Shown in pieces: positions 1-64,000 of a DNA stretch of 64,000 nt (position 1 is its first letter; every line of letters begins with the position of its first letter). The position numbers and the translations under genes are program-made. The notes below the pieces were generated by a model. That model was not told the origin of the DNA, did not search any database, and was given only the letters and a program-made list of their open reading frames with translations. The stretch is from Humisphaera borealis (GTDB lineage: Bacteria; Planctomycetota; Phycisphaerae; Tepidisphaerales; Tepidisphaeraceae): positions 3,410,001-3,474,000 of the forward strand of contig NZ_CP063458.1 of NCBI RefSeq assembly GCF_015169395.1. Reading direction: 5' to 3'.

Positions 1-1
1 C

Positions 2-2731
2 AAGGCGCCAGTCCCGCGCACGCCGCCGCCCCCGCCGGCGCCACGGCAGGTCATCCAGCCGCAGCAGCCGCCACAAACCAAAAAGCCCGAGCCCGCCTAC
101 GTGGCCCCGGCCAGCTATCCGCCGACGTCGCAGCATCCGCCGGCCCAGGTCTACTTCGGACCGGCCGGCAAGGGCCGAAAGCAGAAGAAAAAGAGTGGCG
201 TAGGCGGCGCGCTGTTCGTGCTGCTGCTGCTGGCGCTGATCGCCGGCACCGGCGTTTTTGCGGTGCAGGAGGGTTGGCTGGCGCAGCTGCAGGCGTATCT
301 GACGAAGAACGACCCGCCTGCCACTCAACCGACCACACAGTCCGCCACACAGCCGACGACCCGGACGGCGTTGTGGGACCCGGCGACGCGGCCCGTCAGC
401 GCCGCCACGCAGGCGATCGCGAATGCGGCCACACAGTCGGTCGCAACGTCGCAACCCGCCGTCGCGACGACGCGCCCGACAATTCCGGCCACCCAACACT
501 TGGTGGCGACTACCCGACCCGTCGCGACACAGCCGGTCGTCATCGGCCCGGCCACCCGGCCGGAAAACCCGCTCGGCAAAACGCCTGACCTTGTCGCCAC
601 CCGACCCGCGACGACGCGCCCGATCGAGGTCGCCACCACCAAGCCCGTCGGCCCGGTCGTGAATCCGCTCGAGAACAAGAACCCACCGGACAAGCCGGTC
701 GTCGGCATGACGGCGTACGAGGTCTCGAAGAAGGCGATCGCCGATGACGTCCGCCAGGGCAATTGGAACTCGGCACTCACCCGCCTGGCCGAGCTGCGCC
801 GGCTCGCCGTGCTCGAAAGCAAAACCGCCGACTTCGCGACCTCCGCCGACAGCGTGCTGACGGCGTTCCGTGCCGACCAGTCGATCCTGAGCCTCCGCCG
901 CAAGAACTACCCCACGCTCGAAACGCTGATGCAGCCGGCGTTCGCCGAGGGGTCCAGCGTCGCGGCGCTGTTGATGGCGGAGTTCTGGCTCGACTACGAA
1001 GGTGCCGGGGCGACCAAGCGGCTGCGCGCCCTCGACGACACCAACGGTTTCGCCCAGGTCGTTCGCTTTCTCGAACAGGTCAAGCCCGCCAGCCCGCAGG
1101 CGGCCGAGGCGAAGAAATACCTGCACGATGCGCGCCTGCGACAGGTCGATCATCTGGCCGACAAGAAGAACTGGGCGGGCCTGGTCGCCTGGCTGTCGGA
1201 GATCCCGGTCGACGAACTGACCAAGATGCGCGACGCCGGCCAGAGCGCACCTTACGCTCAGGCGATGCAGACCGTCGGCGACCAGTTGCAGCGCCTCTGG
1301 ACCGAAAACAAGGACCTGGCCGAACGACAGCAGATCGTCCGCGACCCGCGACCGCTCGCCCCGTTCGCCAATGCCGGCAGCGTTCCGGCGGCCATCCTGC
1401 TGGCCGAATCGCTGCTGCGCTACCAGGGCGAAGGCCCTGCCCGGCGGATGGTCAGCACCGACGCCGAAGGCAGCTTCGCCCGCATTATCGAGCTCTGCGT
1501 CAAGGCACAGGCCAGCACCGACCCGGCGATTTCCGCCGCCGCGGGCGCTTATCTCTTCGACGCTTATGCCGCCTCAGTCGCCGATGCGGGTTTGAAGAAG
1601 AACTGGGCCACCGCCGTGGACAGCCTGGCCCGGGGCATCGTGCCGCTGACCGGCGATCAGCGGACGGCGTGGATGAAGCTTGCGGAAAAGACGCTGATGG
1701 ATTTCCGCGCCGACGCCGCCGACCTGGACAAACGCCGGGAGACCTACCCGGACCTGACGAACCAGCTCGAGCCCTTGGCTCTGGGCAAGGTGCATGCGGC
1801 GATGCTGGTGCAGTCGGAGCGGTACATGAGCTTCGACAAGGCGACACCACCGCGGGTATCGCCGGTGGCCGGCGATCCGGAGTTCCGGCTGACGCTGGAC
1901 CTGCTGTCGAAGGTGATCGAAGCCCCCGCCACGCCGGCCGATGTGCGGGCCGCCGCACTGGACCGCCAGTGGGACGTCTACGCCTACTACGCCCGCAAGT
2001 CGCTCGATGAGAAGCGCGCCGATCGCACGCTCGACAAGCTGAAGCTGGTCGCCAAGTGCGATGCGACCGAAACGCGTATCAGCGATTACGCCGCGCTGGT
2101 GGATGAAATCTGGCCGCCGAACGAACCGAAGGTGGCACCGCAGCGGGTCACGCTCGCCGAAGACCTGATGCAGATCAAGGAGAACGAACGCGGAACAAGG
2201 TCGGTCGGCGAGAAGCGGCCGGCGATCCTCGGCGGCATTCGCGCGCTGATGATGAAGACGCGCGACTCGGTCGATGCCAGGAGCCGGGCCCGCGCCAACG
2301 GCCTGCTCGGCGAAGTCACGCTCGCCACGCCGGGTGCCAAGGCCTCGGAGGCGTTCGCGTTCTTCAAGGACGGCTGCCGCGTCGAACGCCAGGGCGAACT
2401 GGCCGACCCGATCGCGCTGATGGGCCTGGCGCTGTTCTGGTCGCTGAACGATCAGGAACTGGCGCACGCCAACTACGCCGACCCGCTCTTCGAAGAGTTG
2501 CGACAGGTTCAGGCGCTCCAGCGGACGCTCAAGACGCTGGCCCTGTACCGCGAGGCGGCCCGATCCACCGACAAGTACGCCAACTTCCTAGCCGGGCAGT
2601 ACACCTGGCTGGCGTTGAAGCGTTCGCCGACCAACACGCAGCTGACCGAGACCTACCTCAAAGCCGCGATCGACCGCGGCCACGTGCGGGCCCGGGCGTA
2701 TCTCAACGTGGTGCGTTCGGGCGGGGAATGA
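2..2731 (+). CDS. Membrane-anchored repeat protein, N-terminus cut by window edge
   Basis: The frame is open to the first base of the window, so the true start lies upstream and only the C-terminal ~909 residues are seen. A Pro/Gln-rich, presumably cytoplasmic stretch and a basic KGRKQKKK patch precede one hydrophobic segment (about nt 206-268, LFVLLLLALIAGTGVF). After it comes a low-complexity Thr/Pro linker full of ATQP and ATRP units. The rest is helical and repeats a pattern of MAEFWLDYEG and AESLLRYQGEG type followed by R-x-x and RL residues, which resembles Sel1/TPR-like solenoids. The architecture (cytoplasmic part, one membrane span, Thr/Pro stalk, helical repeats) is common for planctomycete envelope or kinase-linked proteins, but the N-terminal domain is not visible. 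No function can be assigned. It is convergent with the next gene. Confidence 0.7.
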   Translation, partial: KAPVPRTPPPPPAPRQVIQPQQPPQTKKPEPAYVAPASYPPTSQHPPAQVYFGPAGKGRKQKKKSGVGGALFVLLLLALIAGTGVFAVQEGWLAQLQAYLTKNDPPATQPTTQSATQPTTRTALWDPATRPVSAATQAIANAATQSVATSQPAVATTRPTIPATQHLVATTRPVATQPVVIGPATRPENPLGKTPDLVATRPATTRPIEVATTKPVGPVVNPLENKNPPDKPVVGMTAYEVSKKAIADDVRQGNWNSALTRLAELRRLAVLESKTADFATSADSVLTAFRADQSILSLRRKNYPTLETLMQPAFAEGSSVAALLMAEFWLDYEGAGATKRLRALDDTNGFAQVVRFLEQVKPASPQAAEAKKYLHDARLRQVDHLADKKNWAGLVAWLSEIPVDELTKMRDAGQSAPYAQAMQTVGDQLQRLWTENKDLAERQQIVRDPRPLAPFANAGSVPAAILLAESLLRYQGEGPARRMVSTDAEGSFARIIELCVKAQASTDPAISAAAGAYLFDAYAASVADAGLKKNWATAVDSLARGIVPLTGDQRTAWMKLAEKTLMDFRADAADLDKRRETYPDLTNQLEPLALGKVHAAMLVQSERYMSFDKATPPRVSPVAGDPEFRLTLDLLSKVIEAPATPADVRAAALDRQWDVYAYYARKSLDEKRADRTLDKLKLVAKCDATETRISDYAALVDEIWPPNEPKVAPQRVTLAEDLMQIKENERGTRSVGEKRPAILGGIRALMMKTRDSVDARSRARANGLLGEVTLATPGAKASEAFAFFKDGCRVERQGELADPIALMGLALFWSLNDQELAHANYADPLFEELRQVQALQRTLKTLALYREAARSTDKYANFLAGQYTWLALKRSPTNTQLTETYLKAAIDRGHVRARAYLNVVRSGGE

Positions 2732-2966
2732 AGGTCTTGGGTGTCCGTCCTGCCTGCCACCTGACGTTCCGCTTCAACACGAAGGTCGCGAAGGCGCGAA
2801 GGACACGAAGAAGATGCAATTTACGAGCTGCTGTCGGCGGCTGTTCCAAGTAGCAGATGTTTCTTTGTGACCTTCCCGGCTTCGTGCCCTTCGTGTTGAA
2901 GTAGACTTCCGGAACGATTCGATTCGCGCACTGATCGGCCGCTCGAATCGCGGTCATCCGCTGTTG
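2732..2966. repeat. Intergenic inverted array of cacgaagg-type units
   Basis: Between two convergent genes lies a run of CACGAAGG/CGCGAAGG units (about 2776-2815) and an oppositely oriented counterpart (about 2870-2905). The outer arms begin cttcaacacgaagg and end ccttcgtgttgaag, so the transcript could fold into a long imperfect hairpin. Position suggests a bidirectional terminator or a selfish repeat. The same unit recurs near 22.2, 24.4 and 27.0 kb. Confidence 0.6.
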
Positions 2967-4118
2967 CTACTTCACCCCGGTCGGCCGGGTCGGCGGCTTC
3001 TCGATCGCATCGTCCTTCCCCTTGCTCGCCAGCGGACCGACGTCCTTCACGACCACGTCATCCCACAGAATCGTGCCCGGCGACAGGTACGCATACAGGT
3101 CGACACGCAGTGACTCGACCGCGAACGCAGGGTGATGCGGATTGATGTCCGCGACGGCAGTCCGCCATTGGCCATCGGTCGGGCCTGCGGGCGGCACTTG
3201 CGTGCGGAAACACTCGCGCTCGGCCTTGCCACCCTTGAGGTCTTCACCGGTGGTGTACCCCTTCACGAACACGTGGGCGGTCGGGCCGTCGCTCTTGTAG
3301 CGGAAGCTGATGCGGTACCGCCGGCCGGGCTTGATCGCGATCGGGCTGGACAGGCAGGCCAGGCCGGTGCTCTCGGCGGCGTTGCGCGAAAGGACCATCG
3401 CCAGAACGGGGTTCGGCTTTTCGTCCTTGCCTGGGGCAAGGGTATGGATGTTCGCCCGGTCGGCCGCCGGCAGCGCCTTGGCGGGCTCAACGCGATCCTT
3501 CCGAGCCTCAAGGATGGCGTGCCACTCCCCGCCGCCGGAGAAGTCGCCGTTGGCGATCAGGTTGGGGTTCGTGGTCCAGAGCGCTTTGGACGTTTCGTCG
3601 TCGATGACTTCGTTCTCGTTCGGCCGCCGGATCGGGCCGACGCCGGCAACGGTCTGGACAATCTCTTCGACGGCAAACCGCAGGTCGGTGGGGTCGGCAA
3701 GCTTCTTGACCACGTCAGTCGGTTGAGCGCCCGCCTGGCGGAGGTCGAGGACTTTCAGCCGGATCGTCGCACCGGCCACGCTCGTGGGCGTTCCGCCGAC
3801 CAGCTCTCCCCAGATCAGGACGGCCGGCTTTTCGTGATCGATCAATCTGCGCAGGTCTTCGGGCCTGGCGGCAAGGGTGACGGCGGCACCATCGGCGACG
3901 GCCTCGGCCATCGTGACGCCATCGATGGATTCATACGTGCCGTCGGTCGCGAACTTACTGCGGATGGAAAAGCCGACTTTCTCGCGCACGTCGGCGGCGG
4001 CGTCGCCGGCGAGTGGAAAGACCGCGATACGCGGTTTGGCCGGCTCGGCAGTGGCAACGACCGTCGGCACGGACGACAACAGGAGAATCGCGAGGAGGAC
4101 AACCGTCGATCGCACCAC
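2967..4118 (-). CDS. Exported protein with C-terminal CBM-like beta domain
   Basis: Unrecognised exported protein of about 383 residues. The GTG at 4118 is chosen because gggag sits six bases upstream and it leads directly into a signal peptide (VVRSTVVLLAILLLSS ... VVATA); a TTG at 4160 would be a longer alternative. The mature N-terminal part (RIAVFPLAGD, then FSIRSKF) resembles the fold of periplasmic proteins that reconstruct a target from concatenated names, but this is weak. The C-terminal ~200 residues (NLIANGDFSGGGEWH, then RYRISFRYKSDG and ILWDDVVV) look like a galactose-binding-like jelly roll of the carbohydrate-binding type. It lies 46 bases after the 4165-5181 gene on the same strand, so the two are probably cotranscribed. 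Confidence 0.6.
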   Translation of the reverse strand: MVRSTVVLLAILLLSSVPTVVATAEPAKPRIAVFPLAGDAAADVREKVGFSIRSKFATDGTYESIDGVTMAEAVADGAAVTLAARPEDLRRLIDHEKPAVLIWGELVGGTPTSVAGATIRLKVLDLRQAGAQPTDVVKKLADPTDLRFAVEEIVQTVAGVGPIRRPNENEVIDDETSKALWTTNPNLIANGDFSGGGEWHAILEARKDRVEPAKALPAADRANIHTLAPGKDEKPNPVLAMVLSRNAAESTGLACLSSPIAIKPGRRYRISFRYKSDGPTAHVFVKGYTTGEDLKGGKAERECFRTQVPPAGPTDGQWRTAVADINPHHPAFAVESLRVDLYAYLSPGTILWDDVVVKDVGPLASKGKDDAIEKPPTRPTGVK

Positions 4119-4164
4119 GCAGTGCTCCCGTTTCGCAGTTCTCCCGAGCTGAGGCCTCAACCGC

Positions 4165-5181
4165 TTACGCCGACCCGCCGATCATCCGGACCTGTTCGAT
4201 CGTCATGTCGCGTGCGGCGACCGCGGCGGCTTTGACGTTCGCCGGCAGATCGGTCCGTGCGGCCAGTTCGGCCAGCACCAGGCTGGCGTCGCGCTGGTCG
4301 CCGTACTTCACGCCCTGCATGTACCGCATGCGGCCGAGCTTCAGGATCGCTTCGACCTGCCACATCGGCTCCTTGCTGTTGAGCGCGACATCAAAGATGT
4401 CGCCCGGCAACGCCATCAGCTTTCCCTCTTCCGGAATCCCCGTGATGACCTGGATGGCGGTCAGGTAGCGCTCCAGGCTGATCTGCTGCGAGAACAGGTC
4501 GAGCTGGTCTTTCTTGGCCGCGTCGTAGTTGCCCCGCTTGGAAAGCTGCTTGGCCGCGTTACCCATCAGGTCGACGCCGATGCGGTACTCCTCAAAGAAA
4601 ACCCGCTCGTCCGACAGGAACCGGCCGAGGTGGAAGATCGCCTCGAACAGCTTCTGCGCCTTGGCGGGGTTCTCCGGCTTGCTGTTGGGCTTGCTGCTGT
4701 CGGGGGTCGCCCACATGCCGGCGACGCTGAGTGCCACCAGTGCCGTCTGTTGCAGTTCCGGCAGGATCGGCTTGCGGTTGGCGTAGTTGATGACCTCGGT
4801 TGGCTTGCTGGCAAACAGGTCCATCTTCGCGCACTCGCCGGCCTCGATGAGCATGTCCATCTCGGCCTCGACGGTCTTGATCATCGCGCGCTTCTTGGTG
4901 CCCTGGGCGCGGACGAAGTCGCCGTCTTTCAGGTCGTACACCCGGCTCTTACCCTTCACGGCGGCGGCGAGCATTCGGTAGACTTCGCCGGCATTGGCAT
5001 CCTTGGTCCCCTTCGGAATGAGCGTATCCGGCGACGGCTGCACCGCCGCCGACACCATCGCCGCCTTCAGGCTGCCGGTCGGCTTGGATCGCCCCTCGGG
5101 CTTGCCCTTCCAGACGATCAGCCCCGCCGTCAGCGCGATGATGACGACCGACGCGATCCAACCTTGCATGTTTCCGAACAT
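4165..5181 (-). CDS. Hypothetical membrane-anchored protein
   Basis: A 338-residue protein with a single N-terminal hydrophobic anchor (WIASVVIIALTAGLIVW, residues ~8-24) and no cleavage site that I can see. The remainder is soluble and largely helical with no motif I recognise. Translation from the ATG at 5181 is supported by ggag nine bases upstream. It follows the helicase gene by 40 bases and precedes the exported protein at 2967-4118, so these three minus-strand genes may form one transcript. Function unknown. Confidence 0.6.
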   Translation of the reverse strand: MFGNMQGWIASVVIIALTAGLIVWKGKPEGRSKPTGSLKAAMVSAAVQPSPDTLIPKGTKDANAGEVYRMLAAAVKGKSRVYDLKDGDFVRAQGTKKRAMIKTVEAEMDMLIEAGECAKMDLFASKPTEVINYANRKPILPELQQTALVALSVAGMWATPDSSKPNSKPENPAKAQKLFEAIFHLGRFLSDERVFFEEYRIGVDLMGNAAKQLSKRGNYDAAKKDQLDLFSQQISLERYLTAIQVITGIPEEGKLMALPGDIFDVALNSKEPMWQVEAILKLGRMRYMQGVKYGDQRDASLVLAELAARTDLPANVKAAAVAARDMTIEQVRMIGGSA

Positions 5182-5221
5182 GTTGACCTGCTCCGCGATG
5201 CGACGTTCGATGTCTGATGAA

Positions 5222-7999
5222 TTACTTAACCGTTACCGTTTTACACCCCGGGAGGGCATCTAGAAAGAGCTTTCCGTAGCGCTTGGTCTTCACCCGGCTG
5301 TCGAGGATGACGACGATCCCCGTATCGGTCTTAGACCGAATCAGCCTTCCGAACCCCTGTTTCAGCTTGATGACCGCCTCGGGAACCGAGTATTCCATGA
5401 ACGGATTGCCGCCGGCCCGCTTGATCGCATCGAGCCGGGCCTCGATCACCGGCTCGTCCGGCACGGCGAACGGCAGCTTGGTGATAATCACGTTCCGCAG
5501 CTTATCCCCCTGCACGTCGATCCCCTGCCAGAAGCTGGACGTCCCGAACAGCACGGCGTTATCGATCGACCGGAACCGCTCCAGCAGCACCTTTCGCGGC
5601 GCACCCTGTCCGTGAACCAGCAATGGCAGGCCCAGCGAATCAAAATGCGGCTTCAGCCGGGCCGCGGCCTCGGCGAGCATGCGGTAGCTGGTGAACAGCA
5701 CGAACGCCCCGCCATAGGTCTTACGGACGTAATGCAGAATCCGGTCGCACGCGGCGGGCAGGAACCGGTGGTTGTCGTTGGGATCGGGGAGATTTTCTTC
5801 CAGGTAGAGCGTCGCCTGCGAGGCGTAGTCGAACGGCGACCCGACCTGAAGGGTGCGCTCGTTGATCAGGCCAAGCCGAGCGCGGACGTAAGCGAAGGGG
5901 TCAGGGCCGGATGAGGGACTGCGCGGCCGGATCGCCCCGTCAGTGACACGGGCTTCCAGCCCGTGCGAGGTGCGCGATGCGACGGATTGTTCTGATACGG
6001 CGGCCTTTTTCTCTATCCCACGCCACTCCCAATCGGTCCATCCAGCCTTCTCAGGATTCTCCCACGTGTACTTGATCGCGTGATCAAGATCCGCTTGATC
6101 GCGTATCAGGTGATCGTAAGACTCGGCCATCCAAAGCGTACCAGACTTCAGAAGGCTCTTGTTAATCGCATTAGCGGTATAGCTCTTCCACGAGTGCAGG
6201 ATCGACTCGAGGCTGTGCGTACCAAGGGGCTGAACGACGACGTGGACATGATTGGGCATGACGCACCAGGCGATGAGCCTGTAACGCTGTCCGTCAAAGT
6301 GTTTAAGTGCCTCAGCGACGACCGCCGCCGCTGATTCATCTGCGAGTACGCATTCGCCATGACCTTGGTCCAGAAACGCCTCGACTCGTTCCGAAAACAG
6401 GACCCGCAAGCGATCTCGCTCTGTTTCAGTCAAGGGGCGGTGCTGCTGCCTGGCGTTGACGAGGATGTCTTCACGTTCTGCGATCCAGCCTTCCAAAACA
6501 TGTTTAGGAAGAGAATCGGCGAGACGAAAGTTCACTGCATAGGTGGCAGCGTCTTTGTTCCAATGCGGGAGATAGGCACCCTGGCGTATGCGAAGTCCTT
6601 CGACGCGGGAAGCACCTTGCACGGGCTGGAAGCCCGTGTCACTGACTGGACCGTTCGGCATTACGCCTCGGGGAGTGATCGCGATTTCCCCGTTCCCCGT
6701 GCTCAGCGTCGCACTCGTCAGCACCACGCTCTTGAGCTTCTCGAACAGGTGCATCCGCAGCCCCTCGGCGACGTTCACAGGGGCGGCATTCAACGTGACG
6801 CGGCGTTGGCCCGTCATCGCGCGACCGCGGACCTGCGCTCCGGTCGCCGGCTGCTCCATCCAGTAAACCGCCCCTTCCATGCTCTGGTTGACCAGCGCAT
6901 CCACCGTCGATGCCAGCGTCGCCACCTTCTCCGACTGGCTGGTCAGCTCGCTCAGCTCTTCTTCGTTTTTGATCTCCGCCAGCATCGCCTTGAGGTGCAT
7001 CGCCAGGTCGTTCAACTTCGGCGACAGGTCGTTATCGACAAAGCCCGGCGTATTGATCCGCCCGTTGGCTCTGCCTTGGGTTTTCTGCCAATCCACGCAG
7101 CGGTCGAAAAAGTCGTCGACGAGGTGGGCCAGATCGACCACGTCCTGGATCGCCGGGTTCGCCGATGAGCCGTGGGTGCTCAGCATGCCCTTGCCCTTGC
7201 GCGGGTCGTAGAGCGTGCGGAGCTGGTGGTTGATCGTCGATTCCGACACCTTCAACCCGAAGTGACTGCCGGCGACGTCTTCCAGCGTGTGGGCCTCGTC
7301 GAAGATGACCGCGTCGTACTTCGGCAGGTACTGCACGCCGGCGGCGCGGAGGGCGAGATCGGAGAAGAACAGGGCGTGGTTGACGACCAGGATCGTCCCG
7401 CCCTGCATCCGCCGTTTGGCCGCCTGCCAGTGGCAGCCTTCGTAGAAGCGGCACTTCTTGCCGAGGCAGTTGCCCTGTTCGGCGCACACCTTGTCCCACA
7501 CGCCGGGGTAGGGCAACGCCGGCAGATCGGCGAGCGAGCCATCGGTGGTGGTGGCGGCCCATTGTTCGATCTGCCAGAGGCTTTCGACCTGCCGTTCTTC
7601 GTCGAACATGACCGCCTGCCGCTGCCGCGTCTGGTCGAGCCGCCGGCGGCACAGGTAGTTGCTCCGCCCCTTCACGAGGACGGCGGTGAACTCTTCGGGA
7701 TAGACCGCGCGGATGAGCGGGATGTCCTTGTCGATCAACTGCTCCTGCAGCGAGATCGTGTGGGTCGAGATGACGACTTTCTTCTTGTGACGCGTCGCAA
7801 AATCGATCGCCGGCAGGAGGTAGGCGAACGACTTGCCCACGCCAGTGCCCGCCTCGGCGACCAGGTGATGCCCCGTCTCCAGCGCATCGGCGACGGCGGC
7901 GGCCATCTCGAGCTGCTGCGGGCGGTGCTCGTAGCTCTTGCCGAGCCGGCGGGCGATCGCGCCCTGGGGGCCAAGGATGTCGTGGAGGGTGGTGGGCAT
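5222..7999 (-). CDS. dinG: DinG/XPD-family Fe-S helicase with in-frame embedded REP-associated transposase
   Basis: A 925-residue superfamily 2 DNA helicase of the DinG/YoaA type, expected to unwind 5'-tailed DNA, forks or R-loops. Visible motifs are Walker A AEAGTGVGKS (48-57), the four-Cys Fe-S region (C117, C172, C178/C183, C189 area), the DEAH box VIFDEAH (231-237), motif III-like VVLTSATLSTG (425-435) and motif VI QGFGRLIRS (881-889). Between the SATLSTG strand and the PFAYVRARLGL helix, where relatives have only a short link, residues ~452-687 are a complete REP-associated tyrosine transposase with MPNHVHVVV (HUH, H584 and H586) and ESYDHLIRD (probable catalytic Y628). The frame is open throughout, so a fused protein is predicted. 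The insertion follows the ATPase half and precedes the second RecA lobe, so activity may or may not survive. The nearest in-frame ATG before the transposase is MPNG at residue 447. Confidence 0.85.
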   Translation of the reverse strand: MPTTLHDILGPQGAIARRLGKSYEHRPQQLEMAAAVADALETGHHLVAEAGTGVGKSFAYLLPAIDFATRHKKKVVISTHTISLQEQLIDKDIPLIRAVYPEEFTAVLVKGRSNYLCRRRLDQTRQRQAVMFDEERQVESLWQIEQWAATTTDGSLADLPALPYPGVWDKVCAEQGNCLGKKCRFYEGCHWQAAKRRMQGGTILVVNHALFFSDLALRAAGVQYLPKYDAVIFDEAHTLEDVAGSHFGLKVSESTINHQLRTLYDPRKGKGMLSTHGSSANPAIQDVVDLAHLVDDFFDRCVDWQKTQGRANGRINTPGFVDNDLSPKLNDLAMHLKAMLAEIKNEEELSELTSQSEKVATLASTVDALVNQSMEGAVYWMEQPATGAQVRGRAMTGQRRVTLNAAPVNVAEGLRMHLFEKLKSVVLTSATLSTGNGEIAITPRGVMPNGPVSDTGFQPVQGASRVEGLRIRQGAYLPHWNKDAATYAVNFRLADSLPKHVLEGWIAEREDILVNARQQHRPLTETERDRLRVLFSERVEAFLDQGHGECVLADESAAAVVAEALKHFDGQRYRLIAWCVMPNHVHVVVQPLGTHSLESILHSWKSYTANAINKSLLKSGTLWMAESYDHLIRDQADLDHAIKYTWENPEKAGWTDWEWRGIEKKAAVSEQSVASRTSHGLEARVTDGAIRPRSPSSGPDPFAYVRARLGLINERTLQVGSPFDYASQATLYLEENLPDPNDNHRFLPAACDRILHYVRKTYGGAFVLFTSYRMLAEAAARLKPHFDSLGLPLLVHGQGAPRKVLLERFRSIDNAVLFGTSSFWQGIDVQGDKLRNVIITKLPFAVPDEPVIEARLDAIKRAGGNPFMEYSVPEAVIKLKQGFGRLIRSKTDTGIVVILDSRVKTKRYGKLFLDALPGCKTVTVK
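5939..6646 (-). mobile_element. REP-RAYT element inserted in the helicase gene
   Basis: Two 35-nt palindrome-containing sequences in inverted orientation (5939-5973 and 6612-6646, 34 of 35 identical as reverse complements) bracket a ~225-residue Y1/HUH transposase reading on the minus strand. The core palindrome is cacgggct-tcc-agcccgtg. This is the layout of a REP-associated tyrosine transposase (RAYT) with its own REPs. The span is 708 bases, exactly 236 codons, and the REPs are translated as VSDTGFQPV and HGLEARVTD inside the host protein. I see no target-site duplication, as expected for this family. Confidence 0.85.
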
Positions 8000-8064
8000 G
8001 CGGGTATCTAGGCCCGCAATTCTAGCAGATCACTCGAGGCAATGGATTGATCTGGCGCGACCGT

Positions 8065-8619
8065 TTAGTCCGGCGGCAGGCGCAACAGTGTTCGCAGTTC
8101 GGCAGCGAGCGATTCGGCAAACTGTTGGTCTTTGCCAATCGCATACATTCGGCAACCTTTCCAAATGGATGCTCCGAACTCAACACGAATAACCCACTGC
8201 GGCGACCACGACACGAGCCAACTCCTCCGGGCACTGATCCTGGCGGGTGCCTGCTGATTCTTTGACCTGTGCGCAGATGAGACAAATGCGATCCGCACGC
8301 GACGCGGAAGGCGCCCTGACAAACGGGTCCGAAGGTCCAATCCTGAGTGAACGGCGGCGAACGAGGACAACGCTAGGAACGAGCCGGTGACAAAGACGCC
8401 GCGCGCCCGTTGTACGAAGCGCTCATCCCCGGAGATAAATCCAAAGGCAAGCGCACCTGTCCAGACAGAAAACATGAGAGCAAAGATGGCCGCGAGTGAG
8501 AAATCGAAGACGACAGAGCGAAATGTCGGCAGAGGCAGTACTAGATCCGCACCGACGTCGGTGGGCTCCACAAATGCCTCTGGTCCACGTTCGATCTCGT
8601 ACGACAGCATCGTCTTCAT
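8065..8619 (-). CDS. Membrane protein, second of a translationally coupled pair
   Basis: A 184-residue protein (start MKTMLSYEIE). The ATG at 8619 overlaps the upstream stop as ATGA, which argues for translational coupling and against longer starts in the same frame (an ATG at 8649 is an alternative). Two hydrophobic segments (about FSLAAIFALMFSVWTGALAF and GVFVTGSFLALSSFAAV) are followed by a soluble C-terminal part ending AESLAAELRTLLRLPPD. The C-terminal pattern of a short beta region and final amphipathic helix matches that of its neighbour at 8616-9230, so the two may be diverged paralogues of a PH-like membrane protein type. Function unknown. Confidence 0.6.
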   Translation of the reverse strand: MKTMLSYEIERGPEAFVEPTDVGADLVLPLPTFRSVVFDFSLAAIFALMFSVWTGALAFGFISGDERFVQRARGVFVTGSFLALSSFAAVHSGLDLRTRLSGRLPRRVRIAFVSSAHRSKNQQAPARISARRSWLVSWSPQWVIRVEFGASIWKGCRMYAIGKDQQFAESLAAELRTLLRLPPD

Positions 8620-9230
8620 GAGCGCATCGCCAGTTGGCCGACGGGACATCGTAAAGCTGCGTTGAGACAGTTGGCAATCCAAAGGGCGACTTGTGGCGGA
8701 TGTCCCGGCATCACCTCCAAGATCGTTTTGCCGGTGATCTGAATATGCAGTCCATGCCCCAGAAACTCCGATGCGGTCCACGGGACCGGACCGGTGCGGA
8801 TGTCGCCGATATGGGTTCGATCCCAAGACCGCGTTCGCGGTCGGCCTCTGCCGTCGTGATCGTGAATAGTCAGCCAGTGATCACCGAGTTCGAAGACAGT
8901 GCGCTGTCCGAACAGCCGCATGCATTCTCGTATACCGATCACAGTGGCAAGAACAAAGGTAATGCCAAGGAAAGCGTGATACGCGACGGCAAGTTCCCAG
9001 CCGAGCGGAGGTCGAGGTGAATCGAGCAACTGGATGATGCCAAATGCAGAACCAGCCGCATAGAACAGCAGGAAGCACGGAATCGCCAGTTCACTTAAAC
9101 GATAAAGCAGATGTCGGGACCAAGGGACGACCAGCCGCGCATGACGGCCATTTGATTCATACGCGATGCCATACCGCGTTAGGACGTCGGCGGCGTACGA
9201 GATGACTGGAATGTGGGGCGAATTTGACAC
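8616..9230 (-). CDS. Membrane protein, first of a translationally coupled pair
   Basis: A 204-residue protein. The GTG at 9230 is preferred because gggagggcggg immediately precedes it; a TTG at 9263 would overlap the upstream gene further. Two hydrophobic segments (around LAIPCFLLFYAAGSAFGII and AVAYHAFLGITFVLATVIGI) are followed by a soluble beta-rich region (TVFELGDHWLTIHD, then LHIQITGKTILEVMPG) and a terminal helix (VALWIANCLNAAL). This is the general layout of bacterial PH-like membrane proteins, but I cannot name a family. Its start overlaps the end of the CsrA-deaminase frame only in the rejected TTG version; with GTG the gap is 22 bases, so cotranscription is likely. Confidence 0.6.
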   Translation of the reverse strand: MSNSPHIPVISYAADVLTRYGIAYESNGRHARLVVPWSRHLLYRLSELAIPCFLLFYAAGSAFGIIQLLDSPRPPLGWELAVAYHAFLGITFVLATVIGIRECMRLFGQRTVFELGDHWLTIHDHDGRGRPRTRSWDRTHIGDIRTGPVPWTASEFLGHGLHIQITGKTILEVMPGHPPQVALWIANCLNAALRCPVGQLAMRS

Positions 9231-9252
9231 CCCGCCCTCCCGTATCGATGGC

Positions 9253-9942
9253 TTACTTGCCAATATCCTCGCTCCACAACTCCGGATGCTCCGCGATGAA
9301 CTTCTTCATCATCTCGATGCAGTCGGCGTTCTGAAGGTCGACGACGTCAACGTTGTGCCGTCGCATGAACTCCGGCCCGCCGGCGAAGTTGACGCTCTCG
9401 CCGACGATCACCCTCGGCACGCCGAACTGCACCACCGCGCCGCTGCAAAGGTAGCAGGGCATCAGCGTGCTGTAGAGGACGGTGTCCTTGTAGCTCTTCT
9501 GGCGGCCGGCGTGCGTGAGGCAGTCGATCTCGGCGTGGGCCATCGGGTCGCCTTTTTGCACCCGCTGGTTGTGGCCTCTGGCGACGATCTTGCCGTCGCG
9601 CACCAGCACGCTGCCGATGGGAAGGCCGCCTTGCGACATGCTCTTGCGCGCCTCTTCTATCGCTGCGAGCATAAACTCGTCGGCCTTGGCCGGCGCGGGT
9701 TCGATCTTGCCGATGGGAGCGGGAGACGGGCCGCTTAAGTTCGGGATGTCGTTGGGCTTCACCTGCGCGGCCGACTCGTTCTCTTTGCGGATGGCGTCGT
9801 AAACTTCCTTACGATGGACCGAGACCGTGCGCGGCGCGTTGATGCCGAGCCGCACCTTGTCGCCGCGGATGTCGACGACCGTCACCTGGACGTCGTCGCC
9901 GATCATGACGGTCTGATCGCGTTGTCGGGCAAGAACGAGCAT
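9253..9942 (-). CDS. csrA: CsrA-cytosine deaminase fusion protein
   Basis: A 229-residue two-domain protein. Residues 1-60 are a complete carbon storage regulator CsrA (MLVLARQRDQTVMIGDD, then VRLGINAPR and SVHRKEVY) with the RNA-contact residues V42 and R44 conserved. CsrA dimers bind ANGGA motifs in mRNA leaders. A Pro/Ala-rich linker (~61-88) leads to residues ~89-229, a zinc cytosine deaminase very like yeast FCY1: RGHNQRVQKG, HAE (H136, E138), PCYLC (C163, C166), and the C-terminal ELWSEDIG that closes the active site in FCY1. The predicted reaction is cytosine to uracil. The ATG at 9942 is where every CsrA begins; an in-frame GTG at 9984 would add 14 residues. A TATAAT at 9998-10003 would give a ~50-base leader. 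The frame is uninterrupted. Whether the chain stays intact in the cell is inference. Confidence 0.9.
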   Translation of the reverse strand: MLVLARQRDQTVMIGDDVQVTVVDIRGDKVRLGINAPRTVSVHRKEVYDAIRKENESAAQVKPNDIPNLSGPSPAPIGKIEPAPAKADEFMLAAIEEARKSMSQGGLPIGSVLVRDGKIVARGHNQRVQKGDPMAHAEIDCLTHAGRQKSYKDTVLYSTLMPCYLCSGAVVQFGVPRVIVGESVNFAGGPEFMRRHNVDVVDLQNADCIEMMKKFIAEHPELWSEDIGK

Positions 9943-9997
9943 GAAGGGGTCATCCCAACGAGAGCCGAACAGGCGACGGTTCACCTCGCCTCGAACG

Positions 9998-10003
9998 ATT
10001 ATA
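9998..10003 (-). promoter_or_regulatory. Candidate -10 element for the csrA-deaminase gene
   Basis: The reverse complement reads exactly TATAAT, about 55 bases upstream of the CsrA ATG, in the 158-base gap after rsmG. No convincing -35 is present at 16-18 bases, so this is a candidate only. Confidence 0.35.
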
Positions 10004-10100
10004 GATCAGCACTTAGAGACAATGACGTGAAAAACGGCTCGTGGTGAGTCCGATAGTCCAGAAACTGGTTTGCCCCTTTTCGGCTTCGGTTTCAACCCGG

Positions 10101-10802
10101 TTACAGGTGTTTGCCCTTGGTCACGGTCGCGGACCGCGGGTATATCGGCGGCGTAATGCCTCGCTTGGCGACTTTAACGATGACGTGGTTCTGCGTCTGG
10201 GGCAGGCTGATGGGCTCGATCACCGGCACGTCGGCGTTCATGCGTTTACAGGCGCTGGTGGCCTGTTCAACCTCCGCCGGGCCGCGTTCCCCCTTCATTG
10301 CCAGCAGAACGCCGCCCTTCTTCAGCAGCGGCATCGACCACTCCACCAGCCAGGGGAGCAGCGCCACCGCCCGGGCGGTCACGACATCAAACGTCTCCCG
10401 GCGGTCGGTATGGCCGACGTCTTCCACCCGACTGTCCGACACCAGCACGTTGGTCAAGCCCAGCTCCGTCACGGCCTTCCGCAGGAAGGCGGCCTTCTTC
10501 TTGGTGCTTTCGACGAGAAACACGCGGACGTCGGGCCGGGCGATCGCCAGCGGAATCCCCGGAACCCCGCCGCCGCTGCCGAGGTCGGCCAGCGTGTGAG
10601 GCTTTTTCGGGAGGAAGGGCAGGACGGTCAGCGAGTCGGCGATGTGCAGCAGTTCGGCCTGGGCGCGGTCGGTGATCCGCGTCAGGTTCATCGTCTGGTT
10701 GGCTTCGATGAGCAGGTCGAGGTAGCGCGACAGCAGAGCGTGTTGGGCTTCAGACAGCGGCAGTGCGGCACGGGCGGCGATTTCGGTCCAGAGTGGGTTC
10801 AT
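10101..10802 (-). CDS. rsmG: 16S rRNA (guanine527-N7)-methyltransferase RsmG
   Basis: RsmG (GidB), a SAM-dependent enzyme that makes m7G527 in 16S rRNA of the 30S subunit. The 233-residue protein shows QTMNLTRITD near the N-terminus, the SAM motif LADLGSGGGVPGIPLA, the acidic VFLVESTKKKAAFL loop, and VVTARAVALLPWLVEW, all typical of the family and at normal length. The ATG at 10802 (MNPLWTEI) is chosen: the frame is open further upstream, but that extension is a translated REP (ARTGWKPVSLM) and has no counterpart in the family. It starts the minus-strand series that continues with the csrA fusion. It is not next to mnmG or parAB here. Confidence 0.92.
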   Translation of the reverse strand: MNPLWTEIAARAALPLSEAQHALLSRYLDLLIEANQTMNLTRITDRAQAELLHIADSLTVLPFLPKKPHTLADLGSGGGVPGIPLAIARPDVRVFLVESTKKKAAFLRKAVTELGLTNVLVSDSRVEDVGHTDRRETFDVVTARAVALLPWLVEWSMPLLKKGGVLLAMKGERGPAEVEQATSACKRMNADVPVIEPISLPQTQNHVIVKVAKRGITPPIYPRSATVTKGKHL

Positions 10803-10846
10803 GAGTGGCTTGTGGGGCGAAACAGGTTCGCCAGGAGGCGACGTCA

Positions 10847-10988
10847 TCAGTGACACGGGCTTCCAGCCCGTGCGTGCGACGCCGTAGTTCAATCAATTCT
10901 ATCAGCAAAAAGCCGGATGGATTCTTCGTATTGAACGCCGATTGAAGCACGACGCACCTCGCACGGGCTGGAAGCCCGTGTCACTGAC
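10847..10988. repeat. Head-to-head REP pair (BIME-like)
   Basis: Two copies of the same palindromic REP as in the helicase gene lie in inverted orientation (10847-10874 and 10954-10988) with ~80 bases between them. The right copy is identical over all 35 bases to the reverse complement of the helicase copy at 5939-5973. A partial third copy (cgggcttccag) follows at about 10989. They fill the gap between the glycosidase-like gene and rsmG. Confidence 0.85.
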
Positions 10989-11008
10989 CGGGCTTCCAGA
11001 AGTCACGT

Positions 11009-13735
11009 TCACGGCCGCGTAATCACGTAATACAGCACATCGGGCAGCAAGTCGATTCGCACGCCGCCGGCGGTGGGCTTGGTTGCCACCTTGGCGGCTG
11101 TGGCGTAGCCGTTGGAATCGACCGCCGTCACCTTCGCCGCCGCCCCACTGCCGGCGGAGAGCAGTTCGATCGAACCGGCGACTTTCCGGATGCCGAACGG
11201 CGCTGCCCCCAAATCCTTGACCACGCCGCCTTCGGCCCGGAATCCCGTCGGCTGATCCTGCGTCATGACCTGCACGAGCACCTTGCGGCTCTGCGCGATC
11301 GGCAACCCGTCGAGCGATACGACCGTCGCCGTGCCATAGTCGTTGGCCATCGCCACGCGGACGTTCGACGTCGCGATCGTCCCGGCGGCCGCCAGGAAAC
11401 CGGCCGCGCCCTGGGCGCACGGCGTGTCCATCACCGCCAGCCCTTTGCCGTAATCCCACCGCAACTGACCCGTCAGACTGGCGATGGTCTTGGCGTCGCG
11501 ATTGAGATAGCGCGGCAGGTCGCGCTGGGCACTCTGCGAGGCGTCGGGGCCGTAGGTGCGGACGATGGGGCCGATGTAGCTCGTCAGGCTGTCGATCTTG
11601 TCCACCTGGCCGGCGATCGCCGCGCCCGGCGGCACGTCCTTGGCGCGGAACTGGTCGAGCGCATCCTGCGACCAGCCGAAGCCTCCCTTCATGCCCCACA
11701 GGTCAGGCAGCGGAACGGCCTGGTGAATCGCCGGGTCGGCCTCGGTCACATCGCCTCGGCGATACGCCAGCGCCGCCGCCGGAAACGACTGGACGAACGC
11801 CGGGCTGGCGACCTGGAACTTTTGAATGCTGGCATCGAGAAGGTAGTTGCTGCCGACGGCGAAGAAGAACATGCCGTCGACGCCCTGCAGCGCGCCATAC
11901 GCCGACGACAGGAACACCGCATCGGCCCGGTACCGATTCGGCTGGGTGAAGCCGATCTCGGAAATGATCTGCGGATAGTCGGCGACCTGCTGAAAACGCA
12001 GGGGAAGCAGCGAGGGCACGGTCACCGGCGCGATGTCCTTGAACGTATGCCCCACCCGCACGGAGTAGGCCGAGCCGTCGCCTTTGTGATCGGCTTCAAA
12101 GTAGCCGTGGGAATCCATCACGTCGCCGGCGGTGTAGGTCCAGCGTTCGGTGGCGTTCAGCATGGCGGGGTCGGCCACGCCCCAGTTGCTCGCGACGACC
12201 AGGCCGCCGTACTTCAGGTCGTTCTTGATGTATTTGGTCGCAGTGTCGTAGAAGCCGCGTTGCAGCTCGGCGAGGAACTGCACCTGATCGCCGACGCGTT
12301 TGCGCTTGCCCGAGCCACCCTGGTTCACGCCGGCGGCGGTCATGTGGTAGGCCTCGTAGAGCGCTGGCCGATCGGCGGCGTCCCCAGGGGCGCGCTCGCC
12401 GTTCCAGGCCTGCATGGCGGCGGCGGTCGATCCGTACTTCTTCGTCAGCCATTGCGCGTAGATCGCTTCGAGCTGCGCCCACTGAAACGCCGGCACGCTC
12501 TTCTTGCTGAACGTCCAGAAGAAGAGGGAGTCTTCGTTGATGATCTCGACCATGCCGATCGCGGGTTCCTGGCCGAGGGGCGTGCCGGCCGCATGCGGAT
12601 TGGGGCTCGTCAGCATTTGGCGTAACCAGCCGCGATGGATCGACTGCAGCTTGGGGTTGAAGTACAGCAGCGCGAACGGCTTTTTGTCGGCGACGCCGTC
12701 GAAGCCTTCGAGGCCGAGCTTTTGTCCGTCGGCCCAGACGGGGAAGTAGAAGCTGAGGGTGGTGTAGATGCCCTGCTTCTTCATCGCCGCGACGAAGTAT
12801 TGCAGGGCGTCCAGTTTTTTCGGGTCGATCTGAGTGGGGTCTGCATCCGACCAGAGCGGGCTGTGGAAGCGGACCATATTCACGCCGAGCTTGGCCAGCC
12901 GGCGTGCGAGGTAATCGACCGAGGCGCGGTCCTGCGTGGCGTTGGAAAGCCCGACGTTGACTGCCCAGAAACGGGCAGGTTTCGTGTCGCCCCCGGGTTG
13001 TTTTCCCAAGGTAATATCTTTTCCATGACGGCTCAGAAAGCCGTTCTGGCCGGCGACGGGCTCGTTCAAGAATCGCAGGTCGAGCAGGGCATCCGGGCGA
13101 AAGGTGTCACTGTCGGGTTCGAACGCAAAGTAGCCGTCATCGGCCTTGCCCGTCTTCACGCCGGGCCTGGTTTTCCCGTTGGGCGTGAAAGGGCCCTTCG
13201 ACAAAACAAAGCAATCGAAGCCCGCCCCCCAATCCTTGCCGTTGCCGAGAATGAGTTCGACCTGGAAGGTTCGAGCGCCCTTGGGCAATTGGACCGAGCC
13301 CAGTGAAACCCAATTTGCATTGACGAACTTTTTGAGTTGTGTGTCGTCGGCGAGCGCGGCATCGGGGCCGCATTCCCGCCATTCGCCGGCGGGCATCGAG
13401 TCGAACCGCCATTTGAACGGCCCGTGCTTCCAGAACTTGCGTACCCAGAACGCGTAGTCGCCGTCGGCGGGTACGACGATCTTCCAGGATGCCGTCGGCG
13501 GCTGGATACCGGTTTTCCCGTTGGCATTCAGCCAGTTTCCGCCGGACAGAAGCTGCGCATTGGCACCGAGCGAAGCGGGCGAAAACGGGTTGTTCTTCGG
13601 GAAGGTACTGGTGGCGAAGTCTTCGCCTTCCCACCAGACGTAGTCGGATCCGCCGCACGCAGGAGATGCTGAGACGATCAGGACGCATAGGCCTGCCGCG
13701 AATAGTACCGGGTTAAGGAGGCGAAGCGGTCTCAT
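11009..13735 (-). CDS. Secreted glycoside hydrolase-like protein (clan GH-A type)
   Basis: A 908-residue exported protein. The ATG at 13735 opens a signal peptide (MRPLRLLNPVLFAAGLCVLI ... ACGG); a possible lipobox Cys is present but not convincing. Mature residues start with a jelly-roll-like domain (YVWWEGEDF, WKIVVPADGDYAFWVRKF), as in carbohydrate-binding modules. The middle has a TIM-barrel signature: LGVNMVRFHSPLW, then GIYTTLSFYFPVW, then IGMVEIINED with the Asn-Glu pair expected for the acid/base of clan A glycosidases, then GLVVASNWGV. The C-terminal part is beta-rich. The substrate is unknown; plant or microbial polysaccharide is an inference. It is divergent from the LEDR-motif protein at 13873. 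Confidence 0.75.
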   Translation of the reverse strand: MRPLRLLNPVLFAAGLCVLIVSASPACGGSDYVWWEGEDFATSTFPKNNPFSPASLGANAQLLSGGNWLNANGKTGIQPPTASWKIVVPADGDYAFWVRKFWKHGPFKWRFDSMPAGEWRECGPDAALADDTQLKKFVNANWVSLGSVQLPKGARTFQVELILGNGKDWGAGFDCFVLSKGPFTPNGKTRPGVKTGKADDGYFAFEPDSDTFRPDALLDLRFLNEPVAGQNGFLSRHGKDITLGKQPGGDTKPARFWAVNVGLSNATQDRASVDYLARRLAKLGVNMVRFHSPLWSDADPTQIDPKKLDALQYFVAAMKKQGIYTTLSFYFPVWADGQKLGLEGFDGVADKKPFALLYFNPKLQSIHRGWLRQMLTSPNPHAAGTPLGQEPAIGMVEIINEDSLFFWTFSKKSVPAFQWAQLEAIYAQWLTKKYGSTAAAMQAWNGERAPGDAADRPALYEAYHMTAAGVNQGGSGKRKRVGDQVQFLAELQRGFYDTATKYIKNDLKYGGLVVASNWGVADPAMLNATERWTYTAGDVMDSHGYFEADHKGDGSAYSVRVGHTFKDIAPVTVPSLLPLRFQQVADYPQIISEIGFTQPNRYRADAVFLSSAYGALQGVDGMFFFAVGSNYLLDASIQKFQVASPAFVQSFPAAALAYRRGDVTEADPAIHQAVPLPDLWGMKGGFGWSQDALDQFRAKDVPPGAAIAGQVDKIDSLTSYIGPIVRTYGPDASQSAQRDLPRYLNRDAKTIASLTGQLRWDYGKGLAVMDTPCAQGAAGFLAAAGTIATSNVRVAMANDYGTATVVSLDGLPIAQSRKVLVQVMTQDQPTGFRAEGGVVKDLGAAPFGIRKVAGSIELLSAGSGAAAKVTAVDSNGYATAAKVATKPTAGGVRIDLLPDVLYYVITRP

Positions 13736-13872
13736 GAAGAAAAGTCCCTTTCCTACATTCTCAACACCGGTGTGAATCTGAGCGAGATGCAACGCTCAAA
13801 ATTCGCAAAATTCTACTGGATTAGCGGCTGAATTAGCGTAACTTGCTTTACACCCACTCAGGAGCCAGACGA

Positions 13873-16323
13873 ATGATCCCCTCTCGGACCTCGAAGAAGG
13901 CTAGTCCTTCTGTCGCCGCTCATGTTATCTGCGAAACGCTGGAAGATCGTGTGCTTTTTGCCCTTGCGGGGACGGGCAGCCTCAGCGGGACGCTTTCGAG
14001 CAACTTGTCCATCCGAAAGCAGCAATTGATCTGCGACCCGCCGGCACCAACCAAGGGGTCCACAAGCCTGCTTTATGACGCCAGCAAGGTGACCCTCGCC
14101 GATATCATCCCAGGGCCCGGATACGACAACCAAGGGTTTATTGGATTGGTGGAGCTTCGGCTCAAGAACGGCAAGACGGCGTTGCATCCTTTTTCGTCCT
14201 TCCGCAACGATCCCAAGCTCGGCGTCGAGACCGGCTACGCGCAGGTCATCTACAAACTTCAGGGCACGCCCGGCGATATGTCAGCGGCCCCCGGCTACGA
14301 ACTCATCGAAGAGTACGGCGACGAAGCCGGGGTGGACACGCACTCCTTCTTCTTCACTCTTAAGCCCGGTGTGAGCAATGCCGAGCCATTTGCGTACCGA
14401 GTCTACGCCGAACGGGCTGGCGTCCACAGCGGGAATGTCGAAGACGGAATTACGGATGCAACCGGCGCGACGCTCGGACCGGACGACATCCAGGACGCGA
14501 CTGTCCGCAGCGACTTCAAGCCGGAAATCCAGACCATTACGGTTCCGTCCACCATCGCCGAGGGCAACAGCCTCACCCTGTCGGCGTTCGCCACCGACAA
14601 GGACTCCCCCGCCTCCAGCCTGACTTACTTCTGGGATGTCAACGGCGACAATGTCGTCGACGCCACCGGCGCAACCGCCACCCTCACCTCGGCACAACTC
14701 AATGCGCTGGGTATCGGCGATGGCGCGGGCACGGCAACCGTGCGGTTAACCGTCAGCGACGGACCCAAGAGCGATACCGCCCAGGCGACGCTTTCGATCA
14801 CCAACGTCGCTCCGACCGCCGGTGTGTCGGCGACCACCGGTTCTGTGGTGGTGCCCGTTGCGCTGAACCTGACTTCAAACGATCCTTCTGATGCAGACGA
14901 TGCCGCCGGGTTTGACTTCCTGGTGGATTGGGGTGACGGCTCGCCTCTTGAGGTTGTCGAAGCCTCTGCCGGGAACGGCGCAGGAACCAACCTCACCCAT
15001 CAGTACGCCCTGGGCGGAACCTACACGGTCACCGCACTTGCCACTGATAAGGACGGCGGCACCAGCGCATTGGCATCGACCTCCGTGCTGGTGATCAACA
15101 CACCGCCGGTCATTGTCTCCAACGGCGGCCCGTACTCGATCAGCGAAGGCTCGGGCGTGACGCTTTTGGGCGTCGCGACTGACGCCGAAACCCCCACCAC
15201 GCTCACCTATGCGTGGGACATCAACGGCGACAGCGTCGTCGACGCCACGGGTGCCAATCCCACCCTCTCGGCCAGCGCGCTGATCGGCCTGGGTCTTGGC
15301 GATGGCCCGACCACGAAGAACGTGACGCTGACCGTCAGCGACGGCCAGAACACGGTGTCGTCCGCGACAACCATCCTGGTCAATAACGTCAATCCGGATG
15401 TCACCCTGACGCCAACAACGGCGGCCATTCTTCTGGGCGCGTCCGTCGCCTTCTCGACCACGATCACCGATCCTTGTGCGGCCGACACGCACACCTACGC
15501 CTGGAGCGTGAACTCCGTCCTCACCGGCGTGACGACGTCCACATTCACCTTTAACCCGGCAACGGACGGCGTTTTCACCGTCAAGGTGGTCGCGACGGAT
15601 GACGACGGCGGAACCGACGTGGCGACCGCAACGGTCACCGTCACCGATCCCGATGCAACGCCCACCGCCAGCATCGGTGCCGACCCGGCCAACCCCGGGA
15701 AGAATGCCCTGTTCGTCAAGGGAACCAAGTTCAACGACCTGATCACCTTCTCGAAGTCGGGAAACAACACCGGTGTTAACGTCAGCACGTCGACCAATAC
15801 CTTTGCCCTCGGTTCATTCACCGGATTCGACCGGTTGATCGTCCGTGGCATTGGCGGCAACGACAACATTCAGCTCAACTACACCTCGGCGAGCGAGGTG
15901 CTGATCTTCGGCGGCGACGGCGACGACACGATCAATGCCGGCAACTACCAGAGCATCCTCATTGGCGGTGCAGGCAAAGACACCCTGATCGCGGGCAACT
16001 CCAAGGATCTGCTCGCCGGCGGGGCCGGTAAGGATTCTCTGTCGGCGGGCGCCGGCGATGACCTCCTTATCAGCGAGCGTTCGGTGTACGACGCCGGCAG
16101 CGGCAACACCGACATCATCGCCTGGACCCAGATCATGAAGGAGTGGACCAGCGGCAGCACGCTGGCGTCTCGGCAGTCGAACATCACCGGTCAAACCAAC
16201 ACTGGCGTGAACGGCGCTTATGTGCTTCGAGCAACTGCCAACACGCTGGGCCCGGCGACCTACTTCAACGACGCCGAGGTCGATGTACTCGACGGCGGTA
16301 CCGGCAAGAACTGGCTGCTGTAA
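13873..16323 (+). CDS. Secreted LEDR-motif protein with PKD domains and RTX-like repeats
   Basis: An 816-residue protein. The ATG at 13873 has aggag nine bases upstream. Residues 23-31 (LEDRVLFAL) are the planctomycete LEPR-XLL-type N-terminal sorting motif seen in giant exported proteins. An N-terminal domain of ~190 residues (LRKN..., PGPGYDNQGF, EYGDEAGVDTHSFFF) is shared with the next gene. Then come several Ig-like PKD modules (ISEGSGVTLLG, YAWDINGDSVVDATGA, LTVSDGQ, VDWGDGSPLE, YTVTALATDKDGG). The C-terminal third has glycine/aspartate nonapeptide-like repeats (GGDGDDTINAG, GGAGKDTLIAG, GGAGKDSLSAGAGDD) that bind calcium in RTX proteins. It is probably a surface or matrix adhesin. The role is inferred from domains only. 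Confidence 0.8.
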   Translation: MIPSRTSKKASPSVAAHVICETLEDRVLFALAGTGSLSGTLSSNLSIRKQQLICDPPAPTKGSTSLLYDASKVTLADIIPGPGYDNQGFIGLVELRLKNGKTALHPFSSFRNDPKLGVETGYAQVIYKLQGTPGDMSAAPGYELIEEYGDEAGVDTHSFFFTLKPGVSNAEPFAYRVYAERAGVHSGNVEDGITDATGATLGPDDIQDATVRSDFKPEIQTITVPSTIAEGNSLTLSAFATDKDSPASSLTYFWDVNGDNVVDATGATATLTSAQLNALGIGDGAGTATVRLTVSDGPKSDTAQATLSITNVAPTAGVSATTGSVVVPVALNLTSNDPSDADDAAGFDFLVDWGDGSPLEVVEASAGNGAGTNLTHQYALGGTYTVTALATDKDGGTSALASTSVLVINTPPVIVSNGGPYSISEGSGVTLLGVATDAETPTTLTYAWDINGDSVVDATGANPTLSASALIGLGLGDGPTTKNVTLTVSDGQNTVSSATTILVNNVNPDVTLTPTTAAILLGASVAFSTTITDPCAADTHTYAWSVNSVLTGVTTSTFTFNPATDGVFTVKVVATDDDGGTDVATATVTVTDPDATPTASIGADPANPGKNALFVKGTKFNDLITFSKSGNNTGVNVSTSTNTFALGSFTGFDRLIVRGIGGNDNIQLNYTSASEVLIFGGDGDDTINAGNYQSILIGGAGKDTLIAGNSKDLLAGGAGKDSLSAGAGDDLLISERSVYDAGSGNTDIIAWTQIMKEWTSGSTLASRQSNITGQTNTGVNGAYVLRATANTLGPATYFNDAEVDVLDGGTGKNWLL

Positions 16324-16358
16324 GTCGGCCACGGCTATCCATCCGTATCCAACGCAAA

Positions 16359-16390
16359 AGCCTGCTCAAGTGATTCTTGAGCGGGCTTTC
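16359..16390 (+). terminator. Rho-independent terminator
   Basis: A 12-bp stem with one mismatch (16359-16370 with 16376-16387) and a five-base loop is followed by ttctttcg, 36 bases after the stop of the first LEDR-motif gene. Confidence 0.8.
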
Positions 16391-16704
16391 TTTCGTATTG
16401 GCTTTAAGCCGAAACCCCCGGTCTAGTCATTATCTATTGGGGTCGCAGACATAATGTCCATAGTTCTCGACTTTCGCGTAAGCACTCGTTTCGCGCTTCT
16501 GCATCAGTCACTATGGGGAATGAGGATTCCTCAACCCCGGTAGTTCCATCTACATAATTTTTCGTGGCAATATTTCGATCAGCACATTAAGTTTGATAGA
16601 CAACAGAACGGCAATCAGGGCTGCCGAAGCACTTCGTCGCTTCCCCTGCGTGGTGACACGCTGGTTGGTACGGCCCGTGTCGTCGTGTTGAAAAAGGAGC
16701 GATT
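16388..16704. other. Intergenic leader region of the second LEDR-motif gene
   Basis: About 320 bases, AT-richer than the surroundings, with no gene. A small hairpin (ggggaatgagg / cctcaacccc, about 16513-16536) is visible. No promoter matches consensus well enough to call. aaaaaggagc at 16690-16699 is the ribosome-binding site for the GTG at 16705. Confidence 0.4.
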
Positions 16705-19700
16705 GTGTTCGGTAAGATTCGTCGTCGTGGTTCCAGTTCTGCCCCCACACCCGCCAGCATCTGCAGCATCGAACCGCTGGAAGATCGCGTTCTGTATGCG
16801 CTGGCGAAGACAGCCGGCGGATCGGGCTACAGCGGTACGCTCTCCACGAACACCGCGATCAAGAAGCAGCAATTGATCTCCGACCCGGACGAGCCGATCG
16901 CCGGTTCCACCAGCGTGCAGTACAACCCGGCGCTGGTTCACCTTTCGGGCGCGATCCCCGGACCGGGCTACAACAATTCGTACTTTAAGGCCGTCGTAGA
17001 AGTCTCCGTCAAAACCAAGTGCTGCGGGCATGACGACGACGATGATCGCCGTCGCAACTCCCGGCACAGGCACAACGACAGCTGCTACACCTACAAGAAG
17101 ATGCTGCAGCCGCTGACCAGCTTTCTTACCACTCCGTGGGGGACCGAAACCGGGTATGCCCAGGTCAGCTACAAGCTCACCGGCACTGCAGGCCAGATTG
17201 CTCCGCCGTCGGGCTATAACATCCAGGACGAGGGTGGCGTCAGCGGCGTTGATACGCACGCGTTCTTCTTCGACGTCAAGACCACCGTTCCGGCCAATGC
17301 GGTGATGGACTATCAGATCTTCGCGGCCGTCCAGAACACCTTCTCGAACAACACCCAGGACTTCCTCCAGACCGCCGACGGGACGATCCTCGGCCCGAAC
17401 GATCTGACGCCCGCCTTCGTCTCGACCCAGACGGCACCCACGATCACCACTACCGGCGGACCGTACTCGATCTCCGAAGGTTCCGGCGTCACTCTGTCGG
17501 CGACTGCGACCGACGTTGAGACTCCCGGCTCGCTCACGTACGCGTGGGACCTCAACGGCGACAGCGTTACCGATGTCACCGGGGCCAACCCCACGCTTTC
17601 GGCATCGGCACTCGCCGCCCTGGGTCTGGGCGATGGTCCGCTGGTCAAGACGGTGACCCTCACCGTCAGCGACGGCCAGAAGGACTCGACCGCCACCACG
17701 ACGCTGACCATTGGCAATGCCAAGCCGACGGCGGGTGTGACATCAACCGCCGGCTCGGTGGTTGCCCCGGCCGGCGCAACGTTGACCGCGACCGATCCCT
17801 CGGCCGCCGATCAGGCCGCCGGGTTTACCTTCCTCGTCGATTGGGGTGACGGCACCGATCCCGAACTGATCGCCGCATCGGCCAACAACGGCAGCGGAAC
17901 CAACGCGACCCACCAGTATGCCCTGGGCGGCACTTACACCGTGACCGCGCTGGCCACCGACAAAGACGGCGGCCTCAGCGACGTGGCATCAACCACCGTC
18001 ACGGTCGCCAATGAAGCGCCGACCGTCAGCAACAACGGCGGCCCCTACTCGATCTCTGAAGGCGACGGCATCACGCTCCTGGCCTCGGCCAACGACGCCG
18101 AAACACCGGGGTCCCTGACCTATGCCTGGGACATCAACGGCGACGACGTCACCGACGCAACCGGTGCCAATCCCACGCTGTCGGCGGCAGCCCTTGCGAC
18201 GCTGGGCCTCGGCGACGGTCCGACGAACAAAGCCGTCACCCTCAAGGTGAGCGACGGGCAGAACACGGTCACGTCAACCACGACGCTTGCCGTGAACAAC
18301 GTCGCCCCGACTGCCGGCGCGACCGCGACGCCTGGCACCATCATCGCCCCCGCCGGACTTTCCCTGACCGCTTCTGACGCGGCGGCGGCGGACAACCTGG
18401 CCGGGTTTACGTTCCAGATCGACTGGGGCGACGGCTCACCCCTCGAGACGATCGCCGCCAGCGGCGGCAACGGCAGCGGCACCAATGCCAGCCATCAATA
18501 CAACCTGAGCGGCACCTTCACCGCTTCCGTGACGGCGACCGACAAGGACGGCGGCACCAGCCTGCCCGTCACCGCATCCGTGCTCGTCGTGAATACCGCG
18601 CCCACGATCACCTCCGATGGCGGCGCATATTCGATCTCCGAAGGTGCCGGCGTCACCCTCCTGGCGGCGGCGACCGATCTGGAGACCCCCGGGTCGCTGA
18701 ACTACTTGTGGGATCTCAACGGCGACCTCGTGATTGATGCGACCGGCGCCAACCCGACCCTCTCCGCAGCGGCACTGGCAACGCTGGGGTTGGGCGACGG
18801 CCCGACCACCAAGGCGGTCCGCCTGACGGTCAGCGACGGCGAGAATGTTGTCACCTCCGACACCACCATCACCGTCAACAACGTCGCCCCCACGGCTGGC
18901 GCGAGCGCGACGAGCGGCTCGTTGTCGACGCCGGTCGTCCTGTCGCTGACCGCGACCGATGCCTCGCTCGCCGACCGTGCCGCGGGCTTCAAGTTCCTGA
19001 TCGACTGGGGTGATGGCACCCCCGTCCAGACCGTGCTCGCGAGTGCCAACAACGGCAGCGGCATCAACGTCGCCCACGCTTATGCCCTCATCGGCCCGTT
19101 CACGGTCAGCGTGACAGCGGTCGACAAGGACGGTGCCAGCAGCACGCCGACGACCACCGAGACCGGGGTCTCCGGTGCCCAGCTGCGCCCCGATCCGTCC
19201 AACCCTTCAGTCAACGCCCTGTTCGTCTACGGCACCAACGGCAACGACAACATCAGCTTCTCGCAGTCGCGGTACTCGACGATCGTCTACATGAACGGCC
19301 AATCCCTCGGCTCATTCAACAACTTCTGCCGCATCATTGCCCGTTCCATCGGTGGCAACGACTGCATCAGCATGAGCTACTGCGCTTCGACGCCGATCGT
19401 CTTCTACGGCGGCGACGGAAACGACAGGCTCATTTCCGGCAACACCAATGGCATCATGGACGGCGGTGCCGGCGACGATTACCTCGACGCTGGCAACGGC
19501 AAGGACCTGCTCATCGGCGGGCTGGGCGCCGATACGCTTTATGGCGGCAACTGTGACGACATCATGGTCGCCGGGCGAACCAGCTTCGACGCCGGCACCG
19601 ACGACGACATCCGCGCCGTGACCAAGCTGCTCAACGAGTGGATGGGTTCGCAGTCCTACGAAACCAAGATCAGCCGTCTGACCGGCGTCACGACCGGCGG

Positions 19701-19869
19701 CCTCAACGGCACCATACTGCTGAAGCCGGGCGTCACCGTCTTCGACGATGGCGTGGTGGATAAGGTCTACGGCGGCAGGGGCCGCGACTGGTTCCTGGTG
19801 AATCGCACGGGCGGCGGCGTCCTTGATATCGTCGACCTGGCCAACAACGAGACCGTCACCGACCTGTAA
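16705..19869 (+). CDS. Secreted LEDR-motif protein with three tandem PKD-pair units and RTX-like repeats
   Basis: A 1054-residue paralogue of the preceding gene. The GTG at 16705 follows aaggag. LEDRVLYAL lies at residues 25-33. The shared N-terminal domain carries an insert at residues ~105-128 (CCGH, five Asp, RRRNSRHRH, then Cys) absent from the paralogue, which looks like a metal-binding or disulfide loop. Then three copies of a 194-residue two-PKD unit follow (units begin GGPYSISEG, GGPYSISEG, GGAYSISEG). The C-terminal part has RTX-like repeats (GGDGNDRLISG, GGAGDDYLDAG, GGLGADTLYGG). It is probably an extracellular adhesive or matrix protein. Its relation to the first gene indicates local duplication followed by expansion of the repeat unit. 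Confidence 0.8.
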   Translation: MFGKIRRRGSSSAPTPASICSIEPLEDRVLYALAKTAGGSGYSGTLSTNTAIKKQQLISDPDEPIAGSTSVQYNPALVHLSGAIPGPGYNNSYFKAVVEVSVKTKCCGHDDDDDRRRNSRHRHNDSCYTYKKMLQPLTSFLTTPWGTETGYAQVSYKLTGTAGQIAPPSGYNIQDEGGVSGVDTHAFFFDVKTTVPANAVMDYQIFAAVQNTFSNNTQDFLQTADGTILGPNDLTPAFVSTQTAPTITTTGGPYSISEGSGVTLSATATDVETPGSLTYAWDLNGDSVTDVTGANPTLSASALAALGLGDGPLVKTVTLTVSDGQKDSTATTTLTIGNAKPTAGVTSTAGSVVAPAGATLTATDPSAADQAAGFTFLVDWGDGTDPELIAASANNGSGTNATHQYALGGTYTVTALATDKDGGLSDVASTTVTVANEAPTVSNNGGPYSISEGDGITLLASANDAETPGSLTYAWDINGDDVTDATGANPTLSAAALATLGLGDGPTNKAVTLKVSDGQNTVTSTTTLAVNNVAPTAGATATPGTIIAPAGLSLTASDAAAADNLAGFTFQIDWGDGSPLETIAASGGNGSGTNASHQYNLSGTFTASVTATDKDGGTSLPVTASVLVVNTAPTITSDGGAYSISEGAGVTLLAAATDLETPGSLNYLWDLNGDLVIDATGANPTLSAAALATLGLGDGPTTKAVRLTVSDGENVVTSDTTITVNNVAPTAGASATSGSLSTPVVLSLTATDASLADRAAGFKFLIDWGDGTPVQTVLASANNGSGINVAHAYALIGPFTVSVTAVDKDGASSTPTTTETGVSGAQLRPDPSNPSVNALFVYGTNGNDNISFSQSRYSTIVYMNGQSLGSFNNFCRIIARSIGGNDCISMSYCASTPIVFYGGDGNDRLISGNTNGIMDGGAGDDYLDAGNGKDLLIGGLGADTLYGGNCDDIMVAGRTSFDAGTDDDIRAVTKLLNEWMGSQSYETKISRLTGVTTGGLNGTILLKPGVTVFDDGVVDKVYGGRGRDWFLVNRTGGGVLDIVDLANNETVTDL
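17455..19200 (+). repeat. Three tandem 582-bp coding repeats
   Basis: The unit-initial ggcgg(a/c)cc(g/c)tactcg-type sequence recurs at 17455, 18037 and 18619, a period of exactly 582 bases both times (194 codons). Each unit encodes two PKD-type modules. Confidence 0.75.
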
Positions 19870-19901
19870 CCGGCGGCCGATACTTGTCTGACGTTCAAAA
19901 C

Positions 19902-19943
19902 CCGGGATTGCGGAGCGAACACTCCGCAATCCCGGCTTCTTTT
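19902..19943 (+). terminator. Strong Rho-independent terminator
   Basis: A perfect 14-bp stem (19902-19915 with 19922-19935), a six-base loop, then cttctttt. It lies 32 bases after the second LEDR-motif gene. Confidence 0.9.
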
Positions 19944-20082
19944 GGGGCCGCAAGTTTCCAGAATTGATCTTCTGACAGTCCGGCGAGCACGCACTTTTTA
20001 TCGGACGCAATCAAGCTTCCCGACCGCTTCGGCCGATGATGCCTCTCGAATCGTGCTGTTTTCCCGTGCCCGGAGCGATGTT

Positions 20083-20685
20083 ATGTCAGTCACCGTGGAT
20101 CATGAGAGTCTTGCCGCCGAATCCCTGGGACTGACGACCATTGGCCATGTCCTCTCGCATCTGCAGCGCGACAACCGCCTGGTGATCAACCTGCTGATCG
20201 ACGGGCAGAAGCCGGATCTCGGCCGCTTGGGGCAGATCCGTGCCGCGCCGCTGGACGGACACACCTTGTTCATTGAAACCGCCGAACCACAGGAAATCGC
20301 GCTCGAAGTTCTCGGTGAGGTCGATGCCCAGTTGGAAGACGGCGACCGACTGAAAGACGAGGCGGTTGACCTGCTTCAGCAGAACAATCCCGCGGCGGCG
20401 ATGGAGCGTCTCAGCGGTTGCTTCACCATCTGGAATGCCGCCAGGGAATCGATCCAGAAGACGACGCAGCTTCTTCGCATCGACGTGGAGAAAATCGAAG
20501 TGGGCGGCCGATCGCTCGGTGATCTGCTCGTGGACTTCACCGACCAGCTCCGGCAGATCAAGGCATCTCTCGAAGGACGAGACTTCGTCTCGCTCGCCGA
20601 CATCCTTCAGTATGAGATGACGCAAACCACCACGCACTGGCGGGAGGCCGTTGCGTACGTCCGCCGGGCTGCCGGCGGCGAGTGA
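20083..20685 (+). CDS. Hypothetical helical cytoplasmic protein
   Basis: A 200-residue acidic protein. The ATG at 20083 is preceded by ggag with seven-base spacing, which decides the start over longer in-frame options. There is no signal peptide or membrane segment. The N-terminal ~85 residues (LTTIGHVLSHLQRDNRLVI, then GRLGQIRAAPLDGHTLFIE) are alpha/beta. The remainder is helical (LKDEAVDLLQQNNPAAAMERL, then LLVDFTDQLRQIKASL) and reminiscent of four-helix-bundle chaperones such as FliS/FliT, but similarity is only in kind. It is a single gene between terminators. Function unknown. Confidence 0.6.
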   Translation: MSVTVDHESLAAESLGLTTIGHVLSHLQRDNRLVINLLIDGQKPDLGRLGQIRAAPLDGHTLFIETAEPQEIALEVLGEVDAQLEDGDRLKDEAVDLLQQNNPAAAMERLSGCFTIWNAARESIQKTTQLLRIDVEKIEVGGRSLGDLLVDFTDQLRQIKASLEGRDFVSLADILQYEMTQTTTHWREAVAYVRRAAGGE

Positions 20686-20745
20686 ACGCAGGTCCTGAAG
20701 AAGGTTCTCTTCCCGTCTTTCCGACACCACCGCCTGAGAACGTAT

Positions 20746-22143
20746 CTACTGACCTTGCGCCGCCTTGGGGTCGAACTGGGGGTTAGCCGTCGGCATCTTC
20801 GCGCCTGTCTCCTTGAGATACGCTGACAGCACCGCATCAAGTTTCGCGGTCTGCTCGGGGTTCGCTTTGGCCAGATCGTTTTTCTCGTAAGGGTCGTCCT
20901 TGAGGTTGTAGAGCTCACGATGGCCGTCTTCGTAGAAACGGACCAGCTTCCAGTCCCCTTGCCGCAGGCTGGAGTTCGGCGTCGCGCCGCCGGGGTGATA
21001 GTGGGGGTAATGCCAGTAGATCGTGTCGCGGGCGAGCTTGCCGGACTGCTTCAGCACTGCCGCGAAACTCTCGCCGTCGCCGCTGGCGGCTTTGGGGGAT
21101 TTTGAGCCGGTCAGGTCGAGCAGCGTGTTGAAGAAGTCGTAGCTGATCACGGGCGTAGCGTCGGTGACGCCGGGCTTGATGACGCCGGTCCAGCGGACGA
21201 TCAGCGGCACGCGTGTGCCGCCTTCCCAAGGCGAACCCTTGCCGCCGCGAAGGGGTTCGTTGTTCGTCGGGCCCAAACCTTTGGCATTTCGCATCGACAG
21301 GCCGCCGTTGTCGGAGGTGAAGATGACGATCGTCTTCTCGGCCAGCTTCAGGTCGTCGAGCTTCTTCATCACCCGGCCGACGGATTGGTCGGTGCTGTCC
21401 ACCATCGCCGCGTACGCCGGGTTGTTCTGGCCGTCGACGGTGGTCTTGGCGGCGTACTTGCCCTCAAGGTCCTTCTTCGCCTGGATCGGCGTGTGCACCG
21501 AAAAATGAGGGAAGTAGAGGAAGAACGGCTTGTCCTTGTTCGTGTCGATGAACGTCTCGGCTTCGGTCGTCAGCCGGTCGGTCAGGTATTCGCCTTTGGG
21601 GCCTTCGGGAAGGGTGTCGATCTTGTAAGGCGCGAAGTAGCTCGGCGGCTGCCCCTTGTGGGTGCCGGCGATGTTGACGTCGAAGCCGTTCTTTTCGGGA
21701 TAGAACTCCGGCCCGCCGAGGTGCCACTTGCCGATCGACGCCGTCACATAGCCGTCGGCTTTGAGCGCCTCGGCGATGGTGACTTCCGAAAGCGCCAGTT
21801 CGTTGTGGATGTCGGCCCCATTCAGCGGCTTGCCCTTGGGACGCTGGCCGGGAATCCAGTCGGTGATGCCGAGCCGGGCCGGCGACTTGCCGGTGAGCAG
21901 GGCCGCGCGCGTCGGCGAACAGACACAGCACGCCGCGTAGGCCTGCGTAAACCGCATGCCTTGCGAGGCCAGCTTGTCGATCGCCGGCGTCTCGTAGTAC
22001 TTGCTGCCGTAGCAGCCGACGTCGCGCCAGCCCATGTCGTCGATCAGGAAGACAATGACGTTCGGCTTGGCGGGCGTCTGTGCCTGCGCGGCGGGCGCGA
22101 AGAACAAGAGCAAGGCGACAGCGAACCCGATGGTGGACCTCAT
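20746..22143 (-). CDS. Secreted Cys-type sulfatase
   Basis: A 465-residue arylsulfatase-family enzyme that hydrolyses sulfate esters, probably on sulfated polysaccharides. The ATG at 22143 follows a consensus aggagga and opens a signal peptide (MRSTIGFAVALLLFFAPAAQA). VIVFLIDDMGWRD supplies the metal-binding Asp pair (D35, D36). C75-SPTR-AALLTG is the sulfatase signature whose Cys is converted to formylglycine by FGE; no FGE gene is in this window. GKWHLGG and FTSDNGG are further conserved metal and active-site motifs. Length is normal for the family. Planctomycetes typically carry dozens of these. It is convergent with the helical protein at 20083. Confidence 0.92.
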   Translation of the reverse strand: MRSTIGFAVALLLFFAPAAQAQTPAKPNVIVFLIDDMGWRDVGCYGSKYYETPAIDKLASQGMRFTQAYAACCVCSPTRAALLTGKSPARLGITDWIPGQRPKGKPLNGADIHNELALSEVTIAEALKADGYVTASIGKWHLGGPEFYPEKNGFDVNIAGTHKGQPPSYFAPYKIDTLPEGPKGEYLTDRLTTEAETFIDTNKDKPFFLYFPHFSVHTPIQAKKDLEGKYAAKTTVDGQNNPAYAAMVDSTDQSVGRVMKKLDDLKLAEKTIVIFTSDNGGLSMRNAKGLGPTNNEPLRGGKGSPWEGGTRVPLIVRWTGVIKPGVTDATPVISYDFFNTLLDLTGSKSPKAASGDGESFAAVLKQSGKLARDTIYWHYPHYHPGGATPNSSLRQGDWKLVRFYEDGHRELYNLKDDPYEKNDLAKANPEQTAKLDAVLSAYLKETGAKMPTANPQFDPKAAQGQ

Positions 22144-22480
22144 GGCATTCCTCCTGTGACCGAAGAGAGCACGAAGGCGGATAGTTCGCTCTTTCCTTCG
22201 TGTGGCCTTCGTGACTTCGCGCCTTCGTGCTCTCGGCGGCTCAATCAAAAATGTCCTGGCCGGCCGGCCGACTTCACGCCTGGGACCAGGGCCGTTCACT
22301 CAAGGCAATCGACGCCACCGTCGGCGGGAAAGCCTCGCGCTTGTTTCGGTCCGCCGACGGTGGCGTCGATTGCCGAAACGAGCAACGGGTCTGGGGTTGC
22401 ATGGGTAGCCGACCGCGACCACGGCGGAACGCCGCAGAAAAGGTCTCGGCCGGCCGGACCAGGGACAATTGTGCGACCCG
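22144..22480. repeat. Intergenic region with cacgaagg array and perfect 24-bp inverted repeat
   Basis: Next to the sulfatase start, 22165-22234 holds inverted cacgaagg-type units (agagcacgaaggcg paired with cgccttcgtgctct). Further on, 22304-22327 and 22351-22374 are perfect 24-base reverse complements with a 23-base loop that can itself pair gaaa with tttc. No T-tract follows. No gene is supported here. Confidence 0.75.
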
Positions 22481-24148
22481 TCAACGCAGCGGCGGCGCGC
22501 CAATCGCGCCGCCGAGCCGCTGTGGGTCGAGATACCTTAACGCCATCATGTGCCGGCAGGGGCCGTTCTTGAGGCCATACCTGCGAAACCAGCCACAGAG
22601 ACACTTGCCGCGTTTCACGCGGCCGTCGAAGTCGACCAGCACCTCGACGTCGTGTCCCTGCAACAGCACGCCGACGCCCGGAATTTCCGTTCGCGAGTCG
22701 ATCTTCGTCCTGCCCGAGGCCAGCACTTCCCGCAGGCCGCGCATCTCGTCCGGCTCGGGCCCGACCTCGGCCTCGCCCAGCGGCTTGGGCATGATCTGCC
22801 GCCAGCGGTACACGCCGGCGTGCAGGTCGTAGATCACCTGCCCGGCGTTGGCGAGCTTCGACAGCGCGGCCCGCAGCGGCGGTCCTGCGCGGTCGACGCC
22901 TCGCTCGATCTCCGCCAGCGTTGCCGAGCGCGACTGCCGCAGATACTCGGCCGTCATGCCCACCAGATGCTGTGTGGCGACGCCGGACGACTGAAGCATC
23001 TCCAGTGCGCTGGCCCGCGTCCAGTCGTTGGCGGTCCAGCCGGAGAAGCCGAGCGTGAGGCGCATGTCGCCCATCTCGGCGACCCAGAAGTGCGGCAGAC
23101 CGTTGCCCAGCAGGTGGACCGTGAACCGATCGACCAGCGGCAGCAGCCGGGCCATCATCAGCAGTCGGCGGACGCCCCAGACGCGGATCGGCGCGACGGG
23201 CGGACCGTCATACACAGGGCCATAGGTTTCGATCTTCTGTTCCCACGGCTCCAGCACCAGCCGCGGGGCGAAGCCGGGGATCAATTCGAACCGCAGCGCC
23301 CGCGGGCTGGTGGCAGCCCGGTGACGTTTGTGCCAGGCAAGCAAGGCGTAGACGGCCTCGCGGCCGAGGGTGATACGCGTCGCCGGCAGGCCCATCGCGA
23401 CCTGCAACTGCATGAAGCCGCGGAGCCAGCTCGTCGGCAGGTCGATCTTCTCTTCGCGGTGCTCGCCGCCGCCGCCGGCGGTGGTCGATTCGAAGCCATG
23501 CGGATCGAGGCGGAAGCGCGTTTCGCGGTAGCTCCGCAGGGTCTGGAAGTGGTGGTAGAGGTCCCACGAATAATCGACGTTGGTCGTGCCGAACTGGATC
23601 TCGTCCGATCGGCCGAAGGCGGCTTCGCGATCGACGCTCAGGCAGCCGTAGCTGCTCTCGTCGCCGCTGAAGCATTCAAAGAGGCAGACATCGGGGGCGA
23701 CGGTAATGACGGGGTCATACGGCACGAGCTTGCGCCAAAGCTCCGGATCGGCCTGGCGGAGATGGCGGTCGTAGGCGTTGCGGGCGTTCCAGTATTTCTT
23801 GCGGGAGGCGTCAAACTGTTCCGCCAGAGCGTCGGGCAGTGGCTGGTTCTGCGCCTGCTTGAGGCGCTCATAGACCGCCGAGACGTTCTGGTGTCGAGCG
23901 CGTGCGGCGAGTTCCTGCTGGTTCTTCTTCCAGGCGATGTACCCCGATTTGTCCTTCTTCTTGAAACGCAGGTCGGAGATGACGACATCGTGCAGGGCGC
24001 TGATCGCTTCGCGAAAGCGGACGGGCTGGCGCAGCGGCGCGTCAAACGCGACCGGCTCGCGGGCCAGGTTCGGCGCGAACGCCAGCGTTTGCCCCGAGGC
24101 GGTCGGCACGACTGCGGAACGGAAGTTGTATTCGAGGGAAACGTTCAT
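22481..24148 (-). CDS. SWIM zinc-finger protein
   Basis: A 555-residue protein with a C-terminal SWIM zinc finger (CxC at C516/C518, then C531-R-H533). SWIM domains bind DNA or proteins and in bacteria often occur in proteins next to SNF2-type helicases, though none is adjacent here. The rest has no transmembrane segment. The middle (RITLGREAVYALLAWHKRH, LRFELIPGFAPRLVLEPWE) is alpha/beta and followed by a helical, winged-helix-like part (LAEIERGVDRAGPPLRAALSKL). The ATG at 24148 is the first start; the upstream sequence has only a weak gag. It is divergent from the metallophosphoesterase. Specific role unknown. Confidence 0.75.
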   Translation of the reverse strand: MNVSLEYNFRSAVVPTASGQTLAFAPNLAREPVAFDAPLRQPVRFREAISALHDVVISDLRFKKKDKSGYIAWKKNQQELAARARHQNVSAVYERLKQAQNQPLPDALAEQFDASRKKYWNARNAYDRHLRQADPELWRKLVPYDPVITVAPDVCLFECFSGDESSYGCLSVDREAAFGRSDEIQFGTTNVDYSWDLYHHFQTLRSYRETRFRLDPHGFESTTAGGGGEHREEKIDLPTSWLRGFMQLQVAMGLPATRITLGREAVYALLAWHKRHRAATSPRALRFELIPGFAPRLVLEPWEQKIETYGPVYDGPPVAPIRVWGVRRLLMMARLLPLVDRFTVHLLGNGLPHFWVAEMGDMRLTLGFSGWTANDWTRASALEMLQSSGVATQHLVGMTAEYLRQSRSATLAEIERGVDRAGPPLRAALSKLANAGQVIYDLHAGVYRWRQIMPKPLGEAEVGPEPDEMRGLREVLASGRTKIDSRTEIPGVGVLLQGHDVEVLVDFDGRVKRGKCLCGWFRRYGLKNGPCRHMMALRYLDPQRLGGAIGAPPLR

Positions 24149-24625
24149 TCGCTCGTCCGCAGCACGGGCTTACAGCCTGCGACTTCGGACACACACCCGA
24201 AGCCTGTGCCACGGGAGCATTGCAACGACGAATGGCCGACTGCGTCAAGGCGTCTCTTTCTGTTTGATGTTCCGGACCCCGCCATCGGCAAAATCCTTTT
24301 GGCGTTGTACTCGGACAGCCGGTAGTCTTTCGGAAGACCCTTTCGAATCCGAGCGCGGGTCGCTTTGGTGCCGGGCGTATCAAGCCCAATGTTGCCCAGT
24401 TTCAACACGAAGGGCACGAAGGCTCGAAGCACACGAAGAAAAAGACCAGTAAACACGACGGTCGGTTCACCCTACATCGACGCTTCTTCCTGTGCTTCGT
24501 GCCTTCGTGTTAAAGCCGAACACCCATGGGCCTGATTCGCGAGGCTGCGCCCGTCAAGCGACGCGCTCCGCTTGCCAAGCGAGGCCGGCGCGACTAACTC
24601 AGAAACACCTCTGCCGGAGAAAACG
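24149..24625. repeat. Divergent intergenic region with degenerate REP and cacgaagg array
   Basis: This 477-base gap has a degenerate REP-like pair near 24163-24213 (gcacgggcttacagcctgc and gaagcctgtgcc), weakly related to the REP in the helicase gene. It also has an inverted cacgaagg array: 24400-24443 reads tttcaacacgaagggcacg onward and 24485-24517 is its approximate reverse complement. Nothing else in it looks like a gene. Confidence 0.6.
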
Positions 24626-25534
24626 ATGCCGATTCAGCTGCCGCCAATCTCTCGACGACAATTCCTGGGTGCTTCGCTGGCCGCGCTGGCCGGCGGCGCG
24701 TTCATTGGTGATCTGCGGGCCGACGGTAAGCCGGTCGATCCGACCCGAGTCGCACTGTTTTCCGATACACACCTCGCCGCCGACGCCAAGGCCATCAGCC
24801 GGCAGGTCTGCATGTTGGAACACTTCGAGGCCGCCCGTGCGAGCATGCTCGCGATGCCCGCGCTCCCCGGGGCGATGCTGATCAACGGCGACTTGGCGTT
24901 GAACGCCGGCCTTCCCGGCGACTACGTAACCATCACCAACGGGCTCAAGCCGATCCGCGAAGCAGGCATCCCTGTCCACCTGCTGCTCGGCAATCACGAC
25001 GACCGCGACAACTTCTGGAAAGCGCTTCCCCCCGAAGACGCGAACAAGGCCGTCGAAGGCAAGCACCTGTCGATTCTGAAATCGAAACACGCCGACCTGA
25101 TCCTGCTCGACTCTCTTGAATTCGTGAACAAGACGCCCGGCCTGATCGGCGACGTTCAGCGTGCATGGCTCGCCAAGGCACTGGACGCACGGGCCGACCG
25201 TCCCTGCGTCGTCGTCGTCCATCACAACCCGACCGACCCGGCCAATTCGAAAGTGGCGGGAATCAAAGACACCGACGAGTTGATGAAAGTGCTTCTCCCG
25301 CGAAAGCAGGTCAAGGCGCTCGTGTTCGGCCACACGCACAAGTGGGTCAAGACCAGCATCGAAGGCATGCACCTGGTCAATCTGCCCCCGGTGGCGTACC
25401 CCTTCAAAGCGACCGATCCATCAGGCTGGGTGGACGGCATATTCACCGATAGCGGCGCAAAGCTCACCCTGCGCTGCGTAGGCCCCAGGAACCCCGCCGA
25501 CGGCGAGGTGTTCGATCTGAAGTGGCGGACCTAG
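24626..25534 (+). CDS. Tat-exported calcineurin-like metallophosphoesterase
   Basis: A 302-residue binuclear-metal phosphoesterase. The ATG at 24626 (ggag upstream) begins a twin-arginine signal (SRRQFLGASLAALAGG, RR at 10-11), so the folded enzyme is probably exported. All family motifs are present: DTH (47-49), GD (88-89), GNHD (122-125), HH (199-200) and GHTH (235-238). The substrate cannot be read from the sequence; relatives act on phosphodiesters, including cyclic nucleotides and glycerophosphodiesters. It is convergent with the glutathione peroxidase gene across a hairpin. Confidence 0.88.
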   Translation: MPIQLPPISRRQFLGASLAALAGGAFIGDLRADGKPVDPTRVALFSDTHLAADAKAISRQVCMLEHFEAARASMLAMPALPGAMLINGDLALNAGLPGDYVTITNGLKPIREAGIPVHLLLGNHDDRDNFWKALPPEDANKAVEGKHLSILKSKHADLILLDSLEFVNKTPGLIGDVQRAWLAKALDARADRPCVVVVHHNPTDPANSKVAGIKDTDELMKVLLPRKQVKALVFGHTHKWVKTSIEGMHLVNLPPVAYPFKATDPSGWVDGIFTDSGAKLTLRCVGPRNPADGEVFDLKWRT

Positions 25535-25581
25535 TTCAGCCGTCAGACGATTTTTCGCGTCCTCCGTCGTTGCAAAGCAAA

Positions 25582-25617
25582 GAGCCTGGAACACGCTCAG
25601 TCGCGCGTTCCAGGCTC
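25582..25617. terminator. Bidirectional hairpin between convergent genes
   Basis: A perfect 11-bp stem (25582-25592 with 25607-25617) lies in the 112-base convergent gap. No strong T-tract is present on either side, so termination efficiency is uncertain. Confidence 0.6.
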
Positions 25618-25646
25618 GATGTCGCTTTGGCAATGGCCTGCAGTAC

Positions 25647-26291
25647 TTACTTCGCCGGCTCGGCCGCGAGCGCCTTCTCGAGGACGTCAATCACCTTGGC
25701 GTCGTCCGGCTTGGTCTTGGGGGCGATCCGCGCGATTGTCGCGCCGTTGCGGTCGACGATGTACTTCTGGAAGTTCCAGGAGACGTCGCCTTCCATGCCC
25801 GGCGTGCTGGTCAACTGCTTGTACAGCGGGTGGATGCCTTCGCCCTTGACGACAATCTTGCCCATCATCGGGAACGTGACGGCGTACTTGCTGCTGCAGA
25901 ACTCCTTGATCTGCTCGTTCGTCCCCGGCTCCTGCTTGCCGAACTCGTTGGCGGGGATGCCCACGATCACCAGGCCCTTGCCCTTGTACTTCTCGTAAAC
26001 CTCTTCGAGCTGCTTGTACTGCGGCGTGTTGCCGCACTTGCTGGCCACGTTCACGAACATGACCACCTTGCCCTTGAGCTTGGAAAGGTCCGCGTCCTTA
26101 CCTTCGATGTCCTTGAGGGTGTGGCTCAGCGGGCTGTCCTTGGCCGGGGCCTGCGTGGGTGCCGTGATCACATCGCCGGCGGCGGGCTTCTTGGCGGCGG
26201 GCTTTGCGTCGGCGGCGATCGCCGAACCGCCCAGGACCAGCGACGACAGGGCAACCAGGCAGGTTCGCAGTTTCGACGTAAAGATAGACAT
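25647..26291 (-). CDS. Exported glutathione peroxidase-family protein
   Basis: A 214-residue thiol peroxidase of the GPx family. A signal peptide (MSIFTSKLRTCLVALSSLVLGGSAIAA) and a Lys/Pro/Ala linker precede the thioredoxin-fold domain (~residues 55-214). The catalytic tetrad is visible: C86 in NVASKCGNTPQ, Q120 in NEFGKQEPG, and W172/N173 in SWNFQKY. It is a Cys enzyme, not selenocysteine. It probably reduces hydroperoxides with thioredoxin-like donors in the periplasm. It stands alone, convergent with the metallophosphoesterase. Confidence 0.9.
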   Translation of the reverse strand: MSIFTSKLRTCLVALSSLVLGGSAIAADAKPAAKKPAAGDVITAPTQAPAKDSPLSHTLKDIEGKDADLSKLKGKVVMFVNVASKCGNTPQYKQLEEVYEKYKGKGLVIVGIPANEFGKQEPGTNEQIKEFCSSKYAVTFPMMGKIVVKGEGIHPLYKQLTSTPGMEGDVSWNFQKYIVDRNGATIARIAPKTKPDDAKVIDVLEKALAAEPAK

Positions 26292-26503
26292 GGACCAATC
26301 TCCGGGAAGTTAAGGGTTGGGATGCCGCACGCCTCAGGCGAAACAACGTCGCTGGGGTAAGGTATCGGCGTCCGAGGAGTCTTACCGACGCGGGAGAGAC
26401 CCGTTTATTTCGACGCTTATTCCACGACGCCGCGCTCCGCTTCGCGTCGCGGCTAACCCGGGCATCTGTAGACGCGGGGCGTTCTCGCTTAGAATCCTAG
26501 CCC

Positions 26504-26986
26504 ATGAAGTCCTATGAGGTCATTCGCGATGCGGTTGATGAGCCCGGTGTGAAAGCCGTCGCGGCGGCGATGCGCGTCTCCGCGGCGCTGGTCTACAAAT
26601 GGTGCGAGCCCCCGGCCGACGCCGCCGACCCGGACAACTCCGGCGCCCGCAACCCGCTCGACCGCGTCCGTGAGCTTTACGTTAACACCAAGGACCGCAA
26701 GCTCATCGACTGGCTCTGTCACCAGGCCGGCGGTTTCTTCGTCGCCAACCCCGACCAGGACGCCAGCATCGAACTGGACGAGCGCGTCTTCACCGAAACC
26801 CGAGGCATGGTCCGCGACTTCAGCGAACTGCTCGACACCATCACCGAATCACTCGAGCAAACCCCCGGAATCGACAAAGACGAGGCCGACCAGATCCGGG
26901 AGAAGTGGCAGGATTTGAAGGCGTCGGTCGAGCGGTTTGTGATCGGGTGCGAGAAGGGGTTTTATCACGTGCCGCATAAGAAATGA
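26504..26986 (+). CDS. Phage CII-like helix-turn-helix protein
   Basis: A 160-residue cytoplasmic protein. The N-terminal region (SYEVIRDAVDEPGVKAVAAAMRVSAALVYKWCEP) has the layout of the phage regulatory CII-like family: a helix, a GVKAVAAAMRVS turn and a recognition helix ALVYKW. The C-terminal half is a long helix-rich region (FTETRGMVRDFSELLDTITESL, broken here by reading) that may oligomerise. No other phage genes are near, so it is probably a domesticated regulator and not part of a prophage. The ATG at 26504 follows a leader with no clear SD. Confidence 0.65.
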   Translation: MKSYEVIRDAVDEPGVKAVAAAMRVSAALVYKWCEPPADAADPDNSGARNPLDRVRELYVNTKDRKLIDWLCHQAGGFFVANPDQDASIELDERVFTETRGMVRDFSELLDTITESLEQTPGIDKDEADQIREKWQDLKASVERFVIGCEKGFYHVPHKK

Positions 26987-27074
26987 GGGCGAAGGCACGA
27001 AGGCAAAAAGGCACGCAGGCACGAAGGTGGATCATTCCCTTCGTGCCTGCCTGCCTTTTTGTCTTTGTGCCTCT
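26985..27074. repeat. Long inverted array of cacgaagg units at a convergent junction
   Basis: The gap between the CII-like gene and zwf is almost entirely one imperfect stem: a ~40-base arm of cgaaggcac/aaaaaggcac units, an ~11-base loop, and its approximate reverse complement. The aaaaagg and cctttttg segments give U-runs on both strands, so it could act as a bidirectional terminator. Confidence 0.7.
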
Positions 27075-27075
27075 C

Positions 27076-28638
27076 CTACAGACTGCACGCCACGATCGGC
27101 TCCGCCTCGCCGTCGCCGCTGTGCAGCCAGCGGCGGCCGTCGAGTTCGATGAGCTGCATCGATTCCTTCGGCCCCCAGCTTCCCGGCGTGTAGGTGCGCG
27201 GCGCGAGCTTGCTCTTACGCCAGCCTTCCTGGATCGGGTCGATCACCGCCCAGGCGGCTTCGACTTCGTCACCGCGAATGAACAGCGTCTGGTCGCCGAG
27301 CATGGCGTCGTAGATCAGCCGTTCGTAGGCTTCGGGCGGTTCGACGTTGAAGGTCGTCTTATAGAAGAAGTCGAGGTTCACCGGCTTGATGTTCATCGTG
27401 CCGCCGGGCACCTTGCCGTTGATCCGCCATTCGATGCCTTCTTCGGGCTGCACGCGGATGATCAGGTCGTTCGGATAAACCGGGCTGTCGCATTGCTTCT
27501 GGAACAGCGTCAGCGGCGGGCTGCGGAAGCGGACGACGATCTCGCTCAGCTTCTCGTCCAGGAACTTCCCCGTCCGCAGATAGAACGGCGTGCCGCTCCA
27601 ACGCCAGTTGTCGATGAACAGCTTCATCGCGGCGAACGTCTCGGTCTTGCTGTCGGCGGGAACGCCCTTTTCCTTCAGGTAGCCGTCGGACTTCTGCCCG
27701 GCGTGCTCGCCGGCGGTGTACTGGGCGCGGACGGTGAACTGATCGACCGCTTCGGGCCGAATCGGGCGGACCGACTTATACACCTTGGTCTTCTCGTCGC
27801 GAATGCTGACGGCATCGAGCGAGGCCGGGGGTTCCATCGCGACCAGCGCCATGAGCTGGAACATGTGATTCTGGATCATGTCGCGCGTCGCGCCGCTCTT
27901 GTCGTAGTACCCGCCTCGACTGCCGACGCCGAGCGTCTCGCTGACGGTGATCTGCACGTGGTCGATGTACTTGTAGTTCCAGATCGGCTCGAAGATCGAG
28001 TTGGCGAACCGCAGCACCATCAGGTTCTGGACGGTTTCCTTGCCCAGGTAATGGTCGATGCGGAAGACCTGGCTTTCCTTGAAGTGACGGTGGAGCTGGC
28101 TGTTGAGTTCCTTGGCGCTAGGCAGGTCGATGCCGAACGGCTTCTCGATGATGATTCGCTTCCAACTGTCGGTCTTCACTTCTCCGACATCACCCGCCCG
28201 GCGGCCGAAGCCGGCGGTGTACTTGCCGAGGTTCTCGATGATCGGCTCGAAGGTTTCCGGCGGTGTTGAAAGGTAGAAGAGGCGGTTGCCTTCGGTGCCA
28301 TGCTTCTTGTCGATGTCTTCGAGTTTCGTCGCCAGCGCGGCGTGCGCTTCGGCCGAACCGTAGTCACCCTGATGGTAGTAGACGGCCGACAGGATGCGCT
28401 GGAGCAGCGTCTGATCGACAGACGACTTGCTGCTGCGGGCGAACTTCTCGACGGCCTGCTTGAACTCGGCGCGAAAGGCCTCATCCGACATCTCGGAGCG
28501 GGCGTAGCCGACAAGGGCAAACTTTTCGGGCAGCAGCTTTTCCCGCCCCAGCTCGTAGATCGCAGGCAGAAGCTTGCGCTTCGCCAGATCGCCGCTGGCA
28601 CCAAAGATAACCAACGTTGAAGGACGTGCTGTCGCCAT
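27076..28638 (-). CDS. zwf: Glucose-6-phosphate 1-dehydrogenase
   Basis: A 520-residue enzyme oxidising glucose 6-phosphate to 6-phosphogluconolactone with NADP, the first step of the oxidative pentose phosphate pathway. The start at 28638 (MATARPSTLVIF) has aaagg seven bases upstream and gives the normal N-terminus with the nucleotide-binding GASGDLAKRKLLPA. The active-site motif RIDHYLGKE is intact, and length is normal. Neither pgl nor gnd is adjacent. It is transcribed alone or with the small lipoprotein gene 220 bases upstream. Confidence 0.95.
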   Translation of the reverse strand: MATARPSTLVIFGASGDLAKRKLLPAIYELGREKLLPEKFALVGYARSEMSDEAFRAEFKQAVEKFARSSKSSVDQTLLQRILSAVYYHQGDYGSAEAHAALATKLEDIDKKHGTEGNRLFYLSTPPETFEPIIENLGKYTAGFGRRAGDVGEVKTDSWKRIIIEKPFGIDLPSAKELNSQLHRHFKESQVFRIDHYLGKETVQNLMVLRFANSIFEPIWNYKYIDHVQITVSETLGVGSRGGYYDKSGATRDMIQNHMFQLMALVAMEPPASLDAVSIRDEKTKVYKSVRPIRPEAVDQFTVRAQYTAGEHAGQKSDGYLKEKGVPADSKTETFAAMKLFIDNWRWSGTPFYLRTGKFLDEKLSEIVVRFRSPPLTLFQKQCDSPVYPNDLIIRVQPEEGIEWRINGKVPGGTMNIKPVNLDFFYKTTFNVEPPEAYERLIYDAMLGDQTLFIRGDEVEAAWAVIDPIQEGWRKSKLAPRTYTPGSWGPKESMQLIELDGRRWLHSGDGEAEPIVACSL

Positions 28639-28858
28639 ACAAAGCCTTTCTATCGCGGCAAAACCCGGCAATTCGCAGGACAAAGACAAGCAATCGTTTA
28701 TTACGCGGCAGAACGGGCAGTGTAAAGAGGGGTCAGGGCGATTGGATGGAGGGGCGCTGAGATCGCAGCCGGCGACAGAGGCGCTTGCTTCTCAAGCAGT
28801 GATCCGTGTCGACTCACGATCTGGAAACCCGTCCACCTACACACTGCGACATTTCCCC

Positions 28859-29128
28859 TTACGACCCCATTCGTATTTCGAGAACCATATCCCGGGGCAC
28901 CCAGATTTCAGTGCCGTTTTCGTCAATGACGACCCAGTCGCCGGTCACCTTTTTCAGGATGCCGCTTCGCTGCTTCTGCAGCGGACCGCCCGCGACGGTC
29001 ACCGGGCGGTACTCGACAGTGGCCTTACGTCCGGCGGCCGAGGATTCTTCCGATCCGCCGCCACAACCGGCGACGGCTGATACGATGATGGCCGCCAGCG
29101 CGGCGACCTTGATCGAATAGTGGGTCAT
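28859..29128 (-). CDS. Small lipoprotein
   Basis: An 89-residue predicted lipoprotein. The start MTHYSIKVAALAAI leads to a lipobox VSAVAGC followed by a Gly/Ser spacer, so processing by the LspA encoded in this window is expected. The mature part ends in a compact beta domain (SGILKKVTGDWVVI, then GTEIWVPRDMVLEI) resembling small SH3/Sm-like folds. A GTG at 29146 would add six residues. Function unknown. Confidence 0.65.
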   Translation of the reverse strand: MTHYSIKVAALAAIIVSAVAGCGGGSEESSAAGRKATVEYRPVTVAGGPLQKQRSGILKKVTGDWVVIDENGTEIWVPRDMVLEIRMGS

Positions 29129-29428
29129 ACCCGCAAGGGATACCACGAAACGGCCTCAGCCTCCATCAACCTCCGGTTAGGGGTGTGGCCATTTTTCCGG
29201 GCGGCCATTGTGGTGCGGGCTTTCGGCCTGCATTTCCGCTGCACAAACATCGTTTGTTCCATACCGCCCGGAAAAATGGTCACGCCCTCCGGTTAGCGAC
29301 CGCTAGATTGTCGTTTCGTCGACTCTTGCGGCGAGTTATGCTGTCCGTCGCTCGTCGGACCCTTGTCCCGAGCGCGACCCGCTGGCGCTCGTCGGCGGCG
29401 ACCCTCTCTTTCGCGGAAGGAAACGATC
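29129..29428. repeat. Imperfect long inverted repeat in divergent intergenic region
   Basis: Arms at about 29176-29204 and 29264-29292 match as reverse complements (gtggccatttttccgggcgg against ccgcccggaaaaatggtcac), with a ~60-base interior that holds smaller pairs. It lies between two divergently transcribed lipoprotein genes. No gene is supported. Confidence 0.65.
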
Positions 29429-30286
29429 ATGCGACGCTTGCTTAAACTCTTTGCGCTGTCGAGCCTGCTTTCGGTCACCGGGTGTCTTGAACTGATGCAG
29501 GCCTACACGCTGAACCCCGACGGGTCCGGCAAGGTGGTCATCGACACCGTCACACCCGCCCGCAATCAATTCGCTCCGCAGGACAAACCCCAGAAGCCTG
29601 AAGACATCGTCAAGGAAGCGATCCAGGAACGGATTTCCGGCGGAGCCGGAATTGACGCCTGGTCGGACATCTCGTGCGAACTGACCAAGGAAGGCAAGAT
29701 TCACTTCCGTGGCACGGCCTACTTTTCAGATATCAACGCGCTCAAGGCGGACAATGGCGGCGGTGGCGGCGACCTGTCATGGACGAAACAGGGCGACGCC
29801 ATGGTCCTGATGATGAAGAGCAAGAACGAGGGGCAAGCCGGCCAGCCCGTGCCGGATGCGGAGGTCGATCAGCAGGTTCAACAGGAGAAGATGCAGTATC
29901 AGCAGATGAAGCCCATGATGGCAGCGATGTTCGACGGCATGAAGGTCGAGATCTCGGCCCGGCTTCCCGGCAAGGTCGCCGAGGCGAACATCTTCACACA
30001 GAAGGACAACGTCGCCACGCTCCAGATCACCGGAAAGCAGATGATGGCTGCGATGGAAAAGATCAACGGCGACGACAAGCTGCTCAAGGCCAAGATCAAG
30101 GCCGGCAAAGGCAAGGGAGAAGACGACTTCATGTTCGAACAAATCTTCGGCAAGAAGGGCCCGGCCCAGGTCAAGGTGACCGGTGCCAACGCCCCGCTGT
30201 TCGACTACAAGGCCGAAGTCGCCAAGGCCAAGGCCGGCGAGGCGGCGATGTTCAAGAACCTGGGTGTCACGCCGCCGGCGAAGTAG
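29429..30286 (+). CDS. Lipoprotein of unknown function
   Basis: A 285-residue predicted lipoprotein. The ATG at 29429 (ggaagg upstream) gives a short signal with lipobox LSVTGC at residues ~14-19. The mature protein begins LMQAYTLNPDGSGKVVIDTV, a pattern common in exported proteins that describe a beta sheet with alternating charges. The middle is Gln/Met-rich and helical (QQVQQEKMQYQQMKPMMAAM), and the C-terminal part is Lys-rich with FMFEQIFGKKGPAQVKV. No enzyme motif is visible. A perfect hairpin follows the stop. Confidence 0.65.
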   Translation: MRRLLKLFALSSLLSVTGCLELMQAYTLNPDGSGKVVIDTVTPARNQFAPQDKPQKPEDIVKEAIQERISGGAGIDAWSDISCELTKEGKIHFRGTAYFSDINALKADNGGGGGDLSWTKQGDAMVLMMKSKNEGQAGQPVPDAEVDQQVQQEKMQYQQMKPMMAAMFDGMKVEISARLPGKVAEANIFTQKDNVATLQITGKQMMAAMEKINGDDKLLKAKIKAGKGKGEDDFMFEQIFGKKGPAQVKVTGANAPLFDYKAEVAKAKAGEAAMFKNLGVTPPAK

Positions 30287-30302
30287 CCGGACTGGCCCCG
30301 GG

Positions 30303-30338
30303 GCGATCGCACCGCAGTTGAACCTGCGGTGCGATCGC
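30303..30338. repeat. Perfect 15-bp hairpin
   Basis: Arms 30303-30317 and 30324-30338 are perfect reverse complements with a six-base loop, each containing gcgatcgc. It lies 17 bases after the lipoprotein stop and lacks a T-tract. It may be a terminator or an mRNA-stabilising end. Confidence 0.7.
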
Positions 30339-30390
30339 TCATCGGGTACGCCCTTTGGATGTTTCACTCACCATCGAATCGTCGTCCAGA

Positions 30391-30900
30391 ATGCCTGACC
30401 CGCACATCCCCGTTCAGATTCGCCCCGCCACGCTGGCCGATCTACCGGCCATCAATGACATCTATAACCACTACGTCATCCACTCGACCTGCACCTACCA
30501 GGAAGAGCCCGAGACGATGGAATCGAGAATCGCGTGGTTCCATCGACACGGCGTCAGCCATTCGATTGTGGTCGCTACCGATGATGTCGGGACGATTCTG
30601 GGCTGGGGATCGTTGTCGGCGTTCCACCCGCGTAGTGCCTATCGGTTCACGGTTGAGAACTCGGTATACCTCCGCCATGACGTCCGCGGGCGGGGTCTCG
30701 GCAAGGCGATTTTGGCCGAGTTGATTTCGCGTGCCCGGGATCTCGGCTTTCGTTCGATCATCGCCTTAATCGACGCCGAGCAGGCGGCGTCGGTGGCACT
30801 TCACAAGCGTGCCGGATTCACTCTTGCGGGGCGGCTCACCCAGGTGGGGTTTAAGTTCGGCCAGTGGCTGGATGTGGTGTACATGCAGTTGACGCTTTGA
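30391..30900 (+). CDS. GNAT N-acetyltransferase (phosphinothricin acetyltransferase-like)
   Basis: A 169-residue acetyl-CoA-dependent acetyltransferase of the PAT/MnaT subfamily. The order of motifs is IRPATLADLPAINDIYNHYV, then TYQEEPET, then the central VENSVYLRHDVRGRGLGKAI, in which RGRGLG is the acetyl-CoA pyrophosphate loop, and finally SVALHKRAGF. Relatives acetylate phosphinothricin, methionine sulfoximine or sulfone, or aromatic amino groups. The ATG at 30391 gives the standard N-terminus; a longer in-frame start at 30355 is less likely. It is convergent with the next gene, only three bases apart. Confidence 0.88.
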   Translation: MPDPHIPVQIRPATLADLPAINDIYNHYVIHSTCTYQEEPETMESRIAWFHRHGVSHSIVVATDDVGTILGWGSLSAFHPRSAYRFTVENSVYLRHDVRGRGLGKAILAELISRARDLGFRSIIALIDAEQAASVALHKRAGFTLAGRLTQVGFKFGQWLDVVYMQLTL

Positions 30901-30903
30901 GAG

Positions 30904-31827
30904 TCAATGGTGCGTGGCGATCCATTCCTCCACGTCGGACATGGAGTCCAAGTCGAAAAGTGCCAGAGCCAAAGACTGTAAGTTCTCCTTGGACAGATGC
31001 GCGATGCGATCAAGAAGGTCGCCCGGAACTTCACCAAACCGGTGCGAAATCTGAGCCGTTAACAAGGTCACGATGCCGCGTGCTTCACCGCGTGCTTCCC
31101 ATTCATTGACAATCTGCATAACAACCTCGCGTTCCGGCGACGCAATCGCCTGCAGCTCCCTATCGTACACCTGCATCTCCGCCGTACTCAAGCGGAGATA
31201 GGAATCCATGAAATCGCGAATGAGCGCCTGCCGCGATTTGTCGAGTTTCAGTGTTGCCATCAGACGGAGGCATTCGAGTTTTACCTTGGGCCGGTCCTCG
31301 GCCGCGATCTGCATTTTCGACATCAGCGCCGCGGCTACCGGGTTGGCCTGACGCATGTAATCCCGCCAGTTCAAGCGATTGAGTTGGATGGCGCGGAATC
31401 TGAACAGTACTACATCCAAGTCAGGAAACCGCACTTGAAACGCGTCTGGCTCGGGTCTGGCCGGCGCGTCGTAGGTGAACAGGCCGATGGGATAGACCGG
31501 CATCGCATGTTGTTCCGTCAGCCGGGCGAAATACCGAAACATCCGGGCGGCAAAATCGCTCTGAGCGCCCGACTGCGTTTCAACATGAATGAGAAAAAAG
31601 GCGTTTTCACCGCGGAATCGACACTTGGTTACGAGATCTACCTCGTGGCGTTCGCCGGCGGATAGATCGGTAAAGACCTCCTTGTCCAGAAATTCCAGCG
31701 ATCCCGGCTCAAGGTACTGCGTTACCTGGGGCAGGAAGAGATCGAGGAACTCAATGAAGAAGGTTCGAAGAAGTTGCTTGAAAAGCCTGTCGTGATCCAC
31801 GGCGTCAAATCGTACCAAGATCACCAC
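30904..31827 (-). CDS. Rpn/YhgA-like PD-(D/E)XK nuclease-family protein
   Basis: A 307-residue protein of the widespread transposase-like nuclease group (recombination-promoting nuclease, DUF4351-type). DHDRLFKQLLRTFF at the N-terminus and HEVDLVTKCRF followed by HVETQSGAQSDFAARMFRYFA give the split PD-(D/E)XK pattern (Asp, then Glu-x-Gln). The C-terminal part is helical (REVVMQIVNEWEARGEARG). Such genes are often accessory and mobile, with effects on recombination. The GTG at 31827 has no clear SD. It is eight bases after the VTT membrane protein and likely cotranscribed with it. Confidence 0.8.
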   Translation of the reverse strand: MVILVRFDAVDHDRLFKQLLRTFFIEFLDLFLPQVTQYLEPGSLEFLDKEVFTDLSAGERHEVDLVTKCRFRGENAFFLIHVETQSGAQSDFAARMFRYFARLTEQHAMPVYPIGLFTYDAPARPEPDAFQVRFPDLDVVLFRFRAIQLNRLNWRDYMRQANPVAAALMSKMQIAAEDRPKVKLECLRLMATLKLDKSRQALIRDFMDSYLRLSTAEMQVYDRELQAIASPEREVVMQIVNEWEARGEARGIVTLLTAQISHRFGEVPGDLLDRIAHLSKENLQSLALALFDLDSMSDVEEWIATHH

Positions 31828-31835
31828 GACGAGGT

Positions 31836-32645
31836 CTATTTCGGTCCGTCAGTCCCGCTTCGACCGTCCACCGATTCAGATCGCCGAAAGGATCTCAGCA
31901 CCAACGGCGTCAGAAGAAGCAGATTGATACCGACCACGATCACCCAGAACTGCCATCGTGAGACCCAGTCCGGCCTCGCGCCGGCCGCGACCCAGCCGGC
32001 ATAGACCGGAACGCCACCCAGCGCGGTGCCGATTGCGATATCCCGTCGTTTGATGCCGGTCAGACCGAAGAGATAGTTGCTCACGCCGTAGGGAATCGGA
32101 TAGCTCAGCCGGCAGATGAAGACGACGAGCAGACCGTTGCGGCCCAGGAGTCCGATTGCCTTGTTGAGCCGCCGGGCCCCTTTCCCGTCGCCGATGATGC
32201 GGGATCGGACGAAATCTTCACCAAGCCAGGACGACACCGCCGCCGTCGCCAGTGCGCCGGTGGTGGAACCCAGCATCACTGACCCGATGCCCGCGACAAT
32301 GCCGAAAGCAAACCCGGAGATGATCTGCAGCCACCAGACGGGCAACAGCAAAACGGCACAGACGATGTAGGCAACCACGAACATCAGTAGGAACGAAAGT
32401 GGATTGGCCTGCACCCATTGCCTTGCAGAATCTCCGAGTGCGGCAAGATGTTCCCGGTCCAACAGTCGCCGACCCTGCGCGGTGCCGAACAGCCAGATGC
32501 TCGCGGCGATGACGGCAACGGTGAGCAGGCAAAGGATGACGAGCCTTACGCGGGCGGCCGCTGGCGAAACGGCTCGCTCGACGGCTACCGCCGTTGTCGC
32601 GATAGCGTCTGCGCCCTCTGAAATGGATGCCGCCGGCTCGTTCAT
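31836..32645 (-). CDS. TVP38/TMEM64 (VTT/DedA-like) membrane protein
   Basis: A 269-residue integral membrane protein of the VTT superfamily. The family core is visible: VLLLPVWWLQIISGFAFG, then GSTTGALATAAVSSWLGEDF, then a reentrant segment before LVVFICRLSYPIPYGVSNYL, then GTALGGVPVYAGWVAAG. VTT proteins act as lipid scramblases or undecaprenyl-phosphate flippases, but this member cannot be assigned further. An N-terminal cytoplasmic tail (~30 residues) precedes the first span. It is divergent from the YhaM-like gene. Confidence 0.85.
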   Translation of the reverse strand: MNEPAASISEGADAIATTAVAVERAVSPAAARVRLVILCLLTVAVIAASIWLFGTAQGRRLLDREHLAALGDSARQWVQANPLSFLLMFVVAYIVCAVLLLPVWWLQIISGFAFGIVAGIGSVMLGSTTGALATAAVSSWLGEDFVRSRIIGDGKGARRLNKAIGLLGRNGLLVVFICRLSYPIPYGVSNYLFGLTGIKRRDIAIGTALGGVPVYAGWVAAGARPDWVSRWQFWVIVVGINLLLLTPLVLRSFRRSESVDGRSGTDGPK

Positions 32646-32761
32646 CCGTTCAATTCAATGCGGCCGAGACGAAATGTCCATGAAGGTTTTCAATGCAACA
32701 CGTTAATGTCGAAAGCTTCGGCTCACTTGTCCCCCCGCCCCCATTCCCATAAAACCCCGCG

Positions 32762-33922
32762 ATGCGCCGACTCTTCCTCACCGATTGTGCCGCCGGCGAC
32801 GTCATCGAAGACGTCTACGTCGTCTCCAACAAGCAGCTCGCCCAGGCCGCCAACGGGACCCACTACATCAAGGCGTTCGTCTCCGACCGGACGTCGCAGA
32901 TCTCGGCGCGCATGTGGAAGGCGACGCGCGAAATCTTCAACGTCCTGCCCGACAACGGCTTTGCCCGCATTCGCGCCCGTGTCGAAAATTACCAGAGCAA
33001 TCTGCAGTGCATCATCGAATCGGTCGGCATCGCCGCCGAGGGAACTTTTGACATTGCCGACCTGCTTCCGGTGACGACCAAGAACGTCGACGAGATGTTC
33101 GGCACCCTCTCGGCACTCATGGGCTCGGTACGAAACAAGCACGTTCATGCCCTGCTCCAGGCGTACCTGAAAGACGAACGACTGATGGGTCTCTTCAAGC
33201 GGTCGCCGGCCGCCCAGAGCTTTCATCATGCCTGGATCGGCGGATTGCTCGAGCACACCCTCAATGCATGCGAAGTCGCCAACGCCGTCTGCAAGTTCTA
33301 TCCGACGCTGAATCGCGACCTGGTCCTCGCCGGTGTCTTCCTGCACGACATCGCCAAGACGTGGGAACTGAAGTACGACGCCGCATTCGGCTACACCGAT
33401 GGCGGGCAGCTCATCGGACACATCGTCAAGAGCGCGATGTGGCTGGAACACAAGTCCGCCGTCGCCGGCCAGAAACTTGGTGAGCCGATCCCCCGTCCGC
33501 TGGTCGATGTGCTGCAGCACATCATCCTGAGCCATCACGGCGAGCTCGAGTTCGGCAGCCCCAAGACGCCGGCCACGCCAGAGGCGTTCGCCGTGCACAT
33601 GATCGAGAACATGGACGCGAAGCTGACGCTGATGCTCGGCATCTGCAGGGGCGAAGGCGCGGCGACAGACGGCAACTGGACGGAATACGTCAAGGCGCTC
33701 AACGGCCGGCTCTACCGCCCGGACGTCGCCCCGCCGTCGGACATCAACGCCGGTCCCGAGACGCCCGAACAGCTGTCCGCTGCTCCGGCGGCCAGCCCAA
33801 CGGCCGGACCGTCAGCGGTCTCCGCACCTGCCGCCCCGACATCACCCGCGGTCGACGACGCCGGTGAACCACCAATGAAGATCACCAACCCGCTGTTCGA
33901 GTCGGCGAACCGAAAGCGGTAG
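32762..33922 (+). CDS. YhaM-like 3'-5' exoribonuclease (OB + HD)
   Basis: A 386-residue protein with the two-domain layout of Bacillus YhaM/CvfA-like exoribonucleases. Residues ~1-95 are an OB-fold nucleic-acid-binding domain (YIKAFVSDRTSQISARMW). Residues ~150-310 are an HD phosphohydrolase domain (SFHHAWIGGLLEHTL, FLHDIAKTWEL with H195/D196, ILSHHGELEFGSPKTP). The last ~70 residues are Pro/Ala-rich and probably disordered. The expected role is trimming short RNA or DNA 3' ends. The MazG-like gene follows 34 bases later on the same strand. Confidence 0.88.
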   Translation: MRRLFLTDCAAGDVIEDVYVVSNKQLAQAANGTHYIKAFVSDRTSQISARMWKATREIFNVLPDNGFARIRARVENYQSNLQCIIESVGIAAEGTFDIADLLPVTTKNVDEMFGTLSALMGSVRNKHVHALLQAYLKDERLMGLFKRSPAAQSFHHAWIGGLLEHTLNACEVANAVCKFYPTLNRDLVLAGVFLHDIAKTWELKYDAAFGYTDGGQLIGHIVKSAMWLEHKSAVAGQKLGEPIPRPLVDVLQHIILSHHGELEFGSPKTPATPEAFAVHMIENMDAKLTLMLGICRGEGAATDGNWTEYVKALNGRLYRPDVAPPSDINAGPETPEQLSAAPAASPTAGPSAVSAPAAPTSPAVDDAGEPPMKITNPLFESANRKR

Positions 33923-33956
33923 CTTTGTTCGAGGGTCGAGCGGTTACCATGCCGCC

Positions 33957-34244
33957 ATGGACCCGCAATCCCGCACCATCGCCAGCTTTCAGAAACACAT
34001 CTTCGACAAATACGAGGCCACCGATCGCGCCCGCGGTACGCCGGCGACCTGGCTCTGGTTCTGTGAAGAGTTCGGCGAACTGGCCCGCGCCCTGGCGCGC
34101 AAAGAAGATAAGAAAAACATCGAAGAAGAATTCGCCGACTGCATCGCCTGGCTTTGCACGCTGGCCAACATCAACGACGTAGACCTGTCGGCGGCGATCG
34201 AACGCAAATACTTCTCGGCCGAGGCCAAAGACGGCGTGAAGTAG
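33957..34244 (+). CDS. MazG-like nucleotide pyrophosphohydrolase
   Basis: A 95-residue all-alpha NTP-PPase. The metal-binding pattern EEFGEL (37-42) and EEEFADCIAWL (56-66) matches the ExxE...ExxD of the MazG superfamily at the usual length for a single-domain enzyme. It likely hydrolyses a nucleoside triphosphate to the monophosphate and pyrophosphate in the cytoplasm, as housecleaning or ppGpp-related activity; the substrate is unknown. It is probably cotranscribed with the YhaM-like gene. Confidence 0.8.
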   Translation: MDPQSRTIASFQKHIFDKYEATDRARGTPATWLWFCEEFGELARALARKEDKKNIEEEFADCIAWLCTLANINDVDLSAAIERKYFSAEAKDGVK

Positions 34245-34286
34245 CCGGCCGTCGCCGGCCGCGTCTTGCCCCAGACTTTCCCGAAG

Positions 34287-34721
34287 CTACCGCCCGACCG
34301 CCCTGGTCAGCGCGGCGAGCGTCGCCAGGGGTTTGGCGCGGCCTCCACCCGGCAACGGCGGAAGTTCGACCGCGTCGATGAGTTCGAGAAGTTCGGCGCC
34401 GATCGAAAACACAGTGCCCAGCGACCGAGTGCGAATGACCGTGTAGCGAATCCGCATCAGGCTTCCGCTGCGTACCGCAAGGCGAATCTCGAACACAATC
34501 CCGACAGGCAGCGAGGCACTGCTGGTCAGCCCGATTCCCTGGAGCGAGAGGTCCTTGACCCAGACCTCACGCGGCTCGAGGTAGGTCAGACCAATGCGAT
34601 CCGGGTAGATGGTCGCCTTGGCTCGCAAGCCGACCCTGGGAAACCGTCGTTGCTCGCGACCACCGACATCGGCGCGAAGCGTCCGAATGACTTGCTCAAA
34701 GAGGCAGGCGGTGAGTTCCAT
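34287..34721 (-). CDS. PilZ domain protein (copy 1)
   Basis: A 144-residue protein. The ATG at 34721 (MELTACLFEQV) has aggag eight bases upstream. The c-di-GMP-binding motifs RxxxR (RRFPR) and DxSxxG (DLSLQG) are intact. The N-terminal ~20-residue segment (ELTACLFEQVIRTL) is shared with the second PilZ gene at 58216 (QLTAKMFEQVIKGL), so the two are paralogues. It probably relays c-di-GMP signals to an unidentified partner. No diguanylate cyclase or flagellar gene is near. Confidence 0.85.
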   Translation of the reverse strand: MELTACLFEQVIRTLRADVGGREQRRFPRVGLRAKATIYPDRIGLTYLEPREVWVKDLSLQGIGLTSSASLPVGIVFEIRLAVRSGSLMRIRYTVIRTRSLGTVFSIGAELLELIDAVELPPLPGGGRAKPLATLAALTRAVGR

Positions 34722-35242
34722 GACCTCGCTCCTAGTCCACCTTGGGATCGGCGATGTCGTGTTTACCCTTAATGCTTTCACTTAATCGGCCTGACCCGCC
34801 AACGCATCACACCGCTCGCGGCTTGATTAGGGAAACCCAGTGCTTTCAAAGGGTTCCGGCGTTCGCGACGCTCATTTTGGCTTTGCAGGGGCGGGATTAT
34901 CATGCCCTTCGGTAATCGGACGTGGCTCAATCATATCGATATTCACCAATTCGACGATTGCGGCTGTAATTCTGGTGGGGCAAGCGCATCATTGAAATGT
35001 CACGCTGCGCCGACCGTTTCGCACCTATTCCGCTCGCCCGCTTCACCGCGTGTCTGATGCGGATTCGGGCCGGAGCATCTTCGGGTTCTCCGGTCAGGCA
35101 TCGCCTGGGACCGAAAGCCAACGTTCGGTCCTGCAAGTGGTAGCAATGTTGCGCCGGATGGTGCGTCATCGCGGTCGATGGCATTGGATCACGCCTCGTT
35201 GATCTGCGTATTCCCCTGTTCCCCCTTGGGAGGCTCCCCTCC
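34722..35242. other. Divergent intergenic region without a gene
   Basis: A 521-base gap between the PilZ gene and the large coiled-coil gene. Visible items are a perfect 8-bp hairpin with an eight-base loop (ggaccgaa / ttcggtcc, about 35110-35133) and gggaggctcccc just before the 35243 start, which may occlude the ribosome-binding site. No convincing ORF, RNA gene or consensus promoter is seen. Confidence 0.45.
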
Positions 35243-38200
35243 ATGACTGCAATTCCACAATCCCGTGTCGTCCAGGACCGACTGGAAGCCCCGCTCAAGC
35301 ACGTCGCCCGACGGCAATGGAGCGTTCTGGCAGCCAGAGGCGTCATCCAGACGCTGCTCGTGAGCTTGGCGATCATCCTGGCGGCAATGCTGGTCATCAG
35401 CTTCCTGCCGGCGCTGCCCCTGTGGGGCCGGGTTACCGCAGCGGTTGCCGTCTGGGGCTCGGTGCTCGCCGCTGCCATTTACTTCCTGCGCCCGGCGATG
35501 AAAAAGCAGAGCCTGGTCTCGACAGCGATGGACGTCGAGCGCGCCATGGCCGCTGGTCAGATCGACACGCACGAGCGCATCACCAGCTCCCTTGAACTGG
35601 CACAGGAAACGAACCAGACCTTCGCCGGCTCGCAAGCCATGATCAACCGGCTGCACGAGCAAGCCGAGGCCGATGCCGCTGCGATCGTTCCCGAAAAGCT
35701 CATTCCCGCCGGCGCGGTCGCCAAGCTGGGCTTGCTGCTGATCCCCCTGCTGGCCGCGTGGCTGTTCCTGGCGTTTTACCTTCCGCCGAGCAAGTTCCTT
35801 CGCCCGCTCTTCAACCTGCTGATGCCCTGGCAGGAAACGCCGGCCTTTCTGTCCGACATCGTCGTGACGCCCGGCAGCTTCACCGTTGCCCAAGGCGACC
35901 CGATCGAGATCAGCGTCAAGGTGAACCCCAAAGACCAGGAAGACAAGAACCGCAAGGTCGAACGGGCCGTCATCACGATGAAGGACCTGGTCAGCGGCCA
36001 GGTGAGCACCGTCGCCCTCGGCCGCGTCGGCCCGCGCGACTTCAAGTTCACCCAGCCCGCCAACCGCTCGTTCAGCTACCGCATCAACACCGATGGCGGC
36101 GACAGTGCGAGCTACACCGCGACGGTCGAGCCCGTACCGGCGATCGAATCGCTCGCCATCCGCTACGACTTCCCCGCCTACACACAGCTCCCGTCGCGCG
36201 TGGACGTCAACAAGGACGATGGCGCGATTGATGCAATCCAGGGCACGAAGGTCACGCTGACGATCACGTCGGCAAAGGACCTGACCGCCGCCAGCCGGGT
36301 CGTCGTCACCGAGAAGCTCGTCGACGCAGGCGCCGACCCCGCAGCCGCGTCGGCCGTCGCCGCCGAGGCCACCAAGCCTGTCGAGCTGCCGCTGACCAAG
36401 GTCGGCGACGGACTCTACGAAGCCTCGCTGAAGGTTCACAATGCCGGCACCTACGCCGTCGAACTCATCAACCCGTACAACCGGCCGAACCGCGAGCGTC
36501 AGGCCCGGCCGATCACCGTTCGCTTCGATGAAAAGCCGAACGTCGCGATCACCTCGCCGACGGCCGAGCTGGCCGTTCGCCCGAATGAAGTCGTTCCGAT
36601 CGCGTTCCAGGCCGGTGACGACTTCGGCCTGGCCAAAGTCGAACTAATGACGCAACTGGACGGCGGCGACGTCAAGTCGTTCCCCGTCACGGTTCAGGGC
36701 AAGTGGCCGCGCAACCTCGCGATGGCCGCGCCACTGAATGTCACCGAAGTGCTGTCGGCCGCCAAGGCGACCGACGCCAAGCGTCTGTCGTACTGGGTGC
36801 GGGTGACCGACAACCGCGACCCGGATGGCCAGACCGCCGAGTCAACCCGGCAGTCGCTGCGGATCGATGCCAACGTCGAAAGCCTCGCCGCCCGCCAGGA
36901 CAGGCAGGACGCCAAGGACTTCACCGAAGCGATTCGCATTGCGATCCGCCGGCTGGAGCAGGCGCACCCGATCGTCGATCGCGTCCGGGTGATCGACGAC
37001 GACCGCTCGATCCTCCGCCCGGATGAACGCCGGGTCGCCGAAGAGGGCAAGGCTCTTCTGGAAAAGACCGCGAGCGATCTGACGAAGGAAGCCAATCAGA
37101 ATCTGCAGGGACCGTTTGCCGCGATGGCGGTGGCGGCCAAGCAGACGAGTGAGACTCGCATCCTCGTCGCGGCGTCGCTGATGGCGAAGTTCGACCTGCA
37201 CGCCGATCAACCGTCGCTGCGAAAGCAGGATGCGACCGACGGCCTGAAGGAAGTCTCGACCGCGAAGAAGGAACTCGAGGCACTGCTCAAGAAGGTGGAA
37301 GAGCAGGCCAAGCTGGTCGATGCCCAGCACAAACTCGAAGACCTCGCCAAGAAGCAGGAGCAGCTCGCCCAACAGATGGCCGAGCAGAAGAACCCGCAGA
37401 ATCAGCAGAAGCAGGAGCAACTCAAGCAGCAGACGCAGCAGGTCATCAACGAGACGCCGCAGCTTCAGAACAAGGAAGCCCAGCAGCAGGCACAGGCGCT
37501 CAATGAACTGATCAACGAGGTCAAGCAACTGCAGGAGAAGCAGGAGCAGGCGATCCAACAGAACCAGAAGCAGGCCGAGATGGCCGAGGCCGCCGAGCAG
37601 GCCAAGGACATCGCCGCCAAACAGGAAGAGTTGAACAAGAAGGTCGAGGAGTTCGCGAAGCAGGAGCAGAAGCCGCTCGAGCAGGTGGCCGCCAAGCCGC
37701 CGGAGAAGCCGCAGCTTGAGAACATCGTCAAGGATCTGAACGCCGCCAAGTTGCAGCAGGCCGCTCAGCAGCAGATGGAGGCCGCGAAGAAGCTCGAGCA
37801 GAACGCGCAGCAGCTCGAACAGCAGGCGGCGATGAAGCCCGAACAGGCCGCCGCCAAACAGCAGCAGATGGCGCAGCAGGCCGAGGCCCAGGCGCAGCAG
37901 GCGCAAGCCGAGGCCAAGAAGTCCGAAGCACAGGCCCAGGCCGCGAAGGACCAGGCCAAGGCCGCCGACGACGCCGCGAAGCAGGCGATGAACGCCCAGC
38001 AGCAGGCCGCCAAGGCAGAGCAACAAGCGAAGCAGGCCGCGGCCGACGCGAAGAAAGCGGCTGATAAGCCCGACGCTGAGGCGCAGAAGAACGCCGCCCA
38101 GAAAGCTGCCGACGCCGCCAAGAACGCCAAGAACCTCGCCGATCAGGCCGAGCAGATGGCCAAGAACGTTCAGCAACAGGCGCAGGCCATGCAGAACGAC

Positions 38201-39817
38201 CAAGCGAAGCAGGCGGACAAGGCGATGCAGCAGGCCGCGAAGAAGGCCGGCGATCTCGCCAAGAAGGCTGACGACACCGCCGACGAAGCCCAAGCCGCCG
38301 CCGACCAGGCCCAGGCCGCCGCTCAGCAGGCAGCCGACGCCCAGAAGGCCAACAACGCCGAGCAGGCCAAGAACGCCACGAATGAGGCAGCCAAGAAAGC
38401 CGCCGAGGCTGGTATGAAGGCGCAGCAGGCGGCGGCACAAGCCGCGCAGGCGCAGCAGGCTTTGGCTCAGGCCAAGCAGCAGCAGGCGCAGCAAGCCCAA
38501 GATCAGGCTAACGCTCAGCAGCAGAAAGCCGACGCCGCCCAGCAGAAGGCGCAAGCCCAGAAGGCCCAGGCCCAGCAGGCGATGGCCGACCAGCCCAAGA
38601 ATGCCGCCGCTCAGCAGCAGGCCGCCCAGCAGGCCAAGGCGCTCGCCGAAGAGCAGAAGGGTCTGGCGCAGCAAGCCCAGCAGCAGGCACAGGCCATGGC
38701 CGCGGCCCAGCAGAAGGGTGCCGTCCCGCCTCAGCAGGCCGCCGCCCAACAGCAGCAGCTCGCACAGCAGGCGCAAAAGGCCGCCCAGAAAGCTCAGCAG
38801 TTGGCCCAGCAGGCCGACAAGGCCGCCAACCCCCAGCTCGCCCAGCGGGCCGAGATGGCCAAGGAAGCACTGAACCAGGCGCAGCAAGCCCAGGGCGAAG
38901 CCGCTCAGGCCCAGCAGAAGGGTGCCAACGAAGAAGCCGCCGGCGCTCAGGAAGCTGCGCAGAACGCCCTGGCTCGAGCCGAGCAGGCGTTGCGCGGTCA
39001 ACAGCCGATGGCCGAGGCGCAAGCTCAGAATCCCCAGCAGGCCCAAAAGCCGGGCGAAGCGCCCAAGGGTGGCGAGCCGGCCGCCGGCGAACCCGCCGCG
39101 GCGGGTGAACAAGCCGCTGGCGAAACGCCGGCCGGTGAAGCAGCACAGGCCGATGCCGGCAAACCGGGTGAGGGAAAGCCAGGCGAAGGCAAGCCCGGTG
39201 AAGGTAAACCGGGTGAGGGCAAGCCGGGGGCCGGAAAGCCCGGCCAGGGCATGCCCGCACAGGCCGCCGCCGCCGAGCCCCATCCGGGTGAAGCGGGGAT
39301 GGCCAACGCGCCTCAACCGGGTCAGGGTCAACCGGCGACACCGCAGCAGGCGGCCCAGCAGGCCGCACAGGCCGCCGCCGAGGCGACTGCCGCTCAGGCA
39401 CAGGCCGCGCAGGGCAATCAGGCAGCCGCCCAGCAGGCCGCCCAATCGCTCGCCCAGGCCGCGCAGGCTTTGGCCCAGGCCGCCGGACAACCCGGTCAGC
39501 CCGGACAGGGTCAGGCCCAGGCACAAGGCCAGCCGCAGCCCGGCGAAGGCCCGCCGTCGGATATGCCGTCGCCGGTGCCCGGACAGGCCGGCGACCCCAA
39601 GCAGGGTATCGCCGCCCAGCAGACCGGTGGCCCCGAAGGCACCCCGCCGGCGATCGTCGAACTCGGCATCAATCCCAGCGACTGGGCCAAGCTCGGACCG
39701 CTGCAGCAGAAGGAACTGCTCAACGCCGCCCAGCAGGCCGGCCCGCCGGAATACCAGGCGATGATCCGCAACTACTACGTGCGCCTGGCCCGGATGCAGA
39801 GCAAGACGGCGAACTAA
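35243..39817 (+). CDS. Giant Gln/Ala/Lys-rich coiled-coil membrane protein
   Basis: A 1524-residue protein. The ATG at 35243 follows ggagg. Hydrophobic segments at ~31-55, ~61-80 and ~155-176 anchor it. Residues ~180-560 are beta-rich, Ig-like extracytoplasmic modules (FLSDIVVTPGSFTVAQGD, then IRYDFPAYTQLP, then VELINPYNRPNRERQ, then FQAGDDFGLAKVELM), matching the DUF4175-like layout of large planctomycete exported proteins. From ~640 to ~1420 the composition is dominated by Gln, Ala and Lys in coiled-coil-like runs (QQAEAQAQQAQAEAKKS). A short collagen-like stretch (PGEGK repeats, nt ~39160-39255) interrupts it. The C-terminal ~60 residues are globular (LGINPSDWAKLGPLQQKELL). The role may be a periplasm-spanning scaffold; this is inference. 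Confidence 0.75.
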   Translation: MTAIPQSRVVQDRLEAPLKHVARRQWSVLAARGVIQTLLVSLAIILAAMLVISFLPALPLWGRVTAAVAVWGSVLAAAIYFLRPAMKKQSLVSTAMDVERAMAAGQIDTHERITSSLELAQETNQTFAGSQAMINRLHEQAEADAAAIVPEKLIPAGAVAKLGLLLIPLLAAWLFLAFYLPPSKFLRPLFNLLMPWQETPAFLSDIVVTPGSFTVAQGDPIEISVKVNPKDQEDKNRKVERAVITMKDLVSGQVSTVALGRVGPRDFKFTQPANRSFSYRINTDGGDSASYTATVEPVPAIESLAIRYDFPAYTQLPSRVDVNKDDGAIDAIQGTKVTLTITSAKDLTAASRVVVTEKLVDAGADPAAASAVAAEATKPVELPLTKVGDGLYEASLKVHNAGTYAVELINPYNRPNRERQARPITVRFDEKPNVAITSPTAELAVRPNEVVPIAFQAGDDFGLAKVELMTQLDGGDVKSFPVTVQGKWPRNLAMAAPLNVTEVLSAAKATDAKRLSYWVRVTDNRDPDGQTAESTRQSLRIDANVESLAARQDRQDAKDFTEAIRIAIRRLEQAHPIVDRVRVIDDDRSILRPDERRVAEEGKALLEKTASDLTKEANQNLQGPFAAMAVAAKQTSETRILVAASLMAKFDLHADQPSLRKQDATDGLKEVSTAKKELEALLKKVEEQAKLVDAQHKLEDLAKKQEQLAQQMAEQKNPQNQQKQEQLKQQTQQVINETPQLQNKEAQQQAQALNELINEVKQLQEKQEQAIQQNQKQAEMAEAAEQAKDIAAKQEELNKKVEEFAKQEQKPLEQVAAKPPEKPQLENIVKDLNAAKLQQAAQQQMEAAKKLEQNAQQLEQQAAMKPEQAAAKQQQMAQQAEAQAQQAQAEAKKSEAQAQAAKDQAKAADDAAKQAMNAQQQAAKAEQQAKQAAADAKKAADKPDAEAQKNAAQKAADAAKNAKNLADQAEQMAKNVQQQAQAMQNDQAKQADKAMQQAAKKAGDLAKKADDTADEAQAAADQAQAAAQQAADAQKANNAEQAKNATNEAAKKAAEAGMKAQQAAAQAAQAQQALAQAKQQQAQQAQDQANAQQQKADAAQQKAQAQKAQAQQAMADQPKNAAAQQQAAQQAKALAEEQKGLAQQAQQQAQAMAAAQQKGAVPPQQAAAQQQQLAQQAQKAAQKAQQLAQQADKAANPQLAQRAEMAKEALNQAQQAQGEAAQAQQKGANEEAAGAQEAAQNALARAEQALRGQQPMAEAQAQNPQQAQKPGEAPKGGEPAAGEPAAAGEQAAGETPAGEAAQADAGKPGEGKPGEGKPGEGKPGEGKPGAGKPGQGMPAQAAAAEPHPGEAGMANAPQPGQGQPATPQQAAQQAAQAAAEATAAQAQAAQGNQAAAQQAAQSLAQAAQALAQAAGQPGQPGQGQAQAQGQPQPGEGPPSDMPSPVPGQAGDPKQGIAAQQTGGPEGTPPAIVELGINPSDWAKLGPLQQKELLNAAQQAGPPEYQAMIRNYYVRLARMQSKTAN

Positions 39818-39889
39818 GGTCGTGGCTTCACGTTGGATTCGTCAGTCATCCAGTCGATAGCCAGACTTGGGTGCGTTTCTGATAACGAA

Positions 39890-39925
39890 AAACGCTCGGC
39901 CCATCGGGGCCGAGCGTTTCTCGTT
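39890..39925. terminator. Bidirectional Rho-independent terminator
   Basis: A perfect 13-bp stem (39890-39902 with 39907-39919) and a four-base loop, with A-rich sequence to the left and ttctcgttct to the right, serve both the giant gene and the convergent PEP-CTERM gene. Confidence 0.85.
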
Positions 39926-39960
39926 CTATCCAGTCCATCCAGGCGTTTACAGACTGGGCA

Positions 39961-40686
39961 TTACTTAGCGACTTCAGTCCTTCGGCGCCGACGTCCCGCC
40001 AAAGCCGTCAGCATCAGGCCCGCGACCATCAGACTGCTCGGCTCGGGCGCCGTCAGAACGCCCGAAAGCGCGTAAAGACTGTAGGGGTTGCCAGAATCAA
40101 TGTTGCCAATCCGCGACCAGGAGTTGGGATCGCCGTTCGCGGCAAGGGTGCCGCCGGAGTAGCCGTAGATGGGGTTTGCTGCGGTTCCCAATAGTCCGGA
40201 ACCTGATTCCGACCCGTTGGCGTTGCCACCGGTCCAGACATTTCGGTTTACCGTTGTGCCCAGTTCTGTAACGTTGATCGCGGCAAGGTGATTCGCCGAA
40301 CCGGAATAGAAGGGGTTTGTCCCGCCGTTGGCAACCTGCACTCCATCAATCCGATAGACTTTGACGGTCGCGGAAGCCGGGGCATTCGAGGCGGCATTGC
40401 TGGAACCAGATCCCACGCTGACGATCGCCTTCCATGTCAGGCCAACGGACGTCCCAATCGAGGCGTTATTGGCAGCGGTCTGAACGAAATTGTTGTACGT
40501 GCTCAGCGAAGCGCTTGAGCCAAACGTTGTGGAATTGGTGACGAACACGAACTGGTATTGCTCACCGTTTGTCAGACCGAGCGTTTCCGGCAACGGGAGT
40601 ACGGCAGCGTTCGCCGCTGTCCCGCTGGCGAGCGAGGCAAGGAGAGCGACGACCGCTCTGAATCGTTTGATAGAGATTCGAGGCAC
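39961..40686 (-). CDS. PEP-CTERM sorted exported protein
   Basis: A 241-residue protein. The GTG at 40686 has aaagga in front. A signal peptide (KRFRAVVALLASLASGTAANA) begins it and a canonical PEP-CTERM tail ends it: PEPSSLMVAGLMLTALAGRRRRR, read as Pro-Glu-Pro, a membrane span and an Arg cluster. This targets the protein to exosortase EpsH/XrtA-type processing; no exosortase is in the window. The mature domain is Asn/Ser/Gly-rich and beta-predicted, with no enzyme motif. It is likely a surface or exopolysaccharide-associated protein. Confidence 0.85.
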   Translation of the reverse strand: MPRISIKRFRAVVALLASLASGTAANAAVLPLPETLGLTNGEQYQFVFVTNSTTFGSSASLSTYNNFVQTAANNASIGTSVGLTWKAIVSVGSGSSNAASNAPASATVKVYRIDGVQVANGGTNPFYSGSANHLAAINVTELGTTVNRNVWTGGNANGSESGSGLLGTAANPIYGYSGGTLAANGDPNSWSRIGNIDSGNPYSLYALSGVLTAPEPSSLMVAGLMLTALAGRRRRRTEVAK

Positions 40687-40998
40687 AGGTTATCCTTTAC
40701 GAAATAGGCACTTGCAGGATCAAGTCGCGCAAGGCTCCCTGCCTTGAACACCGAGCTCATCCCTCATGTTCATCGGTGTATCAGGAATTGTGTATTTTTC
40801 AACACTTAATAGCACGGAGCCGCAAGGGTTTAACCTCTTTCTAGTCGATGTTGCCCCATCGGTCGGTCCGCTTCTTCGAGTTGTTTTCGAGTCGCTGATT
40901 GCGAACGGCCGTCGTCCGCGTGTGTACTGTTTTTGCACACTGTGTCTGCCCATCGCCCCCCCGGCGATCGATCTGATTCTTCCACGGTCTTGAGCCCT
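40687..40998. other. Divergent intergenic region
   Basis: A 312-base gap between the PEP-CTERM gene and the squalene-cyclase-like gene. It is AT-richer than average near 40780-40830. A short interrupted inverted repeat gtgtgta-N8-gcacac (about 40919-40939) could be an operator. No gene or consensus promoter pair is convincing. Confidence 0.35.
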
Positions 40999-42057
40999 AT
41001 GACGCTTTCAACAACGAGAAGCTTGTTCGCTGCGTGTACCGCACTACTGGTGCTTGTGGCGGGAACGCCGTCGGCTTTTGCCGCCGACGAGGACGAAAAG
41101 GTCCCGCCGCGCGTCGAAGCCGCGATCGATAAAGCCCTTTCCTGGCTCGCTAAGAACCAGAAAGAGGACGGCTCCTGGGCACAGGGTTCCAGCACGACAG
41201 CCGTCCCGGCACTGGCGGCCAAGGCGTTCCTGGCTCGGGGGCATATCCCGGGGCAGGGCCCCTACGGCGACCACATCAACAAGGCGATCGATTACGTCCT
41301 GTCCAAGCAGCAGAACGACGGCCTGCTTTCGGCCGCCAACGGCAACGCCAGCATGTATGAACACGGCATCGCCGCTGCCATGCTGGGCGAGGCGTACGGC
41401 ATGGTGGACGATGCTCGCAAGAACAAGATCGAAAAAGCCCTCGCAAAGGCGGTCAAGCTGACGCTCGATGCACAGGCCGTGCGGAAGGACGCACTGAACA
41501 CCGGCGGCTGGCGATACAACCGGATGAGCCCGGACTCCGATATCTCGGTCACCGGCTGGCAGTTGATGGCGCTCCGCGCCGCCGCCAATTGCGGCGCTTA
41601 CGTCCCCAAGAGCGCGCTCGAATCCGGGCGCGAATACGTCCGCCGCTGCTCATTCCGCGGCGGTAGCGGCTTCACCTATCAGGCCGGCCACGGCACTCCC
41701 GGCCCGGCAAGGACCGGCACTGCGATCGTCTCACTGGAAATGCTCGGCGACCACCAGTCCAAGGAAGCCAAGGCCGGCGGCGATTACCTGCTCGAGAACC
41801 CCGTCACCAATGCCAACGAAGGGTTTTACTACTACAGCGTCTATTACATCGCCCAGGCGATGTACCACCTCGGCGACAAGTACTACGACCAGGGATACAT
41901 CAAGCTTCGCGACAGCCTGCTCGCCGGCCAGGGCCCCGAAGGCACCTGGCCCGTTGGCAGCGGCCAGGAACAGGAAGCCGGCGAAGCCTACCGCACCAGC
42001 ATGTCGGTGCTGGCGCTGTGCGTGCCGTATCGGTACCTGCCGCTGTTCCAGAAGTAA
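40999..42057 (+). CDS. Exported squalene-cyclase/prenyltransferase-repeat protein
   Basis: A 352-residue protein. The ATG at 40999 gives a signal peptide (LFAACTALLVLVAGTPSAFA). The mature part is an alpha/alpha toroid of prenyltransferase/squalene-oxidase repeats: ALSWLAKNQKEDGSWAQG carries the QW-type motif, and YVLSKQQNDGLLS, DSDISVTGWQLMALRAA, FTYQAGHG and SMSVLALCVPY follow. It lacks the DxDD acid motif of true triterpene cyclases in the parts I read, so it is probably a non-enzymatic or unassigned family member. Planctomycetes carry many such exported proteins. A strong terminator follows. Confidence 0.8.
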   Translation: MTLSTTRSLFAACTALLVLVAGTPSAFAADEDEKVPPRVEAAIDKALSWLAKNQKEDGSWAQGSSTTAVPALAAKAFLARGHIPGQGPYGDHINKAIDYVLSKQQNDGLLSAANGNASMYEHGIAAAMLGEAYGMVDDARKNKIEKALAKAVKLTLDAQAVRKDALNTGGWRYNRMSPDSDISVTGWQLMALRAAANCGAYVPKSALESGREYVRRCSFRGGSGFTYQAGHGTPGPARTGTAIVSLEMLGDHQSKEAKAGGDYLLENPVTNANEGFYYYSVYYIAQAMYHLGDKYYDQGYIKLRDSLLAGQGPEGTWPVGSGQEQEAGEAYRTSMSVLALCVPYRYLPLFQK

Positions 42058-42088
42058 GCGGCAGGCGGCAGGCCGTCGATTGAACCGA

Positions 42089-42150
42089 GGATCTGAGATC
42101 TGAGATCTTAGGTCTGAGACTTGAGATTTGAGATTTGAGATCTCAGATTC
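42089..42150. repeat. Array of tctgagat-type units
   Basis: Between the stop at 42057 and the terminator at 42172, an 8-nt degenerate unit (tctgagat, ttgagatt, gtctgaga) repeats about eight times, ending in an inverted copy (gatctcagattc). The unit differs from the cacgaagg arrays elsewhere in the window, though the organisation is alike. Confidence 0.65.
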
Positions 42151-42171
42151 CAAATCGGACATCCTAAACAA

Positions 42172-42210
42172 AAAAGGGCGGTCACGAATTGCCGTGACCG
42201 CCCTTTTCAA
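42172..42210. terminator. Perfect bidirectional Rho-independent terminator
   Basis: A 15-bp perfect stem (42172-42186 with 42193-42207) with a six-base loop, flanked by A-run and T-run, between the convergent toroid and TPR genes. Confidence 0.92.
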
Positions 42211-42231
42211 TTTCTGCCTGCTGCCAAATGC

Positions 42232-43041
42232 CTACTCAGCCTTGGCGGCTTCCTTGCCGATCTGAACCTTCACCTCGGGCAGCGGCCCGACCGGAAGAAT
42301 CGGCTGATGCAGATCGCGCTCATCGGCCAGGCTGGGTCCGGGGATGATGCCCAGTGCCCGCAGCCCTTCATTCACCTGCGGGTCATCGGCCAATCGCTTG
42401 CGATAGTTGATCGCATACGCCCGGCGGAGCTCGGCCGAGGCGAGGGTGCGCTGATTGAGCTTCGCCAGGTACAGGCCAAACTCCTTGGCCAGCGGCTGGT
42501 TCTCCGGGTCCATCTTGGCGGCCTTGGCGTACTCGACCAGGGCAGAGTCAATGTCGCCGTCCAGCTTGCGGACCTTCGCGATGACCCAGAAGTCCTCGCC
42601 CGTCGCCGGGCCGCTGGTCTTCACAAACGCGGCCTGTTCGAGGGTGGCGTCCTTGCCGGCGGAAATCGCGCTGGCCAGGCCGTCGAGCGTCTTCAGCCGG
42701 AACTCGGTATCGGTCGGCCCTTTGAGCGAGTTGTCCATCATCGTCAGCGTGGTCCGGTAGTCCTTGACCGCCTGGTGGAACGCGCCCATCGCCTCGTGCG
42801 TGCGGCCGAGGTAGTAGTACGATTCGTAATCCTGCGGACGCTGCTTGATAGCGCTGTTGAACGAGCCGGCAGCCTCGGCGTAGTGCCCCTCGTTGTACAG
42901 CTTGATGCCCTGCTGGCGGGCCTCGCCGGCGTACGTGACGATCTCGCCGCAGCCGGCCGACAACCCGGCGAAAGCGGCCGACGCACAAAGCAAACCAACA
43001 CTGGCAACACGGGAAATCGAACGGTAGGAAGGCAAATTCAC
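42232..43041 (-). CDS. TPR lipoprotein
   Basis: A 269-residue protein. The GTG at 43041 is preferred over the ATG at 43053 because ggagg lies six bases before it. A signal peptide ends in lipobox LSAGC. The following TPR motifs (GIKLYNEGHYAEAAGSFNSA, ESYYYLGRTHEAMGAFHQAV, ALVEYAKAAKMDPENQPLA) form a helical protein-binding scaffold. The C-terminal tail (LHQPILPVGPLPEVKVQIGK) is extended. It probably assembles an envelope complex; partners are unknown. It is divergent from the exported protein at 43313. Confidence 0.75.
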   Translation of the reverse strand: MNLPSYRSISRVASVGLLCASAAFAGLSAGCGEIVTYAGEARQQGIKLYNEGHYAEAAGSFNSAIKQRPQDYESYYYLGRTHEAMGAFHQAVKDYRTTLTMMDNSLKGPTDTEFRLKTLDGLASAISAGKDATLEQAAFVKTSGPATGEDFWVIAKVRKLDGDIDSALVEYAKAAKMDPENQPLAKEFGLYLAKLNQRTLASAELRRAYAINYRKRLADDPQVNEGLRALGIIPGPSLADERDLHQPILPVGPLPEVKVQIGKEAAKAE

Positions 43042-43312
43042 AGCTACCTCCATGTAGCAGCAGGGTTCGCCCGGCAGCCGCGGCCCGAAAGTCCACGCGC
43101 AGAAATTGCCGAACTCCCCCGCAAAGCTAGCGAAACCCGGCGGATTTGCAAGTTTTGCGTCGGTTCCGAGCCATCCTTAAACGGCGGTCCACAGTAGTCA
43201 CCAGTCCCTCGGGTTATGGATAGCGTTCCGAGACGAACCAGAAGATCAGGATTGTACGCGCTGAGCCACCCTGATACCGTCCGTGTCGACCGCCAAAGCA
43301 CCGGGAGAATGA

Positions 43313-44020
43313 ATGAAGTTCAGGATCATCGGCCGGGTATTGCCCTGGTGCGTCTTATTGGCGCTTGGCCTTGCCGTCGGCGTTGCCTACGCCCAGGATC
43401 GGCCCAAACAGCCGACGAAAGATCTCTTTGACCTGGGTAAAGACCTCGGCCCCGGCGGCAACCCGGCTCCGGGACCTGCAACCACCCGCCCCGCGAACCC
43501 CGGCCCGAAGCCCGCCGCAGACAAAAAGGCCGAAACGGCGACATCCATCATGATCGTCGCCGACGATTTCGTCGCCGACATCTTTCACAACGGAAAGCTC
43601 GTCCCCGCCGACCGTCGATCGCTGCGGGCCGAAATCTTCGGCGCGCAGGTGGAAAAGGTCACGCTGACGCTCAAGCCCGGCGACTGGGTCGTCTTCAACG
43701 TCGTCAACAACCGCCTGCGCTGGAAAGGCTCGTACTACTTCGCCGCCGCGGCCATGACCGGCGACGGCACGCCGGTCTACTGCAGCGACCTGCGAAGCGG
43801 CAACTGGAGTGCGTGCGACGACCTGTCGAAGGCCCAGCGCTTTATCGATGATCCCGACTTCCTGCGCGACCGCAAAGCAGAGGCGGTTCGCAAGAAGTGG
43901 GGCGACGGCGACAAACTGATCCGCAAGAACTGTCCCGGCTTCGACGGGGAAGCCATCTGGGGTGCACCCGATTCCCGCAGCACGTGGATCAAGTTTGTCG
44001 TTCCCGGCGGCAACCGGTAG
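43313..44020 (+). CDS. Exported hypothetical protein
   Basis: A 235-residue protein. The ATG at 43313 has gggag in front and begins a signal peptide (RIIGRVLPWCVLLALGLAVGVAYA). A Pro/Ala-rich linker follows. The C-terminal domain (IMIVADDFVADIFHNGKLV, then TLTLKPGDWVVFNVVNNRLRWKGSYYF, then IWGAPDSRSTWIKFVV) is a beta-rich fold with a cysteine pair (YCSDLRSGNWSAC). It resembles jelly-roll domains but cannot be named. It precedes nuoF by 116 bases. Confidence 0.65.
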   Translation: MKFRIIGRVLPWCVLLALGLAVGVAYAQDRPKQPTKDLFDLGKDLGPGGNPAPGPATTRPANPGPKPAADKKAETATSIMIVADDFVADIFHNGKLVPADRRSLRAEIFGAQVEKVTLTLKPGDWVVFNVVNNRLRWKGSYYFAAAAMTGDGTPVYCSDLRSGNWSACDDLSKAQRFIDDPDFLRDRKAEAVRKKWGDGDKLIRKNCPGFDGEAIWGAPDSRSTWIKFVVPGGNR

Positions 44021-44136
44021 CCCGGCCGGGCTTGGGAAAAGCTGGGGGCAAAGCCGGGCAACTTTCGATTCAATTGATCGGCGGTTGCTCACAGACTTCC
44101 GATCGCTACCATCTACCGGCCCTCGAAGGTAGCACT

Positions 44137-45489
44137 ATGGCTTTCACAGAACCCGTCCTCCTCAAGCGCATCTCCGACGATCCCTCCAAGCGGCATACCG
44201 TCTGGTACGACGAATACGTCGCGACCGGCGGCTACGCACAGTTGCGCCGCGCGCTGGAGATGTCGGCCGACGACATCATCAAGATCGTCATGGAATCCGG
44301 CCTGCGCGGTCGCGGCGGCGCGGGATTCAGCGCCGGGCAGAAGTGGTCCTTCATCCCGAAGGAAAAGAAGGGCCCGCACTACCTCGCCGTCAACGCCGAC
44401 GAGAGCGAACCGGGCACCTTCAAAGACCGCTACCTGATGGATTACGACCCGCACGGCATGCTGGAAGGCATCGCCATCGCCGCCAAGGCGACTCAGTGCG
44501 ACGCCGCGTACATCTTCATTCGCGGCGAGTACCACAAGTCCGCCAAGATCCTCGAAAAGGCGCTCGCCGAGGCCTATGAGAAGGGCGTCTTCGGGCAGCA
44601 GGGGATGTTCGGCTCGGGCTACAAGCTCGAGTGCTACGTCCACCGTGGCGCGGGTGCTTACATCTGCGGTGAAGAGACGGGCTTGCTCGAAGCCCTCGAA
44701 GGCAAGCGTGGCTGGCCCCGCAACAAGCCGCCGTTCCCGGCGATCGCCGGCGCGTTCGGCAAGCCGACGGTCATTAACAACGTCGAAACGCTCCAGTGCA
44801 TCCCGTTCATCCTCGAGCGCGGTCCGGCCTGGTTTAAGTCCATGGGTACGCCCAGCTCCCCCGGCCCAAAGCTCTACGGCATGAGCGGACATGTGAACCG
44901 TCCCGGCGTGTACGAAAACGAGCTGGGCATCACGCTCCAACAGTCGATCGACATGGCCGGTGGTATGAAGGGCGGCAAGCACAAGGGCACCATCTGCGGC
45001 GGCATCAGCATGGGCGTGCTCGGGCCCGATCAGCTCGACATCAAGCTCGATTTCGATGACGTCCGCTTTCGCGGCGGCTGCCTGGGCCTCGGTACGGCGG
45101 GCATGATTGTCATGAACGAGCACACCGACATGGTGAAGGCGCTACGCAACTGCGTGCGGTTCTACGCCCACGAAAGCTGCGGCCAGTGCACGCCCTGCCG
45201 CGAAGGCAGCGGCTGGATGAAGAAGATCCTCGACCGTATCGTCGACGGCATGGGCCGTGCGAAGGATCTTGAGATGCTGATGGAGCTCGAGAAGACGATG
45301 GGCATCATGCCCGGCACCACGATCTGCGGTTTGGCCGATGGGACCGCCTGGGCGACGCGGACGTTCATCAACAAGTACTACGAAGAGTTCGCCGCCAAAT
45401 GCCCCGAAGCAATCGAGGCGACGGTCCCGGTAAAGATCTCCCGCGGCCGGCTGAACGTGCTGACGCCGATGGGGAGTAACACGCGGTGA
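44137..45489 (+). CDS. nuoF: NADH-quinone oxidoreductase subunit F (NuoF), isolated gene
   Basis: A 450-residue FMN and 4Fe-4S flavoprotein that accepts electrons from NADH in complex I. Motifs are GRGGAGFSAG (FMN/NADH, 58-67), NADESEPGTFKDR (87-99), GAGAYICGEETGLLEALEGK (171-190) and the N3 cluster ligands C348, C351, C354 and C397. The ATG at 44137 gives the usual N-terminus; the frame is open far upstream but with no family support. Length fits true NuoF and not the longer HoxF/NADP-hydrogenase forms. No other nuo gene is within the window, which is unusual, since nuoE and nuoG normally flank it. Confidence 0.92.
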   Translation: MAFTEPVLLKRISDDPSKRHTVWYDEYVATGGYAQLRRALEMSADDIIKIVMESGLRGRGGAGFSAGQKWSFIPKEKKGPHYLAVNADESEPGTFKDRYLMDYDPHGMLEGIAIAAKATQCDAAYIFIRGEYHKSAKILEKALAEAYEKGVFGQQGMFGSGYKLECYVHRGAGAYICGEETGLLEALEGKRGWPRNKPPFPAIAGAFGKPTVINNVETLQCIPFILERGPAWFKSMGTPSSPGPKLYGMSGHVNRPGVYENELGITLQQSIDMAGGMKGGKHKGTICGGISMGVLGPDQLDIKLDFDDVRFRGGCLGLGTAGMIVMNEHTDMVKALRNCVRFYAHESCGQCTPCREGSGWMKKILDRIVDGMGRAKDLEMLMELEKTMGIMPGTTICGLADGTAWATRTFINKYYEEFAAKCPEAIEATVPVKISRGRLNVLTPMGSNTR

Positions 45490-45588
45490 TCTGCACACAG
45501 TATCGAGCTGCACACGATATCGGCGACAACACAGCACCCTCAGGCGCGCAATCCTGAGCACGCCGGTTCTCACCACAAGAACGACAAG

Positions 45589-46215
45589 CTACAGCCCCGG
45601 GAACAGTTTGCTGCCTTCCTCTTTCTTCTGAGCAGGGGCTGGAGGCGTTGCCGGTTTTGCCTCGGGCTCGACAACTGGAGCCGCGGGTGCGAGGTCGGGG
45701 GCCGGTACAGGGGCGGCGGTCTCGATCATCCGGGGCGCCTCGGGTTTCTTCTCGAACATCTTCTGCACACGCTCGACGACATTCACCTGCACCCAGTACT
45801 CCGGCGTGCCGGGCGTGCGATCGACGCTGTTGTAGCGATAGATCCCCGCCGCCGACGCACAAACCAGCAGGCCGAGCACAGGCCAACCGGCCCGTGTCCG
45901 GCCGAGCAACTTCCGCCAAAGCAGTGCCCAGACGGCGAGACCCGCTCCGGCGGCGGCGACGTGATACGCCTGCACCTGGTAATCCTTGACCTGGTACAGG
46001 TACTGCGACAACTGGCCCATGTCGTACTTGACGAACGGCAGGTATCGGTGCGTCAGCCATTCGCTGATCTGGTCACGATAGACGACGGCCAGCGCCGCTC
46101 CGCCAGCGACGACCGACAGGAAACCAAAGAAGCTCCCTCGCCGCGGGCGGTGCTTCTTCGTCGTTGAAGGCTTGTCATCCAGTTCGTCGAACTCGCTGTG
46201 GCGTGCCATAGACAT
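45589..46215 (-). CDS. Small membrane protein with C-terminal Pro/Ala-rich tail
   Basis: A 208-residue protein. ATG at 46215 or 46209 could start it; gaggg lies a few bases before the first. Three hydrophobic segments (FFGFLSVVAGGAALAVVY, VAAAGAGLAVWALLW, WPVLGLLVCASAAGIYRY) precede a Pro/Ala/Glu-rich tail of ~50 residues. The N-terminal tail is basic (KKHRPRRG). No known motif. It is convergent with nuoF and has no clear partner. Confidence 0.6.
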   Translation of the reverse strand: MSMARHSEFDELDDKPSTTKKHRPRRGSFFGFLSVVAGGAALAVVYRDQISEWLTHRYLPFVKYDMGQLSQYLYQVKDYQVQAYHVAAAGAGLAVWALLWRKLLGRTRAGWPVLGLLVCASAAGIYRYNSVDRTPGTPEYWVQVNVVERVQKMFEKKPEAPRMIETAAPVPAPDLAPAAPVVEPEAKPATPPAPAQKKEEGSKLFPGL

Positions 46216-46328
46216 ACCCTCACTCGTTAAGATCGGAACGGCATCATTCTACAGCGCAGAGGTGGCAAACCGCGTTACAAACTGCGTGAGCTTCTTGATT
46301 GTGCCCACCCTCAGGCTCGCCGACCGGC

Positions 46329-47150
46329 TTAGCGATTCAGAAGTCCTTCCCACGCATCGGGATGCACCTCGAGATACCACCTTTCGCCGGATCGCCTCAC
46401 CTGCACCGGACATCGATAGACTGCCGAGAGCACCTCCGGCCGAATGACCTGCTCGGGCGAACCCAGCATTGCGGGGCGTCCGTCGGACAGCACCAGGATC
46501 TGGCTCGTCGCCGGCGGAAGTTCCTCGACGTGGTGCGTGATCATGACCGTCGTCGGCGGTGGCTGCCCCGCGCCTGCTTCGAACATCCGCTGAACCGTCG
46601 CCAGTACCTGCTCGCGGGCCAGCAGATCCAGACCCGCGGTGGGTTCATCCAGGAGGAGCAGCCTGGGGCGGACGACCAGCGCCCGCGCGATCAGGGCCCG
46701 GACACGCTCGCCACTGCTGAGTGTCGCGTAGACATGGTCGGCGACGTGTGACAGGCCGACGTGCCGAAGCATTCCCTCGGCCTTCTCGCGCATTGACGGG
46801 GTAACAACCTCATAGAGTCCGATGGTGCTGAAGAAACCGGTCAGCACGACTTCCAGGCAGGTGAGCTCGGCGTCTACGTCATAGGGGCCGGCGGCCTGAA
46901 CCAGGCGGATGCGCTTGCGGAGCTCGGGGAGAGACGACTCGCCGAAGTGCCCGTCGAGCACCCGCACATCCCCTGCCGTCGGCCAGAGATGGCCCGCGAG
47001 AATGCGCGTCAGCGTGCTTTTGCCGGAGCCGTTGGGACCGAGGATGGCGACACACGCGCCGGCGGGTATCTCCCAGTTGATATCGCGAAGAATCCATCGG
47101 CCGCTTCGCTGAACGCCGACACCCTTGAGTTGAATCACCGGATCAGTCAT
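46329..47150 (-). CDS. ABC transporter ATP-binding protein (stand-alone)
   Basis: A 273-residue ABC ATPase. Visible motifs are Walker A GPNGSGKST (38-46), signature LSSGERVRALIARAL, Walker B LLLLDEPTAGLD and H-loop MITHHVEE. The pattern is similar to ModF/ferric-type cytoplasmic ATPases. No permease gene is adjacent, so the substrate is unknown. It reads from the ATG at 47150 toward the convergent side and may be cotranscribed with the upstream prenyltransferase (73 bases). Confidence 0.85.
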   Translation of the reverse strand: MTDPVIQLKGVGVQRSGRWILRDINWEIPAGACVAILGPNGSGKSTLTRILAGHLWPTAGDVRVLDGHFGESSLPELRKRIRLVQAAGPYDVDAELTCLEVVLTGFFSTIGLYEVVTPSMREKAEGMLRHVGLSHVADHVYATLSSGERVRALIARALVVRPRLLLLDEPTAGLDLLAREQVLATVQRMFEAGAGQPPPTTVMITHHVEELPPATSQILVLSDGRPAMLGSPEQVIRPEVLSAVYRCPVQVRRSGERWYLEVHPDAWEGLLNR

Positions 47151-47223
47151 CGCCCCCGATAGTAGCCGACGACGCCGAAAAAGGAGGGGATGCAGAGAGG
47201 TGAGTTCGGTCGGCCGGCTGATG

Positions 47224-48330
47224 CTAGATCAGCACCGGCGCAAAGTACTTTGCCGCCATCGCCGCCAGGAGTCCGGACATCGCAGAGCTGAACCTCGGCG
47301 GCAAAGCCGGGTCCGCGGTGGCTGCCGCGGCATCGGCCAATAGGGCTTCAATCGCGGATTGCGTGGATCGCACCGCCCCACTGCCGAGGAGTTCCTGGCG
47401 AAAGGCCTCGGCCATCGCAACGGCGTGTACGCCGGCATCCTTAATCTGTTCGACGCGCTGGTCGAAGCCAACCCGGCGATCTTCGGGGGTCGCCAGTCGG
47501 GCCCGCAGGAGCGTGGGCGTGCGCTTGCCCTGGACAAGGTCAGAGCCTTCGTGGGCCTCGGAACGCAAGTCCAGGAGGTCGTTGTGAAGCTGGTAGGCCT
47601 GACCGATCGCCATCGCGAACCGCGAAACGGCCGCCAACGCCGGCTCGTCGAGCCCGGCCAGAATCGCGCCGCTGAGCATCGGCCCTTCAAACGTGTAGGC
47701 GGCGGTTTTCCAGTCGTAGCCTTTGAGGACGACTGCTTCGTCCACATCGCCGAGCGGGACGTGCGACTGCACGATGTCGATCGCCTGGCCGAATCCTGTT
47801 TCGCACGCCACTCGTGAAAAAAGCCGCAGTAGTCGCTGGTATGACTTGGCCGAAAGAGCAGGTTTAGCGGATTCCAGATCCAGTTCGTGCAGCAGACGCA
47901 TTGAGCCGACAAACAGCAGATCGCCGGCGACAATGCCGAGGTTGGCACCGAAGATCATGCTCCCGCCGTCAAGCGACGCCAGACGATGGTGCAGCGTCGG
48001 CCGGCCCCGGCGGCGATCGGCCCCATCGATAATGTCGTCGTGACAAAGAAGGAAGGTATGGAACAACTCCCAGGCGCAGGCGACATCTGAAGCGATCGCC
48101 GGCGGCACGTCCGGATTCTCGCCATTTCCGCTCGCATGACGATAGGACCAGAGGCACAGTTGCGGCCGAATGCGCTTGCCCCCTTCCAGGACGAACTGGC
48201 GCATCAATTCGACCATCGGCCTGCGGACGCTGCCGGGCACATCGCCGTCATCATCGCAGAGCACCCGCCCGACCACGTGGTCGAGCCGGGTTTCGAGATG
48301 TTGCATGGTTCGCCGCGAGATCAGTTCCAC
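47224..48330 (-). CDS. Polyprenyl (geranylgeranyl/farnesyl-type) diphosphate synthase
   Basis: A 368-residue trans-isoprenyl diphosphate synthase that condenses isopentenyl diphosphate units. The first Asp-rich motif is HDDIIDGADRRRGRPT (D98, D99, D102), and GGKRIRPQL is the upstream IPP-binding lysine motif. The second motif is HNDLLDL (N250, D251, D254), with Asn in place of the first Asp, a substitution found in some family members. The GTG at 48330 has aaggag five bases before it; ATG at 48306 is the alternative. Product length cannot be read. No crt or hopanoid genes are next to it. Confidence 0.88.
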   Translation of the reverse strand: MELISRRTMQHLETRLDHVVGRVLCDDDGDVPGSVRRPMVELMRQFVLEGGKRIRPQLCLWSYRHASGNGENPDVPPAIASDVACAWELFHTFLLCHDDIIDGADRRRGRPTLHHRLASLDGGSMIFGANLGIVAGDLLFVGSMRLLHELDLESAKPALSAKSYQRLLRLFSRVACETGFGQAIDIVQSHVPLGDVDEAVVLKGYDWKTAAYTFEGPMLSGAILAGLDEPALAAVSRFAMAIGQAYQLHNDLLDLRSEAHEGSDLVQGKRTPTLLRARLATPEDRRVGFDQRVEQIKDAGVHAVAMAEAFRQELLGSGAVRSTQSAIEALLADAAAATADPALPPRFSSAMSGLLAAMAAKYFAPVLI

Positions 48331-48478
48331 GAAGGCTCCTTACCTCGGTCCTCGGCGACAGCCGCCGGTGCTTCCACCGAGCGGGATTGTTCGGTATCAC
48401 ATGCAGCGATTTCCACGCTTCAAAAGTGCTGAAACCGACTGGCAAACTGGACACTTGTGAAAGCCGACGCGGCGTCTG

Positions 48479-48916
48479 CTAATCCTCCCGCCTCAGAAAC
48501 GCATCGGCATCCCGCAGCACCGCCCGCGCGTTGGCATAGGTTACCCTATGCAGTGCCTCGGCGGCGAGAAGCCAGTCGTGACCAACATGCTCGTCACTCA
48601 ATATGACCTGATCGGTCGCGCTCTCGGCAAGGAAGAAAACGACCGATTTTTGAACCAGTCCCCGCTTGCGATGCCGGAAAAAGTAGCTGATCTCCCTGGC
48701 GAATCCGGGCACCGCCGCCACCTGGCGGATGTGCGTTTCTTCCGCCAGCTCCCGAAGGGCGGCCTGCATGTCCGATTCGCCCGGCTCGACGTGACCCTTG
48801 GCAAAATCCCAATGCCCGCCGTAGTCGAGCAGCAGGTAGCGAACCTCGCCATCGGCGCCCTCCGACTTTCGGTGAAACAGGATGAACCCGGCGCTGCGTT
48901 CGGTCGTCGCGGGCAT
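48479..48916 (-). CDS. NUDIX hydrolase (Ap4A hydrolase-like)
   Basis: A 145-residue enzyme. The ATG at 48916 has a consensus aggagg in front. The NUDIX box GHVEPGESDMQAALRELAEE (41-60) has the catalytic REXXEE core; the usual Gly before the last hydrophobic residue is His62. The flanks (HWDFAKGHVEPGE, SAGFILFHRK) resemble diadenosine tetraphosphate hydrolases of the NUDT2 kind. It probably hydrolyses Ap4A or a nucleoside diphosphate derivative. It lies 23 bases downstream of the nuclease-like gene on the same strand. Confidence 0.88.
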   Translation of the reverse strand: MPATTERSAGFILFHRKSEGADGEVRYLLLDYGGHWDFAKGHVEPGESDMQAALRELAEETHIRQVAAVPGFAREISYFFRHRKRGLVQKSVVFFLAESATDQVILSDEHVGHDWLLAAEALHRVTYANARAVLRDADAFLRRED

Positions 48917-48939
48917 AGCCGGTCCTCCTGGTCCACAGT

Positions 48940-49581
48940 TCAGTTCCGCTGGATCGTCGGCCAGAGTGCCACGGTACAGAGTCGATGACCGATCCGCTCG
49001 GTGATCGGCACGCTGCGAACATGGCGATAGCCGGCAAGCACTTCCTTCCGTGCCAGCACATCTTCGAAGAGTTCCAGGTCCTTGGCGAGCACTTCCTGCG
49101 ATTCGTTGAAAACAATCAGCAGCAGACCCGCTTCGTGGATCAGAGGCTCGGCCTCCATCTTTCTCAGGTCCTCGACCACGGCCTGTCGCCACTGCGGGCC
49201 GTATCCGCCATGGCGTTCTCCGCCCTCCTTGAATTGAAATGCGACCTTCAGTTCCAGCCAGAGGCCGTCGGCGGGTCCGGCTTCGTCGGGCGGGTCGAAA
49301 AGCGTCGCGGGTTTGCTGTCCAAACGCAGTGGCCGGCCCTTTGGCGTCAATACCAGGTCACAACGCTGACGGTGCGTCAGCCGCTTGCCCACCGACGAAG
49401 GGTAGTGAACTTCCCGGCAAACCTCGTAGTAGGCCCCCAGCCGACCCGCCATCATCGCTTGCAGCGATTTTTCGTCGCGGGCGTCCAGCCCGTACACCGC
49501 CTGCTCCAGTTGCAGTTCCTGCTCGGCAGCCAGCACCGAGGCGGCAAGGTGATCAGCGACCGTGGAGAGATCCCAAACCAA
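48940..49581 (-). CDS. PD-(D/E)XK-like protein of unknown function
   Basis: A 213-residue cytoplasmic protein. RQRCDLVLTPKGRP followed by GLWLELKVAFQF gives the Asp...Glu-x-Lys spacing of the PD-(D/E)XK nuclease fold, a possible but unproven restriction-type active site. The C-terminal half has QAVVEDLRKMEAE and a hydrophobic strand LLLIVFNES, as in that fold. The apparent start is a TTG at 49581 without a clear SD, so the true start is uncertain. It sits between lspA and the NUDIX gene, all on the minus strand. Confidence 0.55.
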   Translation of the reverse strand: MVWDLSTVADHLAASVLAAEQELQLEQAVYGLDARDEKSLQAMMAGRLGAYYEVCREVHYPSSVGKRLTHRQRCDLVLTPKGRPLRLDSKPATLFDPPDEAGPADGLWLELKVAFQFKEGGERHGGYGPQWRQAVVEDLRKMEAEPLIHEAGLLLIVFNESQEVLAKDLELFEDVLARKEVLAGYRHVRSVPITERIGHRLCTVALWPTIQRN

Positions 49582-49624
49582 GTGAGGGCCTGAAGGCAGG
49601 TATCAGCGGGAGAAATGGCCGATT

Positions 49625-50254
49625 CTAAGCGGCTGACTCGACCTTCGCCTCTTCGCCCTTGCGATCGCGGGTGCTGGGCGCGCCGCGCAGGGTATAGACG
49701 AAGATCAGGCCGACGCCAACGCACAACAGCATGTCGGCGACGTTAAAGATCCATGGGAATATCTCGCGGCTCGTGCCAGGCCAGGTTCGGCCGGGAAGCG
49801 CATAGATCATGTCCCGCACGTAGCCGAAGGTGATGCGGTCGTACATGTTGCCGATGACGCCGGCTAACAGCATTCCGAGCACAAACTGGTAGAACCGATG
49901 ATTTCCGCTCGTCGCGAACAGGTAGCTGATGAAGCCGATCGCCAGCACGGAAACGGTTACGAAAAGCCACCGTTGCCCCTGGCCGATGCCAAAGACCGCA
50001 CCCTCGTTCACCATCGCCATGAAGTGAAGCCAACCCTCAGCGACAGGCACGATGATTGGGTTGTTGTTGGGACCGTGATCGACCTGATGCCGCGACGGCG
50101 TGACGGACGTATTGTGAATGACCCCGTAGGGTGCCAACTGCTGAAACGCCAGTTCCTTTGTCCACAGGTCGGCGCCCAGCCCCAGAATGAAAGTCATTCC
50201 GAAGGCGAGCAATGCCGGGGCGGAGCGAAAGTTACCAAGATCGGAACGGCTCAT
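49625..50254 (-). CDS. lspA: Lipoprotein signal peptidase II
   Basis: A 209-residue inner-membrane aspartic protease that removes signal peptides from prolipoproteins. Four hydrophobic spans are visible; catalytic Asp residues are D139 in GNMYDR and D174 in FNVADM, and MVNEGAVFG is the conserved NxGxxFG-type loop. The protein is ~40 residues longer than typical, mainly from an insert (residues ~42-70, VTPSRHQVDHGPNNNP) in the first periplasmic loop. It would process the lipoproteins encoded elsewhere in this window. lgt and lnt are not adjacent. Confidence 0.92.
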   Translation of the reverse strand: MSRSDLGNFRSAPALLAFGMTFILGLGADLWTKELAFQQLAPYGVIHNTSVTPSRHQVDHGPNNNPIIVPVAEGWLHFMAMVNEGAVFGIGQGQRWLFVTVSVLAIGFISYLFATSGNHRFYQFVLGMLLAGVIGNMYDRITFGYVRDMIYALPGRTWPGTSREIFPWIFNVADMLLCVGVGLIFVYTLRGAPSTRDRKGEEAKVESAA

Positions 50255-50389
50255 GTCGCGGGCATTGTAGATGGGAGACGAGACGATGACCAATCGATGC
50301 CACGCCCGACATGGCGACCGAGCGCCGCTTCGCTGACTTCGCGGCACCCCACACTTGCCCCTGCCCGGCCGCAGAAGGACGACGAACCG

Positions 50390-51394
50390 CTATCGCCGGA
50401 TCGGCCCCTTCTCCTGAAGACGGGCAAACTCGATCGAGAAACGGGCCCAGGGTTGGGCCTCGAGGCGGACCTTGCTGATGGGCTTGCCATTGCCCTCACA
50501 AACGCCGTAGCTGCCGTTCTGCACTTTGGCCAGGGCGTGGTTGATCTCGCGGAGAAGAACGCGGTCCTTCTCGACCAGGCCGAGCGTAAACTCCTGCTCG
50601 TAGTTGTCGGTGCCCATGTCGGCCATGTGAATCGGCAGGGTGGACAAGCCCGAATCGCCGGACTGCAGCGCTTCGCGTTCCATCGAGCTCATATCGCCGA
50701 CGAGTTCGCGCCGCTTGGCCAGCAGCAGATCGCGGAAGAACTCCAGTTCCTTGACGCTCAGACCCGCCTGGTTCTTTTTGGGCTTGCTGTCGCCTGAACT
50801 GTTGGCCTGCTCGAGAATGTTCATCGGGCGGAACGGTTCAGGCTTGGTTTCGATCCGGGGGGTCTTGTCCTTGGACTTGACGGCCGCGGGTGCTGCGACC
50901 GGGGGCTTGACCACCACAGGCGGCGAACCGGCGGGCCGGGCCGGCAGAATGATCGTCTTGACCGGAGGCATCACCATCTTGGCCTTGGCGGCAGACTTGG
51001 CCGGTGCCTTGGCGACGGGCTTATCGCCGGCCGGCTTGTCGGCTGCGACGGGCTTCGCTGCCGCCTGCGGGGCTTGCGGCGCGGCCTTGACGGCAGCGGG
51101 TTTTGCAACGACGGATTTGGCGGACGCCGGGGCGGCTGCTGCGGGCTTCACAGGACCCGATTTCGAAGGGGCCGACTTCGCCGCCGCCGGCTTTGCCGGG
51201 ACAGCCTTCACCGGGACAGTCTTCGCCGGGGCAGCCTTCACCGGGACCTGCTTGCCGTTAGCCGCCTTGGCCGCAACAGGCTTGGCACTCTTCGCGGGTT
51301 TCACGGGCCGACCATTGCGCGATGACGCTGAGGCCGTTGACGCTTTGGCAACGGGACCCTTCACGACGCTCTTCTTCGATGCGGTCTTGCCCAC
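50390..51394 (-). CDS. DksA/TraR-family protein with histone H1-like N-terminal tail
   Basis: A 334-residue protein. The C-terminal ~123 residues (from 212, LSVKELEFFRDLLLAKRREL) carry the DksA/TraR coiled coil and tip (MADMGTDNYEQEF) and the following YGVCEGNGKPISKVRLEAQPW. Relatives coordinate zinc with four cysteines; here only C299 remains and the second CxxC is FSIEF, so the zinc finger is degenerate. The first ~200 residues are Lys/Ala/Pro-rich, like eukaryotic histone H1 tails, predicted DNA- or RNAP-binding and disordered. The GTG at 51394 has aaaggag upstream. The role is probably transcription modulation, by analogy with DksA. Confidence 0.82.
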   Translation of the reverse strand: MGKTASKKSVVKGPVAKASTASASSRNGRPVKPAKSAKPVAAKAANGKQVPVKAAPAKTVPVKAVPAKPAAAKSAPSKSGPVKPAAAAPASAKSVVAKPAAVKAAPQAPQAAAKPVAADKPAGDKPVAKAPAKSAAKAKMVMPPVKTIILPARPAGSPPVVVKPPVAAPAAVKSKDKTPRIETKPEPFRPMNILEQANSSGDSKPKKNQAGLSVKELEFFRDLLLAKRRELVGDMSSMEREALQSGDSGLSTLPIHMADMGTDNYEQEFTLGLVEKDRVLLREINHALAKVQNGSYGVCEGNGKPISKVRLEAQPWARFSIEFARLQEKGPIRR

Positions 51395-51856
51395 GGTGGC
51401 CCCGCGCTCCTTTCGGACCAGCTTCCTTCCCCGTTTGGGAAAGAAGTTCCTCCAAGCGTTCGGCCGCCTAAATTGGTCGAGGGGCCGTTGTCTTCACGAC
51501 ACGCCGCTGTCATCGCGGCGACGCAATAAAAAGACGGGAAAACCCGACCCGAACACCCACTGACACCCTGCCGTAGCAGGCGGGAAGGCAAGGGGGAGTC
51601 GAGTCCTGCAAGAATAACGCCAAAGCGCAATTCCCGTCAAGCGAACCGGTTGACACGCCCCACCTTGTCACTAGATTTTCGCGTTGCTTGGCCGGCACCA
51701 ACGCGGATGAACCGGCCAGATCGGATCACTTGCCCGAGTTCACTGCGGTCGTGTAGGTCGATACGCCACCGACGACGTCCGATAATGACTTAAGCACAGA
51801 CCGCAGGGCCATGGCGTGACTCACCGCCTCGACTTGACCGAACGGACCGCAGCATT
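51395..51856. other. Divergent intergenic region, leader of pheT
   Basis: A 462-base gap. Besides the promoter at 51650-51677, a 7-bp stem with a ~16-base loop (tggccgg / ccggcca, about 51689-51719) lies in the pheT leader. No gene or T-box signature is evident. Confidence 0.5.
51650..51677 (+). promoter_or_regulatory. Candidate sigma-70 promoter of pheT
   Basis: TTGACA (51650-51655), a 16-base spacer and TAGATT (51672-51677). The -35 is a perfect consensus and the -10 matches four of six. It points to pheT, giving a ~170-base leader. Confidence 0.6.
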
Positions 51857-53890
51857 ATGAAAATCGCTCTCAAGTGGCTCGCCGACTACCTTCCCGGTCC
51901 GCTGGACGCTCAGGCCGCGGCCGATGCGCTCACTCATGGCGGCCTGCCGGTTGAAGTCATCGAAACCGTCGCCGACGACACCGTCATCGACGTCGAGGTC
52001 ACCAGCAACCGCGGCGATTGCCTGAGCCATGTCGGCGTGGCCCGCGAATTGGCCGCGCTACTGAACCGTCCGTTCAAGGACGTCATGCCCGCCTGCGCCG
52101 AAATTGCCGCCCCCGCGTCGGCCGAAGTCGCCGTCCGCATCGAAGCGGCCGACCTTTGTCCCCACTACACCGCCAGACTGATCAAAGGCGTGAAGATCGG
52201 CCCGAGCCCCGCCTGGATGCAAAAGCGGCTCGAGGCGATCGGCCTTCGGTCGATCAACAACGTGGTCGATGTGACCAACTACGTCATGTTCGAGCTCGGC
52301 CAGCCGCTGCACGCGTTCGACTACGACGTCGCCTGCGGCGGGACCGGCGGCAAGCAGATCGTCGTCCGTCGGGCGACCGCCGGTGAGAAGCTCACCACCA
52401 TCGACGGCAAGGAAGCGACGCTTCAACCCGACTATCTGGCGATCTGTAACGCGACGACGCCGATCGCGCTCGCCGGCGTCATGGGCGGACTGCACTCGGA
52501 GGTGTCGGCAAAGACCGTCAACATCCTGCTGGAATCGGCAAGGTTTGATCCGCTCGCCGTCCGCAAGGCGGCACGGGCAATCGTGCGGTCCGATTCGTCG
52601 TACCGCTTCGAGCGCGGCATCGACCCCCTGCTGCCGGAAAAGGCCAGCCTGCGGGCGGCGCAGCTCATCGTCGAAACGGCCGGCGGGCAACTGCTGTCGG
52701 GCGTGGTATCGGCGGGCGCGACAGGGCATACACCGAAGAATCTCACCCTTCGGCTGGCGCGGCTGAAGCAGGTGCTGGGCGTAGAGTTCCCGGTCGAACA
52801 GGTGATGGAGGCACTGTCGCGGCTCGGCCTTGCTCCGGTGCTGTCGGCGTCAAAAGCAGAGGTCGCCGTCATCGTGCCGAGCTATCGGCTCGACATCAAT
52901 ATTGAAGTCGACCTCGTCGAGGAAGTCGCCCGAATCATCGGCTACGACAAGGTGCCGGTACGGGACGAGATCAGCCTCCGTATTGCCCCACCCGACCCCA
53001 AGGCACGGTCGATCGAGATCATCCGCGACGCGATGGTGGCCGGCGGATACTTCGAGGCGGTCACGGTCGGCTTCGTCGCCGACAACCTGGCGACCGACTT
53101 CCTGCCGCCCGACGCGGACAAGTCCAACCCCTTGCCGAAGGCTTCGGTCGTCACGCGCAAAGAGAACGCCGCGCTGCGTCCAAGCATTCTGCCGGGATTG
53201 CTCGAATCCCTCCGCCGCAACGAGAACGCCGGCGTTCGCGACGCCAGGCTGTTCGAGATCGGATCGGCGTTCCACTACGCGACGGGCGGCAAACTCGTCG
53301 AGCAGCAGAAGCTCGGTCTCGTCGGCTCGACCGACCTGCGCGAAGTGCGCGGCGTGGTCGAAGCGATCCTGGGCAAGCTCGACGCCAATCGTGAAGTGAA
53401 GGTCGTCCCCGAACCCCGCGCCGGCTACGGCCGGGGCGCCAGCGGGCGAGTCGAATGGGGCGGCAAGGCGATCGGCCATTTGGGCAAGCTCGACAAGGCG
53501 GTCGCCGACAAGCTCGGCCTGCGCGAACGCCCCTGCATCGCCGAGCTCGAAGTGCTGCCGCTGCTCGCCGGCGCGCAGCACGTGCCGCAGCTCAAGCCAC
53601 TGCCGCAGTTCCCGCCGGCGGAGCGTGATTTGTCGCTGGTGGTTTCAGAGTCGGTTCGCTACGAAGCGGTCGAGTCGCTCGTGAAGGCGGTCAACCCGCC
53701 GAACCTGGAGTCGGCCAGCTTCGTCACCACGTACCGCGGCAAGCCGCTGGAGAAGGGGACCAAGAGCGTGACGCTGAAGCTGATCTTCCGCTCGCCGACG
53801 GGAACACTGACCAGCGATCAGGTGGAGCAGGCGGTGAGCGCGGTAGTGGAGAAGGCCAAGGCGGAGCTAGGGGCGACACTGCGGGTGTAG
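51857..53890 (+). CDS. pheT: Phenylalanyl-tRNA synthetase beta subunit, short form
   Basis: A 677-residue beta subunit of the alpha2beta2 PheRS. MKIALKWLADYL and the B1 start are normal, but then VIETVADDTVIDVEVTSNRGDCLSHVGVAREL follows at once, so the ~110-residue EMAP/OB tRNA-binding insert found in most bacterial PheT is missing. The B3/B4 editing domain, the B5 domain (LRLARLKQVLGVEFP ... IVPSYRLDI) and the C-terminal FDX-ACB domain (~585-677, LPQFPPAERDLSLVV) are present. Length is ~110 shorter than E. coli PheT, consistent with this deletion. pheS is not adjacent. It is read from its own candidate promoter. Confidence 0.93.
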   Translation: MKIALKWLADYLPGPLDAQAAADALTHGGLPVEVIETVADDTVIDVEVTSNRGDCLSHVGVARELAALLNRPFKDVMPACAEIAAPASAEVAVRIEAADLCPHYTARLIKGVKIGPSPAWMQKRLEAIGLRSINNVVDVTNYVMFELGQPLHAFDYDVACGGTGGKQIVVRRATAGEKLTTIDGKEATLQPDYLAICNATTPIALAGVMGGLHSEVSAKTVNILLESARFDPLAVRKAARAIVRSDSSYRFERGIDPLLPEKASLRAAQLIVETAGGQLLSGVVSAGATGHTPKNLTLRLARLKQVLGVEFPVEQVMEALSRLGLAPVLSASKAEVAVIVPSYRLDINIEVDLVEEVARIIGYDKVPVRDEISLRIAPPDPKARSIEIIRDAMVAGGYFEAVTVGFVADNLATDFLPPDADKSNPLPKASVVTRKENAALRPSILPGLLESLRRNENAGVRDARLFEIGSAFHYATGGKLVEQQKLGLVGSTDLREVRGVVEAILGKLDANREVKVVPEPRAGYGRGASGRVEWGGKAIGHLGKLDKAVADKLGLRERPCIAELEVLPLLAGAQHVPQLKPLPQFPPAERDLSLVVSESVRYEAVESLVKAVNPPNLESASFVTTYRGKPLEKGTKSVTLKLIFRSPTGTLTSDQVEQAVSAVVEKAKAELGATLRV

Positions 53891-53910
53891 CGTTCCTTTG
53901 GTGCGCGACG

Positions 53911-54109
53911 TGGAGGACAGACATTCTTTCTTGTCTGTCACTCGGGCTCACAAGGACCATTCGGACGCCAACCGGCGGCTCTGGGTGGGGCAGGCATTCT
54001 TGCCTGTCTCGGGCGGATGTACTCGTCCGTCCGAAACCAACCTTGAATGTCGCACCTGTGTTCGGCCACGGCGTACCGTGTCCGAGGCAGACAAGAATGT
54101 CTGCCCCAC
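53911..54109. repeat. Second REP family, three copies
   Basis: gtggggcaggcattcttgcc-type sequence at 53985-54012 and its inverted partner at 54082-54109 (25 of 28 matching), plus a diverged copy around 53911-53935 (acagacattctttcttgtctgt). The core is an internally palindromic gcaggcattcttgcctg. It differs in sequence from the cacgggcttccag REP. Confidence 0.7.
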
Positions 54110-54158
54110 CGAAGAGGCCAGCCACCTCCGGCGCGGGCAGTGGCCGCCCTACATAGAA

Positions 54159-55175
54159 CTAGGGCGCGATCGTCGCCTTCGACGCCGACTTCCCCGCACC
54201 GACCTCCCACACCGCAGGCTTTCCCTTTCGCTGCTTTTCGAGCCACATCAGTCCCGCCTCGGGGAGAATGTTGTGGCCGCCCTGGAAGATCGTCACCTGC
54301 GCGTTGCCGCTCACCCGGCGGAACAACGGCTTGTTCTCGCCATAGGTCGGATCGACGATCGTCTGCAGCAGCGTCGCCGGCATAACCGGCTTGGCTTCCA
54401 TCGCGGCGATGTCAGCATCGGACACCTTGTCGGCATCGGCGGCGACGGCGTTGAACGCGCGGAGCGTGTGTCCGACCGGCACGCTTCCCTTGTGGCCGTC
54501 CTCGATCCCCGTACTGATCGTGAGGTTGAGACCCTTCGCTGCCGGAAGATGTGTGAGCGGCGAGCGATGTTTGTACTGGGTGTCGATTTCGGGCGACGTG
54601 CCCGGTGCCCCGCCACAGGCTTTCTCCATCATCTGCCAGTACTTGTTCCCGATCCGCTTGCTGTCGGCATGCCAGCGGGCGACGTCGGAGATCGGACACC
54701 ACGCCGACACGCCCGCCCAGAGTTCCGGTGCTCGGCCGGCCATCTGCAATGACATATGTCCCCCGCCACTGCCGCCTATCAGGTAAATGCGATCAGGGTC
54801 GATCTTCCGCTGCGTTTTTGCCCAGGCGACGGCTGCAATGACGTCCTTCACCGCCAGTTCCGAGCCCAGCGCGGCCGGTGTGCTGTTGGGGCCGCGGAAG
54901 TTGGGGCGAACCATCGCCCATCCCTTGTCGATACACCAGTCGGCGTAGAACTTTTCCGGCGTCAGGTAGTTGCTGCTCCAGGTGTGCAGGCAAACCAGCA
55001 GCGGCACCGCATCGGCCGTCGCCGGCGAATACCATAGAGCCGGCTGGTCGGTGTTGTCGGCGTCGGAACGGTATAGCACCTCCGTCACGCCCGGCGACCA
55101 ACCCTTAGGCGGCTCGGCGGCGGCAACCATCGCACCGATCGCGAAAACCAGCGAAACAACGAGAAGTCGCGGCAT
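54159..55175 (-). CDS. Exported alpha/beta hydrolase (dienelactone/prolyl-oligopeptidase-like)
   Basis: A 338-residue serine hydrolase. The start at 55175 gives a signal peptide (MPRLLVVSLVFAIGAMVAAA). Motifs are HTWSSNY (oxyanion region, residues 64-70), the nucleophile elbow GGSGGG (S136), and FQGGHNILPEAGL with the probable catalytic His near the C-terminus. WCPISDVARWHADS is in the lid region. The substrate is unknown; relatives act on peptides, esters or acylated sugars. It is divergent from mcsA. Confidence 0.82.
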   Translation of the reverse strand: MPRLLVVSLVFAIGAMVAAAEPPKGWSPGVTEVLYRSDADNTDQPALWYSPATADAVPLLVCLHTWSSNYLTPEKFYADWCIDKGWAMVRPNFRGPNSTPAALGSELAVKDVIAAVAWAKTQRKIDPDRIYLIGGSGGGHMSLQMAGRAPELWAGVSAWCPISDVARWHADSKRIGNKYWQMMEKACGGAPGTSPEIDTQYKHRSPLTHLPAAKGLNLTISTGIEDGHKGSVPVGHTLRAFNAVAADADKVSDADIAAMEAKPVMPATLLQTIVDPTYGENKPLFRRVSGNAQVTIFQGGHNILPEAGLMWLEKQRKGKPAVWEVGAGKSASKATIAP

Positions 55176-55357
55176 GGGGCGTATAGTAACGCGTCGGGTC
55201 AAAGGATGAAGACTGAAGACTGAAGGATGAAAACGCGAGGTCGCTTCAATTCAGCCGTCAGCCGTCATCCTTTGACGCCAACGGTTTGACGCTGACCAAT
55301 GACGGAAATACGATTGCGCGATCGCGCTAGCGCGATTCGACGGAGGCAGCACGCTGC
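55176..55357. repeat. Divergent gap with ctgaagga-type inverted array and palindrome
   Basis: The array gtcaaaggatgaagactgaag near 55198-55222 pairs with its approximate inverse near 55250-55276 (tcatcctttgac). Downstream, tttgacgc occurs as a direct repeat with a 14-base period (55271 and 55285), and atcgcgctagcgcgat (55321-55336) is a perfect 16-base palindrome just before the mcsA ribosome-binding site ggagg. Confidence 0.6.
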
Positions 55358-55852
55358 ATGAAATGTGAAAACTGCAACAAGACCGCCACCGTTCATCTCA
55401 CCGAAATCAAAGGCGGCAAGAAGTACGAAAAGCACTTGTGCGAGCAGTGCGCCGCCGCCGCCGAAGGGTTGCCGGTCAAGAGCCACATGCCGATCAATGA
55501 GCTGCTGACGAACTTCGTCATGGCCCACTCGGGCCTGCCGGCGAAGGAGCAGTCGCTCACCTGTGAGCACTGCGGCATTACTTGGGCCGAGTTCCGCCAG
55601 AACGGTCTCCTCGGTTGCCCCAACGATTATGTCGCGTTCGAGAAGGAGCTGACGCCTTTGCTGGCTCGCGCCCACGACGGTGCGACGCACCACGTCGGCA
55701 AACAGCCGACCCGGCGAGGCGGATCGGGCGTGCCGATGAAACGCCACGTCGATATCGCCCGGCTCCGCAAAGACCTCCAGAAGGCAATCGAAGCCGAAGA
55801 TTATGAGAAAGCCGCGAAGCTTCGGGACCAGATCAAAGAGGCAGAAGGATAG
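55358..55852 (+). CDS. mcsA: McsA, activator of protein arginine kinase
   Basis: A 164-residue zinc protein. Cys pairs C3/C6 and C28/C31, with further Cys near TCEHCG and LLGCPND, form McsA zinc modules, and the C-terminal DLQKAIEAEDYEKAAKLRDQI is a UVR motif. McsA binds and activates the arginine kinase McsB, whose gene follows 90 bases later. In Firmicutes both belong to the ctsR-mcsA-mcsB-clpC operon; here neither ctsR nor clpC is adjacent, and the intervening gap carries a gtcactt-type array. Confidence 0.9.
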   Translation: MKCENCNKTATVHLTEIKGGKKYEKHLCEQCAAAAEGLPVKSHMPINELLTNFVMAHSGLPAKEQSLTCEHCGITWAEFRQNGLLGCPNDYVAFEKELTPLLARAHDGATHHVGKQPTRRGGSGVPMKRHVDIARLRKDLQKAIEAEDYEKAAKLRDQIKEAEG

Positions 55853-55942
55853 TCATTGGTCACTAGTCACTTGTGACTAGACGGACGCAGACGACGTGGT
55901 CGACATCGTGACAAGTGACAAGTGACAGTTTCGATAGGAACT
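55853..55942. repeat. gtcactt-type array between mcsA and mcsB
   Basis: The gap is mostly composed of gtcact/gtgact units in both orientations (agtcattggtcactagtcac near 55852 and gtgacaagtgacaagtgaca near 55908). The arms can pair, so a hairpin may lie between the two cotranscribed genes. Confidence 0.65.
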
Positions 55943-56998
55943 ATGAAACTCAGCGATCTCACCCAGCACGCAGGCGAATGGCTCCGAGGCAGCGGGCCTC
56001 GAAGTGAAGTGGTGATTTCCTCGCGCATCCGCCTCGCGCGGAATGTGGCGGGTTTCAACTTCCTGTCGCGTTGCACGCGCCACCAGCGCCAAGTCCTGGA
56101 ACAGAAGGTCCGCCAGACGATCCTCGACGCCAGCCTCGCCCCGCAGACGCTGTATGTCGATCTCGAACAAGCTCCGGAAGTCGACCGCCAGCTCCTCGTC
56201 GAACGCCATCTCATCAGCAAGCCGCACGCAGCCGCCGAAGGCGCACGCGGCGTGGCGATCGGCAAGGACGAGACCGTTTCGATCATGGTCAACGAGGAAG
56301 ACCACCTCCGCATCCAGGTGCTGCGGTCGGGACTTCAGCTTCAAGAGGCGTGGGACCAGATCAACAAGGTCGACGACCAGCTCGAATCCAAGCTCGACTT
56401 CTCTTTCAACCCGCGTTTCGGCTATCTGACGGCCTGCCCGACCAATGTCGGCACGGGTATTCGCGTCAGCGTGATGCTGCACCTGCCGGCCCTCAAGCTC
56501 ACCGGCGAAATCGAAAAGGTGTTCCGGGCCGCCAAGGATCTGAAACTCGCCGTCCGCGGGCTCTACGGCGAAGGCACCGAAGCCACCGGCGACTTCTACC
56601 AGATCTCCAACCAGTCCACCCTAGGCCGAAGCGAAGACGAGATCATCGAAGACTTCGGCGACTCGATCATTCCCAAGATTATCGATTACGAGCACCACGC
56701 GCGCAAGACACTCATCAGCGAAAAGGGCGTGGCGCTGGACGACAAAGTCTCCCGCGCGTTAGGCCTGCTCCGCTCGGCCAGGCTGATGGCGACAGACGAG
56801 ACATTGCTGCTGTTGAGCCATCTGCGGATGGGCGTTCACATGGGCCGGGTGAAAGACGTGGACCTCGGGACCATCAACGAGCTGTTCCTGCTGACCCAAC
56901 CAGCCCATCTGCAGAAGATCCAGGGGAAGAAGCTCGAAGGGGATGTCCGCCGGGCGGCGCGGGCGGATTACATTCGAGCCCGGCTGAACGGGCACTGA
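55943..56998 (+). CDS. mcsB: McsB, protein arginine kinase
   Basis: A 351-residue ATP:guanido phosphotransferase-fold enzyme that phosphorylates Arg residues on misfolded proteins, marking them for ClpCP. VVISSRIRLARNVAGF is the N-terminal signature. MVNEEDHLRIQVLRSG is the family NEEDH motif with the catalytic Glu, and LTACPTNVGTGIRVSVMLHL carries the active-site Cys. The ATG at 55943 follows agga. ClpC is not in the window. Coupling with McsA is expected. Confidence 0.93.
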   Translation: MKLSDLTQHAGEWLRGSGPRSEVVISSRIRLARNVAGFNFLSRCTRHQRQVLEQKVRQTILDASLAPQTLYVDLEQAPEVDRQLLVERHLISKPHAAAEGARGVAIGKDETVSIMVNEEDHLRIQVLRSGLQLQEAWDQINKVDDQLESKLDFSFNPRFGYLTACPTNVGTGIRVSVMLHLPALKLTGEIEKVFRAAKDLKLAVRGLYGEGTEATGDFYQISNQSTLGRSEDEIIEDFGDSIIPKIIDYEHHARKTLISEKGVALDDKVSRALGLLRSARLMATDETLLLLSHLRMGVHMGRVKDVDLGTINELFLLTQPAHLQKIQGKKLEGDVRRAARADYIRARLNGH

Positions 56999-57095
56999 AT
57001 AGTATTTAGTTGAAGGTGCTGAGTGCTGAGTGAAGTGACCGGAGCAGATTTCGCTCTCCGTACTCTTCACTTTCGTCTCAGCACTCCATCGGTAC
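56999..57095. repeat. gtgctga-type inverted array at a convergent junction
   Basis: gtgctgagtgctgagtgaag (57017-57036) is followed ~30 bases later by cttcactttcgtctcagcac. The array fills the convergent gap between mcsB and the next gene and could act as a terminator. Confidence 0.65.
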
Positions 57096-57845
57096 CTACG
57101 GCTTCTTCTTCCCCACCTCGTTCAGCGCTTTCTCGATCATCGGGTCCATCTTCTCGGCGGACATCTTTAATCCGCCGTTGGGGCTGAGCACGACCGTGTA
57201 GATGTACCCCTTCTTGAACTCTTCGCGGAAGCCGCTGGAGCCGTAGGCGAGCTTGACGCCCCATTCCTTGCGGAACTCGGCGTCGTCGGCCAGACGCCAG
57301 AAATCCTTCCAGAGCTTCTTTTCCATATCCGCCAGGCGGGGGTCGGCACCCTTGTAGATGTCAGGGATTTCGCCGGGGGAATCGATCGCAAAGCCGCCCG
57401 CGGGCGTCTGCTTGTCGCCGAAGATGCGCTTGAACAGCGCAATGCTGTGGCCTCGGAGTGGTTCGTTTTCTTCGACGAACTTGCCGTCAAACTCGATCAC
57501 ATAGGCGTCCAGGTGAGCGCCGACGCCCTCGATGACAAACCGCTTCTCCGAGCCGTCCACGTAGGTCGAGCCGTCTCTGCCGTATTCGCCGAAGAGCAAC
57601 GTCGTCCAGGTCTGGCCGTTTTCGGTGGTCTGGTCGGTGACGATGATGCGGGCCACGCGCTTATCGGTCTGGAAGCGCTTCACCACGCCTCGGAGCATTT
57701 CGTTCTTGAGTTGCTCGGCCTTGATGATCTCGTCCTTCTTGGCGAGCTGCCCCTGGTGACTGCTGTCTTCGTAGAAGCGCACGCCGATCCAGCCGGCGAC
57801 AATCGTGACGATGAGGATGGCACTGCGAATGAGGTTACGAGCCAT
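57096..57845 (-). CDS. Hypothetical membrane-anchored protein
   Basis: A 249-residue protein with one N-terminal anchor (LIRSAILIVTIVAGWIGVRFY, cut here at 20). A coiled-coil-like helix (AKKDEIIKAEQLKNEMLRGV) follows and then an alpha/beta soluble part (VARIIVTDQTTENGQTWTTL, ... GYIYTVVLSPNG). No known motif. Its start at 57845 has no visible SD. It is divergent from the second PilZ gene across a 370-base gap. Confidence 0.6.
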   Translation of the reverse strand: MARNLIRSAILIVTIVAGWIGVRFYEDSSHQGQLAKKDEIIKAEQLKNEMLRGVVKRFQTDKRVARIIVTDQTTENGQTWTTLLFGEYGRDGSTYVDGSEKRFVIEGVGAHLDAYVIEFDGKFVEENEPLRGHSIALFKRIFGDKQTPAGGFAIDSPGEIPDIYKGADPRLADMEKKLWKDFWRLADDAEFRKEWGVKLAYGSSGFREEFKKGYIYTVVLSPNGGLKMSAEKMDPMIEKALNEVGKKKP

Positions 57846-58215
57846 GAGCTTTTAGGGTCGAAGGTCCCGGATGGTTGTCGCGGCCGCCGAAATGACGACT
57901 CGGCGACCGTCTCGATCGGTACACCCGATCTGAAAGTGCCTTCCGACCTCACTATCGTCCATCGCCCCTTCATCGAGCGAGGTTGGTGGCCGGCGGATTT
58001 GCACGCTGGCAGGAAGTCAGGTTATCGGAACCGGATCGAGCAGGCTACGCACATTTGCACGCCGAACTTTGGCCGGCACCTATCGAAAGAATCGGTCACG
58101 ATCGTATGTGTTTGGTGGGGGCCCGTTTCCGTAAGGCCGATGCAGGAAATTACCTATAACGGGGCAAGCCACAACGGACGATGACCGGAATGAGGTGCAA
58201 GGGGTCGGGAATCCT
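57846..58215. other. Divergent intergenic region
   Basis: A 370-base gap with no supported gene. A direct repeat tttgcacgc occurs near 57996 and 58052, and ctataacg near 58154 resembles a -10 for the PilZ gene without a good -35. Confidence 0.3.
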
Positions 58216-58662
58216 ATGCAACTCACGGCAAAAATGTTTGAGCAGGTCATCAAGGGGCTGAAGGGCGATCCGGGGCGGGGAAGCCGCGAACTGCGTCGCC
58301 AGCCTCGGGTGGGCATTCGGTCGCGCCATCTGATCTTTCCGGATCTGTTGGAAGACTATGCCAACGACGGGCTGATGGTGCGCATTCGCGACCTGTCGGT
58401 GGCGGGGATCGGCCTGATCAGCCCCCGAGTGCTGCCTCGGGGCAGTAGTTTCCTGATGAAATTTACCACGCAGGAGTACGTCAACGTGCGTCTGTACTAC
58501 AAAGTGATGCACTGCCCGGTGATCGGGTCTGGGCAGTTCAATATCGGGGCTCACTTTGAACGCCTCGACCACGACGGCGACCCGGCGCAACTGGGCGATC
58601 TGGCGATCCTTATTTCAGAGAAGTCCAACCCAAAATCGACTGCGAAAAAGCCTGCCGCTTAA
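58216..58662 (+). CDS. PilZ domain protein (copy 2)
   Basis: A 148-residue c-di-GMP effector paralogous to the gene at 34287. MQLTAKMFEQVIKGLKGD is the shared N-terminal helix, RRQPR is the RxxxR motif and DLSVAG the DxSxxG motif, both intact. The C-terminal tail is Lys-rich (KSNPKSTAKKPAA). Its stop TAA (58660-58662) overlaps the stop of the convergent glycosyltransferase within the palindrome TTAA. Confidence 0.85.
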   Translation: MQLTAKMFEQVIKGLKGDPGRGSRELRRQPRVGIRSRHLIFPDLLEDYANDGLMVRIRDLSVAGIGLISPRVLPRGSSFLMKFTTQEYVNVRLYYKVMHCPVIGSGQFNIGAHFERLDHDGDPAQLGDLAILISEKSNPKSTAKKPAA

Positions 58663-60518
58663 GGCTGGTCTTTCTTCAAGGCATGCCAATACCGCTTGCC
58701 GTAGGGTTCGCTGGCGAACGAATGCCAGCCGGGAAGGCTTGGAGGGCGCTGGTTCTCGCGCTGCAGCATGACAATGATGTCGGGTTCGTCGTCCCCGCGC
58801 CGGCGAACCGCTTCAAGGGGTCTTACGACACGATTCAGATAGATCGCCAGGTCAGGAGGCATCGGCTTGCCACCGGGATCGTGGTACGCCACCCGGGTAC
58901 CGGCGGATTGGGCGATGATTCGCTCGGCGATGGGGCGCATTTCGCTTCGGCCGGCGGGGGTATCCTTGTAACCCCACAGCAGCAGCGCGTTGGCGGCAAG
59001 CATGAGCACCGCAGCGATGCCCACGCCGGCAATGACCGATCGCCGTGGAGGACGAAACATTGTAACGGTTGCCGCAATCGCCAACGCGAGGCATGGCAAC
59101 CCGAGCCGGGGCTCGTACCAGGCCCCTCCGCTCGCGCTGACCGGCCAGGCACTGGTCAGCGACGCCGGCAAAGCCTGTGGCGAGATCACGCCTACGAGCG
59201 GCAGCACGATCGCGATACCACCAACCAAAACAAAATGACTGGCCAGCCATGCGCCGGCGTCGCGACGGCCGCGTCGCATACCGGCAATCATCGCGAGCAG
59301 CCCCCGCGCCGCGAGAATCGCCGCCGGCGGAAGCAGCGGCAACAGGTACCGCTCGTTCTTATCCTTGAAGAGGCTCATCACCAGGATCGGCACGGCCAGC
59401 CAGAGCATTGCCAGCAGGTAGCCGCGATGCCGTTGTACCTTTGTTCGATGGATGAATCTCACAGACCTTGATGACCGAAAGCGGAGCGTCAGCAACATGC
59501 CCAGCAGGAACGCCGGCAACCAGGGAATCAGGTGAGGCAACAACGTGAGATAGGCATAAACCGGATCGGGTGCCAGCGTCGTCGCGTCTTTCCGCGTAAT
59601 CTCGCTCCACCAGATCGCCAGGGTGCCTTCGTTTGACGTGGCGACCATGATCGGCCAGGGCAGCGCGACGGCCAGGAACGCGACGACAGCGACGAACACC
59701 TGACGCCAGGGGATCGCACGTCGCGCCGGCACAGGCTCGGGTGCCATGGGCTGCGACAATCCGCTACCCGTGGCCGTTCGCCGTCGATGCAGCAATGGCA
59801 GGAGCGCCACCGGCGCGATGGTCTGCAGAATCGCGACCGGCCCTTTGCACATGAACGCCAGTCCCAACGCCAGCCCGAACGCCGCGATGCATCCCCGTTG
59901 CCGAAGAAGGATCGCCCGGGCAAGCAACGCGTTGCCGACGGTCACCCAGAGCGCCAGATGGACATCGGTGCTAGCCAGCCGCATGTAGCGAAGGAACAGG
60001 AGGCTCGTGCCGGTGAGAACGGTCGCCGCCAGCGCCGCTCTTCGACCGGCGAGAGTCTTTGCCAGGTCGAACGTCGCAACGAGCATGAGGCAACCCGCCA
60101 GCAGCGCGGGCCAGCGGATTTCCCAGGCCAGCCGGGAGAACGCGCGGTCGCGGATCACCGGGTCGGTCGAACTGGCGCCGGCGACGGTAGCATCGGTCAC
60201 GGCAAGTGCGCCAATCCAGGCGGGCAGGGGCGGCTTCTTGATGCGGAGCGTGCCGTTGAGGGTGGGCATGATCCACGACCCGCCGTCGCGCCGCATCTCC
60301 AACACGGTCGCGGCGTGCAGCGTCTCGATGCCGTTGGCCAGTTCGAGCCAGCCCAGCGTCGGGGCCATCGCGACGAACACGAGAACGGCAATCGCCCAGC
60401 CCGCCCATCGGGGGATTCGGCGCGGCGGTGCGGAAATGAGACCTGTCGGCGGGGTCACCGGGGGCACTCTACGGGAAGGGTGTTGGCGGACAAAGCATGA
60501 GCATACCGCTTGCCTCAT
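58659..60518 (-). CDS. ArnT/PMT-family membrane glycosyltransferase
   Basis: A 619-residue integral membrane protein with ~11-12 hydrophobic segments. The N-terminal loop LANGIETLHAATVLEM...WIMPTLNG...KKPPL matches the first periplasmic loop of ArnT-like lipid-linked sugar transferases, though the usual Asp-Glu is replaced by Gly-Ile-Glu. It likely transfers a sugar from undecaprenyl phosphate to lipid A or a protein. The start at 60518 is the longest; a GTG at 60458 is possible. It is 15 bases after uvrC on the same strand, probably cotranscribed. Confidence 0.8.
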   Translation of the reverse strand: MRQAVCSCFVRQHPSRRVPPVTPPTGLISAPPRRIPRWAGWAIAVLVFVAMAPTLGWLELANGIETLHAATVLEMRRDGGSWIMPTLNGTLRIKKPPLPAWIGALAVTDATVAGASSTDPVIRDRAFSRLAWEIRWPALLAGCLMLVATFDLAKTLAGRRAALAATVLTGTSLLFLRYMRLASTDVHLALWVTVGNALLARAILLRQRGCIAAFGLALGLAFMCKGPVAILQTIAPVALLPLLHRRRTATGSGLSQPMAPEPVPARRAIPWRQVFVAVVAFLAVALPWPIMVATSNEGTLAIWWSEITRKDATTLAPDPVYAYLTLLPHLIPWLPAFLLGMLLTLRFRSSRSVRFIHRTKVQRHRGYLLAMLWLAVPILVMSLFKDKNERYLLPLLPPAAILAARGLLAMIAGMRRGRRDAGAWLASHFVLVGGIAIVLPLVGVISPQALPASLTSAWPVSASGGAWYEPRLGLPCLALAIAATVTMFRPPRRSVIAGVGIAAVLMLAANALLLWGYKDTPAGRSEMRPIAERIIAQSAGTRVAYHDPGGKPMPPDLAIYLNRVVRPLEAVRRRGDDEPDIIVMLQRENQRPPSLPGWHSFASEPYGKRYWHALKKDQP

Positions 60519-60532
60519 CCGGGAACGCTTCC

Positions 60533-62083
60533 CTACTCCGCGCCCTCCGCGTCCAGCAGTTCCTCCGGCTCGGCCGCGTCCGGCAACTCGCCGCTGCCGA
60601 GGATCGGCAGGGAAATGTGCGTACTGTGCGGACTTTCCGGCCCCGGCGCCTTAAGTAGCAGGTCGTCGTCCGCCGCCTTCGGCAATGATGCCTCGTACTC
60701 GGCCTTCTTTTCCTGCGGCGACTTCTTCTTCCGTGCCGCTGGCGGCCGGCGGCCTTTCTTAACGTCTTCTTCCAGTTGCGACTTTCGCCGCAGGATGTGG
60801 TGATAGTGCTGCGCGAACCGATGCGCCTCGTCGCGCACGTATTGCAGCAGCTTCAGGCCCAGGTGATTACGGGGCAGCTTCAGCGGCTCACTCTTGTCCT
60901 GTACGTAGACGAGCTCTTCCTTCTTAGCCAGCGAGATCACCATCGGCGGCTTGACGTCCATTGACTTGAAGACGTCCAATGCCGCGTGCAACTGCCCGAG
61001 CCCACCGTCGATCAAAATCACATCGGGAAACAGTTCGTTGTTGCTCCCGGCTTCGCGGTACCTGCGGTCGACCACTTCCTGGATGCTGAGGTAGTCGTTG
61101 TTCCCCTGCCCGTGGCGGATCTTGTACCGCCGGTAGCCGTCCTTGAACGGCATGCCGTCGATAAAGCAGACCTTGGAGCCGACCATCTCGTCGCCCTGCA
61201 GGTGGGCGATGTCGATCCCTTCGACAATCCGCGGCGGCTCTGCCAAACCGAGCATCTGGCCCAGCGCCGCCAGCCCCTCTTTCGGGTTGACGATAAACGC
61301 CTCGGGCTGCCAGAACTCCTGTTCGCCCTTGGCCCCGCGCTGGCCTAGCGCGGTGAGGGCCTTAATCTCGTCGCGCAGCCGGGCGGCCTTCTCGAAGTTC
61401 AGGTCCTTGCTCGCCTCGATCATCTCCCGTTCCATCTGTGACAGGACGGATTTCTTATTGCCGTCGAGGAAGGCAATCAGGCGTTTGATGTCTTCGCGGT
61501 ACCTCTCTTTATCCACCTTGGCGGCGCACGGCGCGGTGCACTGTTTGATCGGGTAGAGCAGGCACGGCCGAAAGAACCGCCGCTTGTCGTCGTCTTCGCG
61601 GATGTCGAGGTAACAGGTACGAAACTTGAACGCCTTCTGCAGCAACGTGACGGCTTCCTTCAGCGAATAGACGCTCGTGAACGGGCCGTAGAGCTTCACA
61701 CCCTTCTGCCGCGGCTGCCGAGTGACGAACACGCCTGGGTAGTCTTCGTCGAGCGTGATCATCAGGTAAGGGAAGGTTTTGTCGTCGAGCAACCGGGCGT
61801 TGTACTTCGGCTGGATGTCCTTGATCAGCCGGTTCTCGGCGAGCAGCGCTTCGACCTCGGAATCGGTCTGGATGACTTCAAAGTCGACGACATGATCGAG
61901 CAGTCCGATCTTCTTGTGCTCGAGCTTGGTCGATGCCTGAAAGTAGGAGCCGACACGATCGCGCAACGAAGCCGACTTGCCGACGTAGATGACAAGACCC
62001 TTGGCGTCCTTCATCAGGTAGACGCCGGGGGCCTTGGGCAAGGTTTTGGCTTTTTCGGAGAGTTTTTCGAGGCGGTCGTCCAT
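60533..62083 (-). CDS. uvrC: Excinuclease UvrC lacking the C-terminal (HhH)2 domain
   Basis: A 516-residue nucleotide-excision-repair nuclease. The GIY-YIG domain (GVYLMKD, IYVGK, 20-36), the four-Cys Fe-S region (C157, C174, C182, C186), a UVR motif (~214-246) and the RNase H-like domain (D291, D359, and DEAHRFA at 418-424) are all present. After ILRRKS the protein continues as a Lys-rich then Asp/Glu/Pro-rich tail (KKKSPQEKKAEYE ... EPEELLDAEGAE) and has no helix-hairpin-helix pair, which E. coli UvrC uses to bind DNA for the 5' incision. Total length is ~95 shorter than E. coli. Confidence 0.93.
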   Translation of the reverse strand: MDDRLEKLSEKAKTLPKAPGVYLMKDAKGLVIYVGKSASLRDRVGSYFQASTKLEHKKIGLLDHVVDFEVIQTDSEVEALLAENRLIKDIQPKYNARLLDDKTFPYLMITLDEDYPGVFVTRQPRQKGVKLYGPFTSVYSLKEAVTLLQKAFKFRTCYLDIREDDDKRRFFRPCLLYPIKQCTAPCAAKVDKERYREDIKRLIAFLDGNKKSVLSQMEREMIEASKDLNFEKAARLRDEIKALTALGQRGAKGEQEFWQPEAFIVNPKEGLAALGQMLGLAEPPRIVEGIDIAHLQGDEMVGSKVCFIDGMPFKDGYRRYKIRHGQGNNDYLSIQEVVDRRYREAGSNNELFPDVILIDGGLGQLHAALDVFKSMDVKPPMVISLAKKEELVYVQDKSEPLKLPRNHLGLKLLQYVRDEAHRFAQHYHHILRRKSQLEEDVKKGRRPPAARKKKSPQEKKAEYEASLPKAADDDLLLKAPGPESPHSTHISLPILGSGELPDAAEPEELLDAEGAE

Positions 62084-62161
62084 GATCGCTGCTTGGATTG
62101 GATTCTAGCCCGGCTCGCGGAGATTCGCTCGGTACGTTCTTGCGGTTACTCTTTCCTCCCG

Positions 62162-63958
62162 ATGGACTTTCGCCCGGAAAAACTGGACCCGCCTGTCGGA
62201 CGGATCGAAGCGACTCTGACCGAGTGGGTGTCGGCGTTGCCGCCGCACCGGCGGCCGGCCGTCGAGCGCTGGCTCGGCGACGCTGCGGCGCTGCGATTTC
62301 ATCTCGCCCACGGCCTGCGCGGCGGGAAGCGCAATCGTCCGCCGCTGGTGGCGATCGTCGGCGGGACCGGCGCGGGCAAGAGCACGCTGGTCAACCGGCT
62401 GATCGGTACCAACCTCACGGCGACCAGCTTCCGCCGAACCTTCACCGCCGGCCCGGTGGTGATCGTCGCCCGCGCGCAAGACCTGCCCGACCAGTGGCTC
62501 GGCTGGGAGCACTGGACGGCAAAGGCCGAAGACCTTCCCGTGCGGGGGCAGGACAAGACGCTGATCATCGTCGTTCGCGGGACAGAGGCGGCCGGGGACG
62601 CCCGTGCCGCCAGCGGTGCCTCCACAGCCATGCCGACGCTCATCGATACGCCGGACCTGGACGGCGACACACCGGCGCACCACGCCGTCGCCGACCGCGT
62701 GTTTCGCTGGGTGGAGGCGGTCGTGTTCGCCGTCACCCCTGAGAAGTACCAGATGACCGAACTGCCGCCCTACTACCGGCTGGCAAAGCGGTACGGCGTT
62801 CCGTCGCTTTTCGTGATGAACAAGTGCGAGGAAGCGGTTGTCGCGGAGGACTACCAGCAGCAGTTGGCAACGCAGGGCTTGGCGGGCGTTGCGGGGGAGA
62901 GCCCGCAGCGTGTCTTCATTATCCCGCGCGATGAATCCGGTTATGAGCCTCCCGCGCCGCAGGGCCTGGCCGCGTTCCGAGCTGCGGTCACTTCGCTCGA
63001 CCCCGCCGCCCAGCCGATCGAAGGGTTGCGCAACCGCGCCGGCGACGTGCTGAACCGGCTGCGCGACCAGGTGCTCGCGCCACTCAGTGAAGATCGCAAG
63101 GAAATCGATCGTCTCATCTCCGCACTGCACGGCATGGAAGCGCCGGTGGTCGGCGTGAACGTCAACCCGATCACGCAGCAACTTCAGCGGCGGCTCCAGC
63201 AGCGCAGTGTGCTGTACCTCATCGGCCCGCAGCGGGTGCTGGAGCGCGTCCGCCAGGCGCCGGCACTGCTGGCGCGACTGCCGCGAACTGTCTGGGATTG
63301 GTTCCGCACCGGCGAGCTGTCCGGCGATCTGCTCAAGGCGTCGTCAGGCGACAAGGCGAATCAGCCGCCCGATTTCAATGCGGTTTTGTCGGATCAATTT
63401 GCGGTCGTGCAGAGCCGGATTGATGACATCGTCCGCGGCAGCCCGGCGACGGCGAAGTGGATCGATGCCAAGACCGCCGGCGCGGGCTCATACGCCGCCA
63501 CGCGGTTCGACCCGCGCGAGGCCGGGAAGATCGCCGAGCAGGAGTTGGCCGATCTCAAGGCCTGGCTGGAAGCCCGCTGGAACGCCAATCCGCGCGACAC
63601 GCGGATGATCCAGCGGCTGATCAACCACCTGCCCGGCGGCAAGAAGCTGGCGCAGTGGAGCGAGTCGGCCCCCTACCTGCTGACGATCGTGCTGGTCGCC
63701 AAGGGTGCGGTGTTCGGCCATCTCGATTTGATCATCCTCGGCGGCTACAGCATCGCGACCTGGATCGGCGAGAAAATCAGCAACGAAGTCACCGGTCGCG
63801 CCAAGGCAACGAACCTGAAGATCGAACAGCGGTTCGTCGAAATGGCGTCGGAGCAGATCCGGCGAGTCACCCAATGGCTCGATCAGCAGGCACCAAGCCG
63901 GCGATCGATCGAGGCGCTGGAGCAACAGGCGGAAGACGCGGCGACCATTTTGGGATGA
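62162..63958 (+). CDS. Membrane-associated GTPase (Era/dynamin-like)
   Basis: A 598-residue P-loop GTPase. G1 is GGTGAGKST (67-75), G3 is DTPD (163-166) and G4 is NKCE (221-224). The C-terminal third has a helical stalk and a hydrophobic hairpin (YLLTIVLVAKGAVFGHLDLI ... YSIATWIGEKI) that could insert in membrane, as in dynamin-like or YfjP-type proteins. The start at 62162 (MDFRPEKL) is chosen as the first Met after the uvrC promoter side; the SD is poor. It is divergent from uvrC. The physiological role is unknown. Confidence 0.78.
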   Translation: MDFRPEKLDPPVGRIEATLTEWVSALPPHRRPAVERWLGDAAALRFHLAHGLRGGKRNRPPLVAIVGGTGAGKSTLVNRLIGTNLTATSFRRTFTAGPVVIVARAQDLPDQWLGWEHWTAKAEDLPVRGQDKTLIIVVRGTEAAGDARAASGASTAMPTLIDTPDLDGDTPAHHAVADRVFRWVEAVVFAVTPEKYQMTELPPYYRLAKRYGVPSLFVMNKCEEAVVAEDYQQQLATQGLAGVAGESPQRVFIIPRDESGYEPPAPQGLAAFRAAVTSLDPAAQPIEGLRNRAGDVLNRLRDQVLAPLSEDRKEIDRLISALHGMEAPVVGVNVNPITQQLQRRLQQRSVLYLIGPQRVLERVRQAPALLARLPRTVWDWFRTGELSGDLLKASSGDKANQPPDFNAVLSDQFAVVQSRIDDIVRGSPATAKWIDAKTAGAGSYAATRFDPREAGKIAEQELADLKAWLEARWNANPRDTRMIQRLINHLPGGKKLAQWSESAPYLLTIVLVAKGAVFGHLDLIILGGYSIATWIGEKISNEVTGRAKATNLKIEQRFVEMASEQIRRVTQWLDQQAPSRRSIEALEQQAEDAATILG

Positions 63959-64000
63959 CGACCGCGGGCAAATTTGTGATCCTGAGCGTGTGACTTTTTG

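Follow-up and report, generated by a model that had tools for sequence, protein, structure and literature searches.

A DksA-like protein with a basic, H1-like tail and a lost zinc finger in Humisphaera borealis and related planctomycetes

In the Humisphaera borealis genome (G000; 7.19 Mb, one contig), only one full-length DksA-type factor was found. It is the standard DksA of its lineage and not a special redox-blind paralogue, because no second four-Cys DksA was found beside it and a single zinc-position Cys is the norm of its family. Its gene lies in the window, the 64,000-nucleotide stretch of DNA analyzed here, and encodes a DksA domain preceded by a long basic tail. The host setting is probably free of ppGpp, judged from the gene content and from the aligned contact residues. 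A widespread basic tail on a DksA that probably works without ppGpp is the part for which no description was found, and a possible mechanism is considered below.

Results

The gene, its neighbors and its relatives

The features are listed in Table 1. The open reading frame was taken to be real because it has a Shine-Dalgarno-like site, has DksA matches in 59 of the 61 genomes searched (its own included) and is under purifying selection, strong in the domain (dN 0.075, dS 0.813, dN/dS about 0.09) and weaker in the tail (dN 0.487, dS 1.143, dN/dS about 0.43); these ratios come from one comparison only, L005 and L076 having yielded identical sequence. The two genomes with no match were 82% and 86% complete, and the sole match in one other genome (G031) was distant, with 29% identity. 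The closest named relatives included a Phycisphaerales MAG (89% identity) and a Humisphaera MAG (80%), in line with membership of the planctomycete class Phycisphaerae. PADLOC defence models gave no match, and a plasmid search with the DksA domain returned 163 records, each below 60% identity.

Table 1. Features of the tailed DksA-like gene, its surroundings and the short-tailed relatives (window positions)
Feature	Position	Strand	Remarks
Tailed DksA/TraR-family gene, putatively zinc-less	50390..51394	-	334 aa, GTG start
Shine-Dalgarno-like site AAAGGAG	51407..51413	-	12 nt upstream of the GTG start, read from sequence
N-terminal basic Lys/Ala/Pro tail and linker	50762..51394	-	residues 1-211, predicted disordered
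DksA domain	50393..50761	-	residues 212-334 (approximate): two long helices (coiled coil), small hairpin, short helix, C-terminal helix
Coiled-coil tip HMADMGTD	50606..50629	-	residues 256-263
C4 zinc finger remnant C299, N302, S320, F323	50426..50500	-	from alignment to E. coli DksA
lspA (signal peptidase II), directly downstream	49625..50254	-	PF01252 102.4 bits; start codon is the analyst's choice
22-residue-tail group (L113, L118, L122, L124, L126, L131, L132, L142, L144, L145, L148, L151, L153)			pattern like VAQKRKKxxRKKxSSTRTKK

The DksA domain and its tip

The AlphaFold model, built on a 44-sequence alignment, had a mean pLDDT of 72.9, and its coiled-coil tip was modeled with low confidence. 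Helices were predicted at residues 214-244, 263-293, 308-313 and 321-329, and the predicted fold is consistent with the architecture of the TraR/DksA superfamily (coiled coil, small globular domain, C-terminal helix). The top Foldseek match of the model was Pseudomonas aeruginosa DksA2 (4ijj, E 1.5e-7); further matches were E. coli DksA (7khi and 5vsw, both RNA polymerase complexes, and 1tjl) and Chlamydia trachomatis Dks (6ptg), the last being also the best sequence match among solved chains. For PF01258 (gathering score 24.9), the full protein scored 23.4 bits, the trimmed domain 25.1 and the genome search 27.3, and DksA_N was matched weakly by the domain. The best NCBIfam model was TIGR02890 yteA with 73.1 bits, below its cut-off of 134.4, and TIGR02420 dksA reached 54.1 bits, below its cut-off of 115.5. 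With family scores below the DksA equivalog cut-offs, the protein is therefore called DksA-like, within the TraR/DksA superfamily.

The preliminary description had called the coiled-coil tip intact, and this holds for the subfamily only, because the tip is the HxADxGT variant common to the relatives and to Chlamydia Dks, and not the DxxDxA of E. coli. The H, A, D and G of the tip and its final D were invariant in the 44-sequence alignment, its AD aligned with the AD of 4ijj and of 6ptg, and D and G were each retained in 143 of the 148 distinct sequences with two or fewer Cys. Against E. coli, one motif Asp was aligned and the Ala position was Gly, in an alignment gapped beside the tip.

Loss of zinc cysteines and spread of the tail

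Residues C114, C117, C135 and C138 of E. coli DksA (checked on NC_000913) align with C, N, S and F, which confirms the earlier view of a DksA homologue with a single zinc cysteine left out of four. The genome yielded no second DksA that was full-length and had four Cys, and a protein search returned this gene only.

Two further PF01258 matches were present in the genome, a finger-only 77-aa ORF (L001, 1423-1656, minus strand) and one within a 155-aa frame (L002, approximately 1501-1575, plus strand). Both carry a DksA-type C4 finger (CxxC...CxxC), and a coiled coil was recognized in neither, with 150 of 177 PF01258 candidates scored. The canonical DksA finger was thus found in this genome only separate from the coiled coil.

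A survey of planctomycete DksA proteins for tail and Cys content had been proposed at the outset; it was run on Planctomycetota and both features proved usual in the class. It comprised 206 distinct DksA domains from 237 loci, sorted by kinship, and a tail was called basic when it had at least 20 aa and K+R minus D+E of at least 12%. All 24 distinct sequences of the gene's own family had one zinc-position Cys, and the basic tail was present in 18 of the 18 with a callable start (6 were uncallable). In the same class outside this family, two or fewer Cys were counted in 60 of 70 sequences, 46 of these 60 with a basic tail and 14 with none recognized. The remaining 10 had four Cys; 8 were tail-less, 1 was tailed and 1 uncallable, and several were distant paralogues. 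Every sequence of the named set had at most two Cys (59/59) and 54 of the 57 callable ones were tailed; this set is biased, being made up of the 80 most similar of 464, less any duplicates of sequences counted before. One member of the 59, L117, carries the title Candidatus Kuenenia and, if the label is right, falls outside the class. The rest of the phylum was sampled with one to few sequences per family, most hand-picked among the matches listed; here two or fewer Cys were found in 5 of 53 distinct sequences, three in 2 and four in 46, and a basic tail, mostly shorter than 70 aa, in 15 of 47 callable ones. In these sequences, Cys loss prevails in the class and is rare outside it, the class is also where the tail is most frequent, and each feature occurs without the other in places.

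The tail and the loss of zinc ligands do not strictly go together, since the class has tail-less sequences with two or fewer Cys and two sequences outside it (L217 and L218, family f57) combine four Cys with basic tails of 191 and 238 residues. Family f30, with one Cys, has both tailed and tail-less members. Among 190 rows (the 206 distinct ones less 15 cut by contig ends or lacking a start and 1 too short), 119 showed both Cys loss and tail, 37 neither, 19 Cys loss without a tail and 15 a tail without Cys loss. A statistical link between the two was not shown on these rows by the sign test, which had no power because the tree has only two changes of Cys state; it retained the finger columns, favoring grouping by Cys, and the support for its large clade of 133 is 40.

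The basic tail

Residues 1-211 consist of 24.6% A, 17.1% K and 16.1% P, with one aromatic residue, nearly no acidic residues, repeated PAK/PVK-like units and a net charge of +34. Block-mean pLDDT over residues 1-200 was 46-62 with no secondary structure in the AlphaFold model. The tail of about 200 Lys/Ala/Pro-rich residues described from the sequence was therefore borne out as H1-like, a likeness of composition only, as a Pfam search of the protein that admitted matches to E 1 gave no winged-helix H1 domain.

By one composition rule, such a basic stretch occurred in 1 of 46 greedily called window ORFs, namely this gene. Of 270 called neighboring ORFs at 50 relatives' loci, 8 were flagged, every one of them coinciding with the DksA match, and none of the other 262 was flagged; the greedy set includes some spurious ORFs, and DksA ORFs missed by the filter may remain. 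These counts indicate that the tail is more than chance.

Tail charge was positive in 134 and at least +8 in 116 of the 139 sequences with two or fewer Cys and a callable start. Tail lengths in sequences with two or fewer Cys ranged from 7 to 387 aa by automatic start calls, which are rough (the tails of L195 and L204 are probably over-long and that of L062 probably under-called), and the sequence varied widely with the charge retained. Charge that is kept under drifting sequence and length resembles what polyelectrolyte contact would look like. A group of 13 sequences, picked by tail length, has a 22-residue basic tail replacing the long one, with a mean identity of 65% in the tail versus 81% in the domain. 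The tail of this gene was 52% identical to the same-genus copy over aligned residues, with many indels, and its lysine content was below that of many relatives' tails; part of the tail may therefore be under weak selection. A search for a shared tail module elsewhere in the host genome matched the gene itself only (150 of 367 candidates scored, low complexity limiting the search). No description of a tailed planctomycete DksA was found in a literature search of titles and abstract beginnings.

The ppGpp setting

The RelA_SpoT synthetase domain (PF04607) was absent from the host genome in a profile search. It was also absent from 57 of the 61 genomes (found in 4) and from 230 of 244 phylum genomes (found in 14), a set overlapping with the 61, and among 14 controls it was detected in 11. 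Residues R91, L95, K98 and K139 of E. coli DksA, which we take to form ppGpp site 2, correspond to K, L, E and A here; L95 is kept and the change at R91 is conservative. The K98 position is E also in 31 of 58 relatives with three or four Cys, so that loss of K98 may characterize the subfamily instead of marking the loss of ppGpp. In beta-prime, N680 is replaced by A and K681 by Q. Across 29 aligned sequences, own included (a search of 31 genomes gave 30 loci, one of which was not recovered), K681 was K in none, N680 was retained in 16, D684 in 25 and D622 in all 29. The residues R362, R417, K615 and Y626, assigned to site 1 on the presumed residue roles in E. coli, are K, Y, P and A. Omega, found in 26 of the 31 genomes, starts MIEALK here, and the MAR start of E. 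coli was seen in 0 of 26 aligned sequences.

The lack of a detected synthetase domain and the replacement of many contact residues in DksA, beta-prime and omega make a ppGpp-free setting probable. One study reported no RSH in the PVC bacteria that it examined, one planctomycete among them (PMC3153485). Loss of ppGpp alone does not explain the tail, because the four-Cys, tail-less members of the phylum mostly lack the synthetase too.

TIGR00691 matched two short host-genome proteins, with no more than its first 77 positions in one and 61 in the other, a stretch that belongs to the N-terminal HD hydrolase part of SpoT/RelA. They are a 215-aa frame (L281) and a 193-aa frame (L282), both on the minus strand; one has a motif like HDxxED, presumably that of the hydrolase part, and the other seems degenerate. 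The host may thus have a small alarmone-hydrolase-like protein with no synthetase domain.

Discussion

DksA is the textbook partner of ppGpp. Most of these bacteria have no detected synthetase domain, and many contact residues are replaced, yet nearly all genomes searched have a DksA match, mostly tailed, which raises the directly testable question of how DksA acts without ppGpp and how its action is kept strong enough. The reading that we favor, at a probability of about one half, is a secondary-channel factor that needs neither ppGpp nor zinc and gains nonspecific nucleic-acid affinity from its disordered tail. The C-terminal domain would most likely enter the RNA polymerase secondary channel by its coiled coil and destabilize open complexes, as DksA does, with a globular domain held together without zinc and an action that dispenses with ppGpp. 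The disordered basic tail would most likely add nonspecific electrostatic affinity for promoter or nucleoid DNA, possibly also for rRNA or polyphosphate. It would concentrate the factor around transcription complexes, where ppGpp would otherwise make the factor act more strongly, and could in this way compensate for ppGpp. Secondary-channel binding and control of rRNA promoters would be expected of such a protein. The computed support consists of the predicted fold, the lost zinc ligands, the conservation of tip and tail charge, the lack of a detected synthetase and the replaced ppGpp contacts. A wider version, in which a free-living class has made its DksA self-sufficient and ppGpp-free, an H1-like DNA-tethering tail at or near RNA polymerase replacing the ppGpp- and zinc-dependent features, is a good deal more speculative and we hold it to be rather unlikely.

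Loss of the zinc finger is ordinary for this lineage and is already known in P. aeruginosa DksA2, in alphaproteobacteria and in Chlamydia. The protein is predicted to have a DksA fold like that of DksA2 (4ijj), and by analogy with the globular domain that DksA2 holds without zinc, absence of zinc is plausible here. DksA2 differs in having two cysteines, in aligning a lysine with both K98 and K139, and in its 136-residue solved chain, which has no long tail. The alphaproteobacterial RSP2654 and SMc00469 likewise have DksA-like function without a C4 zinc finger; they are proteobacterial and said to retain other functionally important features (PMC9239242). C. trachomatis Dks (6ptg) shares one finger Cys in the aligned stretch and the HxADxGT tip, and it too comes from a setting without ppGpp synthesis, its organism having no genes for it (PMC10995303). 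Unlike the present protein, it is a 132-residue chain without a long basic tail and belongs to an obligate intracellular organism. According to the same study, Chlamydia retains DksA without ppGpp synthesis genes and this DksA fails to complement an E. coli mutant (PMC10995303).

The cysteines of DksA have a redox role, and a zinc-less tailed DksA may be insensitive to redox state; in P. aeruginosa, zinc-less DksA2 was able to replace DksA1 in H2O2 tolerance (PMC9213440). The preliminary description had gone further, to a specialized redox-insensitive, DNA-tethered DksA working beside a normal redox-sensing one. The three missing zinc cysteines fit such a division of labor, as does the DksA1/DksA2 pair of P. 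aeruginosa, in which DksA2 is expressed only in zinc starvation alongside DksA1 (PMC9213440). However, the normal partner is already contradicted by the genome, where no full-length four-Cys DksA was found, and the single Cys is shared by the whole of the sampled family, the two findings that the preliminary description had itself named as refuting it; we regard this explanation as highly improbable, and the proposal of a special paralogue was given up.

DNA tethering by the tail may occur, as it fits the tail composition, the conserved charge and the precedent of AlgP and PhaF of Pseudomonas. These have disordered Lys/Ala/Pro tails, KPAA tails called H1-like (PMC9239181); there the tail is C-terminal and on other proteins, a likeness of composition with no homology claimed. 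AlgP also bears on a different role, since this H1-tailed protein associates with both DNA and polyphosphate granules (PMC9239181). The tail might accordingly bind RNA, ribosomes or polyphosphate, or aid solubility or localization, with the DksA domain acting ordinarily. Varying sequence and length with kept charge suit any polyanion partner, but the results favor no particular one, and the family of the host domain acts at promoters on DNA-bound RNA polymerase; we consider a role away from DNA somewhat unlikely. The tail could also be a functionless, neutral low-complexity sequence arisen by repeat slippage in a GC-rich gene, as its fast divergence, many indels and PAK/PVK-like units would allow. 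Against this stand the dN/dS of its codons in the one comparison made, its presence in every callable own-family sequence and in most class sequences with two or fewer Cys, the 22-aa version common to 13 sequences, the near absence of acidic residues and the lack of such a stretch in the other neighboring ORFs called, and neutrality of the tail therefore appears improbable.

An LspA homologue was present at 30 of 50 full-size named loci and at 44 of all 80, counted by presence at the locus; in Chlamydia, too, we take dksA to adjoin lspA.
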